This document shows, in pieces, positions 1 through 34,878 of a stretch of 34,878 nt of DNA. Both the position numbers and the translations under genes were made by a program. Every line of letters begins with the position of its first letter. Positions within the stretch are counted from its first letter, which is position 1. The stretch spans positions 1 through 34,878 of the forward strand of contig CAISJE010000203.1 of assembly GCA_903885635.1 (NCBI GenBank). Direction: 5' to 3'. Under the pieces are notes generated by a model, which did not search any database, was not told the DNA's origin, and was given only the letters and a program-made list of their open reading frames with translations. This stretch comes from an uncultured bacterium (GTDB taxonomy: Bacteria > Cyanobacteriota > Vampirovibrionia > Gastranaerophilales > Gastranaerophilaceae).

Positions 1-78
1 AGTTAAATAGGTTTCCTCTAAAGTGTGTGTTTTTCTGTAATCTATTACCTTTTTTCTCAAGTCCAAAGAATATGCCAT
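1..78 (-). CDS. IS630-family transposase, N-terminal fragment (cut by window edge)
   Basis: The 26 visible residues begin MAYSLDLRKKVIDYRK and continue with a His-Thr-Leu-Glu-Glu helix. This resembles the start of IS630-family transposases, whose N-terminus is a helix-turn-helix that binds the element's ends. The DDE catalytic domain would lie to the left of the window. The ATG at 76-78 follows a textbook SD (GGAGGTG at about 84-90), and a consensus promoter sits upstream. Whether the full gene is intact cannot be seen. The family call is from the N-terminal pattern only. Confidence 0.72.
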   Translation of the reverse strand, partial: MAYSLDLRKKVIDYRKTHTLEETYLT

Positions 79-96
79 AATTTCACCTCCGCTATT

Positions 97-125
97 ATTA
101 TACCATATTTCATTGTTGTTGTCAA
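97..125 (-). promoter_or_regulatory. Consensus sigma70 promoter of the IS630 transposase
   Basis: On the minus strand there is a perfect TTGACA (120-125), a 17-bp spacer and a perfect TATAAT (97-102). It lies about 20 bp upstream of the transposase start codon. It is the closest match to consensus seen in the window, which fits a promoter carried by the element itself. Confidence 0.8.
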
Positions 126-281
126 CTTAAATTACTATAATTCGGCAAGTGCCGTAAAGATTAATTCGGCTTCACTCATGTGGTCCCTTAAATTTTGCGA
201 AGTTAAACCTTTTAAATCTTTATGGTCTTGTACCGACAAATCAGACCACTCTTGGTGAATGATGTTCGTTAAAATTGCGTA

Positions 282-498
282 TGAGCTTGCGGAAAAATTA
301 CATCTCCTCTTGTTTTCGAGCAAAGCGAGAATTGCAAGGGAGGGTGCTAGGATAGTAGGAATTTTTCTCGCAAGCTCCCTTGTCCGGCTCGCACTCATAC
401 CACCGGCTATCCCGCAGCTGGTATGAGTGCGAGCACTTCCAAGGTCGGACTTGAAAAATCTCAAAAAACTGTCATTTTTTGGATTTTTCCGCATCCTC
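282..498. mobile_element. 217-bp MITE-like element with TA duplication
   Basis: It interrupts the BRO-like gene between a Glu and a Tyr codon. TA dinucleotides flank it at 280-281 and 499-500, and removing the element plus one TA restores the reading frame exactly. The ends are imperfect inverted repeats of about 16 bp sharing GAGnnTGCGGAAAAAT (left 283-298, right 483-498). The middle holds a perfect 15-bp inverted repeat (388-402 with 419-433, 16-nt loop), and further weak pairings lie outside it. There is no plausible gene inside. TA targeting suggests mobilisation by an IS630/Tc1-type transposase. Its ends do not match the visible end of the neighbouring IS630 copy. Confidence 0.82.
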
Positions 499-581
499 TA
501 TTCTTTTCCCTCTTGAATTTCGTGTTCTTTCCAGTAATCAGTCAACTTATTCCGAGTTTCCTGCCCTGTCATTCGCTGCTG

Positions 582-676
582 CTTGGTTGCTCGCGATTAA
601 CGGGTCTACGGATTGTCCTGCTCGTCTTGCTTACACAAGCCGACACCGCCAATCCTTCGCCCTCAGCTCGCAATCC
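582..676. other. ~95-bp insertion in the BRO-like gene
   Basis: On the coding strand, the family-type run Asp-Lys-Trp-Ile-Gln is separated from Gln-Arg-Met-Thr-Gly-Gln by about 95 bp that contains an in-frame TGA. A 4-bp GCTG (plus strand) is present on both sides (578-581 and 677-680), as expected for a short target duplication. The insert has similar direct motifs near its two ends (GCTCGCGATT at 589-598, GCTCGCAATC at 666-675) but no clear terminal inverted repeats. Its type is unknown. Confidence 0.6.
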
Positions 677-1175
677 GCTGTATCCATTTATCGCTTCTGC
701 CGAGCTTTTGCCAGTTCTCTCTAGCTCTATCAAGCGATTGAGATGGGTCGGCGATTTCTTGCATTCTTTCGTAACCGACTTTCGCAAGCCATTGTTTAAT
801 CGGCTCCGCTTTTTTGCTCGGTACTGATTGAACTATTCTCAACATAGTTTCGACATCTGCCATGTCTGTTAACCGCATTTTTCCGTCTTCAGCTTGTAGT
901 TTCAACCGGTAACATTTTGTTACCGGTTCACTTGCACCTTCATTAATAAGTCGTCCTTTTAGTCCTTTCCAGTACTTTCTTGCCGATTGATAATCCTTCT
1001 CAATCAAAATTGCAATAACATCTACAACAGAAAAATAATAAGTTTCTTTTTCTTTGTCATAAATGTGTCTGATTTTTTTGCCTTCAAATATTTTTAAACC
1101 TTCCATGCTAACCCCCAAATTAATATGTTTATAATTATTGGTGAAAAGTAAAACGGCAAACAAAATATATATTTC

Positions 1176-1189
1176 TGTTTACTGTTTAC
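1176..1189. repeat. Heptamer tandem repeat (TGTTTAC x2)
   Basis: Two exact tandem copies of TGTTTAC lie between the BRO-like remnant and the next gene. A degenerate relative in inverted orientation occupies 1141-1161. It belongs with the similar tracts near 7557, 26361 and 28777. Confidence 0.5.
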
Positions 1190-1203
1190 TTCGTTTTAAC
1201 TAA

Positions 1204-1566
1204 TTACGAAAACGCCATCAATGCTTTTACTGAACGAGCTGTTTCTTTTATAGCTTCATCACAATCAGAATCTTGTACATTCTCAAGAACTTTTAACGCT
1301 TCAGACTTATCTTTTAACGCCAAAAGTTCATTAATTGTACCCATCGCAACGTTTGTGCTCAAATCATTAATGCCTTTACCGTTTTTGAGAATTACCACGG
1401 AAAGAGAATCTTGAGTGTTTCTGTTTACAAGTGCTCTTGCGGTAAGCCTTCTGACTTCATCATCGGTACAATTTGTCCCGACTCTTTCCAAAACCTCCAC
1501 AGCGGCACCACTTTCGTGTTGCGACAGTGCTTCTATTATATTGTTTAATTTTTTATTTTTATTCAT
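1204..1566 (-). CDS. Small all-helical, HEAT-like hypothetical protein
   Basis: The 120-aa protein appears entirely alpha-helical. Helix pairs read like degenerate HEAT/armadillo repeats (ALSQHESGAAVEVLERV; DEVRRLTARALVN; LSTNVAMGTINELLALKD; EALKVLENVQ), which suggests a protein-binding scaffold. It has no signal peptide, membrane segment or catalytic motif. The start ATG at 1566 is preceded by AGGAGGC. It lies 9 bp behind the 147-aa gene on the same strand, so the two are probably co-transcribed. The function is unknown. The repeat-family reading is from pattern only. Confidence 0.75.
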   Translation of the reverse strand: MNKNKKLNNIIEALSQHESGAAVEVLERVGTNCTDDEVRRLTARALVNRNTQDSLSVVILKNGKGINDLSTNVAMGTINELLALKDKSEALKVLENVQDSDCDEAIKETARSVKALMAFS

Positions 1567-1575
1567 TTCTGCCTC

Positions 1576-2019
1576 CTATGCTATTGCTGCTGTTAACATG
1601 TTTTCCAATTCTCCAGTGTCAATATTTTTTAAATTGGAAACACTGTAAGTCCTTCCATCTGAAAGATTTTGCATTAAATTTGCCATTTGGTGAAAAGGAA
1701 TTTCTATTTTGTTTGCGCTTCTCCAAGCTTCAGCAGTGTTCTCTCCAAGTCTACGTCCAAAAGACATGATTGAATTTAATCTTCTGCTTATAGATTGACT
1801 CATTGGCGCCAAAACAGCACTCATTGTCATCTTTCTTGTCAATATTTCTTGTGCCTTTTGACCAAACGAAATGGTTGATTTTTCAGGTTTATCAAAAACG
1901 TCAGCCGTAATCATATTGCCTTTAAAATTGACACCAAAAGGATTTGTCTGACAACTATTCTGCTCAGTCTTCGGGGATGAAGTCCTAAAAATTCGTTGTG
2001 AAATACTTTTAATTTCCAT
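1576..2019 (-). CDS. Lineage-type hypothetical protein with NFKG N-terminal motif
   Basis: The 147-aa protein has an Asn/Ser/Gln-rich N-terminus (residues 1-26) leading into FGVNFKG, then an amphipathic helical body (residues 45-147) rich in Met, Ser and Arg. I recognise no enzyme motif, signal peptide or membrane segment. The N-F-x-G pattern near residue 30 recurs in several other unknowns here (8444-8770, 18428-19015, 23464-24918) and seems to be a lineage hallmark. It is first in a two-gene unit with the HEAT-like gene, with AGAGGC upstream of the start. Confidence 0.75.
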   Translation of the reverse strand: MEIKSISQRIFRTSSPKTEQNSCQTNPFGVNFKGNMITADVFDKPEKSTISFGQKAQEILTRKMTMSAVLAPMSQSISRRLNSIMSFGRRLGENTAEAWRSANKIEIPFHQMANLMQNLSDGRTYSVSNLKNIDTGELENMLTAAIA

Positions 2020-2142
2020 ATATGCCTCTTTTCTGTTCTGTATTCAGTTTTAACTCAACAGACTAAAATTATCACAAGAGATAATTCAGTAAATCATCTG
2101 TTTATAGTATTAAGGGGAACAAAAAAGTATACCAAAGTTTGA

Positions 2143-3306
2143 TTATTTATAAACTTCAACGTATTTAGGATTCACTGCAAGCCACTTAAACGACTGTGAG
2201 GACGTATCAGGAATATCCATGACAAAAGTTCCGCCATAGCGCCCCCTTGTAAATCTCAAATACCCCTCATCAGCAAGATTATTCAAAGCTTTTCTTATTG
2301 TGTTTGGGCTTAAATCCAATTCTTTTGATAATTCAATTATCGACGGTAATTTTGAACCGATTTCATAATCTTTTGCAATCAATGACTTAATATGGTTTTG
2401 GGTTTTTTCATAGTTATAAAACGCCGTTTCTTGTGCAGATGCAAAAATTGAGGTTTCTTTTTTATTTGAAAGTGAAACATCACCCGGAATTTTTATAACA
2501 GTTGTACCATATCTACCCCGTCTTGCGAGTAAAATACCATTGTTAATAAGTGATTTAAGTGCATCATGGATAGTTTTTATGCTAACTTTAAGCTCCGTAG
2601 ATAATTGTTCATGCGCAGGTAATCTGTCTCCGACTTTTAATTTTTTTGAAATATAATTTTCTAAATCCTTTTCAACTTTTTCAACCAATGTAATATTTTC
2701 AGAAAGATTTAAATTAATTTTTAATAAAGAAAAATCATTAGACTTAAGTATCCACCCATTGTCATTGGAAGATTGATACTTCCGCTCCAAAATCCCCAAC
2801 GAACATAAATTCTCTAAAGCCAATCTTGTTGTATTCGCAGAGGCTCCAATTACATTTGCCAAAATTCTTGATGAGGGTATGCTTTGCGCCACCTTAAATT
2901 TTTTTTCAATAATATAGTTTTTAATCAAATCGACACAAACATCTCGCTTGGATGTCAATTTTCTGACATTAGAATGAGATTGTTTCCAATCTTTAATCAT
3001 AGTCCCAATGCACTGTTTTGACTCAACATAACCCTTGTCTTCAATATATCTGAAAGCATTTTGAATAGTTCCGATACTAACGCCCAAATTATAGGCCAAA
3101 TCAGCTTTTTGCGGAAGCAAATCCGTTTCTTTGATTTTACCTGACTTAAAATCAGCTTCAATCCAATCCACTAACCAATTAGCAATGATAATAGCTTTTG
3201 ACTCAAAAATATTTTTCAAATCAGGAAAAGCTATCGAAATATCTTTAACACTAATTTTTCTGAGTTTTGATTTATCCAATAACAAAAATTTATCCACACC
3301 GTTCAT
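2143..3306 (-). CDS. Regulator with four tandem GntR-type winged-helix domains
   Basis: The 387-aa protein contains four successive GntR-type winged-helix DNA-binding domains, at about residues 38-105, 120-188, 205-273 and 295-366. Each shows the family pattern: a start helix, LPS/LPA-type turn, recognition helix (VSIGTIQNAFRYIED, ASANTTRLALENL, VSIKTIHDALKSL, LSPNTIRKALNNL), then a Gly-containing wing (for example RGRYGGTFV). No FadR, HutC/UTRA or aminotransferase effector domain is visible, and the protein ends about 20 residues after the fourth domain. Typical GntR proteins have one such domain plus a ligand-binding domain. It probably binds an extended or repeated operator, or bridges sites; no ligand can be predicted. 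The ATG at 3306 has an AGAGG SD, and a promoter lies 20-50 bp upstream. Confidence 0.88.
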   Translation of the reverse strand: MNGVDKFLLLDKSKLRKISVKDISIAFPDLKNIFESKAIIIANWLVDWIEADFKSGKIKETDLLPQKADLAYNLGVSIGTIQNAFRYIEDKGYVESKQCIGTMIKDWKQSHSNVRKLTSKRDVCVDLIKNYIIEKKFKVAQSIPSSRILANVIGASANTTRLALENLCSLGILERKYQSSNDNGWILKSNDFSLLKINLNLSENITLVEKVEKDLENYISKKLKVGDRLPAHEQLSTELKVSIKTIHDALKSLINNGILLARRGRYGTTVIKIPGDVSLSNKKETSIFASAQETAFYNYEKTQNHIKSLIAKDYEIGSKLPSIIELSKELDLSPNTIRKALNNLADEGYLRFTRGRYGGTFVMDIPDTSSQSFKWLAVNPKYVEVYK

Positions 3307-3329
3307 GACTTAACCTCTACATTGTTTTA

Positions 3330-3359
3330 ATTATACAGTTAATATAAAAAAACAGGCAA
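3330..3359 (-). promoter_or_regulatory. Probable promoter of the four-domain GntR regulator
   Basis: On the minus strand TTGCCT (3354-3359) and TATAAT (3330-3335) are separated by 18 bp. They lie about 24 bp upstream of the start codon at 3306. Confidence 0.55.
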
Positions 3360-3469
3360 CTTTTTTTTGTTAGATTATTCAAAAAGATTTACAAAACTTA
3401 AAGGGGAAATGATTTGCAAGTTCAACAAGCAAGTGGAACACTTAGACAACATTAATTGGGGAGTAAAGA

Positions 3470-3694
3470 TTACAAATGAGAAAATTCAAGCAAGGTTTTT
3501 ACCTCTAAATCAAGAGCCTTCGAGAGTTCAAGGATTTTACCAAGTGACATGTTTATTTCTCCATTTTCTATTTTACTGATGTAATTTCTGTGTACTCCAA
3601 CTTTTTCAGCCAAAAATTCTTGAGTATATTCTTTTTTTATACGTTCAAATTTCACATTCAGTCCGAATTTTTTTAATAAAATCTTTTTGTCCAT
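3470..3694 (-). CDS. XRE-family (Cro/CI-type) HTH transcriptional regulator
   Basis: The 74-aa protein is essentially a single XRE helix-turn-helix. It shows RIKKEYTQEFLAEKVGVHRNYISKIENGE followed by a Leu-rich dimerisation-type helix (ILELSKALDLEVKTLLEF). It probably represses a nearby promoter. It diverges from the prepilin gene, and its own -10 element lies about 6 bp from that gene's -35, so it may control both. A TATAAT (3702-3707) ends only 7 bp before the ATG and no SD is visible, which points to a leaderless transcript. Confidence 0.88.
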   Translation of the reverse strand: MDKKILLKKFGLNVKFERIKKEYTQEFLAEKVGVHRNYISKIENGEINMSLGKILELSKALDLEVKTLLEFSHL

Positions 3695-3701
3695 AGAATA
3701 A

Positions 3702-3707
3702 ATTATA
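3702..3707 (-). promoter_or_regulatory. -10 element of the XRE regulator, suggesting a leaderless mRNA
   Basis: A perfect TATAAT on the minus strand lies 7 bp upstream of the ATG at 3694. Transcription from it would begin at or next to the start codon. The -35 region is poor. Confidence 0.45.
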
Positions 3708-3712
3708 TATGC

Positions 3713-3742
3713 TTGACAAAAACAACACTATAATTATATAAT
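3713..3742 (+). promoter_or_regulatory. Promoter of the prepilin-like gene
   Basis: A perfect TTGACA (3713-3718) and perfect TATAAT (3737-3742) are separated by 18 bp. The predicted transcript start near 3749 leaves a 5' leader of about 40-50 nt before the probable start codons. Confidence 0.7.
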
Positions 3743-3797
3743 ACTGATATTGCAAATATATTTATATGCAATATCTCCTTGGAAGATGGCAGAGTAT

Positions 3798-4493
3798 ATG
3801 GAAAAAAGATTTAAAAAAACATCACACAGAAATTTTAGCGATTTAAAAGCTCTTATTGCGTTTACTCTTGCGGAAGTTTTAATCGTTCTCGGGATTATCG
3901 GTGTAATCGCTGCTATAACTATCCCTACGCTTTTGCAGAATGCCGAAGAATCACAAGCCAAGGCAAGTGTGAAAGTGGCTTATTCAATTTTGACCCAAGC
4001 CATGACACAAATAATCTCTCAAAACAGCGGTTCAATCGTAGGGATTTGTGAGGATTGGGATGGGGCTTGCTTTAAAAATATGTTCAAAGATGTACTCAAA
4101 TACGTCAAAGAATGTGATACGCTTCCCATAACTAATAAATGTTGGATAGCCAATAATTTTTCTGACGGGACATATTATGGAGTAGATGGCACTTCACCTG
4201 GCGGAATGGGAGGAGCAGTCCTGCAAAATGGAATGCTAATGCTTTTCAGATACCATAAGAAGGATTGTTCCCTAGCCGCTAACTGGGCATGTGGGTGGAT
4301 TGGAGTGGATATAAACGGATTTAAAAAGCCAAATAGATGGGGCAAAGATGTTTTCATGTTCTCGGTAGGAAAAGAAATTATTAAACCAGCCGGAGTTGAC
4401 GGAGACACTGGAAACTTTAGGACATGCAATTCAACAGATACAGGAGATTATTCAGGTTGGGGTTGCACCGCTAAATATTTGTATGAGAATTAA
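3798..4493 (+). CDS. Type II/IV prepilin-like protein (pseudopilin)
   Basis: The protein carries a class III prepilin signal: a basic leader, then A|FTLAEVLIVLGIIGVIAAITI, with the conserved Glu at +5 of the mature protein. A prepilin peptidase would cut before the Phe, leaving a long hydrophobic alpha1 helix for assembly into a pilus or type II secretion pseudopilus. The rest (about 190 residues) is a Cys- and Gly-rich soluble head of the kind seen in cyanobacterial-lineage pilin-like proteins. The start is uncertain. ATG 3798 has GGAAG 12 nt upstream, ATG 3786 has no spaced SD, and a TTG at 3750 sits on the predicted transcript start. No assembly genes are adjacent, so it must use machinery encoded elsewhere. 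It ends directly against the hepT remnant on the other strand. Confidence 0.85.
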   Translation: MEKRFKKTSHRNFSDLKALIAFTLAEVLIVLGIIGVIAAITIPTLLQNAEESQAKASVKVAYSILTQAMTQIISQNSGSIVGICEDWDGACFKNMFKDVLKYVKECDTLPITNKCWIANNFSDGTYYGVDGTSPGGMGGAVLQNGMLMLFRYHKKDCSLAANWACGWIGVDINGFKKPNRWGKDVFMFSVGKEIIKPAGVDGDTGNFRTCNSTDTGDYSGWGCTAKYLYEN

Positions 4494-4840
4494 TTATAAT
4501 TCGTCAATTATTTTTTTAATTTGATATTCAAGTCTTGGTAAATCATCTTTTACAACAAGCCAAACTCTATATGTATCAACTTCGTAATAACCATGTACTA
4601 ACCTCTGTTCCTCATTGAAATTATTGCCGAAAAAGGAATTTCAGGGTATTTTTGTCTGATTTCTTGCGATATTTTTCCTGCTGATTCTCCAATAATTGCT
4701 ATATTTAACAGAACGGCATGTATACACATATTTGATTGCATAAATTTATCATAAGTTATATTTTTAGTATAAGAATTAATTGCACTAATTGCTTTTAATA
4801 TATCGTCAAGATAATCGTCGTCAAACCGAGTTTTTTTCAT
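4494..4840 (-). pseudogene. hepT: HepT-like HEPN toxin, frameshifted in the active-site motif
   Basis: This is a DUF86/HepT-type HEPN RNase. The N-terminal 80 residues (MKKTRFDDDYLDDILKAI..., IIGESAGKISQEIRQKYPEIPF) are intact up to MRNR. Two extra bases (CC on the plus strand, 4602-4603) then shift the frame and give a stop at 4598-4600. Skipping them restores LVHGYYEVDTYRVWLVVKDD... to a stop at 4494-4496, a normal ~115-aa HepT. The break falls inside the RX4HXY motif (RNRLVHGY), so the catalytic His and the Tyr modified by MntA are lost from the encoded protein. ATG 4840 overlaps the mntA stop by 4 bp. A sequencing error cannot be excluded. Confidence 0.85.
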
Positions 4841-5136
4841 AAATAAACGACCTCGTTTAAAATTCTCTTGCCTATTTTGGGCTTTAAGTCGGATTTTAGA
4901 ACAAGGTCAACTTTGATTCCTAAAAATTCACTCAACCAATTTTCAAAAATAGATAATCCCAGTAATGATAATCGAGAATTCTTTTTAAGTTCAATTAAAA
5001 CATCCAAATCACTATCTGAATTTTGTTTATTATGAACATAAGACCCAAAAATCCCGATTTGTTCAACGTCAAATTTTGAATTCAACTCGGATTTCAATTG
5101 CTTTAATTCTTGTATAATTTCATCTTTACTTTTCAT
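4837..5136 (-). CDS. mntA: MntA-like minimal nucleotidyltransferase antitoxin
   Basis: The 99-aa minimal nucleotidyltransferase carries the GSX10DXD motif: G31-S32, then D43-L-D45 after ten residues. The segment FGSYVHNKQNSDSDLDVLIE matches the MNT family. Known MntA antitoxins neutralise the HEPN toxin HepT by AMPylating the Tyr of its RX4HXY motif. The ATGA overlap with hepT indicates translational coupling. Here the antitoxin looks intact while the partner is frameshifted. The start at 5136 follows a weak purine-rich stretch. Confidence 0.88.
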   Translation of the reverse strand: MKSKDEIIQELKQLKSELNSKFDVEQIGIFGSYVHNKQNSDSDLDVLIELKKNSRLSLLGLSIFENWLSEFLGIKVDLVLKSDLKPKIGKRILNEVVYL

Positions 5137-5155
5137 ACATTGATTATAACATATT

Positions 5156-5503
5156 TTAAATATTTTTCAAATGATTAATTTTGAGTTCAGGATTTAAAAT
5201 TATTGAAATCGCGTCTATTCGAAAGTTTTTGTATTTAATTTTTGTTTCCTTCAAATAAATAAAAAGTCCTGTTTTGATGTTTGCATATTTTGTTTTGGTA
5301 ATCGCTTCAAGCGGTGAGTCACAAAAGCTTGACGAACGGGTCTTAACCTCAACGAAAACAAGCGTATCTTTATTTTTTGCAATTATATCTATTTCGCAAA
5401 ACCTCGAAAACCTTTTGTTCGTTTCGATAATCTCATATCCCTGCTTTAAAAGGTATTCTTGAGCCAATTGCTCGCCTTTTACACCGATTTCTTTACTTGT
5501 CAT
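5156..5503 (-). CDS. yraN: YraN / UPF0102 family nuclease-like protein
   Basis: The 115-aa size and motifs are those of UPF0102: GVKGEQLAQEYLLKQGYEIIE, then EIDIIAKNKDTLVFVEVKTR. The latter is the E-x-D ... E-V-K core of a PD-(D/E)XK fold related to Holliday-junction-resolvase-like nucleases. The biochemical role of the family is not settled; a link to DNA processing or competence has been suggested for relatives. It lies 43 bp downstream of queF on the same strand, with a short palindrome between them. Confidence 0.92.
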   Translation of the reverse strand: MTSKEIGVKGEQLAQEYLLKQGYEIIETNKRFSRFCEIDIIAKNKDTLVFVEVKTRSSSFCDSPLEAITKTKYANIKTGLFIYLKETKIKYKNFRIDAISIILNPELKINHLKNI

Positions 5504-5516
5504 TTAAACCCTTTAC

Positions 5517-5535
5517 AGTCAGGCAATGCCTGACT
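5517..5535. repeat. 19-bp palindrome between queF and yraN
   Basis: AGTCAGGCA and TGCCTGACT are perfect 9-bp inverted arms around a single A. There is no T-run downstream on the minus strand, so it is a poor terminator for the operon. It may be a repeat remnant or an operator. Confidence 0.6.
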
Positions 5536-5546
5536 TACTATACTTT

Positions 5547-6032
5547 TTAATCAATAGATGGCGGAATTTTTTCTTTTAATGCTTCCAAAAGTCTTGAGTT
5601 TCTAAGCCGATTGTATTTTTCTTCTCCATTTGAATAATTAGCAAAAGGTGTAATTGCAATACCGCCTCTGGGAGTAAAGATTCCTGTGATTTCAAAATAT
5701 TTTGGCTCCATTAATTTAACTAAATCCTTCATAATCATATTTATACAATCTTCATGGAAATCTCCATGGTTTCTGAAGCTGAATAAATATAATTTTAAAC
5801 TTTTAGATTCAACCATTTGAATATTTGGAATATATTTAATATAGAGTTTTGCAAAATCAGGCTGCCCTGTTTTCGGACACAGACTGCTGAATTCATAGGC
5901 ATACAATGTTACTACATAATCATTATCCGGATGAACATTTTCAAAGCACTCTAAAACAGAAGGATTGTAATCTGTCGGATAATCGGTTTTTGTATTTCCT
6001 AAAGATTTAATTGATTTTAATTTTCTATTCAC
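5547..6032 (-). CDS. queF: NADPH-dependent 7-cyano-7-deazaguanine (preQ0) reductase QueF
   Basis: It reduces the nitrile of preQ0 to the amine of preQ1 in queuosine biosynthesis, in the cytoplasm. The 161-aa length fits the unimodular (type I) class. Visible features are the catalytic Cys52 in [11 protein letters not shown] with Asp59, the [16 protein letters not shown] block starting at Glu75 that marks QueF and binds substrate or NADPH, and the HE pair at 93-94. It starts 7 bp after the stop of the upstream symporter gene, so it is probably co-transcribed. No preQ1 riboswitch was recognised. No other queuosine genes are in the window. Confidence 0.96.
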
Positions 6033-6039
6033 TTCTTAC

Positions 6040-7362
6040 CTATATTATTTCTTTATACGCCTCGGGATTGTTTAGCAAGTCATAATTAATTTCATTTTCA
6101 TTATCGGCGATAGCGGCTGCCACAACAGCATCTGACGTGACGTTAAGCGTGGTTCTAAACATATCCGTAAGTCTTTCCACTGTGAATAGGAACGCAAATC
6201 CTGCTACCAACTGTTCAGGGCTTAGGCCTAAACCGTTTAAAATAAGCGCGATTGTTATAAGACCGGTTCCAGGTATCCCTGCGCATGTGCTTGATGCAAT
6301 CATTGCCAAAAAGCATATTTGTACGATTAAAAATGGAGTTAAATGGACGCTGTAAGCTTGTGCAAGGAAAATTACAGCAACCGTTTGCACAAGTGCTGTT
6401 CCGTCCATATTCAAAGTCGCACCCAAAGGTAATACAAAACTCGCAACCTTATGAGAAATCCCTCTTTTTTCGCAACATGCAATTGTCAAAGGTAAAGTAG
6501 CCGAAGAGCTTGCAGTCCCAAAAGCAACCATCATCGCCTCTGCAATCGCAGCATAAAGCATTAAAACAGGAACTTTTGAAAAAACTTTCAAGAATGCAGG
6601 ATAAATAACAAAGAATTGAATTCCCATTCCTAATGCAAGAACAAGTAAATATTTTGAAATACTTTGGAATATATCTACCCCGAAACTTGAAACCGCAGTA
6701 GCAGTAAGGGCAAAGACCCCTGGGGCAGCAAAATACATTATCCAGTCCGTAACTTTCATTGTCGCAGCAAAAATTGATTCAAAAAATGACACGACAGGGC
6801 GGTTAATCTTACCTACTTTGGCAAGTGCCACCGCAAAAACCAATGCAAAAACTATAATAGAAATCATATCACCCTTAGCAAGTGATTCTAAAGGGTTTTT
6901 GGGTATAAAATTCAAAATGATATTAAGTATATTCCCTTTTTGTTGATTAATGGTAGAAGCCACCTGATGTTGGATAGATGTAGCAGCATCTATATTTATA
7001 TATTGTGCAGCACCAAGCCCGGGTTTTACAGTCAGTGCCAGAACAGCACCCAAGGAAACAGCAATGGTGGTTATGATTCCATAATAAAGAATCATTTTAG
7101 CACCGTATTTGCTCAACTGTTTGTTATCGCCAATGCTTGTAATCCCGATTATAATAGCAGAAATAATCAACGGAATTACCACCATCTGAATAAGTCTTAT
7201 AAACACTTGTCCAATAAAAGTTAAAATTGTAGTAACAAAAATACTGTTATGACCATGGAGAAAAATCCCGACAATAATTCCGGCGATAATCCCGAAAAAT
7301 ATATGCCAATTCCGTTTTAATCCCAACCCAAGTGCAATAAGTATCTGCATATGTAATTTCAT
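6040..7362 (-). CDS. Dicarboxylate/amino acid:cation symporter (DAACS, GltP/DctA-like)
   Basis: The 440-aa inner-membrane transporter has about eight membrane helices. It shows the family's Ser-rich hairpin (GTASSSATLPLTI), followed by LPLGATLNMDGTAL, the conserved NMDGT unwound helix that binds substrate and Na+/H+. The segment RLIQMVVIPLIISAI is also typical. Substrates in the family are glutamate, aspartate or C4-dicarboxylates, and the exact one cannot be read from the sequence. The ATG at 7362 has a strong GAGGAG SD. queF follows after 7 bp. Confidence 0.95.
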   Translation of the reverse strand: MKLHMQILIALGLGLKRNWHIFFGIIAGIIVGIFLHGHNSIFVTTILTFIGQVFIRLIQMVVIPLIISAIIIGITSIGDNKQLSKYGAKMILYYGIITTIAVSLGAVLALTVKPGLGAAQYINIDAATSIQHQVASTINQQKGNILNIILNFIPKNPLESLAKGDMISIIVFALVFAVALAKVGKINRPVVSFFESIFAATMKVTDWIMYFAAPGVFALTATAVSSFGVDIFQSISKYLLVLALGMGIQFFVIYPAFLKVFSKVPVLMLYAAIAEAMMVAFGTASSSATLPLTIACCEKRGISHKVASFVLPLGATLNMDGTALVQTVAVIFLAQAYSVHLTPFLIVQICFLAMIASSTCAGIPGTGLITIALILNGLGLSPEQLVAGFAFLFTVERLTDMFRTTLNVTSDAVVAAAIADNENEINYDLLNNPEAYKEII

Positions 7363-7480
7363 ATAAAATTCTCCTCGTATTTTGATTATTAAAGTCTCAT
7401 TTTATTCTACTACTATCAAATTAAAAATACAAATTTATTTACAAATTGTATTAAATAGAGGAATGGAATGGTGAAGGTCG

Positions 7481-7528
7481 GTCGGACTAGAAAGCTAGAC
7501 CTACTTTAACGTTCTTAGGCTTGTTGTC
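7481..7528. repeat. Palindromic intergenic repeat, copy A
   Basis: It begins GTCGG, forms a hairpin with arms CTAG/CTAG extended by GG/CC, then reads CCTACTT followed by a conserved tail ending GGCTTGTTGTC. The same head, tail and hairpin position occur at 26310-26360, where the stem sequence is entirely different but still pairs. Confidence 0.65.
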
Positions 7529-7556
7529 TAAAAACTTTTCGCCCGTTCACCCAAAA

Positions 7557-7581
7557 CACCTCTCACTTCTCACCACTCACC
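7557..7581. repeat. Degenerate 6-7-bp tandem tract (TCTCACT-type)
   Basis: Tandem degenerate units of the form CTCTCAC / TTCTCAC / CACTCAC lie just upstream of the glycosyltransferase gene. They resemble the tracts at 26361-26415 and, inverted, at 28777-28811. Confidence 0.5.
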
Positions 7582-7602
7582 TTTTTGTAGTAAAATAATC
7601 TT

Positions 7603-8430
7603 ATGAAAATATCAATAATCACAGCAAGTTACAATTATGCCCAATTCATTGAAGAAGCAATTAATTCTGTAATCTCTCAATCATACCAAAATTGGGAACT
7701 GATTATTGTTGATGACGGCAGTTGTGATAATTCGCTTGACATAATTAAATCATATTGTAAAAAAGATAGCAGAATTAAACTTTTTCAACACAAAAGCGGG
7801 CAAAACAAAGGGCTAAAACAAACGCTTTTGCTCGGAATTAAACACGCAAAAGGCGAATGGATTGCGTTTCTTGAAAGTGATGACTATTTTGAACCCGATA
7901 ACCTTCTAAAAAAAATTGAAGTAATAAACAAATATCCAGAAGTTAAACTTATTTTCAACAAAGTTAAATTTATTTCAGAAAAAAAATGCAGGCAACAAAA
8001 AAGATATGAAAGTATCCAAAAAAAATTATCCACAATGAACTTCCCACGAAATATGTTCTACGATTTTTATATCAATAATATGATTTTAACCTTTTCGTGT
8101 GTTATGGTTAAGACAGATACAATTAAAAATGAGAATTTTGATACCCCAACGGATTCGATGCTTGACTGGTGGCTTTGGATTCATCTTGCGTTCAAAAACA
8201 ATTTTTATTATATTGATGAAGAATTAACCTTCTGGCGTTTGCACGATACAAGTTATATCAAAACAGGCAAAAAGCCGATTTTTTATCCGACTCAGGTTCA
8301 AGCGTATAAAAACATTTACAAAACTAACGGCAAATCGCTCAATCTTTTATTATTTATGATTGTTTCAAATATAAAATTATTCTTTGTCCGTGGTTACAGA
8401 TTTCTGCACAAAGAGGTGAGAGTAATTTAG
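7603..8430 (+). CDS. Family 2 glycosyltransferase
   Basis: The 275-aa GT-A-fold enzyme has a nucleotide-sugar binding N-terminus (SIITASYNYAQFIEEAINSV), VDDGS with Asp37/Asp38, and the metal-binding ESDD at residues 91-94. The C-terminal part contains WWLWIHL and FWRLHD motifs common in wall or exopolysaccharide GT2 proteins. It probably transfers a sugar to a surface glycan; the acceptor is unknown. There is no clear SD. A TAAAAT (7591-7596) ends 6 bp before the ATG, so the message may be leaderless. It stands alone on the plus strand, between a symporter operon and an unknown gene. Confidence 0.9.
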   Translation: MKISIITASYNYAQFIEEAINSVISQSYQNWELIIVDDGSCDNSLDIIKSYCKKDSRIKLFQHKSGQNKGLKQTLLLGIKHAKGEWIAFLESDDYFEPDNLLKKIEVINKYPEVKLIFNKVKFISEKKCRQQKRYESIQKKLSTMNFPRNMFYDFYINNMILTFSCVMVKTDTIKNENFDTPTDSMLDWWLWIHLAFKNNFYYIDEELTFWRLHDTSYIKTGKKPIFYPTQVQAYKNIYKTNGKSLNLLLFMIVSNIKLFFVRGYRFLHKEVRVI

Positions 8431-8443
8431 TATAAACGCCTAT

Positions 8444-8770
8444 TTAATTTTTGGCGGTTAGGTTTAATCTATTTATAAAAAAATCTCCAATTAAACCACA
8501 TAACTGATTACTTAAATTTATTGGATACCCCAAACTCACCTCTGCTGAACTAGGTATTTTTATTAACCGGTCAGCTACCGACTTTGCATCAAGAAGCAAT
8601 TGTGCCTCCTCGCCAGTTGCAACATAATAATCTCCCCTTTTAACCACTGCAATAGGTTGTTTTCCCCCCGCTAATATTTTTTCCGCCGTAATTGTTACAA
8701 TATCAGTACTATTACCTATATAGCGTTCAAAGCCAGTAAACTGTATCCTAGAAGAATTTGACACTTTCAT
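8444..8770 (-). CDS. Lineage-type hypothetical protein with IQFTG N-terminal motif
   Basis: The 108-aa protein begins with a short polar stretch and IQFTGF (residues 9-14), like other unknowns in this window. The middle (VKRGDYYVATGEEAQLLLDAKSVADRL) looks like a small mixed alpha/beta domain. It has no membrane segment or catalytic motif. It is convergent with the glycosyltransferase gene (13 bp between stops). I do not recognise the family. Confidence 0.7.
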   Translation of the reverse strand: MKVSNSSRIQFTGFERYIGNSTDIVTITAEKILAGGKQPIAVVKRGDYYVATGEEAQLLLDAKSVADRLIKIPSSAEVSLGYPINLSNQLCGLIGDFFINRLNLTAKN

Positions 8771-8887
8771 AATCTTTTAACCTTTTCACTTTATTACACT
8801 AATTTTAAAAATCGTGAAGAAAAAAGTTGCTACTAAAAATTTCATTATTTACAAAACGCAATATTTATTTTGCCCTTGGATTAATCC

Positions 8888-10150
8888 TTAGAAATATTCT
8901 TTAAAAATCTTCATGCTGCAATACTGACCGCACATTGTACATGGCTTACCGTTGTCAATTTTGTCAAATACACATTTATCGATTGCATATTTTCTTTGCC
9001 CTTCCCAGTCCAAATCTTTTCTGGCAATCGACATTTTCAAATTCTGCTCAATCGCTTTTTTATTCCCTCTAGCCAAATCAGCTGCATGTGCTGCGATTTT
9101 ACTTGCAATAATCCCTTCTCTAACCTGTTTAACATCAGGTAATCCAAGATGCTCCGCAGGTGTAACATAACACAAGAAATCTGCCCCATGGTAAGCCGCC
9201 AAAGTCCCGCCTATTGCGGAGGTTATATGATCGTAACCCGGTGCAATATCCGTTACCAAAGGTCCTAAAACGTACAAAGGCGCATAATCGGTCAAAACTT
9301 TTATTGTTTCAATCATTGAAGGAATTTTATTCAAAGGAACATGCCCCGGTCCTTCAACCATTGTTTGAACCCCAACCGCACGAGCTCGTTTTACCAATTC
9401 ACCCAAAATCATTGTTTCTGCGACCTGTGCCCTGTCGCCCGCATCCGCGGTACAACCGGGTCTTAACCCGTCACCCAAAGACAATGTGCAATCATATTCT
9501 CTAGCCAAATCTAATAACTCATCATAATATTCATACAAAGGATTTTCCATGCCTGTTGCCTTAATCCAACAAGCGAGCATTGAACCGCCTCTGGAGACAA
9601 TATTTGTAACTCTGCCTTGCTTGGTGAGTTGGTCGACTACAAACTTTGTCACGCCACAGTGAACTGTTATAAAATCAATCCCGTCTTTACATTGTTTTTC
9701 GATATCCGAAAATAACTTGTCTTTAGAAAGTGTTGCCAAATCTTTATTTGTATCGATTGCCTCTTTTGCAGCCTGATACATAGGAACAGTCCCTATCGGG
9801 AGGTTTGTTGCAGCTATAATTTGTTTTCTTGTCTCATCAATTTTATCTCCGGTTGATAAGTCCATCAAAACATCCGCCCCCGTCGCTTCGATAACTTTTA
9901 CCTTGTCTAATTCTTCTTCGATAGTTGATTTTTCCAAGGAAGTTCCGATATTTGCGTTAATTTTAACGGTTGTACCCTCGCCGACTGCGGTAGGCACAAC
10001 GTTTTCTCTTCTATTATTTTTCAAAATAACAACCCTGCCTGATGCCACTTTTTCTATAATCTCTTGTTGCGAAAGCCCTTCTTTTTCTGCTACCGCAAAC
10101 ATTTCAGGGGTTATTCTGCCATTTTTTGCTTCTATCATTTGTGTTGTCAT
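8888..10150 (-). CDS. thiC: Phosphomethylpyrimidine synthase ThiC
   Basis: This radical-SAM enzyme converts aminoimidazole ribotide to HMP phosphate in thiamine biosynthesis. The 420-aa length fits the short class found in anaerobes and archaea. Typical blocks are IDFITVHCGV, VSRGGSMLACWI, LSLGDGLRPGCTADAGDRAQ, MVEGPGHVPLNKI and LGPLVTDIAPGYDHITSAIG. The C-terminal cluster motif is CTMCGQYC, spaced C-x2-C-x3-C, one residue tighter than the C-x2-C-x4-C of the long form. The start at 10150 has a GAGG-like SD. I see no TPP-riboswitch elements in the 5' region, and no other thiamine genes are nearby. Confidence 0.97.
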   Translation of the reverse strand: MTTQMIEAKNGRITPEMFAVAEKEGLSQQEIIEKVASGRVVILKNNRRENVVPTAVGEGTTVKINANIGTSLEKSTIEEELDKVKVIEATGADVLMDLSTGDKIDETRKQIIAATNLPIGTVPMYQAAKEAIDTNKDLATLSKDKLFSDIEKQCKDGIDFITVHCGVTKFVVDQLTKQGRVTNIVSRGGSMLACWIKATGMENPLYEYYDELLDLAREYDCTLSLGDGLRPGCTADAGDRAQVAETMILGELVKRARAVGVQTMVEGPGHVPLNKIPSMIETIKVLTDYAPLYVLGPLVTDIAPGYDHITSAIGGTLAAYHGADFLCYVTPAEHLGLPDVKQVREGIIASKIAAHAADLARGNKKAIEQNLKMSIARKDLDWEGQRKYAIDKCVFDKIDNGKPCTMCGQYCSMKIFKEYF

Positions 10151-10361
10151 TGTTTAATCTCCTCAAATTTATATATTCTATATGATAACAAAAAAACATT
10201 ACGCAAAATATTAAATTTTTGTAACGAAAAAACGGTTTTTTATAAAGTTATTTGTCAAGATTGCCGACAATAATGAGAAGTAAAAGGGAAAAATGGGGAA
10301 ATAAGCAAGAGTCGCAAAACTTTTCACCTATTTACCTTATAACCCAAAAAGGATGTGTGTA

Positions 10362-10502
10362 ATGTTAAACAATTTAGATGATGAAAAAATAGTCCTTGAA
10401 ATAAGAGAATTAGTTGCAGGAATTGATTCTATAAAAAATGATGTGAACATTTACTGTGATTTAATGAAACAGATTTTTCTCTCTGGTTCAAATAAAAATT
10501 AG
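10362..10502 (+). CDS. 46-aa hypothetical protein (short ORF)
   Basis: It starts MLNNLDDEKIVLEIRE and has a helical body with one Cys (NIYCDLMKQIF). Support for coding comes from AAAGGATG about 10 nt before the ATG at 10362 and a rho-independent terminator 24 bp after the stop. There is no similar gene in the window and no recognised function. It could be a small regulator or a toxin-like peptide, but the composition is not strongly hydrophobic. Confidence 0.5.
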   Translation: MLNNLDDEKIVLEIRELVAGIDSIKNDVNIYCDLMKQIFLSGSNKN

Positions 10503-10525
10503 AATAATAAACACAATTTAGCATG

Positions 10526-10563
10526 AAGTGGTTTCGATTTAATCAGTAATCGACCACTTTTTC
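10526..10563 (+). terminator. Rho-independent terminator after the 46-aa ORF
   Basis: Arms AAGTGGT...CGATT and AATCG-ACCACTT (10526-10559) pair, with two extra T in the left arm. A T-run follows on the plus strand. Confidence 0.7.
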
Positions 10564-10663
10564 GTTATAAAACTTAATGATGCACAAATTCTAAAAAGTG
10601 CCTCAATCACTATGCTACAAAGGGATTGAAATAAATATATACTTAATAAATATTTGAATATAT

Positions 10664-10730
10664 ACCCAGTTGGGTAATTTGATTTAGTCTATGTTTGACG
10701 CCTGATTGGGTAATATACAACACACCCAAT
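10664..10730 (+). promoter_or_regulatory. Inverted ACCCA/TGGGT operator-like sites upstream of the response regulator
   Basis: A compact dyad ACCCA-GT-TGGGT (10664-10675) is followed by a spaced dyad ATTGGGT (10705-10711) and ACCCAAT (10724-10730). These four half-sites lie 80-145 bp before the start codon of a NarL-type regulator, whose family binds inverted heptamers. Autoregulation is an inference. The 306-bp gap from 10503 also holds the terminator above and AT-rich DNA; no gene is seen. Confidence 0.5.
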
Positions 10731-10808
10731 ATATTATTAAATCAAAATATGGGACTTATAAATTGATTTATGAAAGAACCAGAACATACAAACTGTCAGG
10801 AGAAGAAC

Positions 10809-11537
10809 ATGAGCGAAATTAAAACTATCCTATCAAAAAATAAACAAAAAAGTACCTATGGTGATGATGCAGAAACTGTACCATTAAAGGTTTTAATCAT
10901 TGAAGATTTTAAGTTAACAAGGGTTGGTTTGAGATGCGCATTGAATTCTAACAAAGATATAACGGTTATTGCCGAATGCGATAATGCTCTTACGGGGTTA
11001 GAGATGGTAACAAAATATAGGCCGGACGTCGTTTTAATGGATTTGGGGCTACCTGATATGAACGGCATAGAAGCCTCGATTAAAGTAAAAGAAATAATGC
11101 CGGAGACAAAAATTATTGCACTTACATCGCATGACAGAGAGGAAGAAGTTATTGCTGCTCTAGCCTCGGGAGCAAATGGCTATTGTCTTAAAGATATTGA
11201 TCCTGTAAAACTGGCGGATGTAGTCAGAGATGTTGCAAACGGGGTTTGCTGGATCGATCCGCAAGTGGCACAGATAGCCCTTAATGCTTTCCCTAAGCCT
11301 GAAAACACAAATTTACTTCCATCTAAATCAGGCGCAATAGGTAGAGTGCCATTAACTGAAAGAGAATGCGAAGTCTTGAAGCATTTGGTTATGGGGAAAA
11401 GCAATACCGAAATCGCCAAAGAATTAATAGTAAGCGTTCACACCGCAAAGGCACATGTTTGTTCAATTTTGCAAAAAATGTGCGTAAACGACAGGGTTCA
11501 GGCAGCGGTTAAGGCTGTACGCGAGGGATTGGTTTAA
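10809..11537 (+). CDS. NarL/FixJ-type response regulator
   Basis: The 242-aa protein has an N-terminal receiver (VLIIEDFKLTRVGL acidic pocket; phospho-acceptor Asp in VVLMDLGLPDMNG; switch Thr in IALTSHD; conserved Lys in GYCLKDID). A C-terminal LuxR-type HTH follows (PLTERECEVLKHLVMGKSNTEIAKEL, VSVHTAKAHVCSILQKM). It needs a sensor kinase, which is not adjacent. The start at 10809 is chosen over an upstream ATG at 10770 because AGGAG sits 6-8 nt before it. A hairpin terminator follows. Inverted ACCCAAT-type sites upstream may be its operator. Confidence 0.94.
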   Translation: MSEIKTILSKNKQKSTYGDDAETVPLKVLIIEDFKLTRVGLRCALNSNKDITVIAECDNALTGLEMVTKYRPDVVLMDLGLPDMNGIEASIKVKEIMPETKIIALTSHDREEEVIAALASGANGYCLKDIDPVKLADVVRDVANGVCWIDPQVAQIALNAFPKPENTNLLPSKSGAIGRVPLTERECEVLKHLVMGKSNTEIAKELIVSVHTAKAHVCSILQKMCVNDRVQAAVKAVREGLV

Positions 11538-11563
11538 ACAGAGAAAAGACTTAGAAAAAATCT

Positions 11564-11582
11564 ACACTTGTGCAGTGTTTTT
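11564..11582 (+). terminator. Rho-independent terminator after the response regulator
   Basis: Arms ACACT and AGTGT around TGTGC are followed by TTTT. The 5-bp stem is short, but the position, 27 bp after the stop codon, fits. Confidence 0.5.
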
Positions 11583-11583
11583 G

Positions 11584-11718
11584 CGTCATTGCTGTAGAGG
11601 TCAAGTGCCGAATGCGACAAAAAGCGTCCACCGAAGCAATCTCCTTGCAATAATACAAGGAGATTGCTTCGCTCCCTCAATGGTTTTCTGACTAAAAAAT
11701 CTTCGCCTCGCAATGACG
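11584..11718. repeat. Nested palindromic intergenic element (GTCATTGC type)
   Basis: Outer 9-bp inverted arms CGTCATTGC (11584-11592) and GCAATGACG (11710-11718) enclose a perfect 15-bp hairpin, GAAGCAATCTCCTTG (11633-11647) with its complement at 11656-11670. The words GTCATTGC and GAAGCAATCTC are shared with widespread intergenic palindromes in many bacterial genomes. It sits between convergent genes and may also stop transcription from both sides. Confidence 0.75.
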
Positions 11719-11773
11719 TAAATTGGGTTATACCTGAGTTGTTACTTGCTTTGCAACTCGATATTAGCGTCGT

Positions 11774-13738
11774 TTACTGTTCCCCATGTTCATCTTCGTC
11801 GTAATAATCATCCCATTTGTCAGGGCTTTTATAAGTAAATTTGACATATTTATCTATCCGCTGAACGTATTTTTTTGTAAGCTCATACAATGCTATCGGC
11901 GTCTTGAATATTGATCCACAAAAAAATTGACCATTTTTCTTAGCACAATCAAACAGCTTTACTTTATTATTTACCCCCTCTATGTCAACACTAAATTCTT
12001 GATTTAAAGAGTCTCCCAGCTCTTCAGAAGCTTGAATATTCAAACCGGAGCGAGAAATATTACTGACATGAGTTTCATATTTATGATAATTGTTATCTTG
12101 CAGTATCAATCTATCGTCAATCTTAATTCTTTGATAAAAACGTTTTTCTGGTTTTTCAGTTACAACTTTCAGCCCATAGTATAATACAACAATATTTATG
12201 GTATTCCAAAACAGATTTGCAACAATTGCAAGCACGCTATACACGTCTGAATAAAAAATGTCATAAAAGCCTTGTAGTTCAGCAGAAATAAGAATTGCCA
12301 ACATGATAATCAAAGGCATTTTATATTTGTAATTTGTTCTGGTCATTGTAAATCCTTTGACGGTTACATTAAATTTTATTCTTGACAACTTCCCAGGCAA
12401 AAAAAGTGCCTGCAAGATACTTCCTATAGTAAATATGGAGGTTACAAGGTCATAAACATCTGCAAAAACTATATTACTGATTTTTATTTTTGCCGCATAT
12501 ATAAAAGCAAATTTCAGGGTAAAATAACAAATTTGAAATGCAAAAATCTGGTAAAAAAGAACTAATACCGGAGATATATCAAAAAACAGGAATAATACGG
12601 GAGCCACAAGAAAAATAACTCTTGAAATGGGCGTAAAAAAATACAAAACGCCGGACAGATAGAAGAATGCCTGAATCGGAGTAAGCTTAAGGTAATATTT
12701 CCAATTTTTAGGGTTTGTAACAATTTGAACATTCCCTTTTGCCCATCTGCAACGCTGTTTTATGTATTCTTCAAAACTTGCTGCAGCAAGTCCGATTGCG
12801 ATAGGGCGGTTATAATATACAACCTTATAGCCATAACTATGAAACTCCAAACCGAGTTTGGAATCTTCAGCTATGGTATCTTCAGGGAAATTTCCCACTT
12901 CTTCGAGATATTTTCTTTTTATTAAAATATTTGTTCCGCCGCAAAAAACAGAATCGAATTCGCTCAAACTCGGTTCTATTATCCGATAAAACATATCTTG
13001 CTCATTGGCTAAAAATTCGCTTAAATTCAAATTTTTCTGAAATGCATCGGGATTACAAAAATGTTGCGGGGTCTGGACAAGTGCCACTTTTTCATCCACA
13101 AAATTATAAACCGTTTCTCGCAAAAAAGTTGACGCCGGAGCATGGTCGGCATCAAATATTACAACAATTTCAGAATCTGTTTGAGAAAGTGCATTGTTAA
13201 TATTTCCCGATTTAAAACCTTTATTTGTATCTCTGGTAATATAATTACAGCCGAATAAGGAGGTTAATTCTTTAATATCTTCCCTTTTCCCGTCGTCAAG
13301 CACATAAACTTTATAGTTTGGGTAATCAATATTCTTACACGCAGAAATTGTTATAGAAAGCATATCCGCACTCTCATTCAAAGTACAAATAAAAATATCC
13401 ACGCTCGGACAGTAATTCTTAAACGTTACAAGCTCATCGTTATGAAAGACATCTTTGTAATAGTCCTGTTGAAGCGTATTGTCGGGTTTAATTTTTTTTA
13501 AGTGACTCGCTTTGAGTAAAATTAGTCCGAAATTTGTAAAAACAATCAGCGTAAGAATTTCTGCAATACAAAGAGAATATGACCAAAATGTTGTAAAAGG
13601 GGAAGTCAAAACATTCAAAGTGTACATCCAACGCCACATAACATAGGTTATCCCAAGTAAAAAAACCGTCGAAAAAAAGATAAATATAAATGCTGAAAAA
13701 TATCGTTTATTTTGTGTTGTCACGTTTGTTACATCCAT
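11774..13738 (-). CDS. bcsA: Cellulose synthase catalytic subunit BcsA-like (GT2 + PilZ)
   Basis: This processive inner-membrane beta-glycosyltransferase polymerises UDP-glucose. The 654-aa protein has N-terminal membrane helices (about 12-40, 50-76). The GT-A domain shows DD148/149, DAD at 196-198, TIAED with Asp292 as probable base, and QRCRW at 328-332, the D,D,D,QxxRW signature. More membrane helices follow (about 355-525). A C-terminal PilZ domain has R533-x3-R537 and N560-x-S-x2-G565, the c-di-GMP binding motifs, so c-di-GMP activation is expected. It is shorter than proteobacterial BcsA. It is last in the operon, overlapping bcsZ by 32 bp. The product could be cellulose or a related beta-glucan. 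Confidence 0.92.
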   Translation of the reverse strand: MDVTNVTTQNKRYFSAFIFIFFSTVFLLGITYVMWRWMYTLNVLTSPFTTFWSYSLCIAEILTLIVFTNFGLILLKASHLKKIKPDNTLQQDYYKDVFHNDELVTFKNYCPSVDIFICTLNESADMLSITISACKNIDYPNYKVYVLDDGKREDIKELTSLFGCNYITRDTNKGFKSGNINNALSQTDSEIVVIFDADHAPASTFLRETVYNFVDEKVALVQTPQHFCNPDAFQKNLNLSEFLANEQDMFYRIIEPSLSEFDSVFCGGTNILIKRKYLEEVGNFPEDTIAEDSKLGLEFHSYGYKVVYYNRPIAIGLAAASFEEYIKQRCRWAKGNVQIVTNPKNWKYYLKLTPIQAFFYLSGVLYFFTPISRVIFLVAPVLFLFFDISPVLVLFYQIFAFQICYFTLKFAFIYAAKIKISNIVFADVYDLVTSIFTIGSILQALFLPGKLSRIKFNVTVKGFTMTRTNYKYKMPLIIMLAILISAELQGFYDIFYSDVYSVLAIVANLFWNTINIVVLYYGLKVVTEKPEKRFYQRIKIDDRLILQDNNYHKYETHVSNISRSGLNIQASEELGDSLNQEFSVDIEGVNNKVKLFDCAKKNGQFFCGSIFKTPIALYELTKKYVQRIDKYVKFTYKSPDKWDDYYDEDEHGEQ

Positions 13739-14837
13739 TCAAATTTTTGCTGTAAAAGTAATACGAAAACCAAGCTAAGTTTTTACCATAATAATCATTT
13801 TTACTAGCCCAATACGTCTCATCTTGAAAATGGGGTTCGATTTCGCTTTTATAGATTTCATTCGCGATTTTGTGGTCATAAGTAGCAATTACCGCAATTA
13901 AAACAGACATTGAACCTATCGGCAAATGTTTATCCCTTAAATTTCCGTTAGCCTGATAATTAACATAAAAAGTTTTCGATTTTTCCCATTGCTCCACAAA
14001 AATCTGTGATTTTTTAAGTACGGGTAATGCCCTACTATCATGTGTTTTAATAAAATCAAGATACACCCTTGCAAACACCCTTATCGCGTCATAAGAAAAA
14101 TCGCTACGCTCGGAATTTTCAAGTACAATTTGTTTGTTTTCGATTAAAAACCAATTTGGCGGAAGATGAGTTTTTGTTTTTGCCATAGCTTCGTTTAAAT
14201 AAAAATAAGATGACTCAACCAACAAGTTCCAATCATGGAGTTCATCATATTTTTGAAATAATCTAAAAGCATAAGGAGAAAAATAAGAAGGGTTAATTTC
14301 AATTTTTTCAGCAGAAACCTGCTTAACACCAGGCATTAATACCAGATGATTGTCAATTTGTTTTACTTCATTAGTCCAAATCGAATTAATTATACATACT
14401 GCATCTTCAAAATATTTGTAATTATGCCACTGTTTATGAGCCAAAATCAAAGCAAAAGCAATATCTACATCGGCATCGGAAGCGGAATTATCATCCAAAA
14501 TTTTGTATTCCCCGCCTTTATTTTTTCCCCAAAGCCACGCAAATAATCTATCATGTCGTTGTAAATTATTTTTTGTCCATTGATAAACTAAATCAAAAGT
14601 TGGTCTGTCATCCATAATCAACGCCCGAAGCATCATATATGATTGCCCCTCAGAAGTGGTAATATTATTTTTATCTCTATCCATTATTCTTCCATCTTCT
14701 GACATGAAATTTTGCTTATAAAAGTCATAACTGTCTTTCAGGCAAACTCCGTTTTCTTCATTGCCATCAACTTTGAAAGCGAATAAAAAAAGTAAAATTA
14801 GGATAATAGAAAGAATTAAAAGCTTAGTTTTTAGCAT
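13707..14837 (-). CDS. bcsZ: GH8 endoglucanase, BcsZ-like
   Basis: The 376-aa glycoside hydrolase family 8 protein has an N-terminal hydrophobic signal/anchor (residues 5-22). It carries the acid catalyst Glu63 in TSEGQSYMM and Asp250 in FSYDAIRV, matching Glu55 and Asp243 of E. coli BcsZ; SASDADVDIAFAL (118-130) is the conserved substrate-cleft block. It acts outside the inner membrane to trim or edit beta-1,4-glucan during secretion. It overlaps bcsC by 14 bp and bcsA by 32 bp, so its translation is coupled to both. All key residues are visible. Confidence 0.93.
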   Translation of the reverse strand: MLKTKLLILSIILILLFLFAFKVDGNEENGVCLKDSYDFYKQNFMSEDGRIMDRDKNNITTSEGQSYMMLRALIMDDRPTFDLVYQWTKNNLQRHDRLFAWLWGKNKGGEYKILDDNSASDADVDIAFALILAHKQWHNYKYFEDAVCIINSIWTNEVKQIDNHLVLMPGVKQVSAEKIEINPSYFSPYAFRLFQKYDELHDWNLLVESSYFYLNEAMAKTKTHLPPNWFLIENKQIVLENSERSDFSYDAIRVFARVYLDFIKTHDSRALPVLKKSQIFVEQWEKSKTFYVNYQANGNLRDKHLPIGSMSVLIAVIATYDHKIANEIYKSEIEPHFQDETYWASKNDYYGKNLAWFSYYFYSKNLNGCNKRDNTK

Positions 14838-17800
14838 GTTTTTTGAACCCCCTTATAACTGCATTAATCATAAACTGGTCACGAACCAAATCGGCATAAG
14901 TAAAATGACTATACAACGCATTAATAGATACATTATCATTAAGGTCATAGCTGACGTATGGGGAAAACCCCCAAGTAGGCGTTGTCTGGTCAGGGCTTAT
15001 CGCATTTTGAATACCACCAAAACCCTTTACTCCATATTTCAGGCGCCATTGTTTAATATTTCCTTCAGCCTTTAAATTAAGAGTGGTCGCATTGAAATAA
15101 CTTGGGCTGAAATAACCGCCAAACAATTGTCCGGTATTGCTGTAAATTTTTAGCAGATTATACTGATAAGCTGCGTTATAAGAAATAACGTCAGCAGAAA
15201 AAGTATTTATCCATTTGTTTCGGGGGTTATTATATAAAAGCCTTCCTGCGCCGACTAAACCTTCAAAGTATTGGTTTGTATTCAAATTTTGTGCAGTAAC
15301 CACACCATAAGCTCCGACTGCGTACGCATAAAACTGATGTGGTAATTTTCTTTGAATATCAACATAAAATTTGTTATCCGCGGCACGCCCCGTAAAAACT
15401 CCATTAACCGGTCCGCCTACGGCAGAAAGATAAGATTGTTCAAGATTTATTCTTTTTACCCCGAGTTTTAAATTCAATTTATCGCTAAAATAATGCTTTA
15501 TCCAACTATCTGTAACAAGCATTGCACCGTCGCCGAATTCAAACGCCCTAACACCCAAGTCCGCACGATACTCCCATTTTTTGTTCGGACGTGACTGTAC
15601 GCCACCTTTAAATTCGTTCATGACGTTGTTTAACTGCCGTACACCTCCGGAACTGTAAACTATGACATTGTATTCCATAAACACATTTCTATTATCCTCA
15701 ATATTTTTTGCAACATTTATTCCGAATTTGTGATAATCCAACTTGAACTCATCAGCCAACTGTTGAAAGAAAAATGAATAAGTAGGAGTTATTGTAATCG
15801 CTTCATCTCGCCTGATTTTATATTTTAAAGCTTCGGCATCTTTTGTAGCCACACCGTTTAGGGCTTTTTTGGAATCTGACCACATGTGCATATCATAATA
15901 AGCCTGAGCTTTTATCAATTTAGTTTCGTCATCAGGCTCTATTTTGTCGATAACATTCAAGGCAGTCATCTTTTCATCATTCGCGATAAAAGAATGAACA
16001 ACCGCCATTTGTGCAGGCTTGTAATTAGGGTTTTCTTTTAACACAGAACCAAAAATTTCTCTCGATTTATCAAAATTCTTTTTATCTATTTCCAAATATC
16101 CTAATCCGACTTTAGCTTGCAAATTTTCAGGGTCGTTTACCAAAATATTGTTATAAATCTTTGTCGGAGTATTTATATAGCCCAACATTCTGTAAGATTC
16201 TGCGAGTTTATTCTGCATAACCAAATCTTGAGGGTCTAAACTAACGGCGTTTCTGTAATTACTCGCCGCAGTGTAATAATCTTTGTCGGTCATAGCAATA
16301 TCGCCCATAACCATATAACCTGCTTTTGTATTTTCCAGATGATTATTTTTAATCACCCAATACGCCTGCCTGATTTTTTGTTGTGCCAAAAGAGAATTCA
16401 AATAAGCCTCTACAACCTCCAAAACATTAGGAGTTGCTTCATAAAGGGGCTTAATTATTCTTTCGGCGTTAATAAAATCCTGATTTGCCATATAAAAATT
16501 CGAAAGTGTAAAATAATATTCAGGTTCCGGATAATTCGCAATCAGACTTTCATAAGACTTTATAGCGTTTGAAAAATCCTTGTTAATAGAATATAAATCG
16601 CCCTTCTTTTTCAACAATTCTTCCGAATTCGGTTCAAATTCAAGCAATTTATCCGTATAAACAATTGCCTTATCCCAATTTTTTTGAGCCATGGAATATT
16701 CAAGTGCAGGCTTCAATAAATCCTTATCTTTTGGGCTTTTTTGGATTAGATTGTCGATAATTTCCGATGCCTTGGCGTAATTTTCTGTTTTTGAGTATAA
16801 AAATGCAAGAAACTTATCATCTTCTTGCGAAAGCGGATTTATTTTTTGGGTCTTCTCAAGAAAAGTTATCGCATTTTTGTAATTGTTTTGAGCAAAAAAA
16901 ATGTCAACTTGATGTCTTAAAAGTTTTATATTTTGAGGTTGACTTTTAAGCATTTTATTTAAATAAGGTTGAGCTTTTGGATAATTTTTAGCCTCAAGAG
17001 CTTCGTAAAAAAGCTTTTCCTGTAATTTAAATCCACTAAGCGGCTTTGGAACATATTTGACAGTTTCTTGTGCAGGTCCCTGCGTTTTACCATGTAAAAC
17101 AGATATATCATAAGCCTTACTCTTTTTGACATGCTCACTTGTATCCCCCAACCCGATTAGGCGATTATAGACTGAAAGGGCCTTATCATAATGCCCGTAT
17201 TTTTCATGAAGCCCAGCCAAGCGATATAATATTCCCATATTTTTTGGGTTTTGAGCCGATAATTTTTTTATATATTTTTCTTGCAGAGAATAATCATTAT
17301 ATTTTTCGCCTAGGGATAAAATTTTATTGACAGACTCAGAGTCTTTCGGGTAAAGATCTGAAAATCTAATATAATATCCAATGGCATTTTTCCCCCCGCC
17401 TGTTTTTTCGCTCGCAACAATACAGGTTTTAATTGTGTCTTTACCTATCGATACTTTGGAAATTTTGTCACAGGTTTTTTTTACATTTCCCCAATCCTCT
17501 TTGTACGAATAATGATAAATCAACGCCGTATTTAATTGATTAAGTTGGATTTGATTAAATCGTTTATTTTCGGTTAAATTGTACAATTTTTCATTAGATA
17601 ATTTTCCATTTTTTATTGAACTCAAATCTTTTCTAAATAAATACTGTTTATTTTTGGTTAGAATATATAATTTGTCATATAATTTTTCTGCCTTATCAAA
17701 ATACTGTTGACGTTCACAAAATTTTGCATAAGCTTCGACTACATTTTTATCTTTACCATAATAATACATAGCTTTTTCATATAAATGAAAAGCCGAATCA

Positions 17801-17937
17801 TGATTGTTCCTTTTTTCAGCGTTTAGTGCTTCTTGCAAAAAATTTTGTTTATAATCTTTTTTTTGAAGAAAAAAGGCTTCTGCAGGACTTTGTATAAAAA
17901 ACAGACAAATTAAAATTAATATAAAAACCCTTTGCAT
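14824..17937 (-). CDS. bcsC: BcsC-like TPR and outer-membrane beta-barrel protein
   Basis: The 1037-aa protein has a signal peptide (residues 1-22, ending AEAF). TPR repeats follow from about 30 to 700 (for example DSAFHLYEKAMYYYG, YDKALSVYNRLIGLG, SNAIKSYESLIANYP). The C-terminal region (about 740-1037) of alternating amphipathic strands is of the BcsC type, including GQLFGGYFSPSYFN. It would form a periplasmic TPR scaffold and an outer-membrane pore for glucan export, implying a Gram-negative-type envelope. It is first in the bcs operon, with CGGAGT before the start. Many TPRs are degenerate. PgaA-like export porins are the main alternative, but the GH8/BcsA context favours BcsC. Confidence 0.88.
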   Translation of the reverse strand: MQRVFILILICLFFIQSPAEAFFLQKKDYKQNFLQEALNAEKRNNHDSAFHLYEKAMYYYGKDKNVVEAYAKFCERQQYFDKAEKLYDKLYILTKNKQYLFRKDLSSIKNGKLSNEKLYNLTENKRFNQIQLNQLNTALIYHYSYKEDWGNVKKTCDKISKVSIGKDTIKTCIVASEKTGGGKNAIGYYIRFSDLYPKDSESVNKILSLGEKYNDYSLQEKYIKKLSAQNPKNMGILYRLAGLHEKYGHYDKALSVYNRLIGLGDTSEHVKKSKAYDISVLHGKTQGPAQETVKYVPKPLSGFKLQEKLFYEALEAKNYPKAQPYLNKMLKSQPQNIKLLRHQVDIFFAQNNYKNAITFLEKTQKINPLSQEDDKFLAFLYSKTENYAKASEIIDNLIQKSPKDKDLLKPALEYSMAQKNWDKAIVYTDKLLEFEPNSEELLKKKGDLYSINKDFSNAIKSYESLIANYPEPEYYFTLSNFYMANQDFINAERIIKPLYEATPNVLEVVEAYLNSLLAQQKIRQAYWVIKNNHLENTKAGYMVMGDIAMTDKDYYTAASNYRNAVSLDPQDLVMQNKLAESYRMLGYINTPTKIYNNILVNDPENLQAKVGLGYLEIDKKNFDKSREIFGSVLKENPNYKPAQMAVVHSFIANDEKMTALNVIDKIEPDDETKLIKAQAYYDMHMWSDSKKALNGVATKDAEALKYKIRRDEAITITPTYSFFFQQLADEFKLDYHKFGINVAKNIEDNRNVFMEYNVIVYSSGGVRQLNNVMNEFKGGVQSRPNKKWEYRADLGVRAFEFGDGAMLVTDSWIKHYFSDKLNLKLGVKRINLEQSYLSAVGGPVNGVFTGRAADNKFYVDIQRKLPHQFYAYAVGAYGVVTAQNLNTNQYFEGLVGAGRLLYNNPRNKWINTFSADVISYNAAYQYNLLKIYSNTGQLFGGYFSPSYFNATTLNLKAEGNIKQWRLKYGVKGFGGIQNAISPDQTTPTWGFSPYVSYDLNDNVSINALYSHFTYADLVRDQFMINAVIRGFKKHAKN

Positions 17938-18427
17938 TGTTACTCCGATACATGCTTGAAATAGTATTTCACTCCATATTAAACCTTAAAAAACAGTTAA
18001 TCTATTCAACAGTTGCATATAATTTTTACTAAAATTTGAAAAACTAAAAAAAGCTTTCTCTTGGGATATCAGTGCATTTTGAGCATATTTAACTCATTTC
18101 CATTACAATTACTTAACAAACATGAAATATTTGAGCAATTTTCTCCTACAAAAAAACTTTATATAAGGGTAAGGGAATTTAAAAAAGGGTTTATAACTTT
18201 AGGGTTGTAAAAAAAATAAAGATACAAATCAAACAAGAAAATACGTTCAATATTTTAAAACGAACGATTTTTAAAACAGTTTATACTCTCTCTCTCTTAA
18301 TATCCTCGTGTTTATTTAATGTTTGCTCCATCCGAGCAAACTTTTTTTTGTTAAAAATTGTTGCCACTTTGGGACATGGGGGGCAATATTGTTTTTCATC
18401 GCCTTTTAAATAATTAGGAGAATTGTT
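17938..18427. other. 490-bp AT-rich intergenic region between divergent bcs operon and an unknown gene
   Basis: No gene is seen. The left part should hold the bcsC promoter on the minus strand, but I cannot name convincing -35/-10 elements. The right part has a small CGTTC/GAACG dyad (18244-18266), a CT-dinucleotide run (18286-18297), a strong plus-strand terminator (18321-18349) and a weaker TTGCC/GGCAA hairpin (18361-18386) before the SD of the next gene. Confidence 0.6.
18321..18349 (+). terminator. Strong terminator with no upstream gene (attenuator or small RNA end)
   Basis: GTTTGCTC (18321-18328) pairs perfectly with GAGCAAAC (18334-18341) and is followed by eight T. The nearest upstream coding sequence on the plus strand ends at 11537. 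It therefore must end a short untranslated RNA or act as a leader attenuator about 80 nt before the gene at 18428. A TATACT at 18282-18287 could serve as -10. Confidence 0.75.
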
Positions 18428-19015
18428 ATGAATATAAATCCTTTGAGTAATACAAATATAAACCAACAAAATTACAATGCTCGTAAAGACCCTAATTTTA
18501 CGAGCGTTATACCGATTAAGGTTTGTATCCTTGAGGAGCAAATTGTAAATGGTGAAAAAATTATAAAGGCTGAACCAATTACAGACAGTCGACACATTCG
18601 TAAAGTTATCAGGATTTTTATAAATATGGCGACTAAGCCTTCAAAAAAGGATACAAATGCAAATGAAGTCAGTCAGTTTTTTTTAAATAATGATTTTCAG
18701 TTCAACAACGATAGTGGAATAAAAAGAGTTATTTTCCAATCTATTTCTTATTTATTTACAGGTCCCCATGCAATAATATTAAGCGAACTGGGAAAACAAA
18801 TAGGCCGTGCAAGAAGAAACCCCGAAATGAATGAAAAAGCTGCTAAAGCTGCTTATTACAATCATATAAAACAATTTATTGCTAATGGAAATGGTTTAAA
18901 ATATAAAGGTAAAGACATCGGTCTACACATTAATTTAAGGGAAAAGCCTAAACTTGTTAATGGAAAAGAATTTAAATTCGAAATCGCCAACATTACTCAT
19001 CATTCTTTCGATTGA
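18428..19015 (+). CDS. Lineage-type hypothetical protein with NFTS N-terminal motif
   Basis: The 195-aa protein has a polar Asn-rich N-terminus (residues 1-20), then DPNFTSVIPIKVCILEEQIVNGEKII, then helical segments with many Lys/Asn and no membrane helix or signal peptide. It shares the N-F-x-S/G start with other unknowns in this window. The SD AGGAG is 8 nt before the ATG. The upstream leader carries a strong terminator, so expression may be attenuated. I do not recognise a function. Confidence 0.8.
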   Translation: MNINPLSNTNINQQNYNARKDPNFTSVIPIKVCILEEQIVNGEKIIKAEPITDSRHIRKVIRIFINMATKPSKKDTNANEVSQFFLNNDFQFNNDSGIKRVIFQSISYLFTGPHAIILSELGKQIGRARRNPEMNEKAAKAAYYNHIKQFIANGNGLKYKGKDIGLHINLREKPKLVNGKEFKFEIANITHHSFD

Positions 19016-19048
19016 GGTTCAAATCCGTAAAAAATATTAATAAAGCGT

Positions 19049-19076
19049 TTGATTTTGCTTTATTTTGATTTACAAT
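19049..19076 (+). promoter_or_regulatory. Promoter of the COG2509-type flavoprotein gene
   Basis: TTGATT (19049-19054), a 16-bp spacer and TACAAT (19071-19076), 28 bp upstream of the start codon. Confidence 0.6.
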
Positions 19077-19104
19077 AGACTTGTTGAGGTCATTGGAGAA
19101 TTGA

Positions 19105-20478
19105 ATGTATAATGTTGCGATAATAGGTGCAGGTCCTGCCGGGATTTTTACCGCATTGGAGATAATGAAATTAAAACCTGATTGGAAAGTCGTTTTAGTT
19201 GAAAAAGGTAAAAAAATAGAAAAAAGAAAATGCTTTTTGAGAGAAGGATACAAATCTTGTCCGGGTTGTAAAAAATGCGGGCTTTTATGCGGATGGGGCG
19301 GTGCAGGAGCCTTTTCTGACGGCAAATTAACCCTAACACCTGATGTAGGCGGGAATTTACTTGATTACATGCCAAGAAAAGATGTTGAAAAATTAATCGA
19401 TTATACTGACAAAATTTATTTGGATTTTGGGGCAACCGACATTGTTTACGGAAAGGATAAAGAAGATTATGCTAAATTAGCTCATAAGGCTACTTTGGCT
19501 GAATTAAAGCTGGTTCATTCTCCTGTAAGGCACATGGGAACTGAAAGAAGTCTTAATGTTCTGAAAAACATGCAGGATTTTTTAAGTGAAAAAATTACAA
19601 TATTATACGATGATGCAGTAGATAAATTAATCGTTGAGAATGAGCAGGCAAAAGGATTTACCACAAAAAGCGGACAAAAAATAACCGCAGAATACATAAT
19701 TATCGCACCCGGCAGAGAAGGTGCAGACTGGCTTACTTCCGAGTTTGCAGAAAATAAAATAGGGATGGTCAACAATGCGGTGGATATAGGGGTTCGGGTT
19801 GAACTTCCTGCACCTGTGTTTGAGCCGATAACAGAAAAACTCTACGAATCAAAATTGATTTATAATTCGCCGACTTTCGGAGATGAAGTGAGAACTTTTT
19901 GTATGAATCCTTACGGTGAAGTTGTAAGCGAAAATTATAACGGTATTTTAACGGTAAACGGACACAGTTACGCCACAAGACAAACTGCAAACACTAACTT
20001 TGCACTCCTTGTTTCAGAAAAATTTACTGAGCCGTTTAAAGAGCCTATCGCTTACGGTCAGCATGTTGCAAGATTGGCAAATATGCTTGCGGGCGGAGTT
20101 TTGGTTCAAAGATTCGGTGATTTGCTTGACGGACGCCGCTCTACGGTTGATAGAATTAATTCAAGCACAATAACTCCAACATTAACTTCTGCAACACCGG
20201 GAGATTTGAGCTTGGTCTTACCTTACAGACAATTGTTGAGCATTATCGAAATGCTTTATGCCTTGGATAAACTCGCACCGGGGACAGCTTCTCGCTACAC
20301 TTTGCTTTATGGTGTAGAGGTTAAATTTTATTCTGCAAGAGTTAAATTAACGGATGAACTGGAAACAGAAGGGGTTAAAAATCTTTTCACAATCGGAGAC
20401 GGTGCAGGCGTAACAAGAGGTTTAATCCAAGCCTCCGCATCAGGAGTTCATGTCGCAAGAATTATTTGTGCTCGATAA
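19105..20478 (+). CDS. FAD-dependent dehydrogenase/oxidoreductase (COG2509-like)
   Basis: The 457-aa flavoprotein has a Rossmann FAD-binding start (VAIIGAGPAGIFTALEI, GxGxxG at 8-13). It also has a Cys-rich segment (Cys43, 52, 55, 58, 62), then GWGGAGAFSDGKL, and ends with FTIGDGAGVTRGLIQASASG, the second FAD/flavin motif. These blocks match the uncharacterised family of NAD(P)/FAD dehydrogenases annotated as COG2509. The substrate is unknown, and the Cys cluster might be redox-active or bind metal. GGAG lies 8 nt before the ATG, with its own promoter. It stands alone and converges on gyrA. Confidence 0.88.
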   Translation: MYNVAIIGAGPAGIFTALEIMKLKPDWKVVLVEKGKKIEKRKCFLREGYKSCPGCKKCGLLCGWGGAGAFSDGKLTLTPDVGGNLLDYMPRKDVEKLIDYTDKIYLDFGATDIVYGKDKEDYAKLAHKATLAELKLVHSPVRHMGTERSLNVLKNMQDFLSEKITILYDDAVDKLIVENEQAKGFTTKSGQKITAEYIIIAPGREGADWLTSEFAENKIGMVNNAVDIGVRVELPAPVFEPITEKLYESKLIYNSPTFGDEVRTFCMNPYGEVVSENYNGILTVNGHSYATRQTANTNFALLVSEKFTEPFKEPIAYGQHVARLANMLAGGVLVQRFGDLLDGRRSTVDRINSSTITPTLTSATPGDLSLVLPYRQLLSIIEMLYALDKLAPGTASRYTLLYGVEVKFYSARVKLTDELETEGVKNLFTIGDGAGVTRGLIQASASGVHVARIICAR

Positions 20479-20543
20479 GCTTGTAAAGGGTTTAAAATAG
20501 GTTTGCCAACCCAACAACAGCCAATCGGTTATGCTTTGATTGC

Positions 20544-20607
20544 AACTCGGTATCAAAACACGGTCGCATAGGCTTTCGATTTTCCATAGTACGAGTTCAG
20601 CATGACG
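20544..20607. repeat. Intergenic palindromic repeat (CGTCATGCTGAACTC type)
   Basis: AACTCGGTA (20544-20552) pairs with TACGAGTT (20590-20597) with one bulge. On the minus strand the outer end reads CGTCATGCTGAACTCG (20592-20607), a word resembling widespread bacterial intergenic repeats. It lies between the convergent flavoprotein gene and gyrA. Confidence 0.45.
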
Positions 20608-20640
20608 TATATCTTGTATTTTGAACGCAAGTTTATAGCA

Positions 20641-20670
20641 TAAAAAAAAGCGGGAACAGACTTTCCCGCT
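20641..20670 (-). terminator. Rho-independent terminator of gyrA
   Basis: On the minus strand AGCGGGAA pairs with TTCCCGCT (20649-20656 with 20663-20670) around a 6-nt loop and runs into seven T. It lies 20 bp after the gyrA stop. Confidence 0.92.
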
Positions 20671-20689
20671 ACATAAAAGTTTTAAAATT

Positions 20690-23242
20690 TTATTCGTTGT
20701 TGTCGTCTAGCAAGCTTGTTTGCTCTGTAACGACTTCAGACTCTGAATTATCTGCTAATCTTTTGATATCTAATTCAGGTTCGTCATCAGGGTTGATAAT
20801 TTTGTTTACAGACATTACCAAATCGTTTCCGACGAGATTTTGTGCCTTAACACCTGTTGCAGGTCTGCCTTGTCTGGAAATATCGCCCGCTTTTATTCTC
20901 GTAACAATACCGTTTGCCGTCACCAACATAATTTCGTCTTTTTCTTCAACAATAGTCAACGCAACCAACCTTGAAGCAGAAGATTTAAACTTAGTTGCAA
21001 TCAAACCTATTCCGCCACGGTTTTGTGCCCTGAATTCTGATAATTTAGAACGTTTGCCGAACCCGTCAGAAGTTACCACGAGTAAATCCGCATCGTAATC
21101 TCTAGGTACAATATCGCAGCCGATAATCATATCGCCTGAACGCAATTTCATTGAGTTAACACCTCTTGCACTTCTGCCCAAAGGTCGCAAGTCCGAAACG
21201 CCGAATCTAATCGCCATACCGCAGCTTGTTCCGATAATAATTTCGTCCTTAGTGTTAGCCAGCTTAACCCAGTTAAGTCCATCACCGTCTTCTAATCCAA
21301 TCGCGATAATTCCGTTTCTTCTTATATTAGAGAAGTTATCAAGCCCTATTCTTTTAATATAGCCGCCTTTTGTAAGCATAATCAAATTCATGTCGGCAGA
21401 AAAACTGCTCACAGGAACAACTGCCGTAATTTTTTCATCCTGCTCAATAGGAAGAACGTTCACAATCGGTAAACCTTTTGCCTGTCTTTGCCCCTCAGGG
21501 AAGTCATAAACGTTTAAGCTGTAAACAGTACCTTTTGAACTAAAGAACAACACCTTATCATGCATCATTGCAGTGAAGAAGTGTTGAATATCATCGTCTT
21601 CTCTGGTCTTAATTCCTGACTTACCTCTTGTAGCCCTATTTTGGCGTTCAAAAGTGTCAAGAGAAATTCGTTTTAAGTACCCTTGGTGAGTTATAAACAC
21701 AGCCATAGGAGTATTCGGCGTCAAGTCTTCAATGCTCATTTCGCCCTGATCAGGAAGAATTTGTGTTCTTCTTTCGTCTCCGTATTTTTCTTTATCCGCA
21801 AGCATTTCTTCTTTGATAATAGTTAAAACTTTCTGTCTGTCCGCCAAAATACTTTCATATTCCTTAATTTTGTTCAATAATTCTTCGTATTCAGCTTTGA
21901 TTTTATCCTGTTCAAGTCCTGTCAAACGTCTCAATTGCATTTCAAGAATTGCATTGGCTTGGTCGATATCAAGCCCGAATTTTGACATCAAGCCCAAACG
22001 AGCCTCTTCTGTGGTTTTTGATTTTTTAATTAATTCAATAACTGCATCCAAAGACCCAAGCGCAATGAGTAAACCCGATAAAATATGGGCACGCATTTTT
22101 GCTTTTTTAAGGAAGTAAATTGTTCTTCTTGTGATTATTTCGACTCTATGTTCAACAAATTCGCTCAAAACTTCGTATAAATTCATCAAACGTGGCTGTA
22201 AGCCGACAAGCGCAATCATATTGACCCCGAATGAAGTTGCAAGTTGAGTTTGTTTAAACAAATTATTTTTAACGACCTCTGGTTTCGCATCACGTTTCAA
22301 TTCAATAACCACGCGCATACCGTCACGGTCGGATTCGTCTCTCAAATCAGAAATCCCGACTAATTTTTGGTCTTTTACCAAATCGGCTATTTTTTCAATA
22401 AGCATGGCTTTGTTGACCTGATAAGGTAATTCTGTAATGATTATCGCCGTTCTGGTCATACGTCCTGCCCCGCCTGCAAGTTCTTCAAAGCTTGCAACCG
22501 CAGACATTTTTATTGAACCACGACCAGTTGCGTAGGCTTGTTTAATTTCAGCAAGTCCAATAATTCTCGCTGCAGTTGGAAAATCAGGTCCTTTTATATG
22601 TTCCATTAATCCTTCAAGCGTAATGTCGGGGTTATCAATCATAGCGATTGTACCGTCAACGACTTCGCATAAATTGTGCGGAGGAATATTCGTTGCCATC
22701 CCGACGGCAATCCCTGAAACGCCGTTCAATAAAAGCATAGGAAGTCTTACCGGTAAAACGGAAGGTTCTTCAAGCGAACCGTCAAAGTTTGGAGTGAATT
22801 TTACTGTCTCGCAATCGATATCGGCAAGCATGGAAGTCGTAATTTTGTGCATTCTTGCTTCAGTATAACGCATTGCGGCTGCGGAATCACCGTCAACAGA
22901 CCCGAAGTTCCCATGCCCGTCGATTGTTTGATATCTTGTTGAAAAATCTTGAGCCATGCGGACAAGGGATTCGTAAACCGCTGTATCGCCGTGAGGATGG
23001 TACTTACCAAGAACTTCCCCGACTATACGGGCTGATTTCTTAAACGGTTTGTCAGGAGTCATCCCAAGCTCATTCATAGCGAATAGAATTCTTCTGTGAA
23101 CAGGCTTTAAGCCGTCTCTAACATCAGGAAGCGCACGACCTACAATAACGCTCATTGCGTAATCGATGTAAGAACGTTTCATTTCTTCCCTGATATTTAT
23201 CGGAACAATTTTACCATCACTGAATATATTTTGCTGACTCAA
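20690..23242 (-). CDS. gyrA: DNA gyrase subunit A
   Basis: This is the breakage-reunion subunit of gyrase, which introduces negative supercoils. I choose a TTG start at 23242 ([24 protein letters not shown] 8 nt upstream), giving 850 aa; a TTG at 23257 is possible. The active-site Tyr126 lies in [10 protein letters not shown]. The quinolone region reads [17 protein letters not shown], with Thr87 and Glu91 at the Ser83/Asp87 positions of E. coli; both residues occur in susceptible species. The C-terminal beta-pinwheel begins with [15 protein letters not shown] in place of a canonical QRRGGKG box, a form I associate with cyanobacterial GyrA. It is a single-gene unit with its own promoter and terminator. 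Confidence 0.96.
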
Positions 23243-23270
23243 TTTTAATACCCCCAATTTCTATAATATT

Positions 23271-23298
23271 ATTGTATCATAAGCATATGTGATTGCAA
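23271..23298 (-). promoter_or_regulatory. gyrA promoter
   Basis: On the minus strand TTGCAA (23293-23298), a 16-bp spacer and TACAAT (23271-23276), 28 bp upstream of the TTG start. Confidence 0.65.
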
Positions 23299-23463
23299 CT
23301 CAAGATATGAGGAAGCTTTTTGATTTCAAATTGTAACAGTTTCTTAAAAAATACCATAAAAACAACAAAAAATGTAAATTTTTATTTTCAGTTGTTTTAT
23401 GATAGATATAGGTGTGTTTGCATTTTAGTGAATAGTTAAATTTATCAAATGGGTAGTGTATTT

Positions 23464-24918
23464 ATGAGTCGAATTGAATCCATAAAAAATTATAGTCCAA
23501 AAAATTTGAATTTTGCGTCAAAACAAAGTTTTACGAGTAGTGCTATTAGTTCTGAAACAATCAATAAAATTGCTAAAGAAATAGCCCCGGGCGTTGAAAC
23601 AACCATAAATAAAAGTATGCCTATTATTAGTCGAATTTCTGCTCTATTAGCCAAGCATGACGGAGAATTACAAAACCAAGTAATAAATATGGCGTTTACA
23701 ACAACACTGGCTCCCGCTTTTATCGCTTGGAACCCGATTTCAAAACAAGACGAAAAAACAAAAAAATATACAGCTGCACGTCAACCTATTTCTGCCATAA
23801 TCGCTATACTCGGAGGCTATCCGATAACTACGGCGATTAATTCTTATATGAATAAAATGGGCTCTGTGGGGTATCATGAATCTATCGACCTTCGAATGAA
23901 GCCTAATTCCAGTTATTTAAAATCTCTGTATAAGAAACATAAGGGAATGATGTACGGGAAACAATATAATTTAAAGGACTTTATAGAAGCAAAACAAACA
24001 GAAAGAACAAATTTATTCACAAGCTTGATAAGTGAACATCCTAATAATATTAAAATAGATGAAAGCACAAGTGCTATTTCGGTTCTTAAAAATGGTAAAC
24101 ATGTTGAGTTGGGTAGAAATATTTCGAATTTGGGTACACAGGCGGAATTAGACAGGTATCTTCAAAAACATAATTTATATAATGTTAAATTCAGTGATTT
24201 TATGAGAGATGAATTCAAATTTGAATTCTTTAGTGATGGTGGAATTAAACCGCATACGATTAACAAAAAGCTTGGAAGTGTTAAAACTATAGATTTCTTA
24301 AGACAATTAGGGATAGTTACAAAAAAAGATTTTAGCGAATCTGATTTACATGAATTTATATCAAGAGCTCGTCAAAATGCTAAAGCAGTAGATGTAATTG
24401 AACATGCTCATAAATCTGGTGCACTTCAACCAAGAGGTGCTGCAGAACTTGCTGAAGAAATAAGCAAGACCGCTACCAGAGTTGTTCAAACGGTCGTTGG
24501 TGAAAATGTGGCTAAAACCGAAGCACATACTTTAGGGCAGTTTTTCGAAAGATTTGATTACCATGGAGCAAAATTACAAGAGCTGATGGATAGTAGCATG
24601 GTTACAGTCCTTAACGAAATGAAGGAATATTTTCAAGAGTCAGGAATGAAGAAATTTAATGCCAACTCCACAATCCAAGATTTTGCCAAAAATATAATGC
24701 ACAATAGAATTGCAAAAACCGAATCTTACTTCAAAGGGTTCAAACTTTTTGCAGGTATCGGGTTTAACTTATTCACAACGGCAATTACCTGTACCGCACT
24801 AAACTGGGCATATCCGAGAATAATCGAAAGATTTTTCCCTAGTTTAGTAAAAGATGATATTCCGAATGATAAATCCAAAACTCAACAGTCTGAAATTAAA
24901 AAAGGAGGGAATAAATAA
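23464..24918 (+). CDS. Lineage-type membrane-associated hypothetical protein
   Basis: The 484-aa protein begins with a polar N-terminus containing SPKNLNFASKQSFTSS. Hydrophobic segments occur near residues 75-90 (AFTTTLAPAFIAW), 105-125 (ISAIIAILGGYPITTAI) and 430-460 (LFAGIGFNLFTTAITCTALNWAYP). A long, mostly helical hydrophilic domain separates them. I do not recognise a family. An ATG at 23449 is in frame; 23464 (MSRIESIKN) is preferred because its start resembles related proteins, but no strong SD supports either. Its stop overlaps the ATG of the next gene by one base (TAATG), so the two are translationally coupled and probably work together. Confidence 0.8.
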   Translation: MSRIESIKNYSPKNLNFASKQSFTSSAISSETINKIAKEIAPGVETTINKSMPIISRISALLAKHDGELQNQVINMAFTTTLAPAFIAWNPISKQDEKTKKYTAARQPISAIIAILGGYPITTAINSYMNKMGSVGYHESIDLRMKPNSSYLKSLYKKHKGMMYGKQYNLKDFIEAKQTERTNLFTSLISEHPNNIKIDESTSAISVLKNGKHVELGRNISNLGTQAELDRYLQKHNLYNVKFSDFMRDEFKFEFFSDGGIKPHTINKKLGSVKTIDFLRQLGIVTKKDFSESDLHEFISRARQNAKAVDVIEHAHKSGALQPRGAAELAEEISKTATRVVQTVVGENVAKTEAHTLGQFFERFDYHGAKLQELMDSSMVTVLNEMKEYFQESGMKKFNANSTIQDFAKNIMHNRIAKTESYFKGFKLFAGIGFNLFTTAITCTALNWAYPRIIERFFPSLVKDDIPNDKSKTQQSEIKKGGNK

Positions 24919-25742
24919 TGCAAATTTCCCCTATAAATAAAATCGGACATACCATTAACAAGCAAGTCGGTAAGGTTTTTGAATATACGACAAAATGGAA
25001 ATGGATGACTAGAAATTTAGAAGAAGGGTTTAAGGAGCCTGCAAAATTTGGGGCTAAAATGTTTGTTACATCTATTATAACTAAAGATGTTATAGGATGT
25101 ATATTTTATACTTATCAAAGTTTAAATAATAAGAAAATTCCCGAAGAAAAAAGAAAATTTGTTGCTGCATTAGACCTGATGAACGGAATTATCATGGTAG
25201 GTGGTCAATTCCTGATAGGAAAAGTAATCGACGCCAAGTTAACCCCAAAATTGTTAAGCAAATATACAGGCATCTTAAAAAATAAAGCAACAGGTGCTGA
25301 AGATTATGTTAATTCGAAAAGTCCTTTGGCGTCAGACAATATACTTGAAGTAACCAAAAGAGTTTTGAAAGAACAGGCAGAAAATGTCAAAACTCAATTT
25401 GGCGTGGATTTAAGCAAATTCAACAAGAATCAGCTTAAGAGTCTTGAGGAGAGTATTGGTGAGCAAATTATAGGCAGAATAGGCAAAGGTAGTACAAAGT
25501 TTAAGGCATTCGAAACAGGTTTTGGTATCCTCGTTGCCGCTATCGCTACAACTGCCTTAACAAAACGGACTCTTGCACCTTTATTATCAACACCGCTTGC
25601 GGGATGGTTTAAAGAAAACTACATGGACAAAAAGAAGACTAAACCCCAACACGATAGAGTTTATTACGAATGGTCAAGCTTAGGACCTAAATACAATAAT
25701 AAAATAGATACAACTTCATTTAGTAAAGTCTCTTCCAAATAA
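24918..25742 (+). CDS. Lineage-type membrane-associated hypothetical protein, coupled to upstream gene
   Basis: The 274-aa protein begins MQISPINKIGHTINKQ. It has hydrophobic stretches near residues 50-70 (MFVTSIITKDVIGCIFYTY), 88-110 (LMNGIIMVGGQFLIGKVI) and 200-230 (GFGILVAAIATTALTKRTLAPLLSTP). The last resembles the C-terminal hydrophobic segment of the upstream protein (AITCTAL...P...FFP), suggesting distant paralogy. A strong AAAGGAGGG SD lies inside the upstream gene. The function is unknown. It converges tail-to-tail with the next gene, 2 bp between stops. Confidence 0.8.
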   Translation: MQISPINKIGHTINKQVGKVFEYTTKWKWMTRNLEEGFKEPAKFGAKMFVTSIITKDVIGCIFYTYQSLNNKKIPEEKRKFVAALDLMNGIIMVGGQFLIGKVIDAKLTPKLLSKYTGILKNKATGAEDYVNSKSPLASDNILEVTKRVLKEQAENVKTQFGVDLSKFNKNQLKSLEESIGEQIIGRIGKGSTKFKAFETGFGILVAAIATTALTKRTLAPLLSTPLAGWFKENYMDKKKTKPQHDRVYYEWSSLGPKYNNKIDTTSFSKVSSK

Positions 25743-25744
25743 AC

Positions 25745-26248
25745 TTAAGCCATATAATTAATCGGCTTGGGGTTATTAGAATAATTTCTAATATATTCCA
25801 AAATTGCACCGCCGATTTCTTCGTTAGGGTCAAACGGCTTTTTGTCGTTAGAATTATTGAGTGAATTTTGGATAAGCATTTTAACTAAAGGGCCAAATGC
25901 ATCAGGAACTTGAGTTTTACGATAAATCCCCGCCAGATAAACCTGAATGTTCGGCGATTTTGTATCGTTAAATCTCGCAAAAGTAGGATACATTGAGGCA
26001 ATACCTTTTGTTCCGTTGTCAATCATTCTGTCGATAATATAAAGCGATTCAACAATCTGTGCTTCATCTTGAGAAGTTTGTAAAATACTTTTCAAATAAG
26101 GTAGCGCTTGTTCTTTTTGGGAAACAAAATAATTTACCCTATCCTGATTAAAAACGCAGTAATTTCTTTCTTGCACAGGAAATACAACTGTGGTAGGCGA
26201 ATTTGAATTGGAAGTATAATTTTGATTTATGCTTGTTATTCTGATCAT
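25745..26248 (-). CDS. HEAT-like helical hypothetical protein
   Basis: The 167-aa protein starts MIRITSINQNYTSNS, a polar lineage-type N-terminus, and continues with helical pairs reminiscent of HEAT repeats (QALPYLKSILQTSQDEAQIVESLYIIDRMI; NIQVYLAGIYRKTQVPDAFGPLVKML). ATG 26248 is chosen because AAGGAAAAA precedes it; an in-frame start at 26272 lies within repeat DNA. It may be a small scaffold protein like the 120-aa protein at 1204-1566. It is downstream of the minus-strand pair ending at 26416, separated by repeats. Confidence 0.75.
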   Translation of the reverse strand: MIRITSINQNYTSNSNSPTTVVFPVQERNYCVFNQDRVNYFVSQKEQALPYLKSILQTSQDEAQIVESLYIIDRMIDNGTKGIASMYPTFARFNDTKSPNIQVYLAGIYRKTQVPDAFGPLVKMLIQNSLNNSNDKKPFDPNEEIGGAILEYIRNYSNNPKPINYMA

Positions 26249-26260
26249 TTTTTCCTTATT

Positions 26261-26360
26261 GTCGGTGCGCATAAAGGCGCACCCTACTTCTACTGCTTTA
26301 TTTTTTGTTGTCGGTGCGGTTAAATCCGCACCCTACTTTGACGCTTTTGGGCTTGTTGCC
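26261..26360. repeat. Two tandem palindromic intergenic repeats (GTCGG-hairpin-CCTACTT)
   Basis: Unit 1 (26261-26309) and unit 2 (26310-26360) both begin GTCGGTGCG, form a hairpin (GGTGCG/CGCACC in the first, GGTGCGG/CCGCACC in the second) and continue CCTACTT. The tail of unit 2 matches that of the copy at 7481-7528. The loops and inner stem bases differ between copies while pairing is kept. Confidence 0.75.
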
Positions 26361-26415
26361 GCCGTTTACCGTTTACAGTTCACCGTTTACCCGTCTCCAT
26401 CTCACTTCTCACTAT
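26361..26415. repeat. Degenerate heptamer tandem tract (CCGTTTA type)
   Basis: Tandem near-heptamers CCGTTTA / CAGTTCA / CCGTTTA pass into TCTCACT / TCTCACT-type units, directly after the palindromic repeats. The stop codon of the 495-aa gene borders the tract. Confidence 0.5.
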
Positions 26416-27903
26416 TTACGAATAAACAAACGGAGGTCCGTTTTTCACTTCAAACAAAATGTTTTCCGCAATGGTTTTGAGCTCCTGCTTCGGCTTTCCT
26501 CTTTGAAGCTGAACGTAAAATTCATCACAAAGCGGTTCAATCGCTGCGTCTTTTTTCGCTTTAAAGTTCCTCAATTCTGTTGCAACAAGATTCTGCTGTA
26601 ATTCAAGCTCGGTTTCGGCGTTCATCTTTTTAACCTGAACCTCTTTTACTCCTTCGCCCAAAACTTTTCCTCCGTAAGAAACAGCACTTATGCCGGTTAT
26701 TCCGATAAAAAGATTTCTAAATAGCGGGTTGGATATATCTAAAAGCCAATTGTAAAAAAATGCCCGATAATCATTAACGTGCGAATAAAACGCCGGTTTT
26801 GGAGTTCCGTCACCACCAAATGCTCTATCAACTTGAGCAGTAGACTTTTGGGTGTTAAAAGAAATCTCGTCAATAAATTTGTTCTTTTCTGCTTCAGCCC
26901 AAGGTAATTTTGATAACTCATCTTTAATATATTTTGGCTCCGCATCTATTGCTTGGAGCATATTTTGAAGGTTTATTTTATCTGTTTCTTTGCTCGTAAT
27001 ATTAGATTGAGAAATTATTTCAGAAATTTTGGATTTAGAAGCTTCAATATATTTTTCCAAGTATTGTTTACTTGTTCTTAAATTTTTTAAAGATAAAAAG
27101 CCCAAACTTGTAATCCCAAATAGTGTTACAGCTCCGAGTACAAAATATTCCCAATTATCTGACTTTTCCCCTTTTTCGTTTTCTTCTTTACCCATAAACT
27201 TCAATCTGTTGTTGAAACGGCTGAATACAAGCGGGGTTTTAGGCTCAGCACATAACCATTCGCTAAATTCATTTGCTTTATCTGAAAGCATACTTCTGGT
27301 TATTTGTATTTTGCCTGAAAAAGATTGTGTTTCCACCGCAATCAAATTTTCTTGAAGATTTTTTTGAATATCAGCCTCTTTTTTCTTAACCCAAACTTCC
27401 TTAAACCCATCAATAAACATTTTACCCATAAACGCCATGGCACTTATGGTAAGAACTCCGGTTCCAGCTAAAATAGTTTTTTGGTTAGGACATTGGACCA
27501 TCTGATAAATGGATTGGTGAACCTCTTCATTTATCGCCAAATTTCGGGTCAAGGACGGCAATTTTTGTGTAGATTTGAGTGTTAAATGAGCTTTTGCACT
27601 CTTTTTTACGATAAAACTCACCAATGCCATAGTAGCCATGACTCCTGTAGAAATAAGACTTATCGGCATGATGCTTTTTTCTTTAGAATTTTTATTTTCA
27701 CGAAGTTTCACGGGCATTTTGGCGTTATCTGAGATAACCAGTGAATTATAAATTTCGTTCATATTAATATTTTTTGGCTCTTTTATAAGATAATTAACGA
27801 CAACGCCTTCTTTTGTCGCATCGGCAATTCTTTTCTGCGCTTCGGTGCGGTTTCTGTTTTGTCTTTGAAGTTCAGCGTCATTTATCGGATTAATACTCGC
27901 CAT
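26416..27903 (-). CDS. Lineage-type membrane protein with internal duplication
   Basis: The 495-aa protein has four predicted membrane helices (about 78-99, 143-162, 253-272, 399-415). The segment after helix 2 (GKMFIDGFKEVWVKKKEADI, then LQENLIAVETQSF) is repeated after helix 4 (GKVLGEGVKEVQVKKMNAET, then LQQNLVATELRNF), about 252 residues later. The protein is therefore two copies of a two-helix-plus-coiled-coil module. It begins MASINPIND, a lineage-type start. GAGGAAAAAA before the ATG lies inside the upstream gene, which it overlaps by 14 bp. The function is unknown; a membrane scaffold is plausible. Confidence 0.82.
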   Translation of the reverse strand: MASINPINDAELQRQNRNRTEAQKRIADATKEGVVVNYLIKEPKNINMNEIYNSLVISDNAKMPVKLRENKNSKEKSIMPISLISTGVMATMALVSFIVKKSAKAHLTLKSTQKLPSLTRNLAINEEVHQSIYQMVQCPNQKTILAGTGVLTISAMAFMGKMFIDGFKEVWVKKKEADIQKNLQENLIAVETQSFSGKIQITRSMLSDKANEFSEWLCAEPKTPLVFSRFNNRLKFMGKEENEKGEKSDNWEYFVLGAVTLFGITSLGFLSLKNLRTSKQYLEKYIEASKSKISEIISQSNITSKETDKINLQNMLQAIDAEPKYIKDELSKLPWAEAEKNKFIDEISFNTQKSTAQVDRAFGGDGTPKPAFYSHVNDYRAFFYNWLLDISNPLFRNLFIGITGISAVSYGGKVLGEGVKEVQVKKMNAETELELQQNLVATELRNFKAKKDAAIEPLCDEFYVQLQRGKPKQELKTIAENILFEVKNGPPFVYS

Positions 27904-28516
27904 GAATTTTTTCCTCTTTTACATCCAACGGCTCAAATATATTGAATAGAGATTTATTTTTCTTTCTAAAATCTTTAAATCTGTCTGAAATTTTCTTTTC
28001 AATTGAGATTTTAAGCTCACCAAAAACCGCATTGAGCTTGTCTGAAATATCCGTTAATTTTTCTTTGACAAAATTTATTGCTTTTTGGGCTAGAATCGGA
28101 ATATTTTTTAAAATATTCACTGCAGGAATTACCAATTTTGCAGTAAAGACTAATGTTTTTGACATTAATGTCGGGGTTGATTGGGGTTTTTGGACAAATT
28201 CATTAAGTTTTTGTGCAAAATCGGCAATTTTTTGCGCCATGTTTTCCAATTTGGTTGTAATATTTAAAGGTGCGTGTAATTGAGCCTGCATGGAAATATC
28301 TCTTTTTTGTTGTGCGAGTTTTTGCGCTTTAAGCATCTGCCCCACGGCAACACATTCATCCCAAGACATTTCACCCGCAGGACGCTCAACTTTTTTTGAG
28401 CCACCGCCGCCACCACCGCCGCCCATGCCTGAACAAATCGGACAGGCACCTTGAGGAAGCCCGTGCGGGCATGTGCCTACTTTTGTTTTGTGTACTGATG
28501 TCGGTGAAAAATTCAT
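27890..28516 (-). CDS. Hypothetical protein with Cys/His motif and poly-Gly linker
   Basis: The 208-aa protein has a putative metal-binding N-terminus: Cys16-x-His18 and Cys25-x2-Cys28 (TCPHGLPQGACPICSG). Eight consecutive Gly (32-39) follow, then a helical region with amphipathic repeats (ENMAQKIADFAQKLNEFVQK; KAINFVKEKLTDISDKLNAVF) that may form a coiled coil or bind membranes. It starts with MNFSPTS. It overlaps the 495-aa membrane protein gene by 14 bp, so the two are coupled. No known function. The CPHG/CPIC pattern suggests a small zinc knuckle. Confidence 0.8.
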   Translation of the reverse strand: MNFSPTSVHKTKVGTCPHGLPQGACPICSGMGGGGGGGGSKKVERPAGEMSWDECVAVGQMLKAQKLAQQKRDISMQAQLHAPLNITTKLENMAQKIADFAQKLNEFVQKPQSTPTLMSKTLVFTAKLVIPAVNILKNIPILAQKAINFVKEKLTDISDKLNAVFGELKISIEKKISDRFKDFRKKNKSLFNIFEPLDVKEEKIHGEY

Positions 28517-28745
28517 TAAAAAAGCCTTTTTTGTTACTTCGATAAAAAATAAGCAAAAAAGACATTAAAAAATCTTTTAAACCCTAACTTTAGCTCGAAG
28601 TTTGGTTGATATTAGATGAGTTTTCCGACTTTTACGGCTGCGGCACAGTTGAAGATATTCACTTCATTTCCTCGTGCATTAATAATAAACTATGCCGTCA
28701 TTAATGTCAATCAGTTATGAAAACATGTTGCGATAAGTTGTTACA

Positions 28746-28775
28746 TTGTACAAACGGATTTATTCCTGCTACAAT
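28746..28775 (+). promoter_or_regulatory. Probable promoter of the SKI2-like helicase
   Basis: TTGTAC (28746-28751), an 18-bp spacer and TACAAT (28770-28775) on the plus strand. This would leave a leader of about 170 nt. Confidence 0.5.
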
Positions 28776-28776
28776 A

Positions 28777-28811
28777 GTGAGAGGTGAGTGAGGCGAGTGA
28801 AGAGTAAAAAG
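28777..28811. repeat. Degenerate tandem tract (GTGAGAG/GTGAGTG type)
   Basis: Units GTGAGAG, GTGAGTG and GCGAGTGAAGAG lie next to the helicase promoter. This is the reverse-complement form of the tract at 7557-7581. Confidence 0.5.
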
Positions 28812-28954
28812 TCCCCTAGCAAAGGAGATGCGAGGGTACAGCGAAACAATCGAGGGTCAACGAAATAAAACCCGAGTGCAATAATCAAGTAAGCCGCCAA
28901 AACGGAAAAGTTAGTAGTAATTCGAAAAAGCAAATAAAGGCGAGGATAAAATAA

Positions 28955-31258
28955 GTGGGTGTAATAGTGAAAAAATTTCCATTTGAGTTGGATGAGTTCC
29001 AAAAAGAAGCGTGTGAACATATTAATAACGGTAAAAGTGTTGTGGTATGCGCTCCGACAGGGGCAGGTAAAACGGTAATTGCAGAACATGCAATCCATAA
29101 AGCGTTAGAAGACGGGCATAGGGTTTTTTATACAACTCCTTTAAAAGCACTTTCTAACCAAAAATACGGTGATTTTTCAAGTAAATACGGAATAAATAAT
29201 GTCGGACTTTTGACTGGAGATACTTCAATTAATCGTGATGCTCAAGTTGTGATTATGACAACAGAAGTCTTCAGAAATATGCTCTACGGTACAAATTTCG
29301 GCTCGGTAACGGAAAATTTGAAAAACGTTAAATATATAGTTTTAGATGAAGTTCATTATATGAACGATGAACAGCGCGGAACCGTTTGGGAAGAAAGTAT
29401 TATTTATTGCCCGACAAATATTCAAATAGTTGCGCTTTCTGCAACGGTAGCAAACGCGGCACAGCTTACGGATTGGATAAACACTGTCCATTCCCGCACA
29501 GAACTCGTAAATACTGATTTTAGACCTGTTCCATTGAGATTTTATTATTTTGACAGCTCTCAACCTGACACGATTTTGCCGATTTTGACTCCGAGCGGGC
29601 AGCTTAATTCAAAAATCCGTGCGGAAAAAAGGCAGTTTCATCAACGTAAACCCACTCAAAGAAGTGTTGTAAAAGATGTGGTAAGGGCTTTGCATGAAAA
29701 AGAAATGTTACCTGCGATTTATTTTACTTTTTCAAGAAAAAAATGTGATGAGCAAATGGAAAAATGCACCTCGCTTGTGCTTGTAACACCGGCTGAACAA
29801 AAACAAATTAAGGAAATAGTTGATGAATATTTGGCTGAAAACCCTTATTTATACAAGAATAAACATATTGAATACATTTTAAACGGTGTTGCGTCTCATC
29901 ATGCCGGACTTTTGCCGGGCTGGAAAGTTTTAATCGAAAAATTGTTTCAAAAAGGACTTATCAAAGTTGTTTTTGCAACAGAAACTCTTGCTGCGGGAAT
30001 TAATATGCCTGCGCGTTCAACGGTTATAAGCTCAATAAGCAAAAGAACCGATACAGGGCACAGAACGCTTAGCGCAAGTGAATTTCTGCAAATGTCAGGT
30101 CGTGCAGGACGCCGTGGCATGGACGAAGTTGGGTATGTAACAGTTGTTGGGACACCTTTTCAAACCCCTGAAGAAGTTGCCGAACTCGTTTTGAGTGATG
30201 CAAACCCATTAGAAAGCAGATTTGCACCGAGTTATTCCATGGTTTTAAATTTGTTGCAAAGATTCAGTATTGATGAAGCAAAAGAGCTTATTTTAAAAAG
30301 TTTCGGATATTTTTCCGCAAACACAAGGTTGGCTCCGCTTTTAAAACAGCAGAAAGAATACCAAAAAATAATCGATACTTCGTCAAAATTTGTTTGCCAT
30401 CATAAATTAACGAACCAAGATTTGTTTGATTATAATAAACTTCGTGATATTTATGTTGAAAACAGACGAATTTTTAAAACCATACAAAAACAGGAAAAAA
30501 GCAAAAATCGTCCATTGACTCCCGAAGCAACCGAATTTGGCAGAAAAACCAAAGAAATGCTTGACAAACTTCATTCTTATCAATGCGATACCTGTAAAGT
30601 ATTTAAAAACCATTCAAAAGAAGTCGAAATCCTTGAGCGATACGAGGTTAAGCAAAAAAAGCTTGCTAAGGATATTGAACGGCAAAAAGATATTTTTTGG
30701 AATAATTTCTTGGCTCATAGAAGTGTTTTAACAGAGTTTGGATATTTAAAAGACGATTATCCGACAGAAACCGGAGTTATGACCTCTCAAATCAGGGCAG
30801 AGAACGAATTATTCTTGTCAGAAATAATCTTGTCACGTGTTTTGGAAAATTTAACGCCCGCGGAACTTGCAAGCGTAGTCTGTGCTATTACCACAGAGGA
30901 TTTAAGAGTAGAAACATATCCTCAAATCCCAATTTCACAAGCAACGAAAAAAACTCTTAATCTAATAAAGAATATTAAAAGAAAAATTGAAATAACCCAA
31001 AAGGATAATAATATAGAAACGGCAATGTACATTAATTCTTATTATTCATCAATGATTGAAATGTGGATTAACGGAGCCGAGTGGGATAGTATTATTGATC
31101 AGGTAGAAATGGGCGAAGGAGACGTTGTAAGAATTTTCAAACGCACGGTTGATGTTTTAAGACAATTATGCGTAATTTCAAACATCCCTGAATCACTCGT
31201 TTTTACGGCACGTGAAGCAATCACCGGAATTCTTCGTGAACCAATTAACGTAGATTAG
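28955..31258 (+). CDS. SKI2/Mtr4-like DEVH-box RNA helicase
   Basis: The 767-aa superfamily 2 helicase has the Q-type start FELDEFQKEAC, Walker A APTGAGKT (33-40), TTPLKALSNQK (Ia), DEVH (131-134), SAT (162-164), and QMSGRAGRRGMDEVGYV (motif VI). A C-terminal DSHCT-like helical domain follows. This is the DEVH family of Ski2/Mtr4 helicases, found in cyanobacteria and chloroplasts (ISE2) and likely to act in RNA processing or decay. The start is GTG 28955, supported by GAGG about 9 nt upstream; GTG 28967 is an alternative. A CxxC (SYQCDTCKVF) lies in the insert. It has a terminator after the stop. Confidence 0.92.
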   Translation: MGVIVKKFPFELDEFQKEACEHINNGKSVVVCAPTGAGKTVIAEHAIHKALEDGHRVFYTTPLKALSNQKYGDFSSKYGINNVGLLTGDTSINRDAQVVIMTTEVFRNMLYGTNFGSVTENLKNVKYIVLDEVHYMNDEQRGTVWEESIIYCPTNIQIVALSATVANAAQLTDWINTVHSRTELVNTDFRPVPLRFYYFDSSQPDTILPILTPSGQLNSKIRAEKRQFHQRKPTQRSVVKDVVRALHEKEMLPAIYFTFSRKKCDEQMEKCTSLVLVTPAEQKQIKEIVDEYLAENPYLYKNKHIEYILNGVASHHAGLLPGWKVLIEKLFQKGLIKVVFATETLAAGINMPARSTVISSISKRTDTGHRTLSASEFLQMSGRAGRRGMDEVGYVTVVGTPFQTPEEVAELVLSDANPLESRFAPSYSMVLNLLQRFSIDEAKELILKSFGYFSANTRLAPLLKQQKEYQKIIDTSSKFVCHHKLTNQDLFDYNKLRDIYVENRRIFKTIQKQEKSKNRPLTPEATEFGRKTKEMLDKLHSYQCDTCKVFKNHSKEVEILERYEVKQKKLAKDIERQKDIFWNNFLAHRSVLTEFGYLKDDYPTETGVMTSQIRAENELFLSEIILSRVLENLTPAELASVVCAITTEDLRVETYPQIPISQATKKTLNLIKNIKRKIEITQKDNNIETAMYINSYYSSMIEMWINGAEWDSIIDQVEMGEGDVVRIFKRTVDVLRQLCVISNIPESLVFTAREAITGILREPINVD

Positions 31259-31315
31259 ATGTTGACAACTAATTATGTTCGTGATATAAAATTAGTGGGG
31301 TAAATGTATATTTAT

Positions 31316-31343
31316 AAGCTTCGGACAACTTCCGAGGCTTTTT
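31316..31343 (+). terminator. Rho-independent terminator after the helicase gene
   Basis: AAGCTTCGG (31316-31324) pairs with CCGAGGCTT (31332-31340) apart from one mismatch, around a 7-nt loop, and runs into TTT. Confidence 0.85.
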
Positions 31344-31430
31344 GTTTATTCTCATTAAATTTCTATGGCGAAATCGGGTGATTATTTTTTACCGTACTTG
31401 TAGTAGAATGATTGAAAAAACGGAGGCAAT

Positions 31431-32777
31431 GTGAAAATAGCGTTAGTAAACCATGGTTGTTCAAAAAATTTAATAGATTCCGAGCTTATGCTTGGGCTTT
31501 TGGCTGAAAAAGGGTATGAAATTACCCTTGATGAAACCGCAGCCACTATAGTTATAGTGAATACGTGTTCATTTATCTACGATGCGGAAGAAGAATCTGT
31601 TCGTTCTATTCTTAATCTTATTAATATGGGGAAAAAAGTTATCGTAACAGGATGTTTACCTCAAAAACATAAAGAAAAATTGAAAAAAGCGCTCCCCGAA
31701 GTCGTTGCAATGCTCGGGACAACGGATTTTGGTAAAATTGTAGAAGTTGTTGATAAAATAAAAGGATGCCTGAAAGACAGTGGGGATGAAGGAGCGACTT
31801 CATGCATTTTACATAATGACTATATTTCAAATATTACCCACAAGCCCGAATATGTTTATCCTGAAAATATTGAAAGACAACAGATTACTGTTGGAGCAAG
31901 CTCTTATATAAAAATTGCCGACGGCTGTAATTATCGTTGCGGATATTGCATTATCCCGCAACTCAGAGGCGCTTATCGCTCAAGGAAGATTGAAAATATA
32001 GTTAAAGAGGCAAAATGTTTGGCTGAAAAAGGCGTAACCGAAATAGTTCTTGTGGCTCAAGATACAACAAGTTACGGCATTGATATCTATGGAAAACCCA
32101 TGCTCACAAAGCTTTTGGATGAGTTAAACGAGCTTGAAAATATTTCTTGGATAAGAGTTATGTATGCTTATCCTTCAATGTTAACCGATGAATTGATAAA
32201 CAAATTCGCAACTTTAAACAAAGTCGTAAAATACGTCGATATTCCTTTGCAGCACTCTCACGAGGATATTTTAAACGCAATGAGAAGACCGGCTTTTGAC
32301 TATGAGGTATTAATAAAAAAATTAAGAGACAAAATTCCTGATGTAGCTATCAGAACTGCGTTTATAGTAGGCTATCCGGGAGAAAAAGACGAACATTTTG
32401 AACATCTTTATAATTTTGTCGAAAAAATGCGCTTTGACAAAATGGGTGTTTTCAAATATTCCCGAGAACAAAATACAATTTCTTATGATATGCAGGAGCA
32501 AGTGCCCGAACATATTAAAAACGAAAGATTTGAGGCGCTTATGAAGTTGCAACAAAAGATTTCAAAAGAAATTAACGAAACCTTTGTCGGAAAAACAATT
32601 CCATGTATAATCGAGCATATAAATAACGATGGGCTTGTTGTTGCGCGTTCACAGCGTGATGCAGCTGAAATTGATGGCTTGGTTTACATTGATACAGAAA
32701 AATCGGTAGTTCCGGGCGATGTTGAAAACATTTTAATAAAATCCTCTGATGAATATGACCTATACGGGGTATTGTAA
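31431..32777 (+). CDS. rimO: Ribosomal protein S12 methylthiotransferase RimO
   Basis: RimO adds a methylthio group to the conserved Asp of ribosomal protein S12. The N-terminal UPF0004 domain has Cys10 (NHGCSKNLIDSE), Cys46 and Cys75 for the auxiliary 4Fe-4S cluster. The radical-SAM motif is C166-x3-C170-x2-C173 (DGCNYRCGYCIIPQLRGAYRSR), and a C-terminal TRAM domain ends the 448-aa protein. HGCSKNLIDSE and IPQLRG favour RimO over MiaB. The start is GTG 31431 with CGGAGG 5 nt before it. It is a single-gene unit. Confidence 0.95.
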   Translation: MKIALVNHGCSKNLIDSELMLGLLAEKGYEITLDETAATIVIVNTCSFIYDAEEESVRSILNLINMGKKVIVTGCLPQKHKEKLKKALPEVVAMLGTTDFGKIVEVVDKIKGCLKDSGDEGATSCILHNDYISNITHKPEYVYPENIERQQITVGASSYIKIADGCNYRCGYCIIPQLRGAYRSRKIENIVKEAKCLAEKGVTEIVLVAQDTTSYGIDIYGKPMLTKLLDELNELENISWIRVMYAYPSMLTDELINKFATLNKVVKYVDIPLQHSHEDILNAMRRPAFDYEVLIKKLRDKIPDVAIRTAFIVGYPGEKDEHFEHLYNFVEKMRFDKMGVFKYSREQNTISYDMQEQVPEHIKNERFEALMKLQQKISKEINETFVGKTIPCIIEHINNDGLVVARSQRDAAEIDGLVYIDTEKSVVPGDVENILIKSSDEYDLYGVL

Positions 32778-32911
32778 CGAAATTTTAACAAATTTCTTCT
32801 TGCTATACTTGCTTTTCAGGTACATGATACAAAATCACCTCAAAGCCTTGTCAATCATGGGCTTACGATTGTTTTTATATATATAAGAGATATAAAGACG
32901 AGGATTTTAAT

Positions 32912-34279
32912 ATGACGAATGGGATTACATTTAGAAATCTTGTGGAAGGCGGTTACGTTTTAACCAAACAAGGTGCGGACGATAAAAAAGCTATGATTAT
33001 TGTAAGAGATTCGAATAGCAATAGCAAGCTTGATAATAACGATGGGTTCACTGTTTCAGGCCCAACTTCAATCTTTACGGCTGGAGAAATTTTAAGCGCA
33101 CTTGACAAACAGAAGTATGTAGCCAGCGATAATGGAAAAAGTGGGTTACCGATTGTTCCTGCAATCGATAATGGCAAAATAGCCGTAAGAAATGATCAAC
33201 AATATAACTTCGGTTCATTTGTAACAGCATTGAAAACGATAAAAGACAAAGATGCAGCTGTTTTTGCATCTACCGAAGGAGCACAGGCAAAAGCGGAAAA
33301 ACCAACAGCACCCGCAGCTGAATCAGCACCCGCATCAGCAGCACCCGCACCCGCAAATATTGATTACTCAGCTATACAAAATTTTCAATCTAAATGGGCA
33401 AATGCTCTTTCATCTTTGATTGGCAGTTCTTATTGTGGTGATGGGAGTGCTTTAAACTTGCTGATGCCGTCATTTTTGAACGCTATGTTTGCAGAGGGAA
33501 ACGGATTATTTGAAAATATGAATCTAGGAGGCGCGAATATAGATTATTCCGCAATGCCTGATGGAGCTGGATTTTCCGGCACCTCAGCATGGCCTGCAAT
33601 TCCTGCAGTAGATCAATCAGCAGCAGCAGCAGATAAATCAGCAGCAGCAGCAGTTCCAAAGAAAACACCAGAAGAAGAAGTAGCAGCAGCAGAAGAAGCT
33701 AAAAAGCAAGCAGCGGATGAAGCATTTACCAAAACAAAGCAAATGGCAACTCAATTAGGTATTAAAATAGAATCAACTGACACGAATGAGACATTAAGTG
33801 TTAAGATTCAGACTGAAAAGAATAGATTGGCAGTAGTAGCTAACAATAAGGATGCAGCAGCCATTGCGTCAACGTTATACAATTCTCTAGACGGTATACA
33901 TAAGTGGAATTACAAAGCGAATATTACAGACCAGACCCAAAAAATTAACGCGAATAACGTTATTGAAGTAATGCAAGATTGGGATAAATATTATAAAAAC
34001 GAGGGTGATGGGACTTATGGAAATTCATTAATAGAGGCAATAAATAACAAACGACCTTTATTTAATGTACAATTTCAACGAGATGCTTTAATACCTATTA
34101 AAAATGCTTTAGTTGAAAGAGCAAAAAAAGCTGGATTACCTGAAGGAGATGCTGAAGCTTTTAATACTTTGGTATCAAAAAGGCTTAATTCTCGTATTAC
34201 ATTAGATTATCAAGTCGAAGAACAATTCGAAAAAATGAGAAAAGCTATAGAGGCAAAAGAAACACAAACCGCAAAATAA
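32912..34279 (+). CDS. Low-complexity hypothetical protein with Ca-loop-like motif
   Basis: The 455-aa protein has an N-terminal domain with DSNSNSKLD (Asp33, Asn35, Asn37, Asp41), like the Ca-binding loop of dockerin/EF-hand-type motifs, followed by DNNDG. Ala/Pro/Glu-rich linkers follow at about residues 118-145 and 218-260, including two tandem DxSAAAA units. A charged helical C-terminal domain (about 260-450) ends it. It lacks a signal peptide, yet the composition is that of a surface or structural protein. Two IDYSA motifs (about 149 and 210) hint at an internal repeat. The start has GAGG 12 nt upstream. I do not recognise a family. Confidence 0.82.
   Translation: MTNGITFRNLVEGGYVLTKQGADDKKAMIIVRDSNSNSKLDNNDGFTVSGPTSIFTAGEILSALDKQKYVASDNGKSGLPIVPAIDNGKIAVRNDQQYNFGSFVTALKTIKDKDAAVFASTEGAQAKAEKPTAPAAESAPASAAPAPANIDYSAIQNFQSKWANALSSLIGSSYCGDGSALNLLMPSFLNAMFAEGNGLFENMNLGGANIDYSAMPDGAGFSGTSAWPAIPAVDQSAAAADKSAAAAVPKKTPEEEVAAAEEAKKQAADEAFTKTKQMATQLGIKIESTDTNETLSVKIQTEKNRLAVVANNKDAAAIASTLYNSLDGIHKWNYKANITDQTQKINANNVIEVMQDWDKYYKNEGDGTYGNSLIEAINNKRPLFNVQFQRDALIPIKNALVERAKKAGLPEGDAEAFNTLVSKRLNSRITLDYQVEEQFEKMRKAIEAKETQTAK
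33610..33655 (+). repeat. GCA-rich tandem codon repeat inside the 455-aa gene
   Basis: Two tandem 18-21-bp units of the form AAATCAGCAGCAGCAGCAG encode DQSAAAA and DKSAAAA. This short repeat is prone to slippage and length change in the protein linker. Confidence 0.7.
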
Positions 34280-34294
34280 CAGTTACTTAAGCGA

Positions 34295-34322
34295 TTTACA
34301 AAATAGAAAAATAGTGTATAAT
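34295..34322 (+). promoter_or_regulatory. Promoter of the 72-aa Cys-rich protein gene
   Basis: TTTACA (34295-34300), a 16-bp spacer and perfect TATAAT (34317-34322). AATAGTTC (34320-34327) is complementary to GAACTATT (34366-34373), just before the start codon, so the leader may fold over the SD. Confidence 0.6.
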
Positions 34323-34376
34323 AGTTCTTATTACAGGAGATTTATATAATTGTCTCTATAGATAGGAACTATTTTT

Positions 34377-34595
34377 ATGAGTGAGAAAAAAGTTAAAAAC
34401 TGCCCGTTTAATCATGGAATCTGCACAGTTGACTGCGCGCTTTTTATTGATACCAAAGATTTGAACGAACTTTTGGCGGCACGTTTGTCAAGTCTAGGGG
34501 TATTGGATAAAGAAAATGGCGTATGTTCCTTAAAAACCATTGCAATGAGCGCAGGGCGTTATATTTTTGAAAATACTTCCACAAAAAGATTTTAA
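34377..34595 (+). CDS. Small Cys-rich protein (CPFN-x4-C-x2-DCALF type)
   Basis: The 72-aa protein has KNCPFNHGICTVDCALFID near the N-terminus (Cys9, Cys16, Cys20) and a fourth Cys at about position 50 (GVCSLKTIA). The C-P-F ... C-x3-C-A-L pattern is shared by small uncharacterised proteins of anaerobes and phages and may bind metal. It has its own promoter, with an AGGAACT SD-like sequence. The function is unknown. Confidence 0.75.
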   Translation: MSEKKVKNCPFNHGICTVDCALFIDTKDLNELLAARLSSLGVLDKENGVCSLKTIAMSAGRYIFENTSTKRF

Positions 34596-34745
34596 TGGAT
34601 AATTTTCAATTGGATTATTGGTCGGCATAATGAATCAGGTCAAAAACATATAAATTTTTCGGGAGTAATAATTTAAAAAGGATTAAAGCCAATCACTACA
34701 GGCGTTTTAACCTCGCCCCTTGCGGCTGTGTAAAAATTAATTTTC

Positions 34746-34864
34746 AAAAAGCTTACCGAGCTTTTCACCTCTCCTTTGCGGAGAGGTCGACTTTCTTCGT
34801 GAGCGGAAGCCCGCGAACGCTAGAAAGTCGGGTGAGGGTTAATTGCAATCAGAGTAAGCTTTTT
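34746..34864. repeat. Nested palindromic element at the right edge
   Basis: Outer 11-bp arms AAAAAGCTTAC (34746-34756) and GTAAGCTTTTT (34854-34864) enclose two hairpins: CCTCTCC/GGAGAGG (34768-34786) and CGACTTTCT/AGAAAGTCG (34788-34830). The rest of 34596-34878 is non-coding. The design, a long outer stem with two inner hairpins, is that of a small mobile or structured repeat. Confidence 0.7.
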
Positions 34865-34878
34865 CACCCTCCACCAAG

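Follow-up and report, generated by a model that had tools for sequence, protein, structure and literature searches.

MITEs that duplicate 3-4 bp of target in Gastranaerophilales, an uncultured order of gut bacteria

A Bro-N gene in a 34,878-nt stretch of DNA (the window) is broken by a short sequence rich in hairpins, which raises the question of what this sequence is, what moves it and how its hairpins are kept. The sequence is very probably a non-autonomous MITE whose hairpins reflect template switching together with selection and which is moved in trans by an insertion sequence that has almost identical 16-bp ends and makes 3-bp duplications. In the following, G000 is the genome containing the window, G001 its sister genome and G012 a genome of another genus.

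The window copy and the gene it interrupts

The window copy was 216 bp long (positions 283-498; Table 1), with a G+C content of 48%. Its terminal inverted repeats (TIRs; 283-298/483-498) were 16 nt long and 88% complementary, and the central hairpin was perfectly paired over 16 bp (387-402/419-434), with the conserved loop core GC-TATCCC-GC at 406-415. The fold was much stronger than that of shuffled sequence (z = -8.8; 0/200 shuffles). Inverted ends of about 16 bp and a strong, perfect internal hairpin had both been claimed in the first-pass annotation, and both were borne out. The copy represented a long form, in which 57 extra nt lay inside the loop of the left (first) hairpin.

Table 1. 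Features of the element and of its host gene in the window
Feature	Positions	Strand	Basis or remark
Left target-site duplication copy, TAT	280..282		sequence; 3-bp rule across 90 copies
Right target-site duplication copy, TAT	499..501		sequence
Left terminal inverted repeat GAGCTTGCGGAAAAAT	283..298	+	sequence
Right terminal inverted repeat, GAGGATGCGGAAAAAT on the - strand	483..498	-	same as one end of the insertion sequence with about five copies
Left hairpin, outer arm 283-297 with 363-377 (GAGCTTGCGGAAAAA / TTTTCTCGCAAGCTC)	283..377	+	fold; helix 1 covariation
Central hairpin, arms 387-407/414-434	387..434	+	fold; alignment; covariation
Right hairpin, arms 453-467/475-489	453..489	+	fold; covariation, helices 4-6
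57-nt loop module	301..357	+	TA at both sides: 299-300, repeated 356-357
Interrupted host gene, Bro-N domain (DinD-like)	135..1106	-	Pfam PF02498; joined frame; plasmid homologues

The Bro-N gene was broken twice, by the element and again, at about 582-677, by another insertion. When the flanks of the element were joined with a single TAT, they read in frame (...KEHEIQEGKEYAILTNIIHQEW...) and gave the restored reading frame ...IQEGKE/YAILTNIIHQEW... after excision. The Bro-N protein read through both insertions aligned end to end with intact plasmid Bro-N proteins at 45-51% identity. Frame restoration upon removal, which had been proposed earlier, was therefore upheld by the joined flanks and by the full-length plasmid homologues. 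No family was assigned to the restored protein in a comparison with NCBIfam.

The second insertion measured 96 bp (582-677) and was apparently flanked by CTG (579-581/678-680). In G012, a sequence resembling it (GCTTGGTTGCTCGC...GCTCGCAATCCGC) came after one of the MITE ends (L203, minus strand from 846). Window positions 1-137 closely resembled the beginning of a further contig from the same genome (C205, L008), indicating a common repeat, which is perhaps the IS630 end that the first-pass annotation had mentioned.

Copies, spread and shortened forms

The sequence was neither single-copy nor without relatives. Copies were found in the genome itself, with 48 matches in G000, and in related genomes, at least 64 of the 383 genomes of the order Gastranaerophilales carrying the family (a lower bound, with the best two candidates per genome scored). 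About 20 full-length copies with 92-98% identity were present in G000. The usual form was 159 bp, with 22 matches in G000 and 20 in G001, and matches of 155-159 bp, with identity down to 68%, occurred in further genera and families of Gastranaerophilales. The TIR pattern returned 37/42 forward/reverse matches in G001 vs 3/1 with the reversed control; the respective values for G012 were 55/59 vs 0/0. When GTDB contigs were scanned with the pattern, 85 stretches were recovered. Those with an order or class label belonged to Candidatus Gastranaerophilales or Melainabacteria, one being Candidatus Adamsella avium; Ruminococcus, "proteobacterium" and "cyanobacterium" each occurred once among the other labels, and many stretches were unnamed. 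No copy was found in the phage and plasmid records searched. The element pattern was matched by one IMG/VR contig, and 39 viral contigs with the TIR pattern were left out of the analyses.

TIRs were present at both ends and were the same in full-length copies, whose length was 159-216 bp and which contained no transposase gene. The element is a MITE, an identity already given in the first-pass annotation and supported by its multiple copies, TIRs, target duplication, empty sites in the sister genome and lack of coding capacity. Bacterial insertion-sequence MITEs are described as 50-500 bp long, with TIRs, a target-site duplication, no transposase, an intergenic location and high folding potential (PMC10969869), features which they have in common with the present family. 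However, the window copy is not AT-rich, as bacterial MITEs in general are, and the family also differs from them in that its stems covary order-wide and its subfamilies have different duplication lengths. Pneumococcal BOX and RUP, of which BOX is modular, are likewise small, highly base-paired, multicopy and non-autonomous (PMC3049150); compared by description, the present family differs from them in its 3-4 bp duplications and its ends. REP, BIME and REPIN sequences are likewise palindromic and abundant with short solo forms (PMC3116915, PMC2817692), whereas the present family makes 3-4 bp target duplications. No MITE of the order Gastranaerophilales was encountered in the papers searched, although one may still have been described elsewhere.

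Most copies were intergenic, 7/54 being located within ORFs vs 41 expected, so that genes are avoided; this 54-copy context set does not include the window copy, which lies too near the contig end. The 159-bp form did not contain the 57-nt module, which did occur in the long G012 copies as well as in a second MITE family. At one orthologous site, the 159 bp present in G000 were represented by a 36-bp perfect palindrome in G001. Some of the short forms, at least, therefore probably arose by deletion. The likely deletions are those between the repeated hairpin arms, which would have reduced certain copies to about 36 bp at their original sites.

Three side observations were made among these loci. 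The second MITE core family (L112, L204, L205, L208 and L215) had related ends, a length of 155 bp when complete, a central hairpin GTAAAAGCC...GGCTTTTAC and 3-bp duplications. In L202, L203 and L272, other sequences sat precisely within the loop of the central hairpin, which looks like an insertion hot spot. The 157-bp copies L065, L228, L245 and L247 had conserved flanks in common (TTTAAACACTT...ATTATTTAAACAG), indicating that they probably spread within a larger repeat.

Covariation in the hairpins

When the 44 full-length copies were aligned (alignment A1), changes on both sides were observed in 24 of the 41 pairs of the three hairpins. The covariation score was 0.353, vs 0.152 (sd 0.007) in shuffled alignments and 0.05-0.08 with slid partners. 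The central stem was nearly wholly different between subfamilies (CATACC.../GGTATG vs CAGGTTGTGTG.../CACACGACCTG), and most positions of the loop core GCTATCCCGC showed at least 90% conservation in the same alignment. Changes in both arms numbered 12 in a set of about 35 close copies, vs 1.5 expected when the arms were re-dealt; the C>T/G>A pair of the window copy was one of them. The loop was inverted in L248 (GCGGGATAGC), and L262 contained an imperfect inverted loop (GCAGGATAGC). Mismatches on the modelled strand were 24 G-T vs 17 A-C cells in the central hairpin and 8 vs 10 in the right hairpin; in helix 1, G-T outnumbered A-C by 16 to 4 cells.

According to published work, template switching between inverted repeats leaves homogenised arms together with an inverted loop (spacer) as its signature (PMC8604942; also PMC8794818). 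In an RNA under selection, G-U would be preferred on the strand of that RNA, and the hairpin pattern therefore points mainly to the DNA level: the homogenised arms, the inverted loops and the central and right hairpins, where G·U was not preferred over A·C, point to template switching on DNA. During replication, one hairpin arm would be copied from the other, which would largely account for the kept complementarity, and such a switch would rewrite both arms at once and occasionally flip the loop. The hairpin structure is conserved across the order, and its covariation is partly explained by template switching. However, template switching alone leaves the loop conserved across subfamilies with differing stems unexplained, so a share of selection is likely. 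The conserved loop GC-TATCCC-GC suggests such additional selection, which probably also acts on the central hairpin as a whole, and the transposase or a host protein perhaps recognises the hairpin when extruded.

In its strongest form, this idea makes the central hairpin with its constant GC-TATCCC-GC loop a specific recognition device, as extruded DNA or as a transcript, that binds either the transposase or some host protein and is selected as a structure order-wide. We consider this unlikely as it stands. If true, the element would be a structure-coded parasite whose stem sequence turns over, and not what deletion has passively left of an insertion sequence.

A still less probable reading is that the family is mainly a functional structured RNA, or an RNA-like regulator, that is mobile by chance, with covariation resulting from selection on the transcript. 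The strong covariation in all three hairpins would fit such an RNA, as would the loop kept while the stem changes and the G-T excess of helix 1. However, G-T and A-C mismatches were about equal in the central and right hairpins, neither strand being favoured, and an Rfam covariance-model search with three loci gave no match up to E = 1. Orientation relative to tandem neighbours was unbiased (12 same vs 13 opposite), and the 54-copy set had no constant genomic setting. Further, the arms changed jointly even in very young copies and the loops inverted. "Compensatory changes" within a young repeat do not by themselves prove a functional RNA.

With template switching and selection as the preferred account of the stems, the three-hairpin shape kept despite sequence drift is a useful case of structure preservation in tiny mobile elements. 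The family is also a large natural hairpin series, whose related copies record homogenised arms, inverted loops, insertions into loops and deletions in place, so that the roles of template switching and selection in hairpin upkeep can be compared.

Target duplications and an insertion sequence with matching ends

Exact 3-bp flanking repeats were found in 37 of the 90 distinct flanked copies vs 5.1 expected with shuffled flanks, and exact 4-bp repeats in 27 of the 90 vs 1.7 expected. By hand counts, in which the nested copy L184 is listed twice, the TTGTCCGG-type subfamily had a 3-bp repeat in 33/42 copies and the GGAACGGTTTC-type subfamily a 4-bp repeat in 24/47; one set of ends was thus found with two target-duplication lengths. 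The 3-bp duplication had no fixed sequence, and AAG, AGT, CAT, AAGT and CGAT were among the 3- and 4-bp examples. When the sites of copies in G000 were compared with G001, the flanks of L010, L011 and L003 were continuous and ungapped, with a single target copy. The site of L002 was unoccupied with a 2-nt indel, and the alignment at L016 ran across the junction with small indels. The L012 site was occupied in both species. As this site was occupied in both and at least four others were empty in G001, the family has been mobile after the two species separated, and a part of its copies was inherited.

The first-pass annotation had described "exact" boundaries at 282-498, with a length of 217 bp and a TA duplication. 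The inverted ends were retained and the length and the TA were not, the element being 216 bp flanked by TAT. Both readings delete the same 219 bp and leave an identical empty site, so the window copy, which can be read as flanked by TA at 280-281 and 499-500, cannot separate them, and the family counts decide. The TA model fitted 7 of the 90 copies, with exact 3- and 4-bp repeats dominating, and the empty sites showed a single 3-bp target. Non-TA duplications at sites with a known empty version refute TA-targeting for the family, and an IS630/Tc1-type MITE duplicating TA, as in RUP, which is linked to the TA-targeting IS630, is highly improbable. Just as improbable is a REP/REPIN-like element whose hairpins are acted on by a transposase of single-stranded DNA (Y1, TnpA-REP). 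Such an element would suit the high copy number, the palindromes and the REP-resembling 36-bp solo forms. It would not suit exact duplications of 3 or 4 bp with clean empty sites, since the Y1 transposases of REP systems, like IS200/IS605 and RAYT enzymes, are not known to duplicate the target.

An insertion sequence with ends GAGGGTGCGGAATAAT/GAGGATGCGGAAAAAT, 3-bp duplications and about five copies was found in G000, its interior being absent from the assembly. Five contigs began inside a repeat that had GAGGATGCGGAAAAATTAGC... as its outer end; other contigs began inside a repeat that had GAGGGTGCGGAATAATTCC... as its outer end, followed by a promoter-like stretch and the ORF start MSIKNDTGLS. 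Towards the missing interior, the ends read ...CAGGAAATTAACCTCATTTT and ATGAGTATAAAAAATGACACGGGTTTGAG. Contig ends C153/C123 could be joined with an AAA duplication and C157/C120 with a CTA duplication, each restoring an open frame. A Pfam HEPN_Apea match spanned the C153/C123 junction, showing that both ends belong to one insertion sequence.

Mobilisation of the MITE in trans by this insertion sequence is inferred from the ends and the duplication length common to both; each insertion would duplicate 3 bp of the target. The first-pass annotation had expected another TA-targeting transposase with the same ends, and the matching ends were found here while TA-targeting was not. The TIRs of the insertion sequence and the MITE matched and their interiors differed. 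This unlike interior counts against mobilisation in trans with template-switched hairpins, as does the G-T excess of helix 1, which would fit RNA. The insertion-sequence ends were not found in 59 relatives, nor in plasmids, viral contigs or, with a degenerate start-codon pattern, GTDB contigs, and the 383 family genomes yielded just remnants in G001 and short weak matches. A search of all analysed loci for an autonomous element, as TIR pairs 600-3500 bp apart with duplications, returned chance pairs only.

IS5-family insertion sequences such as IS427 and IS1031 have GAG ends and 2-4 bp duplications. The present insertion sequence, known here from its ends, likewise starts with GAG and makes short duplications, and presumably recalls this family. 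In the account of the Nezha MITE of cyanobacteria cited in PMC3049150, ISNpu3-like elements are the proposed movers. Likened by that description, Nezha is likewise a MITE paired with an insertion sequence through common TIRs in the same broad phylum, but its hosts are photosynthetic cyanobacteria, unlike those of the present family.

A DDE_Tnp_4 gene, the sole match in G000, was rejected as the source of the transposase; it was IS5-type, did not have the insertion-sequence ends and lay on a contig of Bacteroides-like appearance. On contig C75 (L379) of G000, an IS5-type transposase adjoined an OmpA-like gene, and from its gene content this contig looks like Bacteroides contamination of the assembly. 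At C153/C123 (L108, L053), the gene interrupted by the insertion sequence was of a known anti-phage type, with an ApeA N-terminal domain and a HEPN_Apea domain.
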